Below, piece after piece: positions 1 to 64,000 of a stretch of 64,000 nt of DNA. Where the stretch lies: NCBI GenBank assembly GCA_937860145.1, contig CALMBF010000079.1, positions 1-64,000 on the forward strand. Direction: 5' to 3'. Below the pieces are notes generated by a model that saw nothing but the letters and a program-made list of their open reading frames with translations, had not been told where the DNA came from and did not search any database. The stretch's first letter is position 1; each line of letters opens with the position of its first letter. The stretch is from an uncultured Geobacter sp. GTDB taxonomy: Bacteria; Desulfobacterota; Desulfuromonadia; Geobacterales; DSM-12255. A program made the position numbers and the translations under genes.

Positions 1-247
1 CCCCCAGGGCATGCCCCATCAGGGCGGTGGCCCCGGTGGAGATGCCGCTCCCCACGGCGATGATGAGGAAAAAGAGGGGGAAGGAGAGGGAGACGGCGGC
101 CACCGCCTCGGTGGAGATCCGCCCCGCATACCAGGTATCCACCACGTTGAACATGGTGTTGAAGAAGAAACCGATGCCCACGGGCACGGCCAGCCGCCGC
201 ACCATCGGACCGACCGGCAGGGTGAGGAGATCATGGGCGGCGCGCAT
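1..247 (-). CDS. MATE family efflux transporter, N-terminal fragment
   Basis: The first 82 codons of a gene that runs off the left edge of the window. The start is an ATG at 247, preceded by a weak GGGA. The peptide begins MRAAHDLLTLPVGPMVRRLA and continues with FFNTMFNVVDTWYAGRIS and two strongly hydrophobic segments. The early 'NVVDTWYAGR' pattern and the position of the first two helices are typical of MATE (multi antimicrobial extrusion) exporters, Na+ or H+ coupled drug antiporters of the inner membrane. The substrate cannot be inferred. The rest of the gene is outside the window. Confidence 0.8.
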   Translation of the reverse strand, partial: MRAAHDLLTLPVGPMVRRLAVPVGIGFFFNTMFNVVDTWYAGRISTEAVAAVSLSFPLFFLIIAVGSGISTGATALMGHALG

Positions 248-457
248 CAGAATGTCCCGTGGGAGAAAAGCATGGGTACCCCGTCGTGGTGAGATACGCA
301 GAGTATAGATGAAAAAGCCGCCGGGGCAACGGGGGAAACCGGCGGAGGAGGCACGCACATAATTTTCCCGGCAACTGGATATGTGGCCCGGACATGATAA
401 ACTACTAACCTGTCGCCCCCAGCGGGCGGACGACATCAACCATGACCCGGGGGGACC

Positions 458-814
458 ATGAACCTGACCAGAAAGGAAATCATCGAGCAGATTACCGGCC
501 AGCGCAGGAAAGAGCAGTGCTTCATCAAGACCTGGGAAACGGGGCACACCTTCGTCGACATCGACCTGATCGACCGGTTCATCGCCGGGCAAGGGAAAGA
601 GGGGGCGGTGGAGGGGTTCGAGCTCCTCGACCTGGAGCAGACCTGGAAGACCCTCATCGACCTGGACCCGGACAAGCTGAACCGGGTGAAGAAGAACGGC
701 GACGAGGTCATCGAATGGCTCTGGAACGACAGCCACGGCGTCGAGCAGAAGACCGTCTACCCCTTCACCCCGGAGGGGATCATGACGATCATCGACGACG
801 AGCTGTTTGCCTGA
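458..814 (+). CDS. Conserved-looking hypothetical protein (118 aa)
   Basis: A soluble, acidic 118-residue protein starting MNLTRKEIIEQITGQ, with a G-rich ribosome site (GGGGGGACC) directly before the ATG. It has no signal peptide, membrane segment or recognised motif; it is mostly predicted helix and contains single cysteine and several tryptophan residues. It stands alone between the divergent MATE gene and the convergent riboswitch-controlled gene and is followed 26 nt later by a good intrinsic terminator, so it is probably a single-gene transcript. No function can be assigned. Confidence 0.7.
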   Translation: MNLTRKEIIEQITGQRRKEQCFIKTWETGHTFVDIDLIDRFIAGQGKEGAVEGFELLDLEQTWKTLIDLDPDKLNRVKKNGDEVIEWLWNDSHGVEQKTVYPFTPEGIMTIIDDELFA

Positions 815-840
815 CCACCCGGACACAACCACACGTACCG

Positions 841-866
841 AAAGGCGGCCCGACGGCCGCCTTTTT
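841..866 (+). terminator. Intrinsic terminator after the 118-aa gene
   Basis: The inverted repeat AAAGGCGGCC-cgac-GGCCGCCTTTTTT forms a GC-rich stem of about 9 bp with a tetraloop followed by six T residues on the plus strand. Its A-rich 5' side would also allow some function for the minus-strand gene ending at 900. Confidence 0.85.
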
Positions 867-899
867 TCATGAGATCCCCACCGAGAGGCAGGCCGGAAC

Positions 900-1754
900 T
901 CAGGAGGCCAGGGCAAGCACCTCCCGGGCGGGGACCACCCTGTCGTCCTCCACCGTCACCGGGTGGGCGCTATGCTCGAGGAGTTCGAAGAGGTGGAGGT
1001 GCTTTGCCACCTCCCCCGGCTGGCTGCACTTGCGGCCGTAATACTTGCCCGACTGGGCGAAGACATCGGTGACCGTCCGGTCGTCATAGATCGCGAAATC
1101 GAAGGCGCTGTTGGTGTCCCTGCCCGAGATGTCCACCGTGGAGGGGAGCTCCTCCCGGAAGGCAAGGCGCACGTCGATATCGTCCTGGTACTGGGCCAGC
1201 AGCACCTTCTGCACCTCCGGATCGGCCAGGCTTTCCCTGCTGGTGACGAAAATGCGGGTGATCCTCACCCCCCGGTCCAGGGCACGGAGGTTGGCCTGAT
1301 AGAAGTTGAGCAGCGCCCCCCGGCTGAGCCAGCCGGACGTGAGGGGATCGACCGCCTTGATGCGCCCCGTCGCCTGGTTGGAGAGCAGCGCCCCCTCGTG
1401 GTAGAACTCGATCTCGTCCAGGGGGATGTACCCCTGCTGCAGCATGGCGATAGTCTTCATGGTGCCGGCCACCATCTCCTGGGCCTTTGCCCGGCACTCC
1501 GGATCGTCGATCCGGGCCAGGGCTGCGGGGATCTCGTGGGCCTGCAGGTAGAGGGCTGCCAGGCTCTCCCGGGTCTTGCCGACATCCTCCCGCACCAGGT
1601 AGGTCACCAGGGAGAGGAGGATGCCGACGCCGAAGATCATGTAGGCCGCCTGCTCGTGATGCAGCACCATGTGGAAGAAGATCGCCAGGCCCGAGCCGAC
1701 GAGGAATTCGATGAATACCGCCAGCTCGTGGATTTTTTTGTTCAACTTGATCAT
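900..1754 (-). CDS. Two-TM membrane-anchored protein of unknown function, under GEMM riboswitch control
   Basis: A 284-residue protein. Two ATGs are adjacent; the second (1754) is chosen because AAGGAG lies 6 nt before it. Residues ~7-30 and ~36-53 are hydrophobic, giving a short N-terminal membrane hairpin. The remaining ~220 residues are soluble and probably cytoplasmic, ending in a conserved-looking region containing RITRIFVTSRESL, DVRLAFREELP, FAIYDDR and YYGRKCSQP, then HLFELLEHSA. I do not recognise the soluble domain; a phospholipase-D-like or sensor fold is only a guess. The transcript starts about 190 nt upstream and carries a GEMM-I aptamer fused to a terminator, so expression is predicted to respond to a cyclic dinucleotide. 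Confidence 0.75.
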   Translation of the reverse strand: MIKLNKKIHELAVFIEFLVGSGLAIFFHMVLHHEQAAYMIFGVGILLSLVTYLVREDVGKTRESLAALYLQAHEIPAALARIDDPECRAKAQEMVAGTMKTIAMLQQGYIPLDEIEFYHEGALLSNQATGRIKAVDPLTSGWLSRGALLNFYQANLRALDRGVRITRIFVTSRESLADPEVQKVLLAQYQDDIDVRLAFREELPSTVDISGRDTNSAFDFAIYDDRTVTDVFAQSGKYYGRKCSQPGEVAKHLHLFELLEHSAHPVTVEDDRVVPAREVLALAS

Positions 1755-1804
1755 CATCTGCTCCTTCAGTCCGCCGGACGGGACGTGATAACCGTACCGC
1801 GGGT

Positions 1805-1856
1805 ACAAAAAAAGCCGGGCCGCCGCAAATATCGTTGGATATTTCGGCGACCCGGC
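1805..1856 (-). terminator. Riboswitch attenuator hairpin
   Basis: On the minus strand AGCCGGGTCGCCGAAATATC, a short CAAC loop and GATATTTGCGGCGGCCCGGCT form a stem of about 20 bp with few mismatches, followed by a run of T. The 5' arm is also the 3' part of the GEMM aptamer. Ligand-bound aptamer and terminator are therefore mutually exclusive, the expected layout of a genetic ON switch. Confidence 0.85.
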
Positions 1857-1921
1857 TGTCTCCTTAAGACCCGTGGGCTTTCCGTCCCACCCTCGCGGAT
1901 GGTTTAGTATTGTCGTCTATC
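1838..1921 (-). promoter_or_regulatory. GEMM-I riboswitch (cyclic dinucleotide aptamer, probably the cGAMP-sensing GEMM-Ib subclass)
   Basis: Read on the minus strand the element shows the GEMM-I core in order: GACAATACTAAACCATCC, a GCGA tetraloop, GGGTGGGACGGAAAGCC, a second hairpin with GGGTCTTAAGGAGAC, then AGCCGGGTCGCCGAAATATC closing P1. AAACC, the GNRA loop and GGACGGAAAGCC are the family hallmarks. The strand before AAACC reads AATACT rather than the AGGGC of classical c-di-GMP aptamers, so the ligand-contacting G20 appears to be A, as known for Geobacter GEMM-Ib RNAs that bind 3',3'-cGAMP. The exact alignment of that position is my inference. Confidence 0.88.
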
Positions 1922-1952
1922 GGCTGCTTCAGTATGTGTGGGATGTGGGGGA

Positions 1953-1981
1953 AACATAGCAGCCGCGGGGGGAGATGTCAA
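1953..1981 (-). promoter_or_regulatory. Sigma-70 type promoter driving the GEMM leader
   Basis: On the minus strand TTGACA (1981-1976) is separated by exactly 17 nt from TATGTT (1958-1953). Transcription should start near 1946, giving a leader of about 190 nt that contains the whole riboswitch. Confidence 0.7.
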
Positions 1982-2037
1982 GGAAAGCGGGCACCGACGA
2001 GCCATAACCAGCCGATATCACACGACATGTTTTAACG

Positions 2038-2742
2038 TCACGGGATCCAGTTGAGGGTCTGCTTCTCGAAGTCGATGGTGTACTTGAGCCCCGCCAGGAA
2101 GCTCATCCCCAGCAGGCCGTCCCCCATCTCGCCGGCCCGCTGCCTGATGATCACCACCTCCTGACCCGTACGACTGACCGACCCCACGCGCATGCCGTTC
2201 AGAACCAGCTTCTTGACTTTCAGTACCCGTCCCCCCACCACACCGACCCGGGCCGTCTCGGTCTCGCCGATCTTGAGCCGTGCCGCGACCTCCGGGGTAA
2301 TGACCGACGTCGTGGCGCCGGTATCGAGCAGCAGCATGGCATCGGTTTCCGCGCCGCCGTGGGACAGCCGCACCGGCACGAACACCTGCCGCCCCCGGAT
2401 GGCCACCGGCGTGACCAGGGCCTCCAGCTGCCGCCGTCTCTCGGCCTCGGCCTCGGCTTTCCTGCGCGCCTGCCGTGAGCGGGCCTGCGCCTCGTCCTCC
2501 CGCCTCCGGAGAGCGTCCCGCTCCATCCGGTCCCGCTCCAGCATCACGGCACGCTCGTCCTCCGCAAGATCGTCATACTTGTCCTTGCGCACCTGCCTTT
2601 TCTGCCGGTACTCAGGAGGGATCCGCGCCGGGTCGTCCACGAAGTGCACCGTGCCGCTGCTGTCTTCGTAGCTGTAGAACTCCGCCGGGGATAGGGACGG
2701 GAGGAGCAGGATCAGAAAAAGAAGCAGGATACGCTTTTTCAT
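2038..2742 (-). CDS. Secreted DUF4124 / retropepsin-like aspartic protease domain protein
   Basis: A 234-residue protein starting at ATG 2742, five bases after GGAG. It has a signal peptide (MKKRILLLFLILLLPSLSPA), then a DUF4124-type segment (FYSYEDSSGTVHFVDDPARIP, residues ~22-42), a highly charged Arg/Glu/Ala-rich helix (~50-108) that should form a coiled coil, and a C-terminal clan AA aspartic protease fold. The catalytic motif LLLDTGATTSVI has its Asp at residue 140, and a later VGVVGGRVLKV and LLGMSFL match the family. Such single-domain retropepsin-like proteins are usually periplasmic; the substrate is unknown. It is transcribed alone. Confidence 0.82.
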   Translation of the reverse strand: MKKRILLLFLILLLPSLSPAEFYSYEDSSGTVHFVDDPARIPPEYRQKRQVRKDKYDDLAEDERAVMLERDRMERDALRRREDEAQARSRQARRKAEAEAERRRQLEALVTPVAIRGRQVFVPVRLSHGGAETDAMLLLDTGATTSVITPEVAARLKIGETETARVGVVGGRVLKVKKLVLNGMRVGSVSRTGQEVVIIRQRAGEMGDGLLGMSFLAGLKYTIDFEKQTLNWIP

Positions 2743-2892
2743 GGAGACTCCATACACTGGAAATCCATCGTAACTCGTGCAATAGAAATACTGCGTAAAC
2801 AGGGTAGACTTACAGCTAAATTAACATTCCCTGCAGCCTTGACTGGTTGCATTGCTGACAACAGACATCCCACCATAGACGGAGATACTCAC

Positions 2893-3156
2893 ATGGTCAA
2901 GAACGGTATAATCCTGCTCCTGCTTTCACTTATAATTCCTGCCACGGCTACAGCCGCCAATCTCTACCTTAAAGACGGTGGAGTCATCGAATGCATCCTC
3001 GCCAGCCAACAAGGTGGAACGGTTTATGTACTCGTCAACAAATATACCGAAGTTTATCTGGACAGAAGCGAAGTAGCCATCTGGAAGACCTTCAAAAACA
3101 AAAAAACGATAGGGTCATATCGTCATTACAAGAAAAAAGCCCGACAGGATCGATAA
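2893..3156 (+). CDS. Small secreted hypothetical protein (87 aa)
   Basis: ATG 2893 follows GGAG with an 8-nt spacer; an upstream in-frame ATG at 2839 lacks a ribosome site. Residues 1-21 (MVKNGIILLLLSLIIPATATAA) form a signal peptide. The mature part NLYLKDGGVIECILASQQGG is a short beta-rich segment like that found in many small Geobacter periplasmic proteins, followed by a basic tail (KNKKTIGSYRHYKKKARQDR). Function unknown. Confidence 0.7.
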   Translation: MVKNGIILLLLSLIIPATATAANLYLKDGGVIECILASQQGGTVYVLVNKYTEVYLDRSEVAIWKTFKNKKTIGSYRHYKKKARQDR

Positions 3157-3171
3157 GAAGAGCTTACGGAA

Positions 3172-3200
3172 ACAGGCTGCTTGTACAAAAAGCAGCCTGT
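3172..3200 (+). terminator. Terminator-like hairpin
   Basis: A perfect 11-bp stem, ACAGGCTGCTT / AAGCAGCCTGT, with a 7-nt loop, followed by CCCCTTTCT. The U tract is weak, so it may be a partial terminator of the secreted-protein gene ending 15 nt upstream. Confidence 0.5.
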
Positions 3201-3268
3201 CCCCTTTCTACCCTTCAAGACGGCATTAGCTAATGGCAAACCATGGGCGAATGAGGTATACTGACGCC

Positions 3269-3463
3269 ATGAAAAAGTCACTACTGGAAACAAATCCCTA
3301 CCTCAAAAATACCGATAAACGGACCAGCGCGCTGGCAAGAAACGTCGAGACATCCTCCGCCATCGAAGGAATTCGCGTAAAAAGGGATGCCGCAAGCGGG
3401 CGTTTCGTATCACAGGCCAAAGACATCACGACTCCTGCGAAATCTGCAAAGACCTCTCGATAA
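3269..3463 (+). CDS. Small SSAIEG-motif protein, copy 1 (putative Fic-regulating antitoxin-like protein)
   Basis: A 64-residue protein, MKKSLLETNPYLKN..., whose first 13 residues and residues 29-35 (SSAIEGI) match the protein encoded at 6337. There is no Shine-Dalgarno site; instead TATACT (3257-3262) ends 6 nt before the A of the ATG, so the mRNA is probably leaderless. SSAIEG fits the (S/T)xxxE(G/N) inhibitory-helix motif of Fic regulators, and the neighbouring rhuM gene carries a Fic/Doc domain. Antitoxin function is inference; similar small proteins may exist elsewhere without a Fic gene. It runs toward the end of hsdM. Confidence 0.6.
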   Translation: MKKSLLETNPYLKNTDKRTSALARNVETSSAIEGIRVKRDAASGRFVSQAKDITTPAKSAKTSR

Positions 3464-3545
3464 CATCATTGAACAACCGCTTCATCGGCTGGTAATCGTA
3501 ACGGTCCATGATCATCTGCCTTTGGCTAACGGCCGCCTGCCTTGC

Positions 3546-5027
3546 TCATTCTTCTACTTCCCCGACATCTTCCGCAATAAGTTTCAGCTGCTCCAGGGCG
3601 CTTTCCAGGTCTTCCATGATGTCCCTGAGGATGACTCCCGGTGCAGGGAGGTTGTCCGAGTCCTCCAGGCTTTCGTCCTTCAGCCAGAAGATATCGAGGC
3701 TCGCCTTGTCTCTGGCGATGATCTCCTCGTATGTGTAGGCGCGCCAGCGGCCGTCGGGCAAGCTATCTGTCCAGGTGGGGGTGCGCTCAAAGCGGTTCGC
3801 CGGGTTGTAGAGACTCACGAACTCGTCCAGGTCCTTTCTCTGGAGCGGGTTCGTCTTGAGGGTGAAGTGCATGTTGGTACGCAGGTCGTAGATCCAGAGC
3901 TTCCTGGTCCAGGGCGTTTCCGAGGCCGGCTTCTTGTCGAAGAAGATCACATTCGCCTTTACCCCCTGGGCATAGAAGAGCCCGGTGGGAAGCCGCAGCA
4001 GCGTGTGCACGTCACATTCATGAAGGAGCTTCTTACGAATCGTCTCCCCTGCCCCACCCTCGAAAAGGACGTTGTCCGGCACCACCACTGCCGCACGGCC
4101 GTGCTGCTTCAGGAGCGTCTTGATGTGCTGGACGAAGTTCAACTGCTTGTTGGAGGTGGTGGCCCAGAAGTCCTGGCGCTCGATGATGTCCTTCTCCACG
4201 TAGACCTTGCCGTCCTCGCCGACGATGGTGGTGGAGCTCTTCTTGCCGAACGGCGGGTTGGTGAGGACCAGGTCGAACCGCTCCCCCGGATCGGCCGCCA
4301 GGGAATCGGACACGGAGAGCGGCAGCTTCTCGCCGCCGATGCCGTGCAGCATCAGGTTCATGGCGCAGAGGCGGGCCGTATTGTGCACCAGCTCCCAGCC
4401 GCGCAGGGTCTGGCTGTCCAGGAACTGCTTCTGCTCCCGGTCCAGTTTAAAGTGCCTAGTCACGTATTCGTGGGTCGCGAACAGGAAGCCGCCGGTGCCG
4501 CAGGCCGGGTCGCAGACCGTCTCCCTCGGTTTTGGTGCCATGACGTCGACCATGGCTTTGATCAGCGGCCGCGGCGTGAAGTATTGCCCTGCCCCGCTCT
4601 TGGTGTCCTGGGCATTCTTCTCCAGGAGCCCTTCGTAGGCGTCACCCTTGACGTCGGCGCTCATGATCGACCAGTTTTCCTTGTCCAGCAGGTCCACGAG
4701 CAGTCGGCGCAGCTTGGCCGGGTCCTGGAACTTGTTCTGCGCCCGGCCGAAGATGAGGCCGAGCAGCCCCTTCTCCTGCCCCAGCTTCTCCAGGGTGTGG
4801 CGGTAGTGGTCGAACAGGTCGTCCCCGTCCCTCTTCAGCAGGCTCGGCCAATCGTAGCCGTTTGGTACGGGGCTCTTCTGGTCGAAGGGCTTCTTGGTGC
4901 GCTCGTCGGCCATCTTGAGGAAGAGGAGAAAGGTGAGCTGCTCGACGTAGTCGCCGTAGCTCATGCCGTCGTCGCGGAGGACATTGCAGAAGTTCCAGAG
5001 TTTTTGGACGATTGCGGCTGGGGTCAT
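3546..5027 (-). CDS. hsdM: Type I restriction-modification system, methyltransferase subunit HsdM
   Basis: A 493-residue N6-adenine DNA methyltransferase. The N-terminal helical HsdM_N region (~1-140, starting MTPAAIVQKLWNFCNVLRDD) is followed by the catalytic domain: the AdoMet motif VCDPACGTGGFLFATHEY (~190) and the catalytic NPPFG (motif IV, ~285). The length is normal for the family. With HsdS it methylates the recognition sequence, and with HsdR it forms the restriction complex. It starts 2 nt after the rhuM/fic stop codon, so the two genes are co-transcribed and probably translationally coupled; hsdS and hsdR lie farther upstream on the same strand, separated by the tRNA-like array and a small gene. 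Confidence 0.95.
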   Translation of the reverse strand: MTPAAIVQKLWNFCNVLRDDGMSYGDYVEQLTFLLFLKMADERTKKPFDQKSPVPNGYDWPSLLKRDGDDLFDHYRHTLEKLGQEKGLLGLIFGRAQNKFQDPAKLRRLLVDLLDKENWSIMSADVKGDAYEGLLEKNAQDTKSGAGQYFTPRPLIKAMVDVMAPKPRETVCDPACGTGGFLFATHEYVTRHFKLDREQKQFLDSQTLRGWELVHNTARLCAMNLMLHGIGGEKLPLSVSDSLAADPGERFDLVLTNPPFGKKSSTTIVGEDGKVYVEKDIIERQDFWATTSNKQLNFVQHIKTLLKQHGRAAVVVPDNVLFEGGAGETIRKKLLHECDVHTLLRLPTGLFYAQGVKANVIFFDKKPASETPWTRKLWIYDLRTNMHFTLKTNPLQRKDLDEFVSLYNPANRFERTPTWTDSLPDGRWRAYTYEEIIARDKASLDIFWLKDESLEDSDNLPAPGVILRDIMEDLESALEQLKLIAEDVGEVEE

Positions 5028-5029
5028 GT

Positions 5030-6016
5030 TCAGTCATTGCTCCGGTTGATAAGATTGACGATTACCTTGACGATGGTTTCCTTCTCCTCCGGCCTGCTCT
5101 CGGCAATCAGCAGCGTCAGCGCCACCAGGGCATTGTCGGCCAGCCTTTTGGAGCCATCGGGGCGGTAGAGGATGCCGTTTTGCCCCAGGAAATAGATGAA
5201 CAGGGCGGCAGCGATCCTTTTGTTGCCGTCGCTGAAGGCGTGGTTCTTGACCACGAAATAGAGGAGGTTCGCCCCCTTCTCTTCAACACTCGGGTAGAGT
5301 TCTTCACCGCCGAAGGTCTGGTAGATGGCCCCGAGGGCACTCTTGAACCCCTGGTCCTTTTCCACCCCAAACAGGCCGTCAAATTCACCCTTCATGGCAT
5401 TGACGATGCGAATCCCCTCGTCGTAATCGATGATATGCAACGCCTGCCTGGTGGTCCCTTCGATGGCCAGGGTACCGTGGTCGTAGCGATCCAGGGTTGC
5501 CAGGGCGTAGGCATAATCGTTGATCACCCTCAGCACATCCCGGCCGGTGTCGGTAATCATCTCCTGCGTCGTCAGGGTCCGAGCCAGCAGCTCCATGGTC
5601 TGCCGCATCTCCTGCAGCTTGGCCGATTCTTCACGCAACCGCTGCTCGTTGACCGTGTACCCTTTGACGATGTGGTCATGCAGCACTTGGGTTGCCCACT
5701 GGCGGAAGCGGGTCCCCTGCTGGGATTTGACCCGGTAGCCGACGGAGATAATGACGTCGAGGTTATAATGGGCGGCATCGTAAGATTTGCCATCCGCGGC
5801 AGTTATTCGGAAATTCCGAATAACTGACTCTTCCTTCAACTCGCCTTCCCTGAAAACATTCTTGATGTGCTCGTTAATGGTAGGGATGGTCTTCCCGAAC
5901 AGCTCTGCCATCTGCTTCTGGGTAAGCCAGACTGTCTCGTGATCAAGGTGAACCTGGAGAGAAGTTACGCCGGTCTCAGCCTGATAGATGACAATATCGC
6001 CCTTCTCTGAGTTCAT
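5030..6016 (-). CDS. RhuM family protein with C-terminal Fic/Doc domain
   Basis: A 328-residue fusion. Residues ~1-125 are a RhuM domain (VWLTQKQMAELFGKT, a helix-turn-helix-like start; HYNLDVIISVGYRVKS; FRQWATQVLHDHIVKGY). A helical linker follows, then a Fic/Doc domain with the motif HAFSDGNKR at residues 259-267. The Lys after GN and the lack of a second Arg (GNKRIAA) resemble Doc kinases more than AMP-transferring Fic proteins. A (S/T)xxxEG-like stretch, TLAIEG, lies at ~182-187. RhuM proteins are commonly linked to type I restriction loci; their molecular role is not established. Palindromes upstream (6079-6137) may be its operator. Confidence 0.88.
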   Translation of the reverse strand: MNSEKGDIVIYQAETGVTSLQVHLDHETVWLTQKQMAELFGKTIPTINEHIKNVFREGELKEESVIRNFRITAADGKSYDAAHYNLDVIISVGYRVKSQQGTRFRQWATQVLHDHIVKGYTVNEQRLREESAKLQEMRQTMELLARTLTTQEMITDTGRDVLRVINDYAYALATLDRYDHGTLAIEGTTRQALHIIDYDEGIRIVNAMKGEFDGLFGVEKDQGFKSALGAIYQTFGGEELYPSVEEKGANLLYFVVKNHAFSDGNKRIAAALFIYFLGQNGILYRPDGSKRLADNALVALTLLIAESRPEEKETIVKVIVNLINRSND

Positions 6017-6078
6017 ATCGCTACATCCTTTTGGCTGTTAAGGCTTTGTCCGAACTACCGAGGATTTATCGGCAGTTC

Positions 6079-6145
6079 CAGTTAGTGCAAAAAATGCAAC
6101 AACTGAAAAGAAACGGCAATTGTTTCCAAAATGGAAAATGTTGCC
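6079..6145. promoter_or_regulatory. Dyad symmetries between rhuM/fic and the anticodon-arm array
   Basis: Two imperfect palindromes lie in the divergent region. 6079-6105 has arms CAGTT/AACTG and TGCA/TGCA around an A-rich centre. 6114-6145 is a longer dyad, GGCAA..TTTCC-aaaat-GGAAA..TTGCC. Both sit upstream of the rhuM start (6016) and upstream of the putative plus-strand promoter of the array, so they could bind a regulator such as RhuM itself. That is inference. Confidence 0.4.
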
Positions 6146-6150
6146 ACTTC

Positions 6151-6159
6151 TGTTAGTAT
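6151..6159 (+). promoter_or_regulatory. Extended -10 element before the anticodon-arm array
   Basis: TGTTAGTAT is an extended -10 (TGn plus TAGTAT at 6154-6159). Transcription would start near 6166, immediately before the first anticodon stem (6167). No good -35 hexamer is visible at 16-18 nt, as is common for extended -10 promoters. Confidence 0.45.
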
Positions 6160-6161
6160 CC

Positions 6162-6304
6162 GAGCAACGGCCTTCTAAGCCGTAGCACTAAAGACATCAG
6201 ACTTAGGATCCGGTGCGTATGGCTCGTCGGGCTCATAACCCGGAGGCCAAAATAAGCACACAAGATTCAGGTTCTTGTGCTCGCAAGGGACTTAAAATCC
6301 CTCG
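6162..6304 (+). ncRNA. Tandem array of five tRNA anticodon-arm mimics (Arg-UCU, Leu-UAG, fMet-CAU, Leu-CAG, Leu-UAA)
   Basis: Five successive segments each reproduce the anticodon arm of a different tRNA, all on the plus strand. (1) Arg: stem 6167-6171/6179-6183, loop CTTCTAA, anticodon TCT 6174-6176, within GAGCAACGG...GCCGTAG. (2) Leu: stem 6195-6201/6209-6215 with one A.C mismatch, loop CTTAGGA, anticodon TAG 6204-6206. (3) Initiator Met: stem 6227-6231/6239-6243, loop CTCATAA, anticodon CAT 6234-6236. (4) Leu: stem 6259-6265/6273-6279, loop TTCAGGT, anticodon CAG 6268-6270. (5) Leu: stem 6286-6290/6298-6302, loop CTTAAAA, anticodon TAA 6293-6295. Every loop has 7 nt and U33. Acceptor stems, T-arms and CCA ends are absent, so these are not tRNA genes. 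Matches to the parent tRNAs are from general knowledge of their sequences. Transcription is suggested by the upstream extended -10; no terminator is seen before the next gene. Confidence 0.7.
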
Positions 6305-6336
6305 TTTCAACCCAGCGAATATGGTATAGTTTTCCC

Positions 6337-6516
6337 ATGAAAAAATCACTTCTGGAAACCAATCCCTACCTGAAAGACCCGGAAATGCGAAAGAAGATGA
6401 TGCGCAGGTCAATCATCTCTTCCAGCGCCATCGAAGGAATCTACATAACCGAAGAAGATTTGGATCGTTTCGAAAGAGAAAAGGCCGAGAAAGAATCTTC
6501 TGATACTTCAAGCTAA
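6337..6516 (+). CDS. Small SSAIEG-motif protein, copy 2
   Basis: A 59-residue paralogue of the protein at 3269: MKKSLLETNPYLKD, then a basic stretch (MRKKMMRRS), SSAIEGI at 29-35, and an acidic helix-forming tail. As in copy 1, no Shine-Dalgarno site is present; TATAGT (6325-6330), preceded by TGG, ends exactly 6 nt before the ATG, pointing to a leaderless mRNA. The sequence around the promoter (GCGAAT..GGTATA.T......ATG) is also shared with copy 1, so the unit was duplicated with its control region. It lies directly after the anticodon-arm array and converges on hsdS. An antitoxin-like role toward the Fic domain is a hypothesis. Confidence 0.62.
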   Translation: MKKSLLETNPYLKDPEMRKKMMRRSIISSSAIEGIYITEEDLDRFEREKAEKESSDTSS

Positions 6517-6553
6517 GACTCTCCCCCACTATTATCCCCCTTACACATTACTC

Positions 6554-7963
6554 CTATCCACCCGAAAACGCCCGTTGTAGGATCGTCTGCCGCAGACGCT
6601 CGGCGCGTTTGAGGTTGGTTGCGATGGTAGTTTCGAGTTCTTCGGTGACTGAGAGGCGACGGTCGATATCGTCGATGATCTGCCCCTGTTCAACAAATGA
6701 TGGAAGCGGTATTGGAAGGTCCCGACACAATTCCAAAGTCAAATTCGATTGTCCTGCAGTTGTTTTAGCTCGTTTAATCGCCCACGACATAACAGAATCA
6801 GTCATTAACGTGTAAGCCAGAAACCGGTTTGAAAGTCCATTTATAGGTCGATACCTAGCAATTGCTTGATTGATATTTGCCTCAACAATTTCGGCCGGCA
6901 CAACCGAGACTTGACCAAGAGGTGGACCTACAATATTAATCAGTACGTCACTAGCAATTACCCTTGAACGAGCAAGTTCTCCCTGATGAACAGACTGATC
7001 AACGAAAGCAGGCTTGAAGTTGTAGTTGAGCCTTCCGGAAAAGGTGAGATTATAAACCTTAAGAAAACGCACATCTCCTCCACCTTCAAGCAATTTGGTA
7101 GCAGAGGGAGTTGTTCCTTTGGTTATAAAGTCTGATACCTGTTCAGCTCTCGCCCACACCCACCCCTCCGGCAACTCCGGCAGATTGGCCGTATCCGGCC
7201 CGGCAGGCTCCTTGTATTTCTTCCTCCACGAATCATCCTTCGGCTTTATCCCCTTCGACTTCATCTTCGCCAGCTCTTCGGCTTCCCACTTGGCGCGGCG
7301 CTCGGCGAGGATGCGCTTGAGGAGCTGATCGGCAGGCTCGACGTCGGGATGGTCCTTCCGCCACTGCTCGGTGAGCTTCCCTTCCACGGCGGCCTTCAGC
7401 ACAGCTGCCTTGTACCGCTTGAGGTTCGCCTGAATCCGCTTCAGTGCGGTCACGGCCTCATCGAGGCGTGAGAACTGCTTTTCGATTTCTGAAACAACTT
7501 CATGTTGCTCTTCGATTGTCGGCGGGGCATAGATTTCGTGGTCTAAAATGTGACTCTTGGAGATTCCGGGAATGTCACCCACGGCATGCCGGATGACATC
7601 CTGTACGCTGTATATGATGGCCCAATATATAAACTTCTCAGAAACGTTGTCGTTCGGTTTGAAGGCATAAACGTCACGCCCTATCGAGCAGGCAATGCCA
7701 GGAAAAGTTTTACCAACGCCTGCGCCTTTAACCGTAATGAAGATACAACCTTCAGGAACGACCCGCTTCGGGGCTGTCGTCCATTTCGAAAGATGCACCT
7801 TTGAACCGTCCCATTGTTCGGGACCGGTGACATAGACAGTGCCTATGCCTGATGTATTGACATCTTTCGTCGAGGGAGACTGGCCGCAGAACAGCTTCCC
7901 AAGGTCGGAAAGTTTCTTCTTTTCCCAACGGGAAGCATCAATAGAAATTGCAGAAGAACTCAC
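6554..7963 (-). CDS. hsdS: Type I restriction-modification system, specificity subunit HsdS
   Basis: A 469-residue DNA recognition subunit with the usual two halves. Each half has a variable target recognition domain (~10-150 and ~265-400) followed by a conserved helical spacer: FSRLDEAVTALKRIQANLKRYKAAVLKAAVEGKL after the first and LKRAERLRQTILQRAFSGG at the C-terminus. It sets the bipartite recognition site of the HsdM/HsdR complex. Its ATG overlaps the hsdR stop by 4 nt, so the two are translationally coupled. The DNA encoding the second recognition domain is noticeably AT-richer than its surroundings, as expected for a recombining specificity module. Confidence 0.94.
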   Translation of the reverse strand: MSSSAISIDASRWEKKKLSDLGKLFCGQSPSTKDVNTSGIGTVYVTGPEQWDGSKVHLSKWTTAPKRVVPEGCIFITVKGAGVGKTFPGIACSIGRDVYAFKPNDNVSEKFIYWAIIYSVQDVIRHAVGDIPGISKSHILDHEIYAPPTIEEQHEVVSEIEKQFSRLDEAVTALKRIQANLKRYKAAVLKAAVEGKLTEQWRKDHPDVEPADQLLKRILAERRAKWEAEELAKMKSKGIKPKDDSWRKKYKEPAGPDTANLPELPEGWVWARAEQVSDFITKGTTPSATKLLEGGGDVRFLKVYNLTFSGRLNYNFKPAFVDQSVHQGELARSRVIASDVLINIVGPPLGQVSVVPAEIVEANINQAIARYRPINGLSNRFLAYTLMTDSVMSWAIKRAKTTAGQSNLTLELCRDLPIPLPSFVEQGQIIDDIDRRLSVTEELETTIATNLKRAERLRQTILQRAFSGG

Positions 7964-10803
7964 GCTGCCAGCACCTCATTCAACTCCTCCAACATGGGCC
8001 ACAACTCCTCTCCGAACAACTGATAAACCTTGCCGATCCCACCGTTCTCCTTGAACGGGGTAAACTCGAAATCGTCCCGCCCGATCTCCAGGCTGGCAAT
8101 AACGTGGTCCCGGATCATCTCCAGCCAGCGCCGCTGTTCGTCGGTGAACTTCTTCCCGGTCTGTTCCTGCTTCGCAAGCCACGCCGCGAACCGCTCGGCT
8201 ACATGCTCGGCGAACGGCTCCAGCACCGGCTCCTGGTGCAGGGCAAAACGGACCAGGGAGACGATGTCGGTCCAGAGCCGTCTGGTCCCCGCCCCCTTCA
8301 CCCTGGACGCCTCCAGGGCCGCGTAGGCGTCCCAGAGCCGGTCGATCCGCCAGAGGTAGGGGGGCTTCTCGATCAGCTCGGCCAGCCCCTTGACCTCCTC
8401 GTATTTCAGCCGCTGGTGGTAGGGGCGGCTGTAGAGGATCTGCAGGGCGGTGATCTCGTCCTTGTGCTCCTCGATGAACTGTTCGAACGACTGCACCAGT
8501 CCCCGCGCGTTCTCCAGCGCCTCGGCGTCGAACCCCGCTTCGATCACCTCGTCGGCGCTGACCGTATCGATCACCTGGTCCGCCTTGGCGTACAGGTCGA
8601 GGATCTTCTCCCTCAGCTTCGGCTCGCAGAGCGGCTTCACCGCCTCCCGGATGAGCTTCACGCCGGCCTGCCTGACCTGCTCGACGGCCGGATCCCTGAC
8701 GCCGAAATCTGTCCTGGCCTGCTCGATCTGCCGCTCCGGGTCGATGGCGGCGATCAGGTCACCGGTCAGCTCCTGCAAACCCTTGCCGCCGGCCAGCTTC
8801 TCGATCTCCCCCCTGGCAGCCGGGTCCAGCTTCCTCTCCAGGCGGGCAAAGCGCCCGGCAATGGAGGAGATCACCTCGCTCTCGGTGTTCCCCAGCGCCA
8901 CGGCCTGGAGGAGCTTTTCCAGGGTAACGGTCGGCTTCTTCTCCAGCGGCCGGGAGTCGGTCTTGTCCTCCTCGCAGACGCCGACCGCATCGACTATGAC
9001 GAAGTGGGTCTTGGCCGCGGCGTCCGGTGTGACCGCCTGCAGGTCGGTGTCGTTGATCACCCGCACCCCGCGCCCCTTCATCTGTTCGAAGAAGGAGCGG
9101 GAGCGGATCATCCGCATGAAGAAGACGCACTCCAGGGGCTTGATGTCGGTGCCGGTGGCGATCATGTCCACGGTGACGGCGATGCGCGGCATGGGGCTGG
9201 TGCGGAAGGAGGCGATGAGCTCTTCGGGCTTGGCGCCGGTGGTGCGGTAGGTGATCTTCTGGCAGAAGTCGTTCCCCTTGCCGAACTCCTCCCTCACGAT
9301 CCGGACGATGTCCTCGGCATGGGAGTCGTCCTTGGCGAAGATGAGGGTCTTGGGGACCCAGGAGCGGCCGGGGAAGATCTCGGTCAGCACCTTGTCCCTG
9401 AAGGTCTTGACCACGGTGCGGATCTGGTCCACGGCCACCACGTCCCGGTCCAGCTGGTTCGCCTCGTAGGAGAGGTCCTCGTCCAGCCTTTCCCAGCGCA
9501 CGGCCCGCGTATCCCGCTCGCGGCGGTCGACGTAGTGCCCTGCCTCCACCAGCGAGCCCCCCTGGGTAATCCTGGTCCTGATGCGGTAGACGTCGTAGTT
9601 GACGTTGACCCCGTCGGCCACCGCCTGCTCGTGGGGATATTCCATCACCAGGTTCTGGTTGAAGAAGCCGAAGGTCTGCTTGCTCGGGGTGGCGGTCAGC
9701 CCCACCAGGAAGCCGTCGAAGTACTCCAGCACCTGGCGCCAGAGGTTGTAGATGGAGCGGTGGCACTCGTCGGTGACGATCAGGTCGAAGGTCTCGGGGG
9801 GGATGGCCGGGTTGTAAACCACCGGCGGCGGCTCCCGGAAGAGGCTCTCATGGTCGAAGAGCGACTCCTCCTCCAGCTCCGGGGCCAGCTCCTCTCCCCG
9901 CAGGATGGAGTAGAGCCGCTGGATGGTACAGATGCAGACCCGCGCCGTGGCGTCCAGGCGGTTCGACTGGAGATGGTTGACGATGTACTCCTCGGTGAAC
10001 TTGAACGGCGTGTAGGGGGACTGGTACTGCTGGAACTCCTTCAGGGTCTGGCGCCCCAGGTTGGCCCGGTCGACGAGGAAGAGCACCCGCCGGGCGCCCG
10101 CGAACTTGAGCTGGCGGTAGATGAAGGAGACGGCGGTGAAGGTCTTGCCCGAGCCGGTGGCCATCTGCACCAGGGAGCGGGGGCGATCATTGGCCAGGGA
10201 CTTCTCCAGGTTGGCGATCGCCGTGGACTGGGCGGGCCAGAGCCCGTCCGTATGCAGAGCCGGCATGCGGCGCAGGCGGCTGCGGTAGGTCTGCGGCGTC
10301 CAGTGGGCGCCCGTCTCGGCAGCCAGGAGGTGATCCCCCTCTCCCCGGCCCTCTCCCACCGGGGGAGAGGGGGAAAATCCGTCATCAAGCCAGGCGGCAA
10401 GGGTTTCAGGGCGGTGGAACGAAAAGACCCGCCGCGCGCGGGGCTCTGGATCGAGGCCGTTCGTAAAGTGCGTCTCGACTCCGGTGGATTCATAGCAGAA
10501 GGGAAGCGGCTGAAACCAGGCAGGGAGGGTGCTGGGGAGCCCTTTCGTGTAGCGGTCGGACTGAATCTCCACGCCGGAAAGGGTAGTGCCGGCCTTCTTG
10601 GCCTCGATTACTCCGGCCGCCTGACCGTCCACATAGAGGAGGTAGTCGGCAAAGCCGAAGCCGGACTTGAGCGGAAACTCGCGGATCGCCACACCCCGGC
10701 CGGCGTGCAGGTTGACGCTTTTATAGTCCTGCACCAGCCAGCCGGCTTCAAGCAACATCCGGTCGATCTCTATGCGCGCTTCCTGTTCCGGGGTCATCTG
10801 CAT
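7960..10803 (-). CDS. hsdR: Type I restriction-modification system, endonuclease/translocase subunit HsdR
   Basis: A 947-residue motor and nuclease subunit. The N-terminal nuclease domain has FADYLLYVDGQAAGVIEAKK (D...ExK-type metal site, ~50-70). The SF2 helicase core has Walker A MATGSGKTFTA (~220), the DEAH-type TDECHRS (~345) and GLTATPSK (~370); the C-terminal ~300 residues are helical. It cleaves unmodified DNA after translocation. ATG 10803 follows GAGG closely; the ATG six bases downstream has better spacing, so the exact start is uncertain. A 39-bp palindromic repeat is inserted in frame near residue 150 (SPSPPVGEGRGEG), between the nuclease and helicase domains, apparently without breaking the frame. 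Confidence 0.94.
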   Translation of the reverse strand: MQMTPEQEARIEIDRMLLEAGWLVQDYKSVNLHAGRGVAIREFPLKSGFGFADYLLYVDGQAAGVIEAKKAGTTLSGVEIQSDRYTKGLPSTLPAWFQPLPFCYESTGVETHFTNGLDPEPRARRVFSFHRPETLAAWLDDGFSPSPPVGEGRGEGDHLLAAETGAHWTPQTYRSRLRRMPALHTDGLWPAQSTAIANLEKSLANDRPRSLVQMATGSGKTFTAVSFIYRQLKFAGARRVLFLVDRANLGRQTLKEFQQYQSPYTPFKFTEEYIVNHLQSNRLDATARVCICTIQRLYSILRGEELAPELEEESLFDHESLFREPPPVVYNPAIPPETFDLIVTDECHRSIYNLWRQVLEYFDGFLVGLTATPSKQTFGFFNQNLVMEYPHEQAVADGVNVNYDVYRIRTRITQGGSLVEAGHYVDRRERDTRAVRWERLDEDLSYEANQLDRDVVAVDQIRTVVKTFRDKVLTEIFPGRSWVPKTLIFAKDDSHAEDIVRIVREEFGKGNDFCQKITYRTTGAKPEELIASFRTSPMPRIAVTVDMIATGTDIKPLECVFFMRMIRSRSFFEQMKGRGVRVINDTDLQAVTPDAAAKTHFVIVDAVGVCEEDKTDSRPLEKKPTVTLEKLLQAVALGNTESEVISSIAGRFARLERKLDPAARGEIEKLAGGKGLQELTGDLIAAIDPERQIEQARTDFGVRDPAVEQVRQAGVKLIREAVKPLCEPKLREKILDLYAKADQVIDTVSADEVIEAGFDAEALENARGLVQSFEQFIEEHKDEITALQILYSRPYHQRLKYEEVKGLAELIEKPPYLWRIDRLWDAYAALEASRVKGAGTRRLWTDIVSLVRFALHQEPVLEPFAEHVAERFAAWLAKQEQTGKKFTDEQRRWLEMIRDHVIASLEIGRDDFEFTPFKENGGIGKVYQLFGEELWPMLEELNEVLAA
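10335..10373. repeat. REP-like palindrome inside hsdR
   Basis: The arms CCCCCTCTCCCC and GGGGAGAGGGGG flank CTCTCCC. On the coding strand it reads SPSPPVGEGRGEG, the signature of a widespread family of dispersed GC-rich palindromes normally found between genes. Here it sits in frame within a coding region. Confidence 0.6.
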
Positions 10804-11194
10804 TGCCTCAAGAGCCGCCTTCTACTACGGGTAGACACAGCCGATAACATAAAAACCGGTTCACACTATACCGGCCACAACAAGCTGTCAACCGCGAAGC
10901 GAAGCAAGCGTCCCCTACCAGAGACGCTTGCTGACAAAGGCGCTACCGGGTTCTGATTTCGAATTCACCTTCACCTGTTAAGAACAGCACCATTATCAGC
11001 TACAACTAAAAGTGCGGCACCTGAGACCGGAGTAATGGTGAAATACACCCTTTCATCCTGCGAAGCTCCATATAAGTGCGGACTATTTTGTTGCATGGAA
11101 CCTCTCCTTCAGTTTAGTTTCTTCCCATTAACAGGTGAATTCCACAATGATCTGGAACACACCCTATGACTGCAGTGACAATGATAAATTCGGA
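10804..11194. other. Intergenic region with hsdR promoter, hairpin and inverted repeat
   Basis: This 391-bp stretch contains no convincing gene. A minus-strand promoter for hsdR is likely: TTGACA at 10891-10886 and TATAGT at 10870-10865, 15 nt apart. A hairpin with 10-bp arms AGCAAGCGTC/GACGCTTGCT spans 10903-10932. A 15-bp inverted repeat, GAATTCACCTGTTAA-type, occurs near 10961-10981 (with a 6-bp internal duplication) and at 11128-11142, enclosing about 180 bp. Confidence 0.5.
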
Positions 11195-12250
11195 CTAACC
11201 AATTGAGCCGAGCTTTCCCAGTAAATCAAGTGACGTCCCTAGAACTAACGGAGCCAAAGCAGCTATCAAATTCATCACTTGCGTCAGCACCTGCGGTATG
11301 ACAATTTTCGGTGGCGGTTGCGGCGGCACCGGAGGAGCCACAGCCACCCCTTGGGCTGCAGCTGCAGCTCTGACCAACCGTTCGTTTACATCGGTCATCC
11401 TTTTGTCCAGAACAAAGGCTGCGGGCAGATAGATGCTGACAAGAAGCGCTGTAAAGACACATCCTGCAGCGGTCTTTGTAGCATCGGCAGCTTCCCTGAT
11501 GATCGCCGCCTGACCGCTCAACTGATCGAACAGATTTTTACTTGCAGCATCAGACAACAGAATGTTCAACTTATCGACGCTATCCTCCGGCAATACGATG
11601 ACAGTCAGATATGAAAAGAGCGTCTTGATCTCGAAGATTCCGGCCACCAGCATCAGCGAAGCGATATAGAGGAGAATGCGCAATTCCGTGGTTTGCCGAA
11701 TCATGTGGCCGATTCTGTCTTCGTCTCTCTGCTTGGGAGAAAAAAGAATGAAGCAGGCCGCGCCCACGGTAAGTATGACCGATATCGCCCCGCTCCAGGT
11801 AGCGTACATGATGACGTCGGTACAGTCGCTGAGATTGCTTTCGATGAGCTTGATGATCAGCGGAACACTTGTGTATTGCAGTTTGATGAGGCCACAGAAG
11901 AGCAGAGAAGCAAGCAGCAAACCGGCAACTGAGCAAAATCGCATCGGACTCGGCCAAGCGTCAAGGGAACGCCAGATGACCAGAATGCTGGTGGCGGACA
12001 GAGCGATAAATGCGAGGTAAAAAACAAAGAGTGATGTTCCCCATCGTATACGTTGAGTCATCAGCTTGGCGGCCAGAAGATTTTCTTGATATCTAAGCTT
12101 TGTGATGAAGCCACTCCAAGGAGTAGAGTGCAAATCAAGAGCATAGATAACGGTCAGCGAAGTGGCGATAACTATTGAAACGCATAGGAGCGGAGAGAGA
12201 GTGCAGATGGTTTCCTTGAGTTTGGTGATTGACAACTTGCTTGACTTCAT
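11195..12250 (-). CDS. Hypothetical multi-pass membrane protein (351 aa)
   Basis: About six or seven hydrophobic segments are visible: residues ~20-38, 72-92, 104-118, 152-172, 196-215, 260-285 and a C-terminal one at ~325-345. Between the last two lies an Ala/Pro-rich stretch (AAAAAQGVAVAPPVPPQPPPK). No catalytic or transport motif is recognised. The base composition is lower in G+C than flanking housekeeping genes, consistent with acquisition as part of the accessory region. It is the last gene of a possible unit with the DUF1353 and amidase genes on the same strand, separated from them by about 100 bp. Confidence 0.7.
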   Translation of the reverse strand: MKSSKLSITKLKETICTLSPLLCVSIVIATSLTVIYALDLHSTPWSGFITKLRYQENLLAAKLMTQRIRWGTSLFVFYLAFIALSATSILVIWRSLDAWPSPMRFCSVAGLLLASLLFCGLIKLQYTSVPLIIKLIESNLSDCTDVIMYATWSGAISVILTVGAACFILFSPKQRDEDRIGHMIRQTTELRILLYIASLMLVAGIFEIKTLFSYLTVIVLPEDSVDKLNILLSDAASKNLFDQLSGQAAIIREAADATKTAAGCVFTALLVSIYLPAAFVLDKRMTDVNERLVRAAAAAQGVAVAPPVPPQPPPKIVIPQVLTQVMNLIAALAPLVLGTSLDLLGKLGSIG

Positions 12251-12351
12251 TCCATTCCCTCCTCTCTATCGAATGCAATGGCTTTAGCAATTTTGCCCTT
12301 ACCTTTCGCATTGTATTTGTGCACATTTCACATCCATTGATATGTATTTTT

Positions 12352-12783
12352 TCAGCTCTCACACCCATCCGGCGCATAGACCGGCGGCCGGGCATTGGCC
12401 GGATCGGCTGAAGGTTTTCCGAACAGATGCACCCCCTGGTACACCCACCACGCCCGTAATGCCCACATGCCGTCTTCCTTGCAGATTTTCTGTAAGAACC
12501 GGTCTGCTGGGTCACGCCAGGTGTCTTCATCGAGATGTCCTTCACGCATGAGCTGATAAAGCGCATCGTGCGCCAGTGAACCGCGCATGAAATTTCTGGT
12601 GTCAATGGTCGGTCCGGAGGGGCCGTCCCAGGCATAGCCTTTGGCAATAGTCAGATTGCCGTTCAGGTCGAGACGGATAAACTCAGTTGCAATATCCTCC
12701 GGTGGCATGATGCCGGTAGAGGCAAAGGTGTACTCCTCTTTAAGCTGGTACTTGTAGCCGCTGTTATAGACAATGCATTTCAT
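12352..12783 (-). CDS. DUF1353 family protein (phage-type)
   Basis: A 143-residue protein. The central YAWDGPSGPTIDTRNFMRGSLAHDALYQLM is characteristic of DUF1353, a family common in phage genomes. The His/Asp-rich 'HDALY' region may form a metal site, but no activity is established. It lies between an amidase gene and a membrane protein gene on the same strand, an order reminiscent of a phage lysis or structural remnant. Confidence 0.85.
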   Translation of the reverse strand: MKCIVYNSGYKYQLKEEYTFASTGIMPPEDIATEFIRLDLNGNLTIAKGYAWDGPSGPTIDTRNFMRGSLAHDALYQLMREGHLDEDTWRDPADRFLQKICKEDGMWALRAWWVYQGVHLFGKPSADPANARPPVYAPDGCES

Positions 12784-12846
12784 CGGTGTCCTCCTGATTC
12801 ACGTGAACTCTCTTGAGACAATGCTCAAACCCGCTCCAGGTACCGG

Positions 12847-13647
12847 CTATTCACCCACCCCTCCAGATCGGCCGGCACCCCTGCCCCAGGCTGCACATCC
12901 ACCTTCCACCATGTTCCTGCCGACATAATGAGCTGCACCGAAGCTCCTGCCGGCAACGGACTCCCCGGCAGCGGCGGGTACTGTGCTCCCGGGCCGGGTG
13001 CGGATATTGAGCTCCGTCGTGGTCAGGTACTGCGGCAGGCTGTCTTCCAAGCGCCCCATGAGCCGGGAGCGGAAGCTGGCCATGGGGAAGGCCGGGCCGG
13101 GATCGCATTTTCGGAGGGGGGCAATATCCTCGTGCCCTACCACATCGCGCAGTGCATACTTGTCCACCAGCAAGCCGGCGACCTGCAGGGCAGCGTCGAT
13201 CTGTGCCGGGGAGTAGTCGTGCCAGCCGCAGAGTGACGTCTCGTGTTTATGAACCGCCTGAATGACTTCAGAATCGTCATAGGTGCCACCAAACCATGCT
13301 CGCCAATGCTCTCCCTGACGGGTCAGCCGCCCGGCATTGTCCAGCTCTATGCCGAGGGAGTAGTTGTTCAATCCTTCCAGCCCCTCCCATGAACTGGCAC
13401 CCGCATGCCACGCGACCCGGTCGAAGGGGACCAGTTGGGTTATGCTCCCGTCACGTCCGATCACTACGTGTGCCGACGCCTTGGCTTTCCTGTTCGCCAG
13501 CCACTCCACCGATTCAATGGCACTCCGTCCGGCGGTAAAGTGCATGACCAGGAACCTGTGTTGGAGACTCCCCCCCACGTTCGGGCTCTGCCTGAACGGC
13601 ACAGCGCTATCGTCGTCATTCATCAAACGGTGATTTTTGATTTTCAT
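12847..13647 (-). CDS. N-acetylmuramoyl-L-alanine amidase (Amidase_2), SH3 domain frameshifted
   Basis: Residues ~30-175 form an AmpD/PGRP-type amidase: FLVMHFTAGRS (first zinc His), AHVVIGRDGSITQLVPFDRVAWHAG, and VGHEDIAPLRKCDPGPAF (the last His plus Lys/Asp of the family). It cleaves the bond between MurNAc and the peptide stem. The C-terminus begins a bacterial SH3 domain (TTELNIRT) and then becomes nonsense-like. A +1 base near 12988-12999 (ACCCGGCCCGGG) would explain this: in the neighbouring frame the domain continues as GPGAQYPPLPGSPLPAGAS, then QLIMSAGTWWKVDV and GWVNSRYLERV, stopping at 12825. The intact gene would thus span 12825-13647. Confidence 0.85.
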   Translation of the reverse strand: MKIKNHRLMNDDDSAVPFRQSPNVGGSLQHRFLVMHFTAGRSAIESVEWLANRKAKASAHVVIGRDGSITQLVPFDRVAWHAGASSWEGLEGLNNYSLGIELDNAGRLTRQGEHWRAWFGGTYDDSEVIQAVHKHETSLCGWHDYSPAQIDAALQVAGLLVDKYALRDVVGHEDIAPLRKCDPGPAFPMASFRSRLMGRLEDSLPQYLTTTELNIRTRPGSTVPAAAGESVAGRSFGAAHYVGRNMVEGGCAAWGRGAGRSGGVGE

Positions 13648-13716
13648 GCCAGACTCCTCTCACTCGGATATTTTGGCGAAGTTGATCGCCTCACCAGATG
13701 CCATGGGTGCCTTCCC

Positions 13717-14073
13717 CTAAATCAGCAGATACCAGGAACCGAACGCCAGGACGGCGCCGGTTGCGAACGCGAGGAAATAGGGGACCAGGGGGGAACCGCC
13801 GTCGGAATAATCGGTGCCGGTGGCCAGCTGCAGGCGGTCCGCGTAGGAGAGGGATCCCGCGATCCTTAAATGGAGGTCGGTGATGAGCTCCATGTCGTTT
13901 CGTGCCTGCTCCCGCAATACCGGGTCGGGAGAGAGGAGCTTCTGTCTCCCCGTTTCCAGGTAGGCAGCGTAGGCCTGTTCCACCTGGACCGGGGTGGCGT
14001 CGTACGGTATGCCCAGTGCCCTGTAGCAGAGATCGAGATCAAGGTATGAAACCGGAATGGCATTGTGCTTCAT
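13717..14073 (-). CDS. Small J-domain-like protein with C-terminal membrane anchor
   Basis: ATG 14073 is preceded by GGAGG at a 5-nt spacing; farther upstream starts lack such a site. The 118-residue product has a region LCYRALGIPYDATPVQVEQAYAAYLE that resembles the first helices of a DnaJ domain (YxxLGI...A...IxxAY), but no HPD tripeptide is visible, so it may not stimulate a DnaK ATPase. The C-terminal 20 residues (VPYFLAFATGAVLAFGSWYLLI) form one membrane helix with almost no tail. Function unknown. Confidence 0.65.
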   Translation of the reverse strand: MKHNAIPVSYLDLDLCYRALGIPYDATPVQVEQAYAAYLETGRQKLLSPDPVLREQARNDMELITDLHLRIAGSLSYADRLQLATGTDYSDGGSPLVPYFLAFATGAVLAFGSWYLLI

Positions 14074-14625
14074 TGCATCCTCCAGTTCCCGGGGATGGAC
14101 CGGGACGTATTGAATTGACATGCCCGGACAGCGACGGGCGTTGCATTGCATGGTCCTGCACGGAGGTTCGGGTGGGGGGCGGGTTCTGCCACCGTTCTGT
14201 ATACATCGCATAGAGTGGGCCAAAACCGGCTGTCGGTGAATATTTCCTTATCTTGTTGTCATTTCAGATAGTTACTGAAGTGCTTGAGGCGGGGACTAGG
14301 CGAAGGAAAACGGGACGACCGTGTAAAGAAATTTTACACCCGCACGGTCGATGGTCCGGAAAGGCTTGATGACAGAGGGTTCAGGGGAGATGTAAAGAAA
14401 TTTTACAGTGTAAAAAAATCTGCACCCCGGGAAGAGGCGGGGGACCGGGAGCGGGGGAACGCCGGCGTGCTGCTCCCACGGGAGGGAGGCGTAAAAGAGC
14501 TGTCGTCACCCAGGAGGCGAACGGCACCGGGAGGGTGATCACGGCCACCACGCTGTCCCGGCCGAGGGGCTGCGGGCACGCCCCCCCGAGGGGAGGCAGG
14601 GGCGCCGACGCCCGTCTCCTGCGCC
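14074..14625. other. Gene-free GC-rich region
   Basis: About 550 bp without a supported gene. Apart from the paired palindromes at 14321-14407 the sequence is GC-rich and simple in composition. An 84-codon plus-strand open frame (14284-14538) contains two copies of VKKFY, but these only reflect the duplicated palindrome, so it is not called. Confidence 0.5.
14321..14407. repeat. Two copies of a TTTACA-type palindrome (operator-like)
   Basis: GTGTAAAGAAATTTTACAC (14321-14339) and the identical core TGTAAAGAAATTTTACA (14391-14407) lie about 70 bp apart, followed by a further half site GTGTAAA. The first copy is nested in a larger inverted repeat, CGACCGTG (14316-14323) / CACGGTCG (14343-14350). 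The arrangement suggests paired binding sites for a dimeric regulator; the regulator is not identifiable from sequence. Confidence 0.55.
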
Positions 14626-15408
14626 TCACCTCCCCGGGGTGACCTCCTGCCCGGCCCCGACCCGGCCGACCCGAAGGGCAAGGGGCCACCAGACGGTCCG
14701 GGGCGTCGCGGGATCGTCCCAGGCAGCCGCCAGTTCCGGGCCGACCAGCTCCAGGGGGTTCACCCCGGCCTGGCGCTCGTACTCCTTCACCGCCGACCAG
14801 GTCCCCAGGTAGCCGACCAGGTGTTCCAGGTCCCACGTCACCTCCATGGCGAAGGAGGGGGGAGCGATCTCCGGAAAGGGGAACGGCACCGTGGCATACC
14901 CTTCGTCCACGTAGCGGCGCTCCGGGGGCCAGTAGGGGCCGATGACCTCGTGGTAGAAGCGGGAGACCACGGCGTCGGCAGCCCCCTCCACCCGCACCTC
15001 GCCGTAGGAGATGGCCGCCAGGACCCCGCCGGGGCGGGTCACCCGCTCCGCCTCGGCGTAGAAGCGGTCGAACTCGAACCAGTGGAGCGCCTGGGCCACC
15101 ACGATCAGGTCGATGCTCGCCGGTGCGAGCCCGGACTCCTCGGCCGGGGCGACGGCGTAATCGACCCGCTCGTGGGGGATGGCGTTGGCGATCTGCTCCC
15201 GGCTGGGGTCGGTGGCCACCACCCGGGCGTACCGCTCCGCCAGGGCAACGGCGGCCTGGCCGTTGCCGCAGCCGCAGTCCCAGGCCAGATCGTGTCCCGC
15301 CGTCAGGGAGGCGAGCCAGGCGAAGAGCTCCGCCGGATAGGTGGGGCGGTAGCGGGTGTAGGCCGCGGCACGGCCGGAAAAGTGGTCCTTGAAAGTGGTG
15401 CTTTTCAT
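14626..15408 (-). CDS. Class I SAM-dependent methyltransferase
   Basis: A 260-residue protein; ATG 15408 follows GGGAGG. The Rossmann motif I LAWDCGCGNGQAAVALAE (~40-57), an acidic residue before ATDPSREQIANA (motif II) and DLIVVAQALHWFEFDRFYAEAERVTRPGG (motifs IV-V) place it in the Methyltransf_11 group, similar to yeast trans-aconitate methyltransferase-like proteins. The substrate is unknown. The C-terminal ~25 residues are Gly/Arg-rich and may be an extension caused by loss of the original stop. It follows the aminotransferase-like gene by about 30 nt on the same strand, so the two probably form an operon. Confidence 0.85.
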   Translation of the reverse strand: MKSTTFKDHFSGRAAAYTRYRPTYPAELFAWLASLTAGHDLAWDCGCGNGQAAVALAERYARVVATDPSREQIANAIPHERVDYAVAPAEESGLAPASIDLIVVAQALHWFEFDRFYAEAERVTRPGGVLAAISYGEVRVEGAADAVVSRFYHEVIGPYWPPERRYVDEGYATVPFPFPEIAPPSFAMEVTWDLEHLVGYLGTWSAVKEYERQAGVNPLELVGPELAAAWDDPATPRTVWWPLALRVGRVGAGQEVTPGR

Positions 15409-15440
15409 GACGCCTCCCTGGTCAGGGACTGCTCCCTGCT

Positions 15441-16589
15441 TCACAACGTCTCCATTCCCTTTTTCATCCGCTCCAGGGCCTCCTCAAGGAGAGAGCGGCA
15501 ACAGCCGAAGTTCAGGCGCACGAACCCGGGGGCGCCGAAATCGGCCCCGTCGGAGAGCCCGATACCCGCCTCCTCGAAGAAGCGGCCGGGGTCCTCGAGC
15601 CCCGCAGGGCGGGTGTCGATCCACGCCAGGTAGGTCGCCTCCACGTGGGTGGTGACCAGGCCGGGGATGGCGCTGATCCGTGCGGCCACCAGGTCCCGGT
15701 TCCCCCGCAGGTAGGCGAGGAGAGCCTGCCGCCACCCCTCCCCATGGCGGTAGGCGGCCTCCGCGGCCGTGTAGCCGAGGAGGTTCACGTGGGGGACGAT
15801 CCTCCCCATGGCCCGGGTGAAGCCCCGGCGCAGGACGGGGTCGCTGATCACGGCAAAGGAGCACCCCAGGCCGGGGATGTTGTAGGTCTTGCTCGGGGCC
15901 AGGAGGGTGATGGTGCGCCGGCAGGTCTCGGGGGAGAGGGTGGCGATGGGGGTGTGCCCCCTCCCCTCGTCCAGGATCAGGCCGGCATGGATGTCGTCGG
16001 AGCCGATCACCAGGTCGTGGCGCTCGGCAAAGGCGGCCACCAGCGCCAGCTCCTCCCGGGTCCAGGCCCGCCCCACCGGGTTGTGGGGGGAGCAGAGGAG
16101 GAGCATCCTGGTCCGGGGGGTGACCCCCCTCTCCAGCCCCTCCAGGTCGACGGTCCACCGCCCGCCGTCCAGCTGCAGGGGGACCCGCACCGTAGTCCGG
16201 CCGGTGAGGGTCGGCGCCGACATGAAGGGGGGATAGACCGGGGTGAAGGTGAGCACCTCGTCCCCCTCCTCCCCTACCCCCCTGCAGAGGACGTTCAGGC
16301 CGCAGACCAGGCCGGGGAGCCAGACGAGCCACTCCGGCGCGACCCGCCAGGCAAAGTCCCGCTCCAGGTGCTCCAGCACCGCCTCCACCAGCCCCGCCGG
16401 GGGGTGGGTGTAGCCGAACACCCCGTGGGAGACCCGCTCGTGCAGGGCCCGGATGACCGCCGGCGGCGAGCGGAAGTCCATGTCCGCCACCCAGAGGGGG
16501 ATGATGTCCCGTCCCCCGTACCTGTCCCACTTCTCGCTCCCGGTCCCCCTCCGGTCCACGGGTGTGTCGAAATCATACGGTTCTGTCAT
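15441..16589 (-). CDS. MalY/PatB family pyridoxal-phosphate enzyme (cystathionine beta-lyase type)
   Basis: A 382-residue fold-type I PLP enzyme. N-terminal YDFDTPVDRRGTGSEKWD and IIPLWVADMDFRSPP are hallmarks of the MalY/PatB group. CSPHNPVGRAWT binds the cofactor, SDDIHAGLIL contacts the pyridine ring, and the PLP-binding Lys lies in LLAPSKTYNIPGLGCSF. Family members cleave C-S bonds of cystathionine or cysteine conjugates. ATG 16589 is preferred: a GTG three codons upstream abuts the GGAGGGG ribosome site. The gene leads a probable operon with the downstream methyltransferase. Confidence 0.9.
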   Translation of the reverse strand: MTEPYDFDTPVDRRGTGSEKWDRYGGRDIIPLWVADMDFRSPPAVIRALHERVSHGVFGYTHPPAGLVEAVLEHLERDFAWRVAPEWLVWLPGLVCGLNVLCRGVGEEGDEVLTFTPVYPPFMSAPTLTGRTTVRVPLQLDGGRWTVDLEGLERGVTPRTRMLLLCSPHNPVGRAWTREELALVAAFAERHDLVIGSDDIHAGLILDEGRGHTPIATLSPETCRRTITLLAPSKTYNIPGLGCSFAVISDPVLRRGFTRAMGRIVPHVNLLGYTAAEAAYRHGEGWRQALLAYLRGNRDLVAARISAIPGLVTTHVEATYLAWIDTRPAGLEDPGRFFEEAGIGLSDGADFGAPGFVRLNFGCCRSLLEEALERMKKGMETL

Positions 16590-16698
16590 GGCCTGCACCC
16601 CTCCCCCTCTCTCCCCGATTCCCGCACACTATACCCGAAGACGGGGAGAAAGGCCATGGTGCGCAGAGATGCGGACAGGGAGGGGTGCCACCTTCACG

Positions 16699-16728
16699 TT
16701 GACGTCCGTTCACCCCCGGTGTTATGCT
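16699..16728 (+). promoter_or_regulatory. Promoter of the moxR operon
   Basis: TTGACG at 16699-16704 and TATGCT at 16723-16728 are 18 nt apart, with transcription expected near 16735, about 40 nt before the moxR start. Confidence 0.55.
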
Positions 16729-16772
16729 CATCCGGTAGTGACTCCACGCTGCAGCTGTACACAAGGAGCGCC

Positions 16773-17696
16773 ATGAACCCCATCGGCCGCATCATCCCCA
16801 CGGTGGTTGACAACTTCCTCCCGGGCAAGGAGGTGCCGATCCGCCTCACCCTCATCTCCCTCCTCTCGGGGGGGCACCTGCTGGTCGAGGATATCCCCGG
16901 CCTGGGGAAGACGACCCTGGCCCTCACCATGGCGGCAACCCTGGGGCTCTCCTTCGGCCGGGTCCAGTGCACCAGCGACCTGCTCCCCTCGGACATCACC
17001 GGCCTGACCGTCTTTGACCGTGATTCGGGGCAGTTCCGCCTGGTGAAGGGACCGGTGTTCAACAACATCCTCCTTGTGGACGAGATCAACCGGGCCATGC
17101 CCAAGACCCAGAGCGCCCTCCTGGAAGCGATGGAGGAGCGGCGGGTGACCATCGACGGGATCACCTACCCCCTGCCGGAACCGTTCATGGTCATCGCCAC
17201 CCAGAACCCGGCCGAGCAGGCGGGGACCTTCCCCCTCCCCGAATCCCAGCTGGACCGCTTCCTGATCCGCACCGGCATCGGCTACCCGCCGCCGGCCATC
17301 GAGAAGGAGATCATCCGCTCCGGGAGCAACCGGGAGACCATCCGTGCCATCCAGCCGCTGGTGAACGCCGAGGAGATCCTGTCCGACATCTCCCAGGCGG
17401 CAGGGGTCTACCTGTCGGAAAAGCTGACCGATTACCTCCACGCCATCCTGGAGGCGAGCCGCTCCCACCCCCTCATCCAGACCGGCATCTCCACCCGGGG
17501 GGGGATCTGCCTGGCCGACGCCGCCAGGGCCAGGGCGTTCCTGGCCGGTCGGGAGTACGTCATCCCGGAGGATATCATCGAACTGGCGGTCCCCGTCACC
17601 GCCCACCGGATCCTGCTGCGGGATGAACACGAAGGCCTAGACAAGGAGGGGGTATTAACGTCCCTGCTCGAAAGCATACCGGTCCCCCTGTCATAA
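16773..17696 (+). CDS. MoxR family AAA+ ATPase
   Basis: A 307-residue AAA+ protein; ATG 16773 has AAGGAG a few bases upstream. Walker A is IPGLGKTT (residues ~41-48), Walker B is ILLVDEINRAMPKTQSALLEAMEE (~97-120), the sensor 1 region is VIATQNPAEQ and a C-terminal lid domain follows. MoxR proteins act as chaperone-like ATPases, usually with DUF58/VWA partners. The two downstream genes encode exactly such partners (DUF58 and a transglutaminase-like protein), giving the classic moxR-DUF58-TgpA operon with envelope-related roles. Confidence 0.93.
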   Translation: MNPIGRIIPTVVDNFLPGKEVPIRLTLISLLSGGHLLVEDIPGLGKTTLALTMAATLGLSFGRVQCTSDLLPSDITGLTVFDRDSGQFRLVKGPVFNNILLVDEINRAMPKTQSALLEAMEERRVTIDGITYPLPEPFMVIATQNPAEQAGTFPLPESQLDRFLIRTGIGYPPPAIEKEIIRSGSNRETIRAIQPLVNAEEILSDISQAAGVYLSEKLTDYLHAILEASRSHPLIQTGISTRGGICLADAARARAFLAGREYVIPEDIIELAVPVTAHRILLRDEHEGLDKEGVLTSLLESIPVPLS

Positions 17697-17698
17697 GG

Positions 17699-18556
17699 GT
17701 GACCGTCGCCGGGGGGGTGTATGTCCTCCTGACGATCCTCCTCGGCTTTGCCGCGGTCAACACCGGCAACAACCTCCTCTTCCTCATCGATGCCGCCATG
17801 CTCGGCTTCATGAGCATAAGCGGCATCATCGGTCTGGGGAATATCCGCAACCTGCGGCTGACCGTGGATTTCCCCGACGAGATCTACGCCGGCATCCCGA
17901 CCCAGCTCGCCGTCACCCTCCGCCGCACGGGGGGGTTCTTCCCCTCCTACCTGCTGGACCTCATCCTCTGCGGCACGGTCGTCCCCTTCCCGGTGCTTCG
18001 CCGCGAGGGGGAGGGGAGCTCCCACCTGATGGTCACCTTCGACCGCCGGGGCCGGGGGGAGATCGACACCCCCTACGTCTCCTCCCCCTTCCCCATCGGC
18101 TTTTTCGTCCGGAGCATGCCGCTCCCCGTGGAGGCAGGCTTCACCGTCTTCCCCGCCCCCCGCCAGCCCGGGGCCGAAACGGTTGCCACCGGCCGCAGGA
18201 ACAGGGGGGAGCGGGAGCTCCCCCGGCCGGGGAGCGGCGGCGACCTGTACAGCATCGACGACTACACCGGGAGGGAGTCCCTGCGCCAGATCCACTGGCG
18301 CCTCTCCGCCCGCCACGACACCCTCAAGGTGAAGCAGTTCGCCGCATCCGGCGCCGAGCCGGTGGTGATCGACCTTGCCAGCCTCCCGGGGGAGACGGAG
18401 GCCCGCCTCGGCACGGCCACCTACCTGGTCAACCGCCTGCACCGCCTCGGCCGCCCCGTCGGGCTGAAGATCGGCGACCGCGTCATCGCGCCGGCCCTCG
18501 GCCGGCCGCACCGCCTGCACCTGCTCCGGGAGCTTGCCCTCCATGATACCCCTTAG
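17699..18556 (+). CDS. DUF58 domain-containing membrane protein
   Basis: A 285-residue protein with two N-terminal helices (VYVLLTILLGFAAVNTGNNLLFLI and AAMLGFMSISGIIGL), then a soluble part with the DUF58 signature GDLYSIDDYTGRESLRQIHWRLSARHDTLKVKQF (~185-220). The GTG at 17699 lacks a ribosome site. Family members usually start with '(P)xIRxTxxG', and the in-frame upstream sequence encodes ...PPVIRVTVAGG, so the true start may lie earlier, within moxR (open to 17627; for example an ATT at 17654 after GGAGGGGG). It overlaps the following gene by 14 nt. Confidence 0.88.
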   Translation: MTVAGGVYVLLTILLGFAAVNTGNNLLFLIDAAMLGFMSISGIIGLGNIRNLRLTVDFPDEIYAGIPTQLAVTLRRTGGFFPSYLLDLILCGTVVPFPVLRREGEGSSHLMVTFDRRGRGEIDTPYVSSPFPIGFFVRSMPLPVEAGFTVFPAPRQPGAETVATGRRNRGERELPRPGSGGDLYSIDDYTGRESLRQIHWRLSARHDTLKVKQFAASGAEPVVIDLASLPGETEARLGTATYLVNRLHRLGRPVGLKIGDRVIAPALGRPHRLHLLRELALHDTP

Positions 18557-20486
18557 CGCCATCCTCACCCTTCTCGTCTACGGGGTCGCCCTCACCGGCC
18601 TCCTCCCCCTGGCCCCCCACCTGGAGCGGCTCCCCCTGGCCGTTGCCACCGCAGCGTTCTGCTGGGGGGTGTATGCCGACCGGCGGGAAGCCTGGCTGGG
18701 GGGGCTCGGCGCCACCCTCCTGGCGATGGCCGGCTCCGCCTGGTACCTGGTGCAGATCGACCGGCAGAACGTGGCCGCCCCCATGGTGAGCATTGCCGTG
18801 CTCCTCCTCGCCGTCCGTTTCGTCACGGCCAAGTCCCGGCGCAACCACCTGCAGATCATGGCCCTCTCCCTCTTCTGCCTGGCTGCCTCATCCCTCTACG
18901 GCCTCTCCCCCTACTTCCTCGCCTTCCTCCTGGTCCAGCTGCTGCTGGTGGCCGTCGCCCTGGTCTTCCTTACCTTCTACGGACGCGACCAGCGCTTCAG
19001 CATCCGGCGGGCCGACCTCGGACCGCTGGTGCGGACGGCCCTGGCCATCCCCCTGGGGACGCTGCCGCTGATGGTCCTCTTCTTTTTCATCCTCCCCCGC
19101 ACCCAGTTCCCCCTCTGGAACTTCCTGGCCCGGGGAGGGAGCGACCGCCCCGGGGTCAGCGACACCCTGCAGCCGGGGGACAAATCCTCCATCGCCACCG
19201 GGGGCGGGGTGGTCTTCCGCGCCTCCCTGCCAAAGCTTCCGCCGGGCCGGCTCTACTGGCGCTGCATGGTCCTGAACACGTTTGACGGCACGAACTGGAA
19301 ACGGCTCCCCCCACCGCCGGAAAGCATGATGGTCCAGGCACGCGGCCTGACGGAGCAGACCATATTCCTCGAACCGGGGCAGACCCCGTACTACCCCGGG
19401 CTGGACATACCGATGCAGCTGGAGGTGGTCAGGGGGTCGCGGACCGCGGACAGCCTGTTCCAGCCCCACTACCGGGGGGGGGCCAGGCTGAAATACCGGA
19501 TGCAATCGGCGCTGGAACTGCCGCCCCAGCTGGGCAAGAAGACGAGGATCGAGCGGAGCTTCTACACCGCCCTCCCCCCGGCGATCCCGGCGAAGCTGGC
19601 ACGGGCAGGGAGGGAGCTGGCACGGAACGCGGCAAGCGACCGGGAGAAGCTCGACCGGCTGGAGAAGCTGTTCCTCGACTCCCGCCTCAGGTACGGCACC
19701 ACGGGGCTCCCCACCGGTCCGGGGGCCATGGAGGAGTTCCTCTTCACCACGAAAAAGGGGCACTGCGAGCTGTTTGCCTCGACCTTCGCCCTGCTGCTGC
19801 GCATCGCCGGCGTTCCGGCACGGCTGGTCGGGGGGTACCTGGGAGGGGAGTACAACGATGTCGGCGGGTACTACCTGGTCACGGCGGACAGGGCGCACAT
19901 CTGGGTGGAGGCATGGCTGGAGGGGAGCGGCTGGGTCCGCGTCGACCCGAGCCGCCTGACCGAGGGCTTCGGGGAGACTGTCGAGGGGCGCCGCGGTTCG
20001 CTGCACTCACCCTTCGCCCTCTACCTCGATGCGCTCAACTACTACTGGAACTCGGCGGTCATCAACTACGACCTGGAGCGGCAGGTCTCCCTGGTCACCA
20101 CCGCCGGATCCAGCCTGAAGCAGCTCTCCCTCCCCAGGCTCCCGCTCCGGACGCTGCTCATCTACGCCCTCCCCCTCCTCCTGGCTGCGGGGATTGTCGC
20201 GCTGGTACGGAGGAGACCCCTCTCCCCCGAGGAGCGGATCCTGCGCCGGCTCCGCAGGCTGCTGCGCCGCCGGTACGGGACGGAGATCCCCCCGTGCGGC
20301 GGCGGGTTGCAGAGTGCGGTGGCCCCCCTGGGGGAGCCGGAACTGGAGAGGTTCGTGGAGATCTACTCCGCCGTCGTGTACCGCGACTGCTCCCTGAGCA
20401 ACGAGGAGCTGCAGGAGCTGCGGAAGATACTGGCAAGGCTGGAGAGAAGGGAGAGGGTGCGGCCGATGGATCAGGGGAAGGGATGA
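18543..20486 (+). CDS. TgpA-type transglutaminase-like membrane protein (DUF3488/transglutaminase)
   Basis: A 647-residue protein. The N-terminal ~190 residues contain about six membrane helices (DUF3488), followed by a periplasmic transglutaminase-like domain with the triad Cys in KKGHCELFAS (~407), His in TADRAHIWVEAWL (~451) and Asp in WVRVDPS (~467). One more helix (LLIYALPLLLAAGIVALV, ~540) and a cytoplasmic tail with a DUF4129-like Arg-rich segment follow. The ATG at 18543 is inside the DUF58 gene; a TTG three codons earlier is less likely. Homologues are essential or envelope-associated in some proteobacteria. Confidence 0.92.
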   Translation: MIPLSAILTLLVYGVALTGLLPLAPHLERLPLAVATAAFCWGVYADRREAWLGGLGATLLAMAGSAWYLVQIDRQNVAAPMVSIAVLLLAVRFVTAKSRRNHLQIMALSLFCLAASSLYGLSPYFLAFLLVQLLLVAVALVFLTFYGRDQRFSIRRADLGPLVRTALAIPLGTLPLMVLFFFILPRTQFPLWNFLARGGSDRPGVSDTLQPGDKSSIATGGGVVFRASLPKLPPGRLYWRCMVLNTFDGTNWKRLPPPPESMMVQARGLTEQTIFLEPGQTPYYPGLDIPMQLEVVRGSRTADSLFQPHYRGGARLKYRMQSALELPPQLGKKTRIERSFYTALPPAIPAKLARAGRELARNAASDREKLDRLEKLFLDSRLRYGTTGLPTGPGAMEEFLFTTKKGHCELFASTFALLLRIAGVPARLVGGYLGGEYNDVGGYYLVTADRAHIWVEAWLEGSGWVRVDPSRLTEGFGETVEGRRGSLHSPFALYLDALNYYWNSAVINYDLERQVSLVTTAGSSLKQLSLPRLPLRTLLIYALPLLLAAGIVALVRRRPLSPEERILRRLRRLLRRRYGTEIPPCGGGLQSAVAPLGEPELERFVEIYSAVVYRDCSLSNEELQELRKILARLERRERVRPMDQGKG

Positions 20487-20493
20487 AGGGGGC

Positions 20494-21585
20494 TCACCCC
20501 CCCCAGTCCGGGGAGCCGGCATCACCCTCGGCAACCCCCTCCCGCACCCACTCCTCCAGCAGCGTATAGGTGACTGCGAGGATGACCGGCCCGATGAAGA
20601 GGCCGACGATGCCGAAGGCCATCAGGCCGCCGATGACGCCGGCGAAGATGAGGAGCAGCGGGATGTCGGCACCCCGCTTGATGAGGAGCGGGCGGATGAA
20701 GTTGTCGATGGTGCTGACCACCAGGGTCCAGGCCACCATCCCCCCGCCCCAGACGGTCTCGCCGCTCCAGAAGAGCCAGATGCAGACCGGGATGAGCACC
20801 GGCCACGGCCCGACCTGCGCCAGACAGAGCATGAAGGTGGCCGCCGTGAGGATGGAGACCGCCGGCACCCCGGCCAGGGCCATGCCGGCCCCGCCGAGGA
20901 GCGCCTGGACCAGTGCGGTCACCACGATCCCCAGGGCCACCCCGCGCACGGCCCGCGCCGCATGGAGGGCGATATCCACCCCCTGCTGCCCCGCCAGCCT
21001 CCCGGCAAACATGCAGACCCCTTACGCCGCGCTCTCCCCCCTGCTGTAAAGGATCGCCGCAATGATCACCGTGAGGAAGAAGTGCAGCGCCATCATTCCC
21101 ATGCTCCCCGCCTGGGCGACAACCCAGCCGAGGAACCTGGTGCCGTAGGGGGCGAGGCGGGAGGAGATCTCCTCCGGGGACATGGCAGCCACCTGGCGCC
21201 ACTTGTCGGCAAGCTTCGCACCCGCCAGCGGCAGGTCGTGCAACCAGTCGGGCGGGGGGGGGATAGTAACCGCATGGGGCGACCGCAACAGCCCGGCGAT
21301 GTCGCCGGCCCGTTCGACAATGGCGCTGATGGCGAGGGCAAAGGGGATGATGAAGAGGAGGAGGAGCACCATGGTCATGAGGACAACCGCCAGGGGGCGG
21401 CTCCCCTTGAGCCGCTCCTGCATCAGAAGAAACTGGGGCCAGGTGGCGATGACGATCATGGCGGCCCAGATCGTGGAGGTGAGGAACGGCTGCATGATCC
21501 ATACGCTGGCGGCGACCAGGCTGCCGATGCAGAGGACGACCAGCATGGTGCGGGTGAGCTCTTTGGGCTGGGGGACGGGGGTCAC
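20494..21585 (-). pseudogene. AI-2E/PerM family permease interrupted by an in-frame stop
   Basis: The GTG start at 21585 follows AAAGGA. The first part (to 21022, 187 codons) ends ...LHFFLTVIIAAILYSRGESAA and then meets TAA; the same frame continues GVCMFAGRLAGQQG and through the C-terminal half (20494-21012), including FDNFIRPLLIKRG-type sequence (STIDNFIRPLLIKRGADIPLLLIFAGVIGG) typical of the family. Eight hydrophobic segments are visible in all. AI-2E permeases are inner-membrane exporters, some acting as Na+/H+ antiporters. The single TAA may derive from CAA or GAA; otherwise the reading frame is intact, so decay is recent, or the base is an error. It converges with the transglutaminase gene, 7 nt away. 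Confidence 0.85.
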
Positions 21586-21611
21586 GGCTGTGGTCCTTTC
21601 GGCGCGATGAC

Positions 21612-21878
21612 TCACTGGCGCGGAGGCTGCTCCGCCCTGCAGTAACGGCAGGGGGTCTCCAGCCACTTGATCCATTCGCCGCAGCTGCTGCAGCGCCGGA
21701 AGTGCCCTTCGACCTCTTTCAGCGGCTTTTCGAACCAGACGACCATGACGAAGATGGGAAACAGTGCGGAGAGCAGCGCCCAGACGACAAAATTCCGCCC
21801 CCGGTTTGCCGCCATGATGCCGCCGATAATACCGAAAATCACCGGTACGAGGAACACGAGCATTGCCGGTTTAATCAT
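21612..21878 (-). CDS. Small membrane protein with C-terminal zinc ribbon
   Basis: An 88-residue protein with two N-terminal hydrophobic segments (MLVFLVPVIFGIIGGIMA and VVWALLSALFPIFVMVVW), then CSSCGEWIKWLETPCRYC, two CxxC pairs that should bind one zinc ion. Proteins with this layout are common and uncharacterised. It lies just upstream of the AI-2E permease gene on the same strand (26-nt gap) and may be co-transcribed with it. Confidence 0.75.
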   Translation of the reverse strand: MIKPAMLVFLVPVIFGIIGGIMAANRGRNFVVWALLSALFPIFVMVVWFEKPLKEVEGHFRRCSSCGEWIKWLETPCRYCRAEQPPRQ

Positions 21879-21932
21879 CTCTCCCCCTCCTGGGCTGGCT
21901 GAGTGAAGGGAGCAGCATACCCAAGCGACCGG

Positions 21933-22112
21933 TTAATTGCAATCATCTTTCCAGAGACACTGAGCTTGGCCGCAGGTTGCCGACCTGCCGGTATCGAAAC
22001 AGGCATCGTTCCCTTCGGACCGCTGGATCGCCTGCACCAGTTCCGCCTTCTTCATGGTGCCGGCCTTGACCCCTCTCTCCCTGGCAATCGCCTTGATCTC
22101 CTGCATGTTCAT
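21933..22112 (-). CDS. Small SAP/Rho-N-type protein (59 aa)
   Basis: The sequence MNMQEIKAIARERGVKAG, then MKKAELVQAIQRSEGN, is a SAP/Rho N-terminal type helix-extended-helix motif. It is followed by a cysteine-containing tail (CFDTGRSATCGQAQCLWKDDCN, Cys spaced to suggest a small metal site). SAP-type motifs bind nucleic acid. Two ATGs occur three codons apart; GAGGGGG lies upstream. It is independent of its neighbours. The assignment rests on motif resemblance only. Confidence 0.7.
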   Translation of the reverse strand: MNMQEIKAIARERGVKAGTMKKAELVQAIQRSEGNDACFDTGRSATCGQAQCLWKDDCN

Positions 22113-22262
22113 GTATGAATACCCCCTCTCTTCTCCAGTCTGACCGAATAAATACCAGCTAATGATAACAGGTCATCGGCAGGGTGCAACCGTCCGCAAC
22201 TTCGCACTCGACAAATTCAGACTTTTCCAATATATTTCCGCATACTGTATACAAAAATTATA

Positions 22263-22370
22263 GGCTCAGGGCTCAGGGCTCAGGGCTCCGGGCTCGGGAT
22301 AAAGGCTGATAGTCTCTTGACGCACTTGCCCCGAGCCATAAGCCCCGAACCCCGAGCCGATTCGACTGAA
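22263..22370. repeat. GGGCTCA tandem repeats with complementary copies (dispersed Geobacter-type element)
   Basis: GGCTCAGG is repeated about four times (22263-22298, last units degenerate to GGCTCCGGGCTCGGG), and ~40 nt later the complementary form CCCCGAGCC...GCCCCGAACCCCGAGCC occurs (22328-22360). The two halves could pair as a long hairpin in the leader of the fumarase gene. A related GGTTCAGGCTCGGGGCGTGGGGCTT lies at about 43964. Confidence 0.5.
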
Positions 22371-22383
22371 AGGAGAATCATCG

Positions 22384-24009
22384 ATGTCCACCAAGCCGTT
22401 CGTCTACCAGGACCCCTACCCCCTGGGGAAAGACCAGACCAAGTACCGCAAGATCGAGGGTTCGGAGAAGTATGTCACCGTGGAGCAGTTTGCCGGCAAG
22501 GATGTGGTCCGGGTCTGCCCCGAGGCGCTGACCATCCTCGCCAACGAGGCGATGCGCGATGTCTCCTTCCTCCTCCGCCCCGAACACAACGAGTCGGTGG
22601 CCAAGATCCTCCGCGACCCGGAAGCATCCCAGAACGACAAGGGTGTCGCCCTAGCATTCCTGCGCAACGCCGAGATCGCCGCCAACTTCGAGCTCCCCAT
22701 CTGCCAGGACACCGGCACCGCGACGATCGTGGCCAAGAAGGGGCAGCAGGTCTGGACCGGCGGCAGTGACGAGGAGTTTCTCTCCAAGGGGGTCTACAAG
22801 ACCTACACCGAAGAGAACCTCCGCTACTCCCAGACCGTGGCCCTGGATATGTACGAGGAGATCAACACCGGCACCAACCTCCCCGCCCAGATCGACATCC
22901 AGGCCGTGGACGGCGACTACTACAAGTTCCTCTTCATGGCCAAAGGGGGGGGCTCGGCCAACAAGACCTCCCTGTTCCAGGAGACCAAGGCGCTCCTCAA
23001 CCCCGACTCCCTGGTGAAGTTCCTGGTCGGCAAGATGAAGTACCTGGGCACCGCCGCCTGCCCCCCCTACCATATCGCCATCGTTGTCGGCGGCACCTCA
23101 GCCGATGCCTGCATGAAGGCGGTCAAGCTCGCCTCGGCCAAGTACCTTGACGAACTCCCCACCAAGGGGAACGAGCACGGCCAGGCCTTCCGCGACCTGG
23201 AACTGGAGCAGAAACTGCTGGAAGAGGCCTACAAGCTCGGCATTGGCGCCCAGTTCGGCGGCAAGTACTTCGCCCACGACGTGCGGGTCATCCGTCTCCC
23301 CCGCCACGGCGCCTCCTGCCCCGTGGGGATGGCGGTATCCTGCTCCGCCGACCGGAACATCAAGGCGAAGATCACCAAGGAGGGGCTCTTCGTCGAGGAG
23401 ATGGACCGCAACCCGGGCCGTCTCATCCCCGATCAGTACCGGGGCAAGCACGAGCACGGCGTGAAGATCGACCTGAACCAGCCGATGAAGGATATCCTGG
23501 CCGAACTCTCCAAGCACCCGGTCTCCACGCCGCTCCTCCTGAACGGCACCATCGTGGTCGGCCGCGACATCGCCCACGCCAAGTTCAAGGAGATCCTGGA
23601 CAGCGGCAAACCGCTCCCCGACTACCTGAAGAACCACCCGATCTACTACGCCGGCCCGGCCAAGACCCCGAAAGGGAAGGCTTCCGGTTCCTTCGGCCCC
23701 ACCACCGCCGGCCGGATGGACTCCTACGTCGACCTCCTCCAGGCAAACGGCGGCTCCATGATCATGATCGCCAAGGGGAACCGGAGCCAGCAGGTCACCG
23801 ACGCCTGCAAGAAGCACGGCGGCTTCTACCTCGGTTCCATCGGCGGCCCGGCCGCTGTCCTGGCCGAGGAGAACATCAAGAAGGTGGAGTGTATCGACTT
23901 CCCCGAACTGGGGATGGAGGCGGTCTGGAAGATCGAAGTGGAAAACTTCCCGGCCTTCATCCTGGTGGATGACAAGGGGAACGACTTCTTCAAGCAGCTC
24001 GGCCTGTAA
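22384..24009 (+). CDS. Class I (iron-sulfur) fumarate hydratase
   Basis: A 541-residue enzyme interconverting fumarate and L-malate in the TCA cycle. The N-terminal alpha-domain contains [18 protein letters not shown] (a [4Fe-4S] Cys), [20 protein letters not shown] and [20 protein letters not shown]; a second family Cys lies in [19 protein letters not shown]. The C-terminal beta-domain includes [13 protein letters not shown] and [16 protein letters not shown]. The length matches FumA/FumB-type enzymes. AAAGGAG precedes the ATG, and a strong bidirectional terminator follows. It complements the FrdCAB complex encoded 23 kb away in the same window. Confidence 0.95.
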
Positions 24010-24011
24010 CC

Positions 24012-24059
24012 CCGGCACGAAAAAGCCCCCGGCAGACCGCCGGGGGCTTTTTCGTGCCG
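24012..24059. terminator. Strong terminator after fumarase
   Basis: CGGCACGAAAAAGCCCCCGG, the central C and loop, and the complementary GCCGGGGGCTTTTTCGTGCCG form a stem of about 20 bp, with A and T tracts placed for termination in both directions. Confidence 0.9.
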
Positions 24060-24213
24060 CACGGGGATCCGGGCCGCTGCGGTTTGACTCTCCCCGTCGT
24101 TTGCTCTACAACGGCCCGGTCACGACCGCTTCCCTGCCGGCTCAGGACAGGGAGCGATCACCCCCCGGGTTTCCCCCTTCAGGCGACAATCCTCCCACAG
24201 GAAAGGAACCGAC

Positions 24214-24900
24214 ATGACCTCCCGACACCTGCGCATCGGCTACGGAGCACTCCTGTGCGCCATGCTGCTCGGCAGTACCGGCTGCTCCACCGAGAAGAAC
24301 CGTCTCCAGATGCTGGTAACCAACTGCCTCGACCCGAGCGGTGAAACCTACTGCTCCACCTGTCAGTCCCCCCGCACGGAGGGCGGCTGCGTGGCCGACG
24401 ACGCCTGCACCCGCACGACCGAGGTGTGGCGGGAGACCTCGAACTACGTCGCCATCCGGGACCGGAAGATGTGCGGCTGCGGCGATCCCGGCTTCATCCA
24501 CGGCCTGGCTATCCCCCGGGCGCTCATTTCCGGCGTCGATGCGCCCAACCGGCCCAACGGCCTCTGGGGTTTCGCCTGGCAGACCGCTCTCGAACGGAAC
24601 ATCCCCCGGGAGGAGATAGCCCTGGGGATCAATCCGAAACATGACCGGAGCGAGAACCAGATGCATATCCACATCACGCGGCTGCGGGACGGCGCACGCA
24701 GCGGCTTCGCTCCGGAGATGTCCGCCAGGGTGAGTGATCTGGCAACGGTCTGGAGGGTTGCCGGTAACATCGCGGCGGCACGCGGGCTCTCCGACTACGG
24801 CGTGTTGGTGGCCGCCGGCACGGAGGGAGACTTCGTGGTCGTTGTGGATGAAGGAAGCCCTGAGGACCGTTTCATGCGGGCCAGATGTCCAAAACGGTGA
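24214..24900 (+). CDS. CDP-diacylglycerol diphosphatase-like lipoprotein (Cdh family)
   Basis: A 228-residue protein with a lipoprotein signal (LLCAMLLGSTGC, lipid-modified Cys at ~24). The mature region contains a Cys-rich stretch (CLDPSGETYCSTCQSPRTEGGC), VAIRDRKMCGCGDPGFIHGLAIPR, and the key INPKHDRSENQMHIHITRLRDGAR with a HxHI histidine pair. The latter matches Cdh, which splits CDP-diacylglycerol into phosphatidate and CMP in a histidine-triad-like fold. AAAGGA precedes the ATG. It is monocistronic. Confidence 0.85.
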   Translation: MTSRHLRIGYGALLCAMLLGSTGCSTEKNRLQMLVTNCLDPSGETYCSTCQSPRTEGGCVADDACTRTTEVWRETSNYVAIRDRKMCGCGDPGFIHGLAIPRALISGVDAPNRPNGLWGFAWQTALERNIPREEIALGINPKHDRSENQMHIHITRLRDGARSGFAPEMSARVSDLATVWRVAGNIAAARGLSDYGVLVAAGTEGDFVVVVDEGSPEDRFMRARCPKR

Positions 24901-25018
24901 ACCCCTGGCCTGGCTGACCACCCGCCGCCGGCGCAGCACCCATCTGTACAACATGACGAGAATCTGATAGGATTCGCCCCTGCAACCGGATCGATGATAC
25001 CACTCAAGGAGACGAATA

Positions 25019-25405
25019 ATGGCGAATGCAGCCTCATTGATTTCAGCATTCAAGGTTCTGAACAACACCAGCGAGACGTCGGTGGCACACTTCACCCCCT
25101 CACTCATCGGCATGTTCGGCTCACCGGCGATTTTCGATGCCTTCCTGGCGGAAATCGGCGCAGCACTTGCGAACGGCAGGATTTCCCCCTCGTTGAAGAA
25201 ACGCGCCGCAAACCTGGCCGGCACCTTCATCCCCCAGGTCGCCGACTACAACGGCATCAAGGACCCTGCGGCATACCCGGTGACAGCGGACACTTTGCGG
25301 AGTCTGTCGACGGCATCCCTCGGCACCAGGAAAGAGGGGGTCGCCATCATCCTCTCCGCACTCATGGTCATCCTGAAAGAGGCCGAAGCGCTTGCTACCT
25401 GCTGA
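25019..25405 (+). CDS. Hypothetical helical protein (128 aa)
   Basis: A well-placed GGAGACGAATA precedes the ATG. The product is almost wholly amphipathic helix, Ala/Leu/Ser-rich, with no charged cluster, signal peptide or cysteine motif except a final Cys. It may be cytoplasmic or a phasin-like structural protein; nothing supports a definite function. It stands between two secreted-protein genes on the same strand. Confidence 0.6.
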   Translation: MANAASLISAFKVLNNTSETSVAHFTPSLIGMFGSPAIFDAFLAEIGAALANGRISPSLKKRAANLAGTFIPQVADYNGIKDPAAYPVTADTLRSLSTASLGTRKEGVAIILSALMVILKEAEALATC

Positions 25406-25513
25406 TGACACAAGGGGTTCCCGCCGGTGTCAGTCAGGACATCGGCGTTGTTTCGGCAGTGGGGAGAAATCAGAAAGCCCGGGAATGGATTCCCGGCGTG
25501 GGGAGAGAGTTTC

Positions 25514-25861
25514 ATGAAAAGAGTGCCAGCCCTGCTCCTGGCAGCACTGGTTGCCAGCAGTTTCTCTGCCGTTGCGGCGTCGGCCGGGAATGTCACGGTG
25601 GGGAGATACGCGATGGATACGGAACACAAGGATGAAGTGCTCGCGTTTTACCTTAATACCCTCCTGACCGGTATAACCATGACGAATGAGCGGGCCAGGC
25701 CGCCCCTTTTCTGTATGGACAACCGCCCGGACGCGGAACCTGCCTTTTCCCTGCTGGACAAACGGATCGGCCGGCTGATGAAGGAGGGGAAAATCTCCGC
25801 GGAAACACCCATAGACGGGGTGATCCTGGATATGATGATGGAGGAATTCCCCTGCAGGTAG
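25514..25861 (+). CDS. Small secreted protein, possibly Rap1a/Tai-like
   Basis: The ATG at 25514 begins MKRVPALLLAALVASSFSAVAASA, a clear signal peptide; GGAGAGAG lies just upstream. The 90-residue mature part has two cysteines (FCMDN and the final EFPCR) and the pattern of helix - MTNERARPPLFC - helix - LDMMMEEFPC, which resembles the Rap1a/Tai fold of small periplasmic immunity-type proteins. That resemblance is weak and unverified. Confidence 0.6.
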   Translation: MKRVPALLLAALVASSFSAVAASAGNVTVGRYAMDTEHKDEVLAFYLNTLLTGITMTNERARPPLFCMDNRPDAEPAFSLLDKRIGRLMKEGKISAETPIDGVILDMMMEEFPCR

Positions 25862-25863
25862 CG

Positions 25864-26238
25864 TCAGTTTCCGGCAAGGGCTTCGGCAACCCGTGCAAGC
25901 ATCTGGTCAGGTGTAAACGGCTTGCGGATAAACCCCTCGCAACCTGACTCCCGTACCAGAAGACCGAGCTCCTCTTCGCTCTTCGAGGAGAGGAGCAGAA
26001 CGGGGATATCCCTGGTGGTCTCGTCACTCTTGAGGAGTCGGGCTTTCTTGTCCCCATCCAGTTTCGGCATCATCACGTCCAGGATGACCAGGTCGGGTCT
26101 GTTCTCGCCGTACAGATAGACATCCGCGTCCTGGGCGCTCAGAGCAGTCTGCACGTCATATCCACCCTCAGCCAGCATTTCACCCGCCTTTGCCAGGACT
26201 ATTTCGCTGTCGTCAACAACCAGGATTCTTTTGTTCAT
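25864..26238 (-). CDS. Single-domain response regulator (CheY-like receiver)
   Basis: A 124-residue receiver domain without an output domain. Acidic DDS near the N-terminus, the phosphoacceptor Asp in DLVILDVMMPKLDG (~53), Ser/Lys in LLLSSKSEEELG, and the C-terminal GFIRKPFTPDQML with the conserved Lys-Pro are all present. ATG 26238 follows AAAGGTAG; a GTG-type upstream start is less likely. No histidine kinase gene is adjacent, so its partner is elsewhere. Confidence 0.92.
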   Translation of the reverse strand: MNKRILVVDDSEIVLAKAGEMLAEGGYDVQTALSAQDADVYLYGENRPDLVILDVMMPKLDGDKKARLLKSDETTRDIPVLLLSSKSEEELGLLVRESGCEGFIRKPFTPDQMLARVAEALAGN

Positions 26239-26335
26239 CCATCTACCTTTCAAGGATTACTCCGTGTGATCTCGCGACAACCTGCACCCCTGCCTGCCAA
26301 CTCCCCTCACCTTTCAACGGCACAGGCGGTTCCGG

Positions 26336-26671
26336 CTACTCATCGTCCTGGTGCGATCTTTTCACCCCACGTTTGCTCCGCCGGGAAGAATCGCCGCCCG
26401 GCACCGCTCCCCTGACGCCGACGGGCGCGGGGGAGAGGGGGGGGGTCACCGATGACGAGGTAACGCTCGACGGTGCCGCTCCCGGCAGTGCCGTGTCACT
26501 CTTCGGGTCAGGTCCGTACTTCATCGCCCGGACCCTGGAACGGTACCTGGACGGCACGTCGTCCAGGCTGCTCGCATAATGGGTTACCCCGGAACCGTCC
26601 CGCCACCGGTAGATTTCGCCGAAGGCAGACGTCGCGAGGAACGGCAGCAGAAGCAGGAACCAGATTCTCAT
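26336..26671 (-). CDS. Secreted DUF4124 protein
   Basis: A 111-residue protein: signal peptide MRIWFLLLLPFLATSAFG, then the DUF4124 segment EIYRWRDGSGVTHYASSLDDVPSRYRSRV, followed by a low-complexity Ser/Pro/Arg tail. The tail SVTPPLSPAPVGVRG overlaps a GC-rich palindrome of the type also seen in hsdR, so the C-terminus may have been extended by a repeat insertion. It shares its N-terminal domain with the protease-like protein at 2038. Confidence 0.7.
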   Translation of the reverse strand: MRIWFLLLLPFLATSAFGEIYRWRDGSGVTHYASSLDDVPSRYRSRVRAMKYGPDPKSDTALPGAAPSSVTSSSVTPPLSPAPVGVRGAVPGGDSSRRSKRGVKRSHQDDE

Positions 26672-26809
26672 GGCAACTCCGGACAACGGGTGTGAAGGTC
26701 AATGAGACGTATTACCAGAAAACGCGGGCAATGTTAACTTAAAAAAACAGGGTTCTAAACAAACGGAGGGTTACACGCGTCGGCCGGTCCGGTTCCGGAC
26801 GCGACAGCT

Positions 26810-26839
26810 GACCGGCCCTGCCGTCTGGCAGGGCCGGTC
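26810..26839. terminator. GC-rich hairpin downstream of the giant repeat protein gene
   Basis: A perfect 13-bp stem, GACCGGCCCTGCC / GGCAGGGCCGGTC, with a GTCT loop lies about 20 nt after the stop at 26858. There is no T tract on the minus strand, so termination may be incomplete or factor-assisted. Confidence 0.55.
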
Positions 26840-26857
26840 ACTTCGTTGTGCGGCAGG

Positions 26858-29800
26858 TCAGGGGTTGACATTATCCCCCGGGGTGTACGGCGGGGTGTAG
26901 GTGCTCGTTTCAGCGTAGGGCGAGTAGAGGGCGCCGGTACGGGAGCGGACCCGGTAGCGGTACTGCTTGATCGGCTCGATGGCAAGCCTGTCCGTGAACG
27001 TGGTCGTTGCCGGACCGACGGTTCCGATCTTCACCCAGACCCCGTCGCGCACCATCCGTTCGACTTCATACCCTTCCGGCGGAGTACACGGGTTGGGGGT
27101 ACAGGTCTTCTCGACCCAGTCGAGCCTGATCTTGAAGGAGTTGAGCGGTGTCGCCGTCAGCGTCTGATCGGCAATCGGAAGGGTGGTGGCACATTTTTCC
27201 GTGCTGTAGGACGAGTTGCCACCCGTACTGTTCCAGCTTCTCACCTGGAAACAGTACGTGCTGTTTTCGCTCAGACCGCTGCTCTGGTACGAGGTGACCA
27301 CCGCTGACGGAGCCGGACAGGCAACGGTCGGGTAGCTGTAACCGCAGTAGTTCTGCGTGTAGGGGACCGGGATGTTACTGATTTCACTGTACACCCCACC
27401 CGCTGGTTTCATCTCGACCCGGTAAGTGATTGCTCCGGTTACGAGGGGCCACGAGATGTCGATGCGGCTGGCCGAGACAGCGACCGCCGAGACAGACGGT
27501 GCCAGCGGCGTTGTGGTGGTGGACTGGACGGGGCTGGTGGCCGAGAATCCGCCGGCTGAGGCGGCACTGACCCGGTAGTAGTAGAGGGTGCCGGAGGAGA
27601 GCCCGCTGTTGGTGAAGGTGGTCACATCCTGCCCTACCGTGGCCACATTGTTGCTCCAGGTGACATTGTCGAGGCTGCGATCGATCTGGTAGCCGCTGTT
27701 GCCGGTGACCTGTGGCCAGGAGAGAGTCAGGGACGAGGTCCCGATGTTACTGAAGGTGATGGTCCCCGGTGCCGCCGGCCTGGTCATCTGGGAGACGATG
27801 TTGCTGAAGGGGGAATCGGCGGTAGGCGGCGGACCGATGGCGACGATCTTGTAACAGTAGAACGTCCCGGGGGAGAGCCCGCCATGGCTGTAGCTGAAGG
27901 CGTTCGCGCCCAGGGAGACGGGTGAGTTCCAGCTGTCATCGGTGCAGGTCGTCCCGCTGCGGACCTTCCAGAAGAGCCTGTACCCGATATCGCCGTTGAC
28001 ATTGTTCCAGGTCGGGGTGAGCTGGCTGGTGGTGGTGGAGGCTGCGGCCGGCGCGACCATGGTCGGCGCCGGGGGGGTGACCGTGACCCACTGTTCGTTG
28101 CTCCAGGCGGTATAGTCGCTGCTGTTGTACCGTGCCCTGACCCGGAAACGGTAGGTATACCCACCCGCAAGGCCGGTGGTGGCAGCGGCGCTGACCACCC
28201 GGAGGCCGTCGGAGGGCTGGGGCTCGACGGAGATGGTGCAGGCAGTATCGTTAACGGTCCTGCCGGCGGGGTTCTGGTGATCGCTCGACGGGCATCTCTC
28301 TATTTCGTAGAAGGTGGCGGAGGGGATCCTGTTCCAGGCCGTTTCCACCGCTGCGCCGGCCAGCGATGCGCGGCGGAAGATGTGCCCCACCTCCGGGGTC
28401 CAGTAGGTCGGGCTGAAGGTAACAGGCTGGGACGCCGGCAGGGTGAACTGGAAGTTCTCCACCCTGGTCTGCACCATGGTGCCGGCAGGATGGGGGAGCC
28501 TTCCCAGCTGGTATACCCAGAGTGAGGTGGGGGTGTACAGATCACCTGCCTGAAGGTCCAGTTGCCGTCTGAGCTGCCAGGCACCCGCTGGGGGCGCGGT
28601 ATACAACAGAATGCTGTTGCCGCTCTTGGCGAGCCTGAACGAGCCGGCCGTGTCACTGGCAGGGAAAATCAGCTGCTCCGACACGTTGGTCACCGGCTCG
28701 ACGATGTTCACCCAGTAGGCTTCCACTGCCTGGGCCGCCGGCCGGGGATCGAAGATGGTGTAGGAGTCGCCGCTGGCGATCTGGTAAGGGAACGGCGGGT
28801 CCACGATGACCGTGTTAGCGCTGTTGCTGCTGATCGTCCTGAAGAGGCCGATGTTGGGTCCGCTGGTCATGTAGAGGTGGAAACCGGCCCACTGGTTCGG
28901 TGCCCAGTTTTTCGGCGGCAAGGTGGTGCCGCTGTTGTCCGACGAGTCCACCAGCTGGGCGTTGGTGCTGGTTTTCCCGTCCTGGGTCTTGCCGTTGTTC
29001 GCGGCGGTGCCGGCAATGACGTTGATCCGGTAACTGTCGCCGTTTGCCGGGTCGACCGGGAAGGGGCTCTCCAGGGTCAGGGAGGTGGCGCTGTTGGCGG
29101 TGATCCTGCGCACCAGCTGGCTGTTGGCGCCGGAGGTCATCTGCAGGTAGTTGTCCTTCCACTGATTGACGCCCCACCCTTTCCAGGGCGTCGCCGAGCC
29201 GGCCATGGTCCTCGTGTCGGAGAGGGTGACCAGGGAGGGAGCATACGCCGTGATCTTGCCGTTGTCCTGGGGGGGGATCCGCCCCCGGTAGAGGTAGGCA
29301 TTGTAGGTCTTGCCTGCCGGAGCCTGGAAATCGAAACGCAGGCCGGCATAGGTGCTCACCAGGTAGAGATAGGGGAGCGACGAATCTGCCGGGACCAGGC
29401 CGGAGAGAATCGAGTAGTCGAACCGGCTGTCGAAGTTGCTGTTTAGGGGGGTGAGGTCCCGCAGGGAGAGGAGTTCGTAGTTGTAGTTGTTGCCGTAGCC
29501 CGGGGCTGCCGAGGTGAACTCGGCAGAGCCGCTGGCAAGGCTGACCTTTGCCGTCCCCTTGGCCGTGGATGACGGGGTCACGGCGGTGGTGAGGGTGCCT
29601 GAGCCGGCCGTGGCAGTGGTGGAGCCGATGAGGTAGGTGTCGGTGGCGCTGATGGGGTAGGCGAACGGCGTGCCGACGGTCAGGGTCGTGGCGCTCTTGG
29701 CGGTGATCGTCCGCTTCTGGCCGCTGTTGCTGCCGGAGGTCATCATCAGGAAGTACCCACGGCTCCAGTCGGAGAGCCAGCTGTTCCCCGTGTCCACCAG

Positions 29801-32800
29801 CTGGGTGGTGCTCGTGCCGGGACTCCCGGCGGCGGTGCCGGAGTAGGCGGCGAACTGGACGGCCGGGACCAGGGTGTAGGTATCGCCGGGGGCAATGGCA
29901 GTGGCAAAGGGGGGGGTGACGGTGATGGTCTTGGCCGCACTGTCAGTGGCAGTGATCAGCCTCGCCTCTCCCTGGTTGCTCCCCGAGGTCATCTGCAGGT
30001 AGTAGCCACTGTAGTTGGCCTGCCAGACATTGCCGGTATCCACCAGGGTCGTCGCGGTGGAACCGGCACCAACGGCGGTGCCGACGTAGGGGGCGACCCT
30101 GGCCACGGGCGCGATCAGGTAGGCATCACCGGCAGCCGAGGGGTTGGGGAAGGGGTCGGTGGAGAGCGTCGTCGCCGTGTTGCCCAGGATCTTGCGGGCA
30201 TGGCCGTTGTTGCTTCCCGAGGTCATCATCAGGTAATAGCCGGCCCAGTTGGCGCCTCCCCAGCTGTTGCCCGTATTGGTCAGGACGGTGGTGGAGCCTG
30301 CAGACGTTGCCGTCCCGAAGGAGGAGGCGATCTGGTAGGTATCGCCGGCGACGATGGGGGACGCGAAGTTGGCGGAGGCATAGACATCGATCTGGCCACT
30401 GGCCCAGGAGAGGCTCCTTTCAAGGCCGACATTCGCCGCGTTGGCGCTGCCGGTGATCCTGAGCTTGAAACCGACCCACTCGTTCATCCCCCAGACCTTG
30501 TTGGCGTCGAGGAGGCTGTTGCCCGGACTCCCCGGTGCGTTGCCGGTGGCCCTGCCGCTGACGGTCTGCAGGATCGTGTAGCTGTCGCCGCTGTTGACCG
30601 TTTCCCCCGCGAAGGCCGGACTGACGAAGAGGGCCGAGTTGACGTTTCCTGCCACCCGTTTCGTCAAGGTGGTGCCTCCGGAGGTGATCACCACCGGCCG
30701 GTTTATGAAGTAATCAGCCTGGGTCCAGTATTTCGAGCTGTCCTCCATGACGCTGTAGGATGATTCGAACTCGCTGGTGGAGGTGGTGAGCAGCGGTGCA
30801 TCGGGGGGGGTGGTCATGCAGACCGGGGTGCTGTAGACATCCGCGGGATGGCCGGTGACCGTACTGTAGGCCTTGACCTGGTAGCAGTATTCGGTGGCAA
30901 GGGCTAGGCTGGTGTGCTGGAATGAAACGGTGTTGAGCGGCAGACCGGTGGCTGCCGGGATGGGGGTGTAGCTCCCCGAGCTGCCGCTGGTGCTGACCAG
31001 GGCAGTGTACCCCGTTTCTCCGGAAAGCTGGTTCCAGGCAAGATTGAGGGCGGTACTGCTTGCCGGCGAGACCGTGAGGGCCGGCGGTGTCAGGTTCGTC
31101 CAGGTACCGAGGGTGGTGCTGGTCGCCGAGACGTTGCCGCTCGCCATGGCGTAGACCCTGAAGCGATAGTTCGTCCCGGCGGCCAGTGAGGGGACGGTGT
31201 AGGTGGTGACCAGTCCCGCATTGATGTTCCCCCAGGGGGAATAGTAAGTATCGTTGATGCCGTCACAGGCGGCAGGGTTTGTGTCGCTTTGGCTGCAGGT
31301 GGCAGACTGCACCATATAGCTGGTGGCATCCGCCACCGGTGTCCAGGAGAGAACCGCCTGGCCGGCTCCCCCGGTGGCGCTGGTCAACGCTGGGGTCGCC
31401 AGGAGGGTTTTGCCGCTGACTTCGCTGCTCCAGCCGGAGCTCCCCGCGGCATTGACCGCCTTGACACGGTAATAGTAGGTCGTGTTCGCCGAGAGCCCCG
31501 TTACGTTGCAGGAGAGGGAGGTGGTCCCCCCGCAGGCCGACGGGGTTGTCTCGTCTCCGTAGGGGCTTCCCGAGGGGCGGTACTGCAGGGTGTAGGTGAT
31601 GGTGCCCGCTCCGGGGACGACGGGGTTGGCCCAGGTGACGGACATGCCGCTACTGGTAATGGCCGAAGGGGTATCGGCAGGCCAGGCCGGGATGGCCAGG
31701 ACCGCCGTCCCAGTGGTTTCGTTGCTCCAGGCGGAGTCGCCGCCGGCATTGACGGCCTTTACCCGGAAAACGTAGCCGCCGTTCGGCGTCAGGCCGGAGA
31801 CGGTGCAGACGGTGGCGCTGGTCGACGTGCAGGCCGGCACGTCGGCATATGTCCCGCCGGACGGCTTGTACTGCAGGGCATAGGAGGCGGCACCGGTGAC
31901 GCTGTTCCAGGTCAGGTCCATCCGGGTATTGCTGATATTGGACGGCCCCGCAAGGACCGGCGCCGCGGGCCTGGTCGGCGCCGTCTGCTCGCTGCTGGGG
32001 AGGGAGAATCCCGAGGTGTTGATGGTGCTGACCCTGTAGGAGTAGGTCGTGCCGGGGGTAAGGCCGGTATCGGTATGGCTCGTCACGTCGGCGGTTTTGA
32101 GCGTCAGCTCGCTCCACCCCCCGTTCCCGGTCTTGCGTTCGACCCGGTACCCCTGGTTGCCGGTCACCTGGCTCCAGCCGAGGGTTATCTGGGTCGGGGA
32201 GTCAACCGCGAGGGGAGCCAGCACGGGAGGGACCAGTGTCGTTGCGGCACAACTCTCCACCGTCCGCGAGTTGAGGGCTCCGGTGAATGCGTAGATGCGG
32301 TAACAGTACGCGGTTCCGGCGGCCAGACCGCTGTCCGTGTAGGTGGTCGTACCGGCAGGCGCGGTGGTCACCAGGCTCCAGCTGCTGGTCGGCAGAACCG
32401 GCGCCTGCGTCCGCTCTATATGGTACTGGGTGCCGGCGGTCGTGGCGTGCCATGCGAGGGAGATCCTCCCCGAGTCTGCCTGGGGTGCCAGGCTGAAGGG
32501 GGACGGCACCAGGATGTAGTTGTTCGTCTGCTTCAGCACCAGGTAGTCGGGATTCTGGGTATGGGTGACCCCGGCAATAAACGCCTCCCCCTGGTAGTTG
32601 ACCGCAATGGCCCGGGCCTCGTCCTGCAGTCCGCCATCGTAGGTCGTCGCCCCGAGGAACGCCCCCTCGTGGTCGTAGACGACGGAAAGGATGTCCGAAC
32701 TCCCGTCGGATGCCGGGCTGGTGTCGGGGCCGCTGCGGCTGTTGCCGGTAACGTAGATATAGCCGGATGAGTCAACGGCCATGGCGGTGACATAGTCGTA

Positions 32801-35599
32801 GGTGGCCGGACGGCTGAAGGTGCGCTCCCAGAGCACGGTGCCGTCGGCTGAGGAGTACCTGATGACATGGAAGTCGCTGTCCGTGGCGCTGACGTAGGAG
32901 GTCCCCGCCACGACCACCGCGCCGTCAATCGGGTCGATGGCGACGGAGATCCCCCGGTCATTGCCGTTCACCGGGGCGGCCGGTCCGTTGTAGACTCTCC
33001 GCCACACCTCCCGTTGGGGGGCGGTGTCGGCACCGGCGTACTTGATGGTGACCCACTCCTCGTCGCCGGCGGCATTGACCCCGTAGCCCGTAACGTAGAC
33101 ATCACCCTTCTTGTCGAGGGCGAGGGAAAGGCCGTGATCGTCCCCCCCTCCGGCGCCGGCATAGGTCTGCGACCAGAGCAGCGCGCCGCTTGCGCCGCTG
33201 AATTTTGCCGTAAACAGATCGAAATTCCCGGCGCTGTTTTCCATCGACCCGGTGATGAAGATATCCCCTGCCCCGTCGGTCGCCACGGCCGACGGGTAAT
33301 CGTTGCCATGGGCCGGTCCGTCGAGCACGACCGGCGGCCAGGGGGTCGTGCCGTCGGCACGGTACTTGATGATGAACATGTCCTCGTCGAGGGCCGCATT
33401 GATCCCGTGGCCGATGACCACGATGTTGTCGGCGCCGTCCCTGGTGGTCTGCACCGCCGTTGCCTGGTCGATGCCGGACTGGGTGCCGTACTGGCTCCCC
33501 CAGCTCACCGGAGGGGTGGCGTTGGGGTTGGTGTACCCTGCTGTCGCATACTTGATCGTGTACAGGTCATCGCTCTTGTTCGAGCCGCCGGAGAGGTAGG
33601 ACGTGCCGGTCACGACCACATCACCGTTGCCGTCGATCCCGATTCCGGCAGCCATGTCGGTACCGCCGTCACCGCTGTCGTAGCGCGCTTTCCACCTGAC
33701 CGAGCCGTCGGCCCGGTCAAGCTTGACGGTCAGGTAATCGAAGGAGTACGCACCCGCCACCCCCTCTTCCGCAAGGTCACTGAAACCGGTCACCACCGGG
33801 TGGTCGTCGCTGCCGGTGACGATGGCTACCGCCTCATCCTCCCGATTGTCCGCCCCGTTGTACCGGTAGATCCAGGCTGGCGGCTCGTAGCTCACCACCC
33901 TGGTCAGGGCATGGGCCTCGTTGCTGTAGGCGGTATCACCGGCACCAGCGTTGTAGGCCCGCACCCGGTAGTAGTAATAGCTGTTCGGCACCAGTCCGGT
34001 ATCATGGTAAGCCGTCACATCTGCCGGCACCACGGCCACCTCGGCATAGGTGCCGCTCTCACCCAGCTTCCGTTCGATCTTGAAACCCGACTCGTCGGGG
34101 GAGTTGTCCCGCCAGGCAAGGGAGAGGGAGGTGTCAGAAACGGCCGTGACAGCGAGTCCCGTCGGCGAATCGAGCTTCCCGTGGTCATAGGTGATGGCCA
34201 CGAAGTCATAGGAGCTTGCGGCAGAATCGCTCCACCCACCGACACAGACCTCGCCGTCAACGTTCAGGGCAATCCCCACCGGACGGTCGTTCCGGTCACC
34301 GGAGCCGTTGTAGCTGCTCTGCCAGACAAGCTCGCCGGTCCCCTTCTTGTACTTGAGGGTCGTGAAATTCTCGTTGACCGATGTTGCCGTGTAGCCGGCG
34401 ACAAACAGATCACCGTCACTCCCCCCCCTGACGGCAATCCCCACGGGGATGTCCGTGTAGCCCCTGCCGGAATCATAGACCGCTTCCCAGACCACGGCAC
34501 CGTCAGCGCTGCCGTAGCGTGCCGTATAGATATCCTCGTTGCCGGCGTAGGTATAGGTGTAACCGGTCAGGTACACGTCCCCGCTCCCATCCACCTGGAC
34601 GGCCCGGGGCTCGTCGTTATTCCCCCCGTTGTACACCCGTTCCCAGAGGACGGTTCCTGGTGAGGCCGCGGCATACTTGACGGTGATCATGTCGTTGCCG
34701 GTCCCGTTGGCGAGGTAGCCGGCAACGACAACGTTCCCGGACGGATCCATCGCAATCGCCATACCCCGGTCGTCCCCGCCGCCGGCCGAGGCACGCCGCT
34801 GTTCCCACCTCAGGCTCCCGTCGAAACCGTACGTGCGGGTGACGATGTCAAAATCCGCCCCCCCCTTCGACGAGGAGCCGGTGACCGCGATACCGTCTGT
34901 TCCGGCAACAATCGCGGCAATCCTGTCGTTGCTGTTGTAGCTGGAGTTCCAGGTCTCCTGCCAGAGGGGGGTGGAACCGGCTGACGGGTACTTGATGATA
35001 AGGAAATCGTCGTTGCCGGAGGCATTGGCCGTATAGCCGGCAACATAGATGTTATTGGCGGCGTCGACCACCAGGGAGGTGGCCACATCGCTCCCCCCCG
35101 CAGACCCGCTCCAGGTATGCTGCCAGAGGAGGGTGCCGTCCGTACCGCTGTACTTGGCGGTAAGGATGTCCACGCTGGAGGCGTTCCAGACCGTGCCGGT
35201 GACGATGACGTCGTCGTTGCCGTCAACGGCCACGGCAGTCGCCTGGTCGTCCCCCCCGGACCTGTCCAGAGATGCCCTCCAGGCCACGCCGCTACCGTCG
35301 GCCCTGAATTTCACCACCCGGTAGTCGTTGTTCATGCCGCCGCTGTTGGCATAGCCCGCGACGATGATGTTGTTGCCGTGGTCAACGGTCATCGCCCTGG
35401 CCTGCTGCCGCCCACCCTGCGGGTCGGTCAGCGGGAACGGGGGGAGGGGATCTCCCCCCCGGGCGAATGCGGCCGAAGCCAGCGACAGCACAAGCATCGT
35501 CAGGAGCACGATGCGCCCCCAGCTCTTTCCCGTTGCCACTGCCCGGGTGGCGACCGGCCTCCCCTCGGCGGGCCCTGCAGATATCATGTCACGGTTCAT
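26858..35599 (-). CDS. Giant secreted SBBP/fibronectin type III repeat protein
   Basis: A protein of about 2,913 residues from ATG 35599, with GGAG 8 nt before it. A signal peptide (GRIVLLTMLVLSLASAAFA) lies near residue 30. Repeats of ~50 residues (GNIIVAGYxxxGxxxDxxxxKY) recur in two blocks (~50-500 and ~600-1080), resembling SBBP or beta-propeller repeats. Many fibronectin type III domains follow (LSLAWRDNSPDESGFKIERK and WNSVTGAASYALQYKPSG-like, separated by PNTTYYYRVKA). A block of seven ~80-residue 'YLQMTSGSN.G..R.I' modules lies at ~1,620-2,270, and more Fn3 domains complete the C-terminus. It is downstream of, and co-transcribed with, the multiheme cytochrome gene (26-nt gap), so an extracellular or outer-surface scaffold for the cytochrome is likely. 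Confidence 0.9.
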   Translation of the reverse strand: MNRDMISAGPAEGRPVATRAVATGKSWGRIVLLTMLVLSLASAAFARGGDPLPPFPLTDPQGGRQQARAMTVDHGNNIIVAGYANSGGMNNDYRVVKFRADGSGVAWRASLDRSGGDDQATAVAVDGNDDVIVTGTVWNASSVDILTAKYSGTDGTLLWQHTWSGSAGGSDVATSLVVDAANNIYVAGYTANASGNDDFLIIKYPSAGSTPLWQETWNSSYNSNDRIAAIVAGTDGIAVTGSSSKGGADFDIVTRTYGFDGSLRWEQRRASAGGGDDRGMAIAMDPSGNVVVAGYLANGTGNDMITVKYAAASPGTVLWERVYNGGNNDEPRAVQVDGSGDVYLTGYTYTYAGNEDIYTARYGSADGAVVWEAVYDSGRGYTDIPVGIAVRGGSDGDLFVAGYTATSVNENFTTLKYKKGTGELVWQSSYNGSGDRNDRPVGIALNVDGEVCVGGWSDSAASSYDFVAITYDHGKLDSPTGLAVTAVSDTSLSLAWRDNSPDESGFKIERKLGESGTYAEVAVVPADVTAYHDTGLVPNSYYYYRVRAYNAGAGDTAYSNEAHALTRVVSYEPPAWIYRYNGADNREDEAVAIVTGSDDHPVVTGFSDLAEEGVAGAYSFDYLTVKLDRADGSVRWKARYDSGDGGTDMAAGIGIDGNGDVVVTGTSYLSGGSNKSDDLYTIKYATAGYTNPNATPPVSWGSQYGTQSGIDQATAVQTTRDGADNIVVIGHGINAALDEDMFIIKYRADGTTPWPPVVLDGPAHGNDYPSAVATDGAGDIFITGSMENSAGNFDLFTAKFSGASGALLWSQTYAGAGGGDDHGLSLALDKKGDVYVTGYGVNAAGDEEWVTIKYAGADTAPQREVWRRVYNGPAAPVNGNDRGISVAIDPIDGAVVVAGTSYVSATDSDFHVIRYSSADGTVLWERTFSRPATYDYVTAMAVDSSGYIYVTGNSRSGPDTSPASDGSSDILSVVYDHEGAFLGATTYDGGLQDEARAIAVNYQGEAFIAGVTHTQNPDYLVLKQTNNYILVPSPFSLAPQADSGRISLAWHATTAGTQYHIERTQAPVLPTSSWSLVTTAPAGTTTYTDSGLAAGTAYCYRIYAFTGALNSRTVESCAATTLVPPVLAPLAVDSPTQITLGWSQVTGNQGYRVERKTGNGGWSELTLKTADVTSHTDTGLTPGTTYSYRVSTINTSGFSLPSSEQTAPTRPAAPVLAGPSNISNTRMDLTWNSVTGAASYALQYKPSGGTYADVPACTSTSATVCTVSGLTPNGGYVFRVKAVNAGGDSAWSNETTGTAVLAIPAWPADTPSAITSSGMSVTWANPVVPGAGTITYTLQYRPSGSPYGDETTPSACGGTTSLSCNVTGLSANTTYYYRVKAVNAAGSSGWSSEVSGKTLLATPALTSATGGAGQAVLSWTPVADATSYMVQSATCSQSDTNPAACDGINDTYYSPWGNINAGLVTTYTVPSLAAGTNYRFRVYAMASGNVSATSTTLGTWTNLTPPALTVSPASSTALNLAWNQLSGETGYTALVSTSGSSGSYTPIPAATGLPLNTVSFQHTSLALATEYCYQVKAYSTVTGHPADVYSTPVCMTTPPDAPLLTTSTSEFESSYSVMEDSSKYWTQADYFINRPVVITSGGTTLTKRVAGNVNSALFVSPAFAGETVNSGDSYTILQTVSGRATGNAPGSPGNSLLDANKVWGMNEWVGFKLRITGSANAANVGLERSLSWASGQIDVYASANFASPIVAGDTYQIASSFGTATSAGSTTVLTNTGNSWGGANWAGYYLMMTSGSNNGHARKILGNTATTLSTDPFPNPSAAGDAYLIAPVARVAPYVGTAVGAGSTATTLVDTGNVWQANYSGYYLQMTSGSNQGEARLITATDSAAKTITVTPPFATAIAPGDTYTLVPAVQFAAYSGTAAGSPGTSTTQLVDTGNSWLSDWSRGYFLMMTSGSNSGQKRTITAKSATTLTVGTPFAYPISATDTYLIGSTTATAGSGTLTTAVTPSSTAKGTAKVSLASGSAEFTSAAPGYGNNYNYELLSLRDLTPLNSNFDSRFDYSILSGLVPADSSLPYLYLVSTYAGLRFDFQAPAGKTYNAYLYRGRIPPQDNGKITAYAPSLVTLSDTRTMAGSATPWKGWGVNQWKDNYLQMTSGANSQLVRRITANSATSLTLESPFPVDPANGDSYRINVIAGTAANNGKTQDGKTSTNAQLVDSSDNSGTTLPPKNWAPNQWAGFHLYMTSGPNIGLFRTISSNSANTVIVDPPFPYQIASGDSYTIFDPRPAAQAVEAYWVNIVEPVTNVSEQLIFPASDTAGSFRLAKSGNSILLYTAPPAGAWQLRRQLDLQAGDLYTPTSLWVYQLGRLPHPAGTMVQTRVENFQFTLPASQPVTFSPTYWTPEVGHIFRRASLAGAAVETAWNRIPSATFYEIERCPSSDHQNPAGRTVNDTACTISVEPQPSDGLRVVSAAATTGLAGGYTYRFRVRARYNSSDYTAWSNEQWVTVTPPAPTMVAPAAASTTTSQLTPTWNNVNGDIGYRLFWKVRSGTTCTDDSWNSPVSLGANAFSYSHGGLSPGTFYCYKIVAIGPPPTADSPFSNIVSQMTRPAAPGTITFSNIGTSSLTLSWPQVTGNSGYQIDRSLDNVTWSNNVATVGQDVTTFTNSGLSSGTLYYYRVSAASAGGFSATSPVQSTTTTPLAPSVSAVAVSASRIDISWPLVTGAITYRVEMKPAGGVYSEISNIPVPYTQNYCGYSYPTVACPAPSAVVTSYQSSGLSENSTYCFQVRSWNSTGGNSSYSTEKCATTLPIADQTLTATPLNSFKIRLDWVEKTCTPNPCTPPEGYEVERMVRDGVWVKIGTVGPATTTFTDRLAIEPIKQYRYRVRSRTGALYSPYAETSTYTPPYTPGDNVNP
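28720..30810 (-). repeat. Array of seven 'MTSG' modules within the giant secreted protein
   Basis: Coding repeats of ~210-270 bp, each encoding a pattern of a Trp-rich start (NxWxxxxW), GYYLQMTSGSNxGxxRxI, a Thr/Ser stretch, PFxxxIxxGDxYxI and a linker GTAxxxGS. The copies differ by tens of percent at the protein level, so they are old. An eighth copy is in the upstream cytochrome gene. Confidence 0.65.
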
Positions 35600-35625
35600 T
35601 ATCCGTCTCCGGCCTGAAAAGTTGG

Positions 35626-38600
35626 TCACCATGGCGTCACACCGTTCCAGCGGTTCTTGTCCGGCCAGCTGCCGCCGTTCAGGGGGGCACCGCTGTGGCA
35701 CGAACTCTGCGCCGGGTAGCTCGCGCTATTGGCATAGGTGCTTGCCACGGGGTAGCCACGATACTCGCCGCCTCTCTCCCCGGGGAAAATTCCCTCCTGG
35801 CTCTGGGCACTCCAGGGAGCCCCCCCCGACACCCTGTTCCCGCGATGCTTGCTGTCCAGGCAGTTGGTCTGCATCAAACGCGGCAACCCTGAGTTGTGGG
35901 GCTGGTGGCACTTGGAGCAGCTGTAGGAGTGTTCGGTATTGGCCCCCCACCCCTTGACCGATTCATGGATGCGGTCGACCGATTTCCACTCCTGGTTTTT
36001 GTTCGTGCCGTCGGTCAGCGCCGGTTTCTGGTGACAGTTGGTACAGAGTCCGGCAAAGGTCTCGTCCCGCTCGGATATGCGCGTACTGCCGCCGAATGTC
36101 GTCCGGTCGATGTTATACCGGGCGGAGGGCTCTGTCGGGTAGGGAGGAGAAGTCTCCGCTCCCCAGGAGCGGGGAGTGCCGTCCGGTCCGGTGGTCACGT
36201 TTTGACCGGTTGGATCCGGCGGTGGCTGGTCCTCCCGGTACGGTGAGGTCAGCCAGCTCCCCTTGAGGAGCGGCACGGCGTACGCCTGCCTGTCCCCCAG
36301 GGAGGGGGAGACGCCGTGGGGATCGTGGCACGGGGTGCAGAGGCCGTTCACCGTGGTCGTGTAGGGGACGATCTGGTAACTGTCGCCGGCGGCAACGGGG
36401 CTCGTGAACGGTTCGACCGTGAGGGTCGACGTGCCGTTGCCGTTGATCTTCCTGATCTGGCCGACGTTAAGGCCGCCGGTCATCTGCAGGTAAAGGTTCT
36501 TCCACCGGTCCGCGCTCCAGCTCTTGCTGCCGTCGACCAGGGAGGAGGAATCGCCGCCCGTGGCACTCCCCATCTCCTTGGCAAGATGGGGGAGCGACCC
36601 CGCCGGTTCGGACGCCTTCAGGTGACCGCCGACGATGGTCTTCATGATGCTTCGCTCGGCATACCGGGCAGTCGACCCCTTGAGCCCCTGGCCGAACCGC
36701 TCCGTATCCTTGTAGCCGAGAACCGGCGCGGTAACGCCGTAGGTCGCGTTGTACCCCCACGGTGTCCTGCCGTTGGGGGTGACCGTACCGCTTGCGGCAC
36801 TGTTGTGGCAGTCGAAGCACTGGCCCGCCCCCGTGCCGAAGGGATTGACGCCGTCGCTGTTTGCCGAGGCCTTGTAATCGTAGGAGTAGCCGCCGATGTT
36901 CTGCTTGGTCTCCTTCAGGTTGCCGCCGTTGTTGGTCCCGTTGAAGGTCACGTAGCTGGTGGTGGTGCCGACGACCTTCGAGCCGTGGGAGTTGTGGCAG
37001 TCGAAACACTGGACGCCGTTTGTCCCGGCCCCGCCGCGGGTCAGGGGGATCGTGCCGTCGTAGCCGCTGGCGCTGCTCCACCCCCCCTGGTTCTGCACCG
37101 CATTGCCGTGGGCGGACAGGGCCTTGGTGACCGTATCCTTCCGGTTGGCAGCGGGGTAGGCGGTCGAATCGTACTTGCCCCACGTCGTTGTCCCCTTCTG
37201 GGAGTAGCGTGAGCCGACACTCTGGTAGTCCCACGCATACTGGCGGGGGCGGCGGTAGTCGCCGAACGGTTCGGTATCGTTGTTCTGGTCGCTGTGGCAG
37301 GCGAGACAGTGGTTCGTGATCTTCCCCACCTCGGCTCGCTCGCTGGCCGTGCCGATGCCGGCGGCAAGGAAGCGGGTGACGGTCGCCCTCCCCTCGGCGG
37401 TGGAGTACTGGCGATACGCCGTCGGCCTGGTCCCGGGCCCCCAGATCACCAGGTCGACCGGGTCATTCTTCACCGAGGTGTAGGTCTTGTAGTTGTACCC
37501 GGCATGGTAGGTCGTGTTGATCAGCCCCTCCGGGGTGGCCTCCCAGTGGCAGGAGTAGCAGTGCTTGTTGGTCACCTCCACCCCCTGGACATGGTGGGAG
37601 TTGGCCTTCATCTGCCCCATGATGTCCATCCGTTTGCCGATGGTGCCGGAATGGCACTTGGTGCAGTCCCGCGGGAGGCCGAAGGCGGTATGCTTCGGGA
37701 TCGGCTTGCTGCTCGTGTGGCAGCTGTTGCAGGCCTGCTTGTTGGCATGGCTGTCGGTGAAGCGGTGTTCGTGACAGGTGGTGCAGACCCGGGAGTAGTT
37801 GTGGCCGTCTCCCGAGTTGCTCGTGTAGTGTTTGTTCCCCGGTTCATGGCAGACATTGCAGATGCCGTCGAAGGGGGCCGTCTTGCGGGCATAGCTGGTG
37901 CCGGAGACCTTGTCCACAAAGGTGACGGTCGCCCGGGTCACGGGTATGCCGAACTTTCCTTCGGTACTGGTGGCCACCTTGCTCTGGATCATGTAGATGT
38001 TGCTGTCCCCGTGGGGGTCGTGGCAATCCCAGCAGAACTTCCCCCCCTTCCAGGTACCGACGGTCCTGCCCTGCGCATCCTTGGTCCAGCCACCGGTGGC
38101 AAGGAAGATCCGATAGTGCTTGTACCCGAAGTGGGCCGAGGTAGCCCGGGCCTTCTTCGGCTTGATGAAACCGGTGCCCGGATCGAAACCGAGGGAATAT
38201 TTCAGGGGGTTGTCCGGGGGGGCGGTATGGCACTGGGTGCACTGGCCGCCGCTGTCGTCGTCGTGGCACTGGAGGCAGACCCCCATCATCATGTACTGAT
38301 TCTTCACGTCCTCTTTCTGTTCGGCTGTCCAGACACCGGCATTGGTGCCATGCCCCTTGTGGGCTCCGCTGGGGAAGAGGCCGCTGTCCGAGTCGTGACA
38401 GGAACCGGCGGCAAGACAGCCGCTCGTGGCGCCGTGTCCCGGGTACCTGGTTTCGGTCCCTCCCCCCGGCAGCTTGAAGACGATGCCGCTCCCCGTCACC
38501 TGGGGTGCCAGGGATTCGGCCTGCCCCACGTGGCAGCCGATGCACTCGGAGTCTATCCGCTCCATGTGACAGTAGACGCACTCCTTCTCGAAGCGCCGCT

Positions 38601-40527
38601 CGTACTGGTGATGCATCCGGAGTCGGTAGGGGTTGTTGGCATCCCGGTGCAGCACGCTGTTGTCGTGGCAGTACCAGCAGGGATTGCCGGGGAAGTTTGC
38701 CGCCGGGTTCCCCGACACGGGATAGCGGCCGGAGGTGGAGTAGCGGCCATGGCCGGTGGTTTCCCACTCCAGCTGGTTGATCTTTGCCCGCTGGCCGTTG
38801 AACGCGGCGAAATCATCCACATCCGGGCCGGTGGTGCGGTGGCACCCGAGGCAGGTGACCGCGCTGTTGACCGACCCTCCCCAGACCGGGTCGGGACCGC
38901 CGGCGTGGCAGGAGGTGCCGGAGCAGGTCTTGGTGGCGCTGTTGTAGCTGGCCCCGGGATCGCTGAACGCAACATCCTTGCGTTTGTTCACGTGGTTCTG
39001 ACCGTTCAGGTGGGACACCTCGGACATGCTCCCGGTCGGCACCCCGCCCGTATGGCACGTGGTGCAGGCTCCGTTGACGATCGTCTCCGCGTGGCAGATG
39101 TCGCAGGTGAAACTGGTCTGGATGTGACGGGGATGGGAGTTGGCCCGGGGGGTGCCCGCCCCCTGGTTCGGGAACATGGGCATGGCGCTCATCCACTCGC
39201 TGCCGGCCGGCCAGCCGGTCTTGACCGTCCAGACCTTGCCGGTGACCGGGTCTACCCGCCCGTCATGGCAACCGGCATTGGAGCAGGTACCGACGGGATG
39301 ACCGTGACAGGTGTTGCAGCTCGTCTTGGGAGCGGACCAGGCAAAGGGGCGGACGTCTTCCGGATCGGTGGTCCCGTCACTGTGACAGTAGATATTGCTG
39401 CAGACCTTCGTTTCCGGGTCATAGCTGGCAGGGGGGCGATTGTTCAGGCTCCATTCGGGACTGATCGAGACATTCTTCTCGCCGTTGACATGCATGCTCT
39501 TGTCACGCAGGGTTCCCGAGGCATCCACCGTGGCATTGTGGCAGTAGTAACAAGGGTACTTACGGATCCACTGGGGGCCGACCAGGCGGTGGTGACCGTT
39601 GGAGGACATGGTGAGGTCCGGGGTGCAGTACCCCCGGGACGCGCTCCAGACCCCGAACGTGGCGCAGTTTTCCGGGGTGCTGTCCACCGTCCTCCCCCGA
39701 TGGCAGGTGAAACAGTCCGTACTCTTCGTGTCTGACCAGGTGAGGGTTTTGACCGGCGGGCCGCCGCGGCCGTCGCTGTGGCAGTAGATGTCGCTGCAGC
39801 TGCCGTTCCGGGCCGGATTCAGGCGTGGCAGGTAGTCGGGATACTCCGTCGTACCGCCGCTGTAGGTACCGCCCGAGTTGGGCGGAGCCGTAAAGCGGAC
39901 CACGATGCCCCGTTTGCCGGCGGACGTGGCGTGGGAGAAACCGTTTGCTTCGGCCAGGTGGTCGACATGGCACCTGGCACAACTGTCGGGTCCGGTACCG
40001 AAGTAGTCGCCATGCTTCCTGCCGTGGCTGCCGTCAGTCGGCGGGCTTTTGTGGCAGGTGCTGCAGGTGGTGTCGGCCCGCCTGCTCCCCCATACAGGGG
40101 TCGCCTCTTCGAAGTGACAGTTGACGTTCGTGCAGCTCCCCAGGGCAGGGGTGGCCGTCTGCTGCCACGCACTCGTCCTGTTGTTGTAGGTGGTAACCTG
40201 GAGGGAGTTGTTGATCTGGGGGGCGAGCCTGATCTTGCCGTCCCGGTGGGCCGAGCTGTAGTTGGCAGCCCCCGGATGGCAGGTGCTGCAGCTGCCGGGG
40301 GTCGCGCCCGGGGGGAGGTGGGTCCGGTGGTTGCCGACGAAACCGCCCGAGCTGACGTTCCGGTATCCCCAGTCTTCCGGCCTGATATCCATGGTACTGC
40401 TCGTTCCATGGCAGCCGTAGCATTTCAGGGAGGCCTCGGCCGAACCTGCCAAAAGAAAAAGGGCTGAAAACAACACAACATGACATGCCAGCGCTACACT
40501 GACCAACATTCTCTTCTGAGATAGCAT
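35626..40527 (-). CDS. Very large multiheme c-type cytochrome with CXXCH and CX4CH motifs
   Basis: A 1,633-residue exported protein; the signal sequence ends at LLAGSAEA (~32). By my count it has 27 CXXCH motifs, five CX4CH motifs (CTNVNCH, CSDIYCH, CSNIYCH, CSNAGCH, CSGTSCH) and one CLAAGSCH (CX5CH), so up to about 33 hemes. The alternation of CX4CH and CXXCH in the first 550 residues is the Geobacter-specific CxxxxCH/CxxCH domain. A non-heme MTSG module (LYLQMTGGLNVGQIRKI) sits near residue 1,340, shared with the downstream giant protein. Such cytochromes act in periplasmic or extracellular electron transfer to metals or electrodes. An extended -10 promoter is just upstream. Confidence 0.93.
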   Translation of the reverse strand: MLSQKRMLVSVALACHVVLFSALFLLAGSAEASLKCYGCHGTSSTMDIRPEDWGYRNVSSGGFVGNHRTHLPPGATPGSCSTCHPGAANYSSAHRDGKIRLAPQINNSLQVTTYNNRTSAWQQTATPALGSCTNVNCHFEEATPVWGSRRADTTCSTCHKSPPTDGSHGRKHGDYFGTGPDSCARCHVDHLAEANGFSHATSAGKRGIVVRFTAPPNSGGTYSGGTTEYPDYLPRLNPARNGSCSDIYCHSDGRGGPPVKTLTWSDTKSTDCFTCHRGRTVDSTPENCATFGVWSASRGYCTPDLTMSSNGHHRLVGPQWIRKYPCYYCHNATVDASGTLRDKSMHVNGEKNVSISPEWSLNNRPPASYDPETKVCSNIYCHSDGTTDPEDVRPFAWSAPKTSCNTCHGHPVGTCSNAGCHDGRVDPVTGKVWTVKTGWPAGSEWMSAMPMFPNQGAGTPRANSHPRHIQTSFTCDICHAETIVNGACTTCHTGGVPTGSMSEVSHLNGQNHVNKRKDVAFSDPGASYNSATKTCSGTSCHAGGPDPVWGGSVNSAVTCLGCHRTTGPDVDDFAAFNGQRAKINQLEWETTGHGRYSTSGRYPVSGNPAANFPGNPCWYCHDNSVLHRDANNPYRLRMHHQYERRFEKECVYCHMERIDSECIGCHVGQAESLAPQVTGSGIVFKLPGGGTETRYPGHGATSGCLAAGSCHDSDSGLFPSGAHKGHGTNAGVWTAEQKEDVKNQYMMMGVCLQCHDDDSGGQCTQCHTAPPDNPLKYSLGFDPGTGFIKPKKARATSAHFGYKHYRIFLATGGWTKDAQGRTVGTWKGGKFCWDCHDPHGDSNIYMIQSKVATSTEGKFGIPVTRATVTFVDKVSGTSYARKTAPFDGICNVCHEPGNKHYTSNSGDGHNYSRVCTTCHEHRFTDSHANKQACNSCHTSSKPIPKHTAFGLPRDCTKCHSGTIGKRMDIMGQMKANSHHVQGVEVTNKHCYSCHWEATPEGLINTTYHAGYNYKTYTSVKNDPVDLVIWGPGTRPTAYRQYSTAEGRATVTRFLAAGIGTASERAEVGKITNHCLACHSDQNNDTEPFGDYRRPRQYAWDYQSVGSRYSQKGTTTWGKYDSTAYPAANRKDTVTKALSAHGNAVQNQGGWSSASGYDGTIPLTRGGAGTNGVQCFDCHNSHGSKVVGTTTSYVTFNGTNNGGNLKETKQNIGGYSYDYKASANSDGVNPFGTGAGQCFDCHNSAASGTVTPNGRTPWGYNATYGVTAPVLGYKDTERFGQGLKGSTARYAERSIMKTIVGGHLKASEPAGSLPHLAKEMGSATGGDSSSLVDGSKSWSADRWKNLYLQMTGGLNVGQIRKINGNGTSTLTVEPFTSPVAAGDSYQIVPYTTTVNGLCTPCHDPHGVSPSLGDRQAYAVPLLKGSWLTSPYREDQPPPDPTGQNVTTGPDGTPRSWGAETSPPYPTEPSARYNIDRTTFGGSTRISERDETFAGLCTNCHQKPALTDGTNKNQEWKSVDRIHESVKGWGANTEHSYSCSKCHQPHNSGLPRLMQTNCLDSKHRGNRVSGGAPWSAQSQEGIFPGERGGEYRGYPVASTYANSASYPAQSSCHSGAPLNGGSWPDKNRWNGVTPW

Positions 40528-40571
40528 CAGTACCGTCCCGCCTGCCCATGATAAGAAAGCATTAATGCAAC

Positions 40572-40577
40572 ATTATA
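40572..40577 (-). promoter_or_regulatory. Extended -10 promoter of the cytochrome operon
   Basis: On the minus strand TGGTATAAT (TATAAT at 40577-40572, with the extended TGn) lies about 45 nt before the cytochrome start. A -35 is only weakly matched. No riboswitch is visible in the short leader. Confidence 0.6.
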
Positions 40578-40708
40578 CCATAATCAGAGAACAAAATAAA
40601 ACATCTAATGTGTTCTCGGGCACCACAGGATGTCACTCACCTGATTATGCTTGCCGCCCAGGTTTAAAAAACGTAAACTCGCATTCATTCACGATCGAAG
40701 GGGATGGT

Positions 40709-40939
40709 ATGGGGAGCATACATGGCATGAAACTGGGGATCGCCGCCCTGGGCATCTACCTGCTGGGCGGTCTGGGGATTTTCGGCGGTATCGGCCTGAT
40801 CGTCTTCACGAAAGGGGTCAACCTCTGGGGGTGGGGAGACGGCAGGACGATCGGCTATCTCTTCCTCTGCGTCGGTGCGGGATTTTCCATTCTCGGCGTC
40901 CTGCTGATGCGGATCTTCAGGAACCGCGGCCTGGCCTGA
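40709..40939 (+). CDS. Small two-TM membrane protein (77 aa)
   Basis: ATG 40709 follows GAAGGGGATGGT; a second ATG at 40727 also has GGAG upstream. Two hydrophobic segments (LGIAALGIYLLGGLGIFGGIGLIVF and IGYLFLCVGAGFSILGVLLM) flank a short loop rich in Gly and Trp (KGVNLWGWGDGRT). No known family is recognised. It is divergent from the cytochrome operon and ends at an intrinsic terminator. Confidence 0.7.
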   Translation: MGSIHGMKLGIAALGIYLLGGLGIFGGIGLIVFTKGVNLWGWGDGRTIGYLFLCVGAGFSILGVLLMRIFRNRGLA

Positions 40940-40968
40940 GCCGGCAGCAACAAGCCGGAGACAACAGA

Positions 40969-41005
40969 AACGGCGCTCCCCGTCCAGGGAGCGCCGTTCT
41001 TTTTT
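40969..41005 (+). terminator. Intrinsic terminator
   Basis: AACGGCGCTCCC-cgtcca-GGGAGCGCCGTT, a 12-bp perfect stem followed by CTTTTTT on the plus strand, terminates the small membrane protein gene. Confidence 0.92.
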
Positions 41006-41040
41006 CGTGCAGGACACCGATAAACCGCCGGCTCTAGGAG

Positions 41041-41147
41041 GCAGTTGAGGCCTCAGGTGTTCAAAAACCGCCAGATCGTCGCACCCGCAGAAAGCCCCAC
41101 GGCGGCTTTCGAGGACGGCGGCAAGATGGCCGTTTTTCAACAACCTG
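41041..41147. repeat. Dispersed repeat element (GTTGTTGAAAAACGGC type)
   Basis: This roughly 110-bp intergenic segment contains GCAGGTTGTTGAAAAACGGC (minus strand) and paired GCCGCC/GGCGGC blocks. It has no coding frame and looks like one of the dispersed intergenic repeats of Geobacter genomes. I infer this from its composition and position after gene ends; other genomic copies cannot be checked here. Confidence 0.35.
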
Positions 41148-42188
41148 CTAGGGGTAGAGCGGCATCAGCTCCAGACCCATGTTCTCCGGCAGGCCGGCGA
41201 GGGTGTTCATGTTCTGTACCGCCTGCCCCGATGCCCCTTTCACCAGGTTGTCGATGGCCGAGACGACGATGATCCTGCCGCTGCGCTGGTCGACGGTCAC
41301 GCCGATGTCGCAGAAGTTGCTCCCCCGGACGTGGGCGGTCGAGGGGAACTGGCCGGCAGGAAGCACCCGTACGAACGCCTCGCCGTCGTAATGGTCATGG
41401 TAGATCTCCAGCAGCCGGTCCGTCGTTACCGGCGCGACCGGCATCCCGTAGACCGTCGAGAGGATCCCCCGGTCCATGGGCACCAGGTGGGGGGTGAAGG
41501 AGATGACGACGGGGCTGCCGGCGAGCAGCGACAACTCCTGCTCGATCTCGGGGATGTGGCGATGGACCCCCCCCACGCCGTAGGCCTTGAACCCCTCGTT
41601 CACCTCGCAGTAGAGGCTGTCCACCTTGGCACTCCGACCGGCCCCGGACACACCGGACTTGCTGTCGGCAATGATGGTGGCAGGGTCGATCAGCCCGCTT
41701 TTCAGCAGGGGTGCCAGCCCGAGGATGATGCTGGTGGGGTAGCACCCCGGATTGGCCACCAAGTCGGCAGCGGCGATCTCCTCCCGCCGGAGCTCCGGCA
41801 GGCCGTACACGGCCCGTTCAAGGAGTTCGGGATTGAGATGGGGCTCGTACCACTGCCCGTACACCGCGGCATCGTGGAGGCGGTAATCTGCCGAAAGGTC
41901 GACCACCTGCTTCCCCAGGGCGAGGAACGTGGGGACCACCTCCATGGCGGCCTTGTGGGGGAGGGCCGTGAAGATCAGGTCGGCCTTCTCCGCAACGCGC
42001 ACCGGTTCCAGGTTGTCCAGCACCACGTCGTAACGGCTGCGCACGGTCGGGAAGACATCGGACAGGCGCTTGCCGGCGCTCTGCTCCGAGGTGACGCAGG
42101 TGACGGCCGCTTCCGGGTGGGCATGAAGCAGGCGGACCAGTTCGATACCGGTGTAACCGCTGGCACCGACGACTGCAACCTTCAGCAT
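41148..42188 (-). CDS. argC: N-acetyl-gamma-glutamyl-phosphate reductase
   Basis: A 346-residue enzyme of arginine biosynthesis that reduces N-acetylglutamyl phosphate to the semialdehyde with NADPH. The N-terminal Rossmann motif [19 protein letters not shown], the catalytic Cys in [19 protein letters not shown] (~148) and [13 protein letters not shown] are diagnostic; the ARGC family C-terminus [15 protein letters not shown] is also present. Its position just downstream of rpsI/rplM is the order expected in Geobacter genomes. Confidence 0.97.
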
Positions 42189-42205
42189 GGGAAACTCCTT
42201 TCATC

Positions 42206-42249
42206 CTCTGATGAAAAAGGGGGAAACCCGACCGGATTTCCCCCCTTGA
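42206..42249 (-). terminator. Terminator between rpsI and argC
   Basis: On the minus strand AAGGGGGGAAATCCGGTCGG, then GTTTCCCCCTTTTTC, forms a hairpin followed by T residues, placed between the rpsI stop (42273) and the argC start. Confidence 0.8.
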
Positions 42250-42272
42250 TGAAACGTACTGCAGTAGGCCTG

Positions 42273-42665
42273 TTAACGCTTGGAGAACTGGAAGCTCTTC
42301 CGGGCGGCAGCCTTGCCGTATTTCTTACGCTCCTTGACGCGGGAGTCGCGGGTGATGAAACCGGCCTGCTTAAGGGGAGCGCGGTAGGCGGCATCCACTT
42401 CGAGGAGAGCCTTGGTGATGCCGTGCTTGATGGCACCGGCCTGGCCGGAGTCGCCGCCGCCACGGACGGTGACGTAGATGTCGAACTTGCCGACATTCTC
42501 GGTCAGCTCCAGGGGCTGACGGATGACCATCTTGGAGGTCTCGCGGCCGAAGTAGTCGTCGATGTTCTTGCTGTTGACGGTGATTACGCCGGTTCCCGGG
42601 GTAAGCCATACGCGAGCAATGGAAGACTTTCTCTTGCCTGTACCGTAATACTTGGTTGCTGCCAT
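42273..42665 (-). CDS. rpsI: 30S ribosomal protein S9
   Basis: A 130-residue protein; [19 protein letters not shown] and the C-terminal [32 protein letters not shown] are family signatures. The C-terminal Lys/Arg reaches toward the P-site tRNA in the ribosome. It is co-transcribed with rplM, 31 nt upstream. Confidence 0.99.
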
Positions 42666-42696
42666 TTCGCTATCTCCTGATCTCTATTATCGTGGT

Positions 42697-43128
42697 TTAA
42701 AGTTCCAGTTTTTTCGGCATCTGGGCCTTGTGCGGATGCTCGGAACCGGTGTAGATCTTCAGCTTGCTCAGCATGTGGCGAGCCAGCTTGTTCTTGGGGA
42801 GCATCCCCTTGACAGCCTTCCGGATGAGCTCTTCGGCGTTTTTCTCGATCAGCTTGCCGGCGGTGATAGCCTTGATGCCGCCGGGGAACCCGGAGTGGCT
42901 GTAGTAGGTCTTGTCGGCCAGCTTGTTGCCCGTAAGGGCGATTTTCTCCGCATTGACCACGATGACGAAATCGCCGGTGTCAACGCTGGGGGTATAGATC
43001 GGCTTCTTCTTGCCGCGAAGAATCGAGGCAATCTCAGTGGCCACACGGCCAAGAACCTTGTTTTCAACATCAACGAGGTACCAGTCCCTGGTGAACTCGC
43101 CCTCTTTAGCTACCTGTGTCGTCTTCAT
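42697..43128 (-). CDS. rplM: 50S ribosomal protein L13
   Basis: A 143-residue protein containing [34 protein letters not shown] and [34 protein letters not shown]. It is an early-assembly 50S protein and the first gene of the rplM-rpsI operon; a TTGACA/TAATTT promoter lies just upstream. Confidence 0.99.
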
Positions 43129-43179
43129 TGCAACCTCACAACTATCTGGATGATATACCCTGTTTCACGGAAAGTTCGT

Positions 43180-43208
43180 AAATTAAATCATCTAGAGCAC
43201 TCTGTCAA
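43180..43208 (-). promoter_or_regulatory. Promoter of rplM-rpsI
   Basis: On the minus strand TTGACA (43208-43203) and TAATTT (43185-43180) are separated by 17 nt. The start would be near 43173, giving a 45-nt leader. Confidence 0.75.
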
Positions 43209-43228
43209 GCAAATTTCTCACGGCCGGT

Positions 43229-43960
43229 TCAATAATAAACTTCCTCCAGACAGAGGCCGTGGGCCGGCGCGGTCGGTCCGGGGCGGAGGCGGGGATCGTC
43301 GAGACAGGCCCGCACGTGCTCAGGCACCATCTTCCCCTGCCCCACGGCCACGAGGGTCCCGGTCATGATCCGCACCATGTTGCGCAGAAAGCCGGAACCG
43401 CGGACATCGATGGTGATGAGCCCCCCAGCGCGGCTGATGGTGACATCATCGATACGGCGGACGGTCCGCTCCGAAGCGCAACCGCTGGTCCGGAAGGCGG
43501 CGAAATCGTGGGTACCGACGAAGCAGGCCGCGCCCCTGCGCATCTGCTCAAGGTCCAGTTCGCCCCTGACGTGCCAGACATACAACCGGCTCAACGGGGC
43601 GCGGCGCGGCGCCGCCAGGATAGTGTAGCGGTAGTGCTTTCCCCTGGCGTGAAAGCGGGGACTGAAATCCAGGGGGACCTCCGCCGCTTCCCTCACGGCG
43701 ATGTCAGGGGGGAGATGGCTGTTCGTCCCGTCCGTGAAGGCGGAGAGGGGGAGGGTTTTCCCCGTGCGGAAGCAGGCCACCATCCCCCGGGCGTGGACCC
43801 CCGCATCGGTCCGCCCGGAGGAATAGAGACGAACCTCTTCCCCCAGCAGCCTGGCCAGCGCCCCCTCCATAACCTCCTGGATGGAGAGGCCGTTGGGCTG
43901 CAGCTGCCACCCGGCGTAGGCGGTGCCATCATATTCGACAATCAGCTTTATCTGGCGCAT
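43229..43960 (-). CDS. truA: tRNA pseudouridine synthase A
   Basis: A 243-residue enzyme that makes pseudouridine at positions 38-40 of the tRNA anticodon arm. VEYDGTAYAGWQLQPN, the catalytic Asp in YSSGRTDAGVHARG (~52) and GSGFLRNMVRIMTGTLVAVGQGK are diagnostic. It is noteworthy only because the window also holds an array of anticodon arms, the substrate region of this enzyme; there is no linkage. It lies upstream of rplM, with its own promoter likely. Confidence 0.97.
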   Translation of the reverse strand: MRQIKLIVEYDGTAYAGWQLQPNGLSIQEVMEGALARLLGEEVRLYSSGRTDAGVHARGMVACFRTGKTLPLSAFTDGTNSHLPPDIAVREAAEVPLDFSPRFHARGKHYRYTILAAPRRAPLSRLYVWHVRGELDLEQMRRGAACFVGTHDFAAFRTSGCASERTVRRIDDVTISRAGGLITIDVRGSGFLRNMVRIMTGTLVAVGQGKMVPEHVRACLDDPRLRPGPTAPAHGLCLEEVYY

Positions 43961-44012
43961 AGGTTCAGGCTCGGGGCGTGGGGCTTAAGACAAAATGCTG
44001 AAGGGAGTCAAA

Positions 44013-44042
44013 AACAAAAGCGCCCGCAAAGGCGCTTTTGTT
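44013..44042 (-). terminator. Terminator of asd
   Basis: AACAAAAGCGCC-cgcaaa-GGCGCTTTTGTT forms a 12-bp stem, followed on the minus strand by TTTTTGA. It ends the asd transcript; a dispersed repeat separates it from the asd stop. Confidence 0.8.
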
Positions 44043-44049
44043 GCCAACA

Positions 44050-44160
44050 AGCACGCGGATATCGGATCAAGAGCAAGGCTGCCGAGAGGGGGCACGGAGG
44101 CGTAGCAGCGCTACGCCGCATACGCCCCCTCGAAGACTTATGCAGATATTGTCCGAACGT
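44050..44160. repeat. Intergenic repeat element with GCGTAGCAGCGCTACGC palindrome
   Basis: The segment between asd and its terminator contains the perfect palindrome GGCGTAGCAGCGCTACGCC (~44100-44118) and has no coding potential. Its sequence is typical of a dispersed repeat of Geobacter genomes; copy number cannot be judged here. Confidence 0.45.
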
Positions 44161-44172
44161 CGCGTTCTTCGC

Positions 44173-45273
44173 CTATTTTTCGAGGAGAATGCGGAGCATT
44201 CTCCGCAGCGGCTCTGCCGCCCCCCACAACAGCTGATCCCCGCAGGTGAAAGCCTGCAGGTACTGGGGCCCCATCTTCATCTTGCGCACCCGGCCGATGG
44301 GGACGGTCAGTGTCCCGGAAACAGCCGCAGGCGTCAGCTGGGACAGGGTGTCGGCCTTGGTGTTGGGGACCAGCTTGACCCACTGGTTGTCATGGGCGAT
44401 CAGGTTCTCGATGTCGGCCAGGGGGAGATCCTTGTTCAGCTTGATGGTCAGGGCCTGGCTGTGGCAGCGCATGGCGCCGACCCGGACGCAGATGCCGTCA
44501 ACCGGGATCGGCGTCGTGGTGCCGAGGATCTTGTTGGTCTCGGCAAAACCTTTCCACTCCTCGCGGCTCTGGCCATCCTCCACCTCCCGGTCGATCCAGG
44601 GGAGCACGTTGCCGGCCAGGGCATAACCGAACTCCTTCTTCGGCAGGGTATCGCCCCGCAGGGTGGCAGTCACTTCCCGGTCGATGTCCAGGATCGCCGA
44701 TGACGGGTCCTTGAGCAGGTGGGCGACGGAGGCATGGAGAACACCCTTCTGCACCAGGAGCTCCCGCATGTTGGGGGCACCGGCTCCGGAGGCGGCCTGG
44801 TAGGTCATGGAGGAGAGCCATTCGACGAGATTGGCCCGGAACAGACCGCCAAGGGCCATGAGCATCAGGCTGACGGTGCAGTTGCCGCCGATGAAGTCCT
44901 TCTGGCCATTGGCCAGCGCCTTGTCGATGACGTTCCGGTTGACCGGGTCGAGGATGATGACCGCGTTATCCTCCATGCGCAGGGTCGAGGCGGCATCGAT
45001 CCAGTAGCCGTTCCACCCCTGCTTCCGCAGTTCCGGATGCACCGCCTTGGTGTAGTCCCCACCCTGGCAGGTGATGATGATGTCCAGCTTCTTCAGCTCC
45101 TCGATGTCATCGGCCTTCTTCAGGGTGCCGCCCCCCATAGGGGCCGGCTGACCGGCCTGGGAGGTAGTGAAGAACACGGGCTCGAAGCCGAGGGAAAAAT
45201 CGTTCTCCTCCTGCATCCGCTGCATGAGGACCGAACCGACCATACCGCGCCAACCGACGATTCCGACTTTCAT
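44173..45273 (-). CDS. asd: Aspartate-semialdehyde dehydrogenase
   Basis: A 366-residue enzyme that reduces aspartyl phosphate to aspartate semialdehyde, the branch point to lysine, methionine and threonine. It starts [20 protein letters not shown] (NADP-binding), has the catalytic Cys in [17 protein letters not shown] (~133), and the family motif [12 protein letters not shown]. The length and these motifs place it with the E. coli-type, longer Asd group. GGAGCAAGA precedes the ATG. Confidence 0.97.
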
Positions 45274-45331
45274 AGTCTTGCTCCTTTATCGACTAAGTTA
45301 AATGGCTACGTTTAGGTATACTGCAAAACCT

Positions 45332-45440
45332 TATAACCGCAAAGAACGCGAAAGACACAAAGAACACCCGCAATGAAGGTCAAAAACAAAAGCAGGTTAT
45401 GGTTCTTCGCGCATTCTTTGCGCTCCTTGCGTCTTGAGCG
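45332..45440. repeat. Inverted repeat pair between asd and leuB
   Basis: AACCGCAAAGAACGCGAAAG (with ACACAAAGAAC) at ~45336-45366 is complementary to GGTTCTTCGCGCATTCTTTGCGCTCCTTGCG at ~45410-45440. Together they form a large imperfect hairpin. Similar 'TTCTTTGCGTTCTTTGCGGTT' units are common intergenic repeats in bacteria. Confidence 0.5.
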
Positions 45441-45482
45441 ATGACAGGGAGCGGGCGGTCAAAGGTTTTGTGTACTGAAATT

Positions 45483-46571
45483 TCAGAGGGCCGCGATGAT
45501 GGCGTCGCCCATCTCCTTGGTGTTCACCAGTTTCTCGCCCGGCTTGTTCTGGTAGATGTCCCGGGTCCGGTACCCCTGGTCCAGCACCTTGGCCACGGCG
45601 TTGTCGATGGCGTCTGCCGCGTCGACCATGCCGAAGGAGAACTTGAGCATCATCCCCATGGAGAGGATCTGGGCGATGGGATTGGCGATACCCTGGCCGG
45701 CGATGTCCGGGGCCGAGCCGCCGGAGGGCTCGTACATGCCGAAGGTCCCCTCGGCCAGGGAGGCGGAGGGGAGCATCCCCAGGGAACCGGTCAGCATGGC
45801 CGCCTCGTCGGAGAGGATGTCACCGAACATGTTCTCGCAGAGGATGACGTCGAACTGCTTCGGCCACTTCACCAGCTGCATGGCGGCGTTGTCCACGTAC
45901 ATGTGGGTCAGTTCCACATCCGGATACTCCTTGGCGATGCCGATGACGACCTCGCGCCAGAGGACGGAGGAGGAGAGGACGTTAGCCTTGTCGATGGAGC
46001 AGACCTTCTTCCCCCGCTTGCGGGCGGCCTGGAAGGCCACATGGGTGATCCGCTCGATCTCGGGCACGGAGTAGCGCATGGTGTCGAAGCCGACCCGCTC
46101 GCGCCCCTGGCCTTCGATCCCCTTGGGCTGGGCGAAGTAGATGCCGCCGGTCAACTCGCGGATGACCAGCACGTTGAAACCGCCGGCAATGACCTCTTCC
46201 TTCAGGGACGAGGCACCGGTCAGGGAGGGGAAGATGATCGCCGGCCTGAGGTTGGCGTAGAGGCCGAAGATCTTGCGCAGGGGGAGCAGCGCGCCGCGCT
46301 CCGGCTGCTCGTCAGGGGGCAGGCTCTCCCACTTGGGGCCGCCGACGGAGCCGAAGAGGATGGCATCAGACGCCTTGCAGATGTTGACGGTCGTCTCGGG
46401 CAGTGCCTTCCCCTCGTTGTCGATACCCGCGCCCCCCACGTTGGCGTGGGTCCGCTCGAACTTCACCCCGTATGTATGTTCAACGGCATCCAGCACCCGC
46501 AGCGCCTCCGCCATGACCTCCGGTCCGATACCGTCACCAGGCAGGACGGCAATTTTGTAGGTAGTGCTCAT
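45483..46571 (-). CDS. leuB: 3-isopropylmalate dehydrogenase
   Basis: A 362-residue NAD-dependent beta-decarboxylating dehydrogenase of leucine biosynthesis. [23 protein letters not shown], the substrate-binding [14 protein letters not shown] and ...[14 protein letters not shown], and [20 protein letters not shown] are diagnostic; the last follows the metal-binding Asp residues. LeuB converts 3-isopropylmalate to 2-oxoisocaproate. It has its own promoter about 30 nt upstream. Confidence 0.97.
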
Positions 46572-46897
46572 ATAACCCCCATATACATGTGTAAAATTTA
46601 CGAATGATATTAACCAGCCAGCCGAATTGTCAACAAAAAATACCAGTCCACTGGTGGTTTGAAGTAACCGGTTCTAACTAACCGGCGCGAAGGAAGCCGA
46701 CAGGGGACGGAACAACTTGCACACCTGCCCCGGATCAGTACGAGATACGGCAAATGGCGCGAACAAGAAAAGGCATCCTCTTTAGAAGATGCCCCTCGAG
46801 AAGGTTTGGTATCTTTCGTTCTTTCTTTACCGATAGCCACACACAAAAGGGGTGCCCGAAACGGGCACCCCTTGCCTGCAGTACTGCATACGACCTG
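46572..46897. other. Intergenic region with leuB promoter and frdB terminators
   Basis: No gene is seen in these 326 bp. A minus-strand promoter with TTGACA (46633-46628) and TATCAT (46609-46604), 18 nt apart, drives leuB. A hairpin AAGGGGTGCCC-gaaa-CGGGCACCCCTT at 46847-46873 is the terminator of frdB; a second hairpin, GGCATCTTC/GAGGATGCC followed by TTTTCTTG on the minus strand (~46772-46796), may act as a back-up. Confidence 0.7.
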
Positions 46898-49572
<2,675 letters not shown>

Positions 49573-49582
49573 TCTTAACCCC

Positions 49583-50248
49583 CTATTTGATCAAAGCGCT
49601 GGCAAGTATGGAAATGGGAATGACCGCGTAACCGGCGAGCAGGATGAACGCAACTGCCTTGCCGATCGTCGAGATGGTGCACTGGGTCCTGTCGGTGTTC
49701 CACCCCATGGTCTGGAAGAAGCTCTGGATGCCGTGGGAGAGGTGGAAGAAGAGGGCACACATTGCCACGACGTAGACGAAGGCGATCCCGCCGTTCTTGA
49801 AGGCGGAGACGACCATGGTGAAGACATCGTAACGGCCGAGGGCATCGACACCCTGGACAACACCCGGGGTTACCCGTGCGGTGAAGTGGAGGATGTGGAA
49901 GATGACGAACAGGGCGATGAGGAGACCGGTCCAGATCATGGTGGTGCTGGCAAAGGTCGCCTTGAGCTGTTTCTTGACCGCGTAGGCGGTCGGGTTGGCT
50001 GCGTTGTTCTCCAGGGTCAACTGGATGCCGTAGCAGATGTGGATGGCCACGAAGGCGAACAGGCCGGCACGGAAGATCCACACCAGGGGCCCGAGATCAT
50101 GCAGATGCTTTGCATAGGCATTGATCCCGTCCGGACCGATGAAGATGGATGAGTTGCCCAGCATGTGGACAACGGCAAACAGGACCATGCACTGGCCCGT
50201 GATTGCCATGAAAACCTTTCTACCGACAACACTCTTGAGTATTTGCAT
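49583..50248 (-). CDS. frdC: Succinate dehydrogenase/fumarate reductase, cytochrome b558 subunit
   Basis: A 221-residue membrane anchor with five hydrophobic segments: residues ~10-30, 55-75, ~95-120, ~145-170 and ~195-220. His residues in helices ([35 protein letters not shown]) are the usual di-heme ligands of type B complexes. It links the quinone pool to FrdA/FrdB. It starts the frdCAB operon; frdA follows after 10 nt. Confidence 0.94.
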
Positions 50249-50273
50249 GTTTCTTTCCCTTTTTTCGAGAGAT

Positions 50274-50345
50274 TTACTTCTTGGTTGGTAGGTGCTGCGT
50301 ACCGCTCTGGGGCACGCTTTCGGACAGGCGACGAACGGCGGTCAT
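50274..50345 (-). CDS. Candidate 23-aa leader peptide upstream of frdC
   Basis: On the minus strand GGAGAGGACCTCC directly precedes an ATG; the frame reads MTAVRRLSESVPQSGTQHLP, then TKK and TAA, and frdC begins 25 nt later. The strong ribosome site and position between promoter and frdC suggest a translated leader. There is no run of one amino acid to indicate attenuation. Only conservation in related genomes would show that it is real. Confidence 0.35.
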   Translation of the reverse strand: MTAVRRLSESVPQSGTQHLPTKK

Positions 50346-50456
50346 GGAGGTCCTCTCCAGCTGCTGAATGTTTGCATTATCCCTTCCTTTCGCGAAATGT
50401 GATAACTGGTACGCAAAGCAGTGAAACCGCGTCAGCACTGGAAAATTTAGCTCCGC

Positions 50457-50485
50457 ATACTAAACGCCGTTTTAGCAAAAATCAA
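50457..50485 (-). promoter_or_regulatory. Putative frdCAB promoter
   Basis: On the minus strand TTGATT (50485-50480) and TAGTAT (50462-50457) have a 17-nt spacer. This gives a leader of about 200 nt before frdC. Confidence 0.5.
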
Positions 50486-50488
50486 TAG

Positions 50489-52569
<2,081 letters not shown>

Positions 52570-52583
52570 AAACGGGGGGAGGC

Positions 52584-53471
52584 CTACCCTCCCCCTGCTC
52601 TCTTCAGCATCACCCTCCCCACCCACTGGTTGGCAAACTGCCAGGATATCCTCCCGCTCCGGTCACCCTTCACATGGGACCAGTCGATCGCCTCCTTGGC
52701 AAGCTCATTGCTCCACTCGCACGTCACGCCATGCAGGCTACAGAGCCGCTCGACCCACAACCGGGTCACCTCCACGTACTGGTCCTGGGTAAAGGGGTGG
52801 AAACCGACCCAGAGACCGAAGCGGCCGGAGAGGGAGATCTTCTCCTCCACCGACTCCCCGTGGTGGATCTCGTTGTTCACCAGCATGGCGCCGCGGTTGT
52901 CGCTCTCGTACTCGGGGAGCAGGTGACGGCGATTCGAGGTGACATAGATGATGACATTGTCGGAGGGGGCGAAGACGGAACCGTCCAGGGCACTCTTCAG
53001 CACCTTGTAGCTGGACTCGCCGGTCTCGAAGGAGACGTCGTCGGCAAAGATGATGAAACGGTACGGCTCGTTCCGTATCTGGTCGACGATATCGGGGAGG
53101 TTGACCAGGTCGCTCTTGTCCACCTGCACCACCCTCAGCCCCTGGTCGGCGTAGGCGTGGAGCAGGGCCCTCACCAGGGACGACTTGCCCGTCCCCCTCG
53201 TCCCCCAGAGGAGGACATTGTTGGCCGGGTAGCCCGCCAGGAACTGGCGGGTGTTCTCCACCACCACGTCCTTTTGCCGTTCGATGCCGAGCAGGTCGTC
53301 AAGCCGTATCGCCGCCCCCCCCTGCACCGGCTCAAGATACCCGCCCAGCGCCTGGCGGCGCCAGATCGCCGCAACGTTTTCACTCCAGACAACCGGGGAT
53401 GTCGAGCGGGGGAGCAGTCGTTCCAGGGAGGTCAACACTCGTTTAAGCTGATCGGCCAGTTCTTTGTCCAT
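52584..53471 (-). CDS. DUF815 family ATP-binding protein
   Basis: A 295-residue AAA-type ATPase. Walker A is NVLLWGTRGTGKSSLVRALL; the Walker B region is FIIFADDVSFE, followed by VIIYVTSNRRHLLPE, typical of the DUF815 family. ATG 53471 follows GAGGT at 5 nt, better supported than a TTG 19 codons upstream. The family is widespread and not functionally defined. Probably monocistronic. Confidence 0.9.
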   Translation of the reverse strand: MDKELADQLKRVLTSLERLLPRSTSPVVWSENVAAIWRRQALGGYLEPVQGGAAIRLDDLLGIERQKDVVVENTRQFLAGYPANNVLLWGTRGTGKSSLVRALLHAYADQGLRVVQVDKSDLVNLPDIVDQIRNEPYRFIIFADDVSFETGESSYKVLKSALDGSVFAPSDNVIIYVTSNRRHLLPEYESDNRGAMLVNNEIHHGESVEEKISLSGRFGLWVGFHPFTQDQYVEVTRLWVERLCSLHGVTCEWSNELAKEAIDWSHVKGDRSGRISWQFANQWVGRVMLKRAGGG

Positions 53472-53766
53472 GGGGTACCTCGTTGGTTTCGGCTGTTTGA
53501 TTTCCGTAAAAATATAATGAAATTTCAACCAGGTAGACGATTTTCCACAAAATCTGTGGATAACCTGTTGACAACCATGTGGAGAGACCGCTAAAGCGAT
53601 ATTTTATCCAATGATTTTTACTCTGTGCCTATTTTTTAGGCACATTTACTAGCAAATGATTTCAACATGTTAGGCCACTTTTACCGCAAATCAGCTAGTT
53701 ACAACAAGACCGGACAAATCCTGTTCGCCGCACCACACCCTGCGTCCTTATTTCTGTGCAAAACAG
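53472..53766. other. Intergenic region with DnaA-box-like sites and a hairpin
   Basis: This ~295-bp AT-rich region holds TTTTCCACA and, 6 nt later, a perfect DnaA box in inverse orientation (TGTGGATAA), and further on the hairpin GTGCCTA-tttttt-TAGGCAC. No gene is seen. It probably contains the promoter of the DUF815 gene. Confidence 0.45.
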
Positions 53767-54318
53767 TCAGGAATTACCATCCGCCAGCACCTTGCCCGCG
53801 GAAGAGAAGCGCACCCCCTCCATCTCCAGGAGGATGCGCTTGGTCACAATCCCGCCGCAACCGGAATACCCCGTGAGACTCCCGTCCGCTGCCACGACCC
53901 GATGGCACGGGACGAGAATGGGGAGACGGTTGGCCGCCATGGCTGCCCCGACCCCCCGGGCAGCCCCCGGAGAACCGACGTGCCGGGCCACCTCGCCGTA
54001 GCTGCAGACCATGCCGTATCCTATGGTGAGCACCTGCCGGCTGACAGCCAGCTGAAACGGGGTAAGCCGGTGCAGGTCGAGGGGGACGGAGAAGGACGTG
54101 ACCTCGCCGGCGCAGTACCTCTCCAGCTCCCGCGCCGCCGACCGGGAACAGTCCCCCCCCCTGAGCGCGCAGGGACAGGCGTGGAGGACCTCGGCCATGG
54201 CGGCCTCGGCCGAATCCTTGCCAAAAGGGAGGACCACCTCCACCACGCCGGCAGTGCCGGCGACCACGGCTCCGTAGCCGAACCGGGTTACCACGAGATC
54301 ATAGGAGAATTCAGCCAG
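53767..54318 (-). CDS. ogt: Methylated-DNA--[protein]-cysteine S-methyltransferase
   Basis: A DNA repair protein that transfers the methyl group from O6-methylguanine to its own cysteine. The active site LPILVPCHRVVAADGSLTGYSGC and the helix-turn-helix TPFQLAVSRQVLTIGYGMVCSYGEVARHVG are diagnostic. AGGAGGTGA (the end of murJ) is followed after CCC by CTG at 54318, giving MAEFSYDLVVTRFG..., whereas the first GTG (54294) has no ribosome site. A CTG start is therefore proposed; total 183 residues. It is translationally linked to murJ. Confidence 0.9.
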   Translation of the reverse strand: MAEFSYDLVVTRFGYGAVVAGTAGVVEVVLPFGKDSAEAAMAEVLHACPCALRGGDCSRSAARELERYCAGEVTSFSVPLDLHRLTPFQLAVSRQVLTIGYGMVCSYGEVARHVGSPGAARGVGAAMAANRLPILVPCHRVVAADGSLTGYSGCGGIVTKRILLEMEGVRFSSAGKVLADGNS

Positions 54319-54321
54319 GGG

Positions 54322-55890
54322 TCACCTCCTGAGCAGTTTTTTCCGCACGAGGACGGCAGCATCACCCGCCTCGGAACTCTTCAGGCAGAGGGAGGCCAGA
54401 GCATACACGAGCACCGCCCCCCCCACGGCTCCGCCGAGCACGCCGCTCTTCACCAGCTTGGCCCCGGCACGGGACCAGTCGGTCAGGCCGATGGCGAGAT
54501 ATGCGGCATAACCGGCGGGGATGGCGGCAAGGACCCCCTTCACGGAGGCGACGACTATCCCCCTGCCGCCGAAGGGACCGATCTTGCGCCGGAGGAACCA
54601 GAGCAGCAGCAGCATGTTGGCCAGCGCCGACAGGGACGAGGCGAGGGCCAACCCGGCATGCACCATGGGGCCCATGAGGAGAAGGCTGAAGAGGAGGTTG
54701 GCGACAAAGGCGACGAACGCCGTGATAACCGGCGTCCGCGTGTCCTTCAGGGCATAGAATGCCGGGGCCAGGACCCTTACCATGGCGACACAGGAGAGCC
54801 CGACGGAGTAGAAGACCAGGGCCCGTCCGCACTGCTCGGCCTTGGCGAAGTCGAACTCCCCCCCCATGAAGAGGAGGGAAAAGATCGGGGTAGCCGTGAC
54901 CATCAGCCCGACCATGGCGGGGATGGTGATGAACAGGGTCAGGCGGAGGCCAAAACGGAGCGACTCCTTCAGGGCATCGAGGTCCCCCTCCGCCGCCTGC
55001 CGGCTCATGGAGGGGAGGACCGCTTGGGCGACCGAGACGGTGAAAATCCCCTGGGGGAACTCGAACAGCCGCTGGGCATAGTAGAGGTAGGAGACGCTCC
55101 CCTGGGGGAGCAGGGAGGCGAGGATATTCCCCACGGTCAGGTTGAGGTAGTAGACACCGACCCCGAACACCGACGGCCCCATGAGGAGGGCAATCCTCCG
55201 GACCGCCGGATGGCGGAAATCGAAGCGGGGGCGGAGGGGGAACCCCTTGCGCCAGAGGACCGGCAACTGCAGGAGCAGCTGGAGGAGACCGCCCGCCAGC
55301 ACCCCGACGGCCAGGGAGACGATGGGGACGGTGAAATAAGCATGCAGCAGCGCCGCGCAGAGGATCATGGAGAGGTTGAGGAATACCGTCGAGATCGCCG
55401 GGGTGAAGAAGTGGCGGAGCGTATTGAGAATCCCCATGCAGAGCGCCACCAGGCTGACGAAAAAGATATAGGGGAACATGAGCCGGTTGAGCATGACCGT
55501 GAGTTCGAGCTTGCTCGGTTCGGCGGCAAACCCGGGGAACATGAGCCGGACCAGCTGGGGGGAGAAACAGATGCCGAGGATCGTGATGCCAGCCATGACG
55601 ATGGTCAGGAGGGTGAAGCAGGTATTGGCCAGCTCCCTGGCCTTCTCGTGCCCCTCCCGGGTGTAGCACTCGGAAAAGGTCGGCACGAAGGCCGACGTCA
55701 GGGCACCCTCGGCGAAGAAACGGCGGAGCATGTTGGGGATCTGGAACGCGGCAAAAAAGGCGTCGGTGGCAAAACCTGCGCCGAAAAGGCGTGAGACGAC
55801 CATGTCACGGACCATCCCCATGATGCGGGAAAGGATGGTGGCAAAGCCGAGCACACCGGCGGCGCGGGCGATATTTTTCTTCTCTGACAC
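54322..55890 (-). CDS. murJ: Lipid II flippase MurJ (MviN family)
   Basis: A 522-residue polytopic membrane protein with about 14 helices. GFATILSRIMGMVRDMVVSRLFGAG at the N-terminus, FFAEGALTSAFVPTFSE, and GQ-type QAVLPSMSRQAAEGD are family signatures. It flips lipid II to the periplasmic side for peptidoglycan synthesis. Its last codons provide the ribosome site of ogt; a strong terminator separates it from ytxH upstream. Confidence 0.95.
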   Translation of the reverse strand: MSEKKNIARAAGVLGFATILSRIMGMVRDMVVSRLFGAGFATDAFFAAFQIPNMLRRFFAEGALTSAFVPTFSECYTREGHEKARELANTCFTLLTIVMAGITILGICFSPQLVRLMFPGFAAEPSKLELTVMLNRLMFPYIFFVSLVALCMGILNTLRHFFTPAISTVFLNLSMILCAALLHAYFTVPIVSLAVGVLAGGLLQLLLQLPVLWRKGFPLRPRFDFRHPAVRRIALLMGPSVFGVGVYYLNLTVGNILASLLPQGSVSYLYYAQRLFEFPQGIFTVSVAQAVLPSMSRQAAEGDLDALKESLRFGLRLTLFITIPAMVGLMVTATPIFSLLFMGGEFDFAKAEQCGRALVFYSVGLSCVAMVRVLAPAFYALKDTRTPVITAFVAFVANLLFSLLLMGPMVHAGLALASSLSALANMLLLLWFLRRKIGPFGGRGIVVASVKGVLAAIPAGYAAYLAIGLTDWSRAGAKLVKSGVLGGAVGGAVLVYALASLCLKSSEAGDAAVLVRKKLLRR

Positions 55891-55891
55891 T

Positions 55892-55926
55892 AAAAACCCC
55901 GTAACAGCAGTCGTTACGGGGTTTTT
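55892..55926. terminator. Bidirectional-type terminator between ytxH and murJ
   Basis: AAAAACCCCGTAAC-agcagtc-GTTACGGGGTTTTT, a 14-bp perfect stem with flanking A and T tracts, lies between the ytxH stop (55955) and the murJ start (55890), terminating ytxH on the minus strand. Confidence 0.9.
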
Positions 55927-55954
55927 AACATACTACGGGGTAAAAGTGGAAATT

Positions 55955-56308
55955 TTATCCGATGAGCTTGGCGAGGCGCGCTTTCTGCTTCTCCAGCCTC
56001 CCCTGCCCCTCCTCGATAACCTTGATCAGGTCCAGTTTGGCCTCGTGGGCCATGTCTTTCCCGCGATCGAGTATATCCTCGGCCCGCTCGCCGATCGACT
56101 CCACCATGCCGTGCACGTTTCCGGCGAAATCATCCACAATGTCCTCGGCCTGGCGCCGTACCTTGCGGCTGTAGCGGGAGATATCCCGCCTGGTCTGCCG
56201 CCCGGACTGGGGAGCGAACAAGAGGGCCACCCCTGCCCCGACGAGGCCGCCAGCCACCAGCAGGATTCCACCCACCATCGCATTCTTTTTGATATTGCAG
56301 TCGCCCAT
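55955..56308 (-). CDS. YtxH domain-containing protein
   Basis: A 117-residue protein with one N-terminal membrane helix, GGILLVAGGLVGAGVALLFAPQSGRQTRRDI, the YtxH signature, followed by a long amphipathic helix (SRKVRRQAEDIVDDFAGNVHGMVESIGERAEDIL). Such proteins are stress-associated in other bacteria. Function unknown. Confidence 0.85.
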   Translation of the reverse strand: MGDCNIKKNAMVGGILLVAGGLVGAGVALLFAPQSGRQTRRDISRYSRKVRRQAEDIVDDFAGNVHGMVESIGERAEDILDRGKDMAHEAKLDLIKVIEEGQGRLEKQKARLAKLIG

Positions 56309-56457
56309 CTCCTGCCTCCTTGGTCACCGTATTTCCGGTTAATGACGATCAATGACTGTTTCTATGTTACCCGAAAAAATTCATCTGTAAATGATGAATG
56401 ATTTGACCCTGCACGTGGCCACGCTCTATAATTCGGAGACTAAGGAGTGCAGCAGAG

Positions 56458-57483
56458 ATGACTACCCGCAGATTGCCGGCCGAATGGGAGGAACAGGACG
56501 GTGTCCTCCTCTCCTGGCCACACGACCGGAGCGACTGGGAACCGGTACTACACCTGGTCGAACCGGTTTTTGCCGAAATCATTGCAACCATAAGCACCCA
56601 TGAACGGGTGATCGTCACCGTTCCGGAAGAGGGTGCGGTTGAAGAGAAACTCCGCCGTGCCGGCGCCGTCATGGACCGGGTCACCTGCGTCCGGATCCCC
56701 AGCAACGACACCTGGGCACGGGACTTCGGTCCGATCACCGTACGGGAAAACGGGACGCCCCTGCTCCTGGATTTCGGCTTCAACGGCTGGGGGCTGAAGT
56801 TTGCCGCCAACCACGACAACAGGATCACCGGCCGCCTCTGGGAAGCCGGGCTGTTCCGTGCGCAACGGAAGGTGGCCGGCCTGGTGCTGGAAGGGGGGAG
56901 CATCGAGAGCGACGGCAGGGGGACCATCCTCACCACCAGCGAATGCCTCCTTGAGCCCAACCGCAACCCCCATCTCGACAAGGAACGGATCGGGCAGGCG
57001 CTGACGGACGAGTTCGGCGCCAGCAGGATCCTCTGGCTCGACAGCGGCTACCTGGCAGGGGACGACACCGACTCCCACATCGATACCCTGGCGAGGCTCT
57101 GCCCCGACGACACCATCCTCTATGTCGCCTGTGACGACCCGCAGGACGAGCACTACCAGGCGCTCGCCGCAATGAAGGGACACCTGGAGGGGTTTCGCAC
57201 CACCCGCAACACCCCGTTCAACCTCATCCCCCTCCCCTGGCCAGCCCCCTGCTTCGACACGGAGGGGAATCGCCTGCCGGCAACCTACGCCAATTTCCTC
57301 GTCATCAACGGGGCGGTGCTCGTCCCCACGTACGCCGACAAGAGTGATGCCGCCGCCCTCACCGCCGTCCGGCAGGCATTCCCCGGCAGGGACATCATCG
57401 CCATAGACTGCCGCCCCCTCATCCTGCAACACGGGTCGCTGCACTGCATCACCATGCAGCTCCCCAAAGGAACGTTATCATGA
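56458..57483 (+). CDS. aguA: Agmatine deiminase
   Basis: A 341-residue member of the guanidine-modifying family converting agmatine to N-carbamoylputrescine. RRLPAEWEEQDGVLLSWPH at the N-terminus, the Asp/His substrate site SNDTWARDFGPITV, LVLEGGSIESDGRGTILTT, the HxD region GDDTDSHIDTLARL and the catalytic Cys in HGSLHCITMQLPKG near the C-terminus are all present. GGAGTGCAGCAGAG lies before the ATG. aguB overlaps it by 4 nt. Confidence 0.95.
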   Translation: MTTRRLPAEWEEQDGVLLSWPHDRSDWEPVLHLVEPVFAEIIATISTHERVIVTVPEEGAVEEKLRRAGAVMDRVTCVRIPSNDTWARDFGPITVRENGTPLLLDFGFNGWGLKFAANHDNRITGRLWEAGLFRAQRKVAGLVLEGGSIESDGRGTILTTSECLLEPNRNPHLDKERIGQALTDEFGASRILWLDSGYLAGDDTDSHIDTLARLCPDDTILYVACDDPQDEHYQALAAMKGHLEGFRTTRNTPFNLIPLPWPAPCFDTEGNRLPATYANFLVINGAVLVPTYADKSDAAALTAVRQAFPGRDIIAIDCRPLILQHGSLHCITMQLPKGTLS

Positions 57484-58370
57484 ACAGACTGACCGTTGGC
57501 CTGATACAGCAGAGCTGCTCGGACAACCGCAGCGCCACCGTGGACAAGACCATCTCCTTGATCCGCCAGGCAGCGGACCGGGGCGCCCGGCTGATAACCC
57601 TCCAGGAACTCCACACCGGCCCCTATTTCTGCCAGTGCGAGGAGACCTCCTTTTTCGACCGTGCCGAGCCGGTCCCGGGCCCCTCCACGGAACAGTTCGG
57701 CGCCATCGCCAGGGAGCTGGGGGTGGTGATCGTCTCCTCTCTCTTCGAACGCCGTGCACCGGGGCTCTACCACAACACCGCCGTCGTACTGGAGCGGGAC
57801 GGCTCCATTGCCGGCATGTACCGCAAGATGCATATCCCTGACGACCCGGCATTTTACGAGAAATTCTACTTTACCCCGGGGGACCTGGGGTTCAGACCGA
57901 TCAGGACGTCAGTGGGGAAACTCGGCGTGCTGGTCTGCTGGGACCAGTGGTACCCGGAAGCAGCCCGGCTCATGGCCCTGGCCGGTGCGGAACTCCTCAT
58001 CTACCCCACGGCCATCGGCTGGGATCCCGCCGACACCCGGGACGAGCAGGAGCGCCAGCTCGACGCCTGGATCACGGTTCAGCGGGGGCATGCAATCGCC
58101 AACGGGCTCCCGGTGGTGGCGATAAACAGGGTCGGCCTGGAAACGGACCCCTCCGGCGTCGGCAATGGCATCCAGTTCTGGGGGAACAGCTTCGTCGCCG
58201 GCTGCCAGGGGGAGTTTCTCGGCCGTGGCAGCACGGACCGGGAGGAGGTCATGGTCGTCGACCTGGAGATGGGGAGAAGCGAAAGGGTCCGCCGGATCTG
58301 GCCATTTCTGCGCGACCGGCGGATCGATGCCTTCGCCGACCTGACCCGGCGCTTCATCGACGGGGAGTGA
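57480..58370 (+). CDS. aguB: N-carbamoylputrescine amidase
   Basis: A 296-residue carbon-nitrogen hydrolase that releases putrescine, ammonia and CO2 from N-carbamoylputrescine. The Glu-Lys-Cys triad is visible as LITLQELHTGPYFC (E), YRKMHIPDDP (K) and VLVCWDQWYPEAARLM (C). The ATGA overlap with aguA makes a two-gene polyamine biosynthesis operon. Confidence 0.95.
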   Translation: MNRLTVGLIQQSCSDNRSATVDKTISLIRQAADRGARLITLQELHTGPYFCQCEETSFFDRAEPVPGPSTEQFGAIARELGVVIVSSLFERRAPGLYHNTAVVLERDGSIAGMYRKMHIPDDPAFYEKFYFTPGDLGFRPIRTSVGKLGVLVCWDQWYPEAARLMALAGAELLIYPTAIGWDPADTRDEQERQLDAWITVQRGHAIANGLPVVAINRVGLETDPSGVGNGIQFWGNSFVAGCQGEFLGRGSTDREEVMVVDLEMGRSERVRRIWPFLRDRRIDAFADLTRRFIDGE

Positions 58371-58494
58371 GTGGCGCAAAGGCGTGTGGCGACCAGCTGC
58401 CGTGAGGTCGGAGAGCCCCCCCCTTTTAAGTTGAAATCCTGACTCGTTACCTGTTATATATAATTGGTTTTTAATTCAATGGGCGAGGTCTCAT

Positions 58495-60678
58495 ATGAAC
58501 GGCCTTAAACTCGGACACAAGCTGATCGGTCTGTTCCTGATAATGGCTGCAATCGTCGGAATCACCGGTTCTTTCGGCATATACAGCCTGAGCAGGGTCG
58601 GGCATACCATCCAGGACGTCATCATGACCGGCTCGACACAGTCGAACCAGGTCGTCCTGATGAAAACCGCCCTGCAGGAGTGCCGCCTGCACCTTCTCGA
58701 AACCACGACGATCTCCAAAGCGGACGATTTCGAAGTGGTCAAGGCCGATTACGAATCCAAGCGGGACCGGTTCAGCGGTTACCTGGACATCATTCTCAAG
58801 GGGAACCAGAAGCTCGGTCTCCCCGCCGCCCCCAAGGGGAGCCAGCTCGAAGAGCGCGCCCAGGCGGTGTCAAAACAGATGAACGAGTTCACCAACTCTG
58901 CCGAGAAGATGCTGGCCCGCAAGGAGTCGCTGCTTAATGCCGGCAGCGGCGCGGCCTCCCTTGCGGACGCCGAGATAGGCAGGCTCATCCGCACCGAGCT
59001 CCCCGAAAAGAGCGATCTGGTTGCATCCTCGGTGGACGAGCTTCTGGTCACCGTCAACGGCCTGATGAAGCAGGCGAACAGTGAAGCATCCCAGCACCAG
59101 CGCAATGCCCAGCTGACCCTCATCACCGTTATCGTCTGTGCCGTTTTCTTCGCGATCTTCTTCGGCACCCTCGCCACGAGAAATATCGTCAACAGGGTCA
59201 GAAGCATGGGGGCAGCCCTTGCCGAAAGTGCCAGCGGCAACCTGACCGTCACCGTCGAGGACCGATCCACCGACGAGATCGGCACCCTGGTTAATGACTT
59301 CAACCATATGCTGAGCAAGCTCTCCGCCATGGTGCAGAAGGTCAAGGAGTCCATCGGCGAGCTCGGCCTGGTTGCCGGCAGCATCCGCGAAGCGTCCCTG
59401 AAAGGGGTAACTACCGCCGAAATCCAGGCGGAGAGCGTCATCCAGACATCGTCCGCCATTGCAGAAATGAACTCGTCGATCAATGGCGTTGCCCAGGCCA
59501 TCGACAGCCTGTTCCTCTCCACCTCGGAGAGTTCGTCATCCACGATGGAGCTGATCGCCAGCATCGAAGAGGTGGCCCTCAACGTGGAAACACTCTCCCA
59601 GGCCGTGGAAGAGGTGAGCTCTTCCATAACCGAGATGGCAGCATCCATCCGCGCCATCGACGGCAGCGTCGCCAGCCTGGTCGATGCATCGCTGACAACC
59701 GCCAACTCCGTGGCCACCATGGATTCGTCCATCAAGCAGATCGAGAAAAATGCCACGGACAGTGCGAAGATCTCCGAGGAACTGCTCGTTGATGCGGAAA
59801 CCGGGCGGATCTCGGTCGAAGCGACCATCGCCGGCATCTCGGAGATCAAGCGGGCTTCGGTGATCACCTCCGAAGCAATTGCCACCCTCTCGGAAAAGGC
59901 GAGCGACATCGGCTCCATTCTCTCCGTCATCGACGAAGTGGCCGAACAGACCAACCTCCTCGCCCTCAACGCCGCCATCATTGCCGCCCAGGCCGGCGAG
60001 CACGGCAAGGGATTTGCCGTTGTTGCCGAAGAGATCAAGGAGTTGTCGGAGAGGACCACCAGTTCGACCAAGGAGATCTCCAAGGTGATCGCCGCGGTTC
60101 AGCAGGAGGTGGGTACGGCGGTGGAATCCATCACCCTTGCCGAGCAGAGCATCTCGGACGGCGAGCAGCTCTCCTACCAGTCAGGGGAAGCATTGGCCAA
60201 GATCCTTGCCGGAGTGAAGACCTCCAGCTCCCAGATCATCGAGATCGCCCGGACAACGGAATCCCAGTCGCGGGAAAGCCAGCAGATCCGCAACGCGATC
60301 GAGAGGGTTTCGGAGATGATCACCCAGATCGCCACGGCAACGGGGCAGCAGGGGAGAGGCGCGGACATGATCATCGCCGCGGTGGAAAAGATGAAGGGGC
60401 TCAACTCCCAGGTTCGGAACTCCACCCGGGAGCAGAGCACCGTCGGCTCATTCATCGGCAAGTCGACGGAGAACATCACCTCCATGATCCGCAAGATCAA
60501 GCTGGCCAGTGATGAGCAGGCCCGCAGCAGCGCCCTGATCCTGCAGTCGGCCAACGAGATTCAGAAGTCGACCGAAAGCGGCCTTGAGACGAACAGGGTT
60601 ACCGATGAAGCAGTACGGCGACTGACCGAGCAGACCGAACTGCTCAAGGCAGAGATGAACCAGTTCATTGTCGAGTAG
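58495..60678 (+). CDS. Methyl-accepting chemotaxis protein
   Basis: A 727-residue receptor. TM1 is at ~9-30 and TM2 at ~203-224 ([20 protein letters not shown]), with a periplasmic four-helix sensory region of ~165 residues between. A HAMP domain ([29 protein letters not shown]) follows, then a long signalling coiled coil with the hairpin tip [44 protein letters not shown] (~482-525). The ligand is unknown. No CheA-interaction partner genes adjoin. A possible TTGAAA/TATATA promoter lies at about 58430-58460. It converges with glgA, overlapping by 14 nt. Confidence 0.95.
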
Positions 60679-62173
60679 CACGGGGCGGCGTATCGGAAGA
60701 TGCGCCGCTTCTTCGTTTCAGGGCCATCTTGTAGAGGCGGTCGTACTTTTCCGCGGCACCCTCCCAGGTAAAACGGACCGCCATGCCACGCTGACGCAGC
60801 CTGTCGATCCCCTCCCGCCGGTTGTACCACGTATGCAGAGCCCACCCCACCGTATCGAACAAGGCACCGGCGGTAAGGTCGTGGAACTTGAAGCCGGTAC
60901 CGGCCAGCAGGTTCTCGTCGAAATTCTCCACACTGTCATCCAGGCCGCCCACACCCCTGACAATGGGGATGGTGCCGTATCGCAGGCTGTACATCTGGTT
61001 CAGGCCGCACGGTTCAAACGCTGAGGGCATGAGGAAGAAGTCAGCCCCTGCTTCGATCCGGTGGGCCAGCCCGTTATCGTATCCTACGCAGACACTCAGC
61101 CTGTCCCGGTGGCTGGCAGCCATGCCGCCGAAGTAGAAATGGGCCCACGGTTCACCCTCCCCCAGCATGACGATCTGCAACTCCAGCTCCAGGAGGCGGG
61201 GGAGCGCCTCGGCAAAGACGTCGATCCCCTTCTGCGTGACCATCCTGCCGACCATGCCGATCAGGGGGACGTCGCCCCTCTGGGGCAGCCCCATCTCCTT
61301 CTGCACATCAGCCTTGCAGAGACCTTTCCCCCCGAGATCGCCCGCCGAGTAGTTTGCCGTAATGTATGGATCGGACTCCGGTGACCACTCGGTGTAATCG
61401 ACGCCATTGAGAATGCCGAAGAGGTCTCTGTTCCGCTCCCGCAGCACACCTTCCAGACCCCACCCCTGGGCCGGGGTCTGGATCTCGGCGGCATACCCCT
61501 CGCTGACGGTGTTGAGGAGCGTGGCGTTGTAGATACCCCCTTTGAGGAGGTTTACCCGGTCGTCCTTTTCAACCCCGAGGAAGGTGAAGTGCTCCCACCC
61601 GACGCCAAGGATTTCCATGGTGGCAGGGGGAAAACTCCCCTGGTACTGCATGTTGTGGATGGTCAGCAGCGATGCCGCCCCCCCGACATGGCTGTCGTGC
61701 CGGTAGGTGGTGTTCAGCAGCAGGGGGATGGCCGCGGTATGCCAATCGTTGGCATGCACGAGGTCGGGAAAGAAGTCGAGCATCTTGCAGAGTTCCAGAC
61801 TCCCCTTGGAGAGGAAGATGAAGCGCCGGTCATTGTCGGCGTACTCCACGTTGTTCTCCGCGTAGAGGCCGCTGCGGCCGAAGTAGCCTTCGTGTTCGAG
61901 AAAATAGACCGGTATGTCCGAATCCGGCAGACTCCCCTCGTACACCGCGCAGTATTCGTCTCCCGCTCCCCCCATGGGGACCACGAGGACACCGGCCAGG
62001 GGTTTCAGCCCGAACTTCGTCTTGTCAATGCCGTAATACCTGGGGAGCACGAGCCGGACATCGTGTCCCAGCCTGCGCAGGTACCGGGGGAGAACTCCGA
62101 TGACATCTGCGAGTCCGCCGCTCTTGATAAAGGGCACGGCCTCGGATGCGGAGATCAGGACGGATAATGACAT
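60665..62173 (-). CDS. glgA: Glycogen synthase (ADP-glucose type)
   Basis: A 502-residue GT5 enzyme that adds glucose from ADP-glucose to a growing alpha-1,4-glucan. [13 protein letters not shown] near the N-terminus (the KxGGL substrate motif), [15 protein letters not shown] and, in the second domain, [37 protein letters not shown] are diagnostic. ATG 62173 follows GAGGT; an in-frame start 23 codons earlier lacks a ribosome site. The last 14 nt overlap the end of the chemotaxis receptor gene. Confidence 0.95.
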
Positions 62174-62275
62174 CGTTACCTCAACATGGTTCAAAGTGAC
62201 GTACGCAGCCTGACCCGATACGGGTGCATGTCGCTCCCTCATGTATTACCGCAAAACTCTGCCGCGTCACAACAG

Positions 62276-62303
62276 AAAAAGGCGACCGTTCGGCCGCCTT
62301 TTT
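62276..62303 (-). terminator. Terminator of the downstream membrane-protein operon
   Basis: AAAAAGGCGACCGTTCGGCCGCCTTTTT, a hairpin with an A tract on one side and T tract on the other, follows the minus-strand gene that ends at 62329 and precedes glgA. Confidence 0.85.
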
Positions 62304-62328
62304 CACCCATTCCTGTCGCTGCGGGGAC

Positions 62329-63378
62329 TTATATTTTTTCTGCCGCTTTTTTCACCGGCCCGTTCACACGGATAGCAGCGGCATATTCCATCCAGAAGAT
62401 CAGGTAGATGGAAACCATGAGGGAGAGCCCGATATTCTGGTTTTCGGGGCCCAGAGCCTTGGCGAGGAGGGGTGATGCGAAGCCCGCACCCAGGGTTCCG
62501 GTTGCCCGTTCCAGGAGATAGAACACCACCAGGGTGACCGCCGTGCCCCCGAACATCAGGGAGATGCCCCGGCCGCGCTTGACCCAGTACCTGGGCGAAA
62601 AGCCGAACATCCGCATGAAAATGACCACCCAGATGATCCATACCGAGTAATCAACGGCAGCATCGGGAAGGGCGAACTTGTTCTTTACCAGGAATACTTC
62701 GAGAACGGTAACCACGGCAAGGAGGATGAACATCCAAGAGAACTTTTCGTCAGCCTGGGAGACCCAGTTGCGGCTGTCCGGGGCTTTTACCTCCCGGATG
62801 GAGTGGGTGTGGGTACCGAGGGCCGAGAAAAGTATGGCGAACCAGATCCCCGCGTTATGGAAAAGGAGAGAGGCGTGGTTACCGGCAACGTTGGCAACGC
62901 GGGACATCGGATCCCGGGCGAAGTCCGCGGCGATGCGCATCAGGAAGAGGTTGACGATGATCGAGCAGATGGTGATGACCGTGATGGTGAATATCCGTTT
63001 GGGCAACAGGTAGGGGTCGACCCTGTCGGGGAAGCCGATGATGAACGCAAACCAGATCAGGAACATGATGAAGGGGATGCCGTAGCAGATCCCGTACACC
63101 GAGTTGCCGGCAAAGTCGCCGCTCTGGGCATAGATGATGTAGTTGTTGTTCGGGTCGGCATCGGTATTGGCCGCCTTGACAACGTCCTTCGGAACGGTCT
63201 TCACGTACGGAAGGATCCCCATCATGTACCAGCCGTGGTCACCCTGGGTGGTGTCCACAACCCAGTACTGGTCCCCCATCATCTCGTCGAGGCCCTGGAA
63301 AATCCGCATGGAAAACGTCGCACAGAGCGCTACGACGACCAGCAGTAAAATGGCATTTTTCAAGCTCATCGGTGTCAT
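62329..63378 (-). CDS. Hypothetical polytopic membrane protein (349 aa)
   Basis: About eight hydrophobic segments. The first ~100 residues contain one helix and a probable periplasmic loop with DQYWVVDTTQGDHGWYMMGILPYVKTVPKDV and a YYII-type stretch. Helices follow at ~97-115, 128-150, ~170-190, 213-232, 245-262, 275-292 and 318-335. His residues in NHASLLFHNAG and THTHSI could bind a cofactor, but no heme or metal motif is certain. It is the last gene of an operon with small membrane and Cys-rich proteins (63447, 63679, 63814). I do not recognise the family. Confidence 0.75.
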   Translation of the reverse strand: MTPMSLKNAILLLVVVALCATFSMRIFQGLDEMMGDQYWVVDTTQGDHGWYMMGILPYVKTVPKDVVKAANTDADPNNNYIIYAQSGDFAGNSVYGICYGIPFIMFLIWFAFIIGFPDRVDPYLLPKRIFTITVITICSIIVNLFLMRIAADFARDPMSRVANVAGNHASLLFHNAGIWFAILFSALGTHTHSIREVKAPDSRNWVSQADEKFSWMFILLAVVTVLEVFLVKNKFALPDAAVDYSVWIIWVVIFMRMFGFSPRYWVKRGRGISLMFGGTAVTLVVFYLLERATGTLGAGFASPLLAKALGPENQNIGLSLMVSIYLIFWMEYAAAIRVNGPVKKAAEKI

Positions 63379-63446
63379 GTCATTTCCTCCCTACCTTCAG
63401 TGACCACAGGGGTTGGAGATCCGGACCGGCACCTCCGCCCGCTCCC

Positions 63447-63698
63447 TCATTCCTTGTGGCTTGTCCAGAACATGGAAACCGCGTTGGCGGCAAAGAGACC
63501 ATAGAGCCACATCGTATTCCAGGCCGGACCAGACCAGTGACTGCCGCGGCCGCCACCGACAACTCCCGAAGCGACAACGATTCCCACGAGGGCGGTGAAG
63601 GAAACCATGGCAACTGCACGCAGAATCGCACTGTTCCGCCAGGTGTGGCGTTCCAGCTCTTCGATACGGGACAGAAGTTCAAGCTCTTTCTCGCTCAT
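63447..63698 (-). CDS. Small membrane protein (83 aa)
   Basis: An N-terminal coiled stretch (MSEKELELLSRIEELERHTW) precedes two membrane segments (AVAMVSFTALVGIVVASGVV and NTMWLYGLFAANAVSMFW). The glycine- and Trp-rich loop GGGRGSHWSGPAW is unusual. GGAGAAGCGCG lies before the ATG. Its start overlaps the end of the 40-aa gene; probably an accessory subunit of the complex containing the 349-aa protein. Confidence 0.7.
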   Translation of the reverse strand: MSEKELELLSRIEELERHTWRNSAILRAVAMVSFTALVGIVVASGVVGGGRGSHWSGPAWNTMWLYGLFAANAVSMFWTSHKE

Positions 63699-63801
63699 CG
63701 CGCTTCTCCTTTACCATGTGAATAATGATCAGACAGAGTATGGGCATGACTGCGGCAGCGATCGGCAGGTGACCCGCATGGAGCATTACGTTGTAGAGCA
63801 T
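63679..63801 (-). CDS. Very small membrane protein (40 aa)
   Basis: The frame reads MLYNVMLHAGHLPIAAAVMP, then ILCLIIIHMVKEKRDERERA, one membrane helix and a charged tail. AAGGAGACGTC precedes the ATG (an ideal ribosome site), and its stop overlaps the start of the next gene by 20 nt. These make it a likely real gene despite its size. Confidence 0.6.
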   Translation of the reverse strand: MLYNVMLHAGHLPIAAAVMPILCLIIIHMVKEKRDERERA

Positions 63802-63813
63802 GACGTCTCCTTG

Positions 63814-63999
63814 TTAATGAGCACAGGGGATGATCCCTGCGGGAAGCCTGTCGGCCAGCTCCTGGTACTTGATGCATGAGCAGAAATCACTGCTGCAGTA
63901 TCGTATGATCATATTGACGTCATGGGTGGAGATGTAGCCGCACCCCACGTCACAGAGATCTTCGTTTTTGCCAAAATAGGGACAGATTTTTTGCGGCAT
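63814..63999 (-). CDS. Small cysteine-rich protein (61 aa)
   Basis: MPQKICPYFGKNEDLCDVGCGYI is followed by DVNMIIRYCSSDFCSCIKYQ; seven Cys occur in the first 45 residues, spaced to suggest a metal or Fe-S site. The ATG lies one base from the window edge, so an upstream extension or more upstream operon genes cannot be excluded. It is 12 nt upstream of the 40-aa gene and is probably the first visible gene of the operon. Confidence 0.6.
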   Translation of the reverse strand: MPQKICPYFGKNEDLCDVGCGYISTHDVNMIIRYCSSDFCSCIKYQELADRLPAGIIPCAH

Positions 64000-64000
64000 C

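Follow-up and report, generated by a model that had tools for sequence, protein, structure and literature searches.

The window analysed here, a stretch of 64,000 nucleotides from an uncultured Geobacter sp., carries on its minus strand a type I restriction operon comprising hsdR, hsdS, an accessory region, rhuM and hsdM. The accessory region contains, on the plus strand, an array of five partial tRNA genes, which follow each other head to tail in a single orientation, and an open reading frame (ORF) of 59 residues. The features are listed below; identities of the array units were obtained by alignment to complete tRNA genes of the same genome.

3269..3463, plus strand: second FicA-like ORF, 64 aa, with no arms adjoining
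3546..5027, minus strand: hsdM (Pfam and PADLOC)
5030..6016, minus strand: rhuM, with RhuM plus Fic/Doc domains (Virulence_RhuM, Fic)
6085..6165, minus strand: probable remnant of a further rhuM gene, reading LTEVATFSILETIAV (compare LTEAAAISILETTAA in locus L227); the stretch is conserved in genomes G024 and G002
6162..6304, plus strand: the complete array, with five partial tRNA genes; G024 has a homologous array and G002 a partly homologous one
6162..6185, plus strand: unit 1, tRNA-Arg(UCU) nt 23-46, 17-nt arm at 6167-6183; identity 24/24 to the genome's own tRNA-Arg(UCU)
6195..6213, plus strand: unit 2, tRNA-Leu(UAG) nt 26-44, arm at 6197-6213 with one A.C mismatch and one wobble pair; identity 17/19
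6222..6249, plus strand: unit 3, tRNA-fMet(CAU) nt 23-50, arm at 6227-6243; identity 26/28
6257..6289, plus strand: unit 4, tRNA-Leu(CAG) nt 24-56, arm at 6261-6277; identity 32/33
6282..6304, plus strand: unit 5, tRNA-Leu(UAA) nt 24-46, arm at 6286-6302, overlapping the 3' end of the unit 4 match; identity 23/23
6337..6516, plus strand: orphan FicA-like antitoxin ORF, 59 aa, motif SSSAIEG, TATAGT at 6325-6330; no FicT match at cutoff in the genome
6554..7963, minus strand: hsdS (Pfam and PADLOC)
7960..10803, minus strand: hsdR (Pfam and PADLOC)

For each unit, the match begins at tRNA nt 23-26, ends at nt 44-56 and includes the entire anticodon arm; the units are internal to the tRNA, and none reaches an end of a tRNA gene. 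All five match complete tRNAs of the genome. The array is far beyond chance, with four units matching tRNA genes at E-values from 9e-9 to 1e-4 in a whole-genome search. An initial annotation of this DNA had described five anticodon arms at 6162-6304 on one strand, with intact anticodons and U33, a mismatched A.C pair in unit 2 and neither acceptor nor T arms, and we find all of this as described. Its view of the units as bare arms needs correction, since the 3' strand of the D stem is also present and the units are better seen as tRNA segments of approximately nt 23-50. Likewise, the loop centres, which it took to be regularly spaced, are 30, 30, 34 and 25 nt apart in the window, but their spacing differs between relatives. 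ARAGORN detects no complete tRNA anywhere in the window, and the units are not remnants of full tRNA genes still present beside the array. The sole Rfam match in the window is unrelated, a c-di-GMP-I riboswitch (RF01051, 49.1 bits) at 1843-1918 on the minus strand, upstream of a 302-aa ORF at 900-1808.

The SSSAIEG motif of the 59-aa ORF is the Fic-inhibiting motif, and the family of this ORF is present in 22 of 97 relatives. In many relatives the FicA-like ORF is convergent to a Fic gene, near or overlapping it, as expected of a FicT/FicA pair. Both FicA-like ORFs of the window look orphaned, as no FicT match in its genome reaches the cutoff. The TATAGT at 6325-6330 suggests that the 59-aa ORF is probably leaderless; the second ORF, which lies close to the 3' end of hsdM, has a GGTATACTG box right before its ATG. 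The approximately 80 nt before unit 1 are probably the relic of another rhuM gene. A candidate promoter in front of unit 1, TGTTAGTAT, which is conserved in three genomes, falls within this probable relic, and its conservation is therefore no evidence for a promoter.

Arrays in related genomes and the origin of their units

Absence from all relatives, an outcome that the initial annotation had named as speaking against it, is not what we observe. Geomobilimonas luticola (G024) has a homologous five-unit array (82% over 201 nt) and G002, of the same family, a partly homologous one with four units. Through the loci around FicA-like ORFs, FicT, DUF3800 and hsdM, we found further arrays of one to six units in Geobacteraceae and relatives, mostly in a single type of type I operon with the order hsdR-hsdS-accessory-hsdM. 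Among the 12 close hsdM genes, which are 79-100% identical to that of the window, six have arms 28-240 nt upstream that point away from hsdM, where this and all other locus and unit counts take related loci separately, ignoring shared ancestry. A seventh contig stops inside an apparent Arg unit. The window's own array is located one gene further up from hsdM than in the six arrayed relatives, which carry the following units upstream of hsdM:

G026: six units, Pro(GGG), fMet, Leu(CAG), Leu(UAG), Leu(CAA), Leu(UAA)
G075: Arg, Pro, fMet
G110: Arg, Pro, Leu(UAA)
G052: Arg, Ser(CGA)
G069: a single unit, Pro
G091: a single unit, Arg

The order of the units hardly varies: Arg comes first and Pro or Leu(UAG) second, and these are followed by fMet, Leu(CAG), other Leu, Leu(UAA) and Phe. 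Of 34 units, 32 retain the anticodon and 33 retain U33. Searches of viral contigs with three two-arm patterns and the FicA-like ORF gave no array match, and blastn against phages and plasmids yielded only short matches, many of them in tRNA genes, and no array.

We distinguish two types of units. Those of the right type, to which the window array belongs, extend from nt 18-28 to nt 43-58 of the tRNA with few exceptions; the far-end units of the G052 and G110 arrays continue as far as the 3' end of the tRNA or close to it. Left-type units are 5' parts of tRNAs and do reach an end of the tRNA gene. They precede DUF3800 genes as Thr(CGU) nt 1-46 plus Asn(GUU) nt 1-41, and FicT-like genes as Asn nt 1-41, sometimes with a Thr arm in front. 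FicT and DUF3800 are unrelated, yet the Asn units before both end at the same position, just past GTTAA in the anticodon loop. The FicT/FicA pair is bracketed by inward-pointing arms, as is the pair of DUF3800 and the DUF3800-V RNA (Rfam RF02964), an RNA that lies beside DUF3800 in three arrayed loci but is absent from the window. Most FicT relatives have no arms, and neither has a plasmid of Ca. Tenderia electrophaga, which encodes a DUF3800 protein (59% identical) with an adjacent DUF3800-V RNA (L327 6001-6767).

Other genes and unusual stems are found at some of these loci. In G002, G075 and G122, one lone Pro(GGG) arm stands after a PIN-domain (VapC-like) gene (L332 7606-8077, L333 5054-5519, L058 10046-10080). 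Between hsdR and hsdS, an IS200-like (Y1_Tnp) gene or a similar ORF is located in L045 (2456-3106), L245 (8218-8868) and L247 (10046-10666). The stems at L208 7687-7712 and L243 11114-11164 have 14 and 10 bp, far beyond those of tRNAs, and their flanks are complementary, as if produced by foldback copying.

Comparison with native tRNA genes shows that the units have different sources. The Leu(CAG) unit of G026 equals its own host's tRNA over 34 nt, at a stem that differs in several other genomes; the Ser unit of G052 equals a native gene over 68 nt; and the Pro(GGG) arm after the PIN-domain gene carries the host's own Pro stem variant in both G002 and G075. In contrast, the Leu(CAG) unit of G024 differs from the Leu(CAG) of its host. 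The Arg arm of G052 (ATAGC..GCTAT), which is two base pairs off the host tRNA, had been a candidate for compensatory stem evolution; it turned out to be a copy, identical in 29 of 29 nt, of the native tRNA-Arg(UCU) of a congener, found in G105 and G038. In G080 the arms are decayed. Given these host-type copies, non-host copies and decayed arms, we conclude that units were copied repeatedly from the tRNA genes of this group, move between species with the locus, and decay.

Anticodon arms as proposed integrase attachment sites

Every unit holds an anticodon arm, whose inverted repeats flank a 7-bp overlap located in the anticodon loop, and nearly all right-type units share their boundaries around the anticodon. 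The attachment sites of ICEBs1 have the same layout, being 17 bp long with 5-bp repeats around a 7-bp spacer (PMC3715440), and among 3919 mapped islands, 2083 have their site centred on the anticodon (PMC4383910). Our main reading, to which we assign a probability of about 0.5, is that the window array consists of DNA attachment-site copies for tyrosine integrases whose crossover point lies within the anticodon arm, and that these copies mark the entry spot of accessory cassettes. The 17-bp arm in each unit (5-bp inverted repeats around the 7-bp loop) would then represent the core site of tRNA-targeting tyrosine integrases. In the hsdR-hsdS-x-hsdM operon family, such copies would have accumulated in the interval from hsdS to hsdM, as points at which integrative elements and small cassettes of accessory genes (the Fic pair, DUF3800 with its RNA, and others) could enter while sparing the working tRNA genes.

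Split tRNA genes are present in the window's own genome, as 3' halves of tRNA-Gln(CUG), Gly(CCC) and Gly(GCC) (L098 711-762, L099 3751-3800, L100 1347-1394). Both Gly halves adjoin tyrosine integrase genes, and with L334 the 3' halves of Gly and Ser tRNAs are seen beside tyrosine integrases in the genome and the taxonomic order of the window. A remnant of a tyrosine integrase in G052, comprising its C-terminal part and matching the integrase at a Gly site at 50% over 91 aa, directly abuts the Ser unit, next to the Arg unit and hsdM. This Ser unit continues through to the tRNA 3' end, and the arrangement is as expected of an element integrated at the Ser unit of the array; a search with Ser-arm words did not find the other, left end of the element. 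The chromosomal tRNA-Thr(CGU) of G110 retains only nt 1-45, and a complete tRNA-Thr(CGU) of foreign type follows after 82 nt (L293 551-595 and 678-752; contig C35). The cut gene is a left-type fragment and matches the left-type Thr units; on its contig, tblastn with four local integrases revealed no integrase.

Several observations argue against attachment sites. The same tblastn searches detected no integrase relative near the window array or most arrayed loci, the remnant in G052 being the only case. Internal tRNA fragments are not left by ordinary integration and were rejected in island mapping (PMC4383910), which weakens this reading for the right-type units, and a tandem of different tRNAs is not an ordinary integration product. 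On the other side, we count in favour of attachment sites that the DUF3800/RNA pair occurs elsewhere without arms. A set of decoy attB sites had been the second proposal of the initial annotation, and its attB part is supported by the 17-bp core units, the split tRNAs beside integrases in the same taxonomic order and the G052 remnant, which it fits better than an RNA decoy does. From these we infer that the units are or were recombined by integrases. Accessory genes come and go at the array's spot in the restriction operon, and the array, most likely made of attachment-site copies, may be under selection as a landing or decoy site or may persist simply as a trace.

The closest known counterparts are the tRNA-gene attachment sites of tyrosine-integrase islands (the Islander set and the attB of ICEBs1), which share the 17-bp anticodon-arm core, the marking of integration by tRNA fragments and, at one array unit, an adjacent integrase remnant. 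The arrays differ from them in combining several tRNAs in tandem, in consisting of internal fragments, in lying outside any tRNA locus and in usually having no integrase nearby. Integron cassette arrays are similar in that small gene cassettes are parted by short, potentially hairpin-forming sites; here, however, we noticed no IntI or attC in the gene lists, the sites are copies of tRNA genes and the cassette ends point inward.

A restriction operon that gathers tandem target cores of several tRNA-directed integrases beside exchanged defence and toxin-antitoxin genes would provide defence islands with a route for collecting genes. If the sites are used, the arrays may also act as traps for integrating elements; for ICEBs1, residence in a secondary site impairs excision and harms both element and host (PMC3715440). 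It is a tentative possibility, on the doubtful side, that the array is a selected set of decoy targets from several host tRNAs, either as DNA landing sites that divert elements into the defence operon or as an RNA sponge that shields anticodons from nucleases. We know of no description of defence by decoy targets copied from several host tRNAs, in DNA or RNA form. If expressed, the array would be a multi-tRNA anticodon decoy, which to our knowledge has no precedent elsewhere. Our literature search, which covered a set of open-access papers, retrieved no earlier description of multi-tRNA anticodon-arm arrays.

Possible alternatives: RNA decoys, inert scars and mobile hairpins

The initial annotation preferred an RNA decoy for anticodon nucleases. 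In a broader form of this reading, the array would be transcribed into a decoy or antitoxin RNA whose anticodon loops titrate such a nuclease, a toxin that modifies tRNAs or some other protein binding to anticodons. The largely intact loops are consistent with this, as are neighbouring genes of likely tRNA-acting toxin families (PIN, AbiEii-type and Schlafen domains) and the folding of the G026 and G110 arrays, which is better than that of all shuffles (z -4.2 and -4.4). This folding excess is, however, accounted for by the native arms: native segments joined by random linkers come close to this stability (11 of 100 equal or exceed it), and the stability of the window array is unremarkable (z -1.2). 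Extended stems are not the rule, being longer than native in only 5 of 34 units and shorter in 8, with a mean length not above native. The seeming compensatory change in G052 is a copy of another native tRNA, and we found no pair-preserving evolution. A promoter scan gave no promoter-like site for the array strand, and right-type arrays would be antisense within the operon mRNA. FicT and DUF3800 occur mostly without arms, elsewhere and on the plasmid, and we therefore rejected the array as their antitoxin. Finally, PrrC and RloC were recognised neither among the operon genes of the window (Pfam, PADLOC) nor among selected accessory genes of relatives (Pfam). Taken with the loop and folding data, these results make an RNA decoy distinctly unlikely.

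Two known systems bear on this proposal. Type III toxin-antitoxin loci such as ToxIN have a short tandem array beside a toxin gene, and the arrays here resemble them in standing next to toxin-like genes. They differ in that their units are dissimilar and copied from tRNAs, that they are antisense to the operon and that no ToxN-like toxin is present: DUF3800 and Fic are not ToxN, and the ORF that the window array precedes is FicA-like and has a promoter-like box of its own. The second system is EcoprrI, where the anticodon nuclease PrrC is encoded inside a type I restriction-modification operon (PMC3874165). It shares with our loci the type I operon, the accessory genes and the link to anticodon loops; yet no PrrC was recognised here, and its target, tRNA-Lys, is in none of the arrays seen.

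Alternatively, the arms could be inert scars, left by past recombination with tRNA genes as the operon and its cassettes spread, and without present function. Among the 34 units, 8 have a broken stem, arms have decayed at some loci, the G024 units do not match the Leu(CAG) of their host, and at least five close hsdM loci have no array. The retention of anticodons and U33 in nearly all units is at odds with this, as are the nearly constant unit order and the host-type copies in G026 and G002, and we consider inert scars unlikely. Far less probable still is an origin as REP-like hairpin repeats, with an IS200-like (RAYT-type) transposase producing or mobilising them in single-stranded form. The Y1_Tnp gene in L045, with similar ORFs in L245 and L247, would agree with such an origin, and three units have stems extended by copying of one flank (14 bp, 10 bp and one with a bulge). 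L245 and L247 are, however, free of arrays, no transposase-like ORF was seen in the arrayed L041 and L243, and the units stem from different tRNAs, not from one another.
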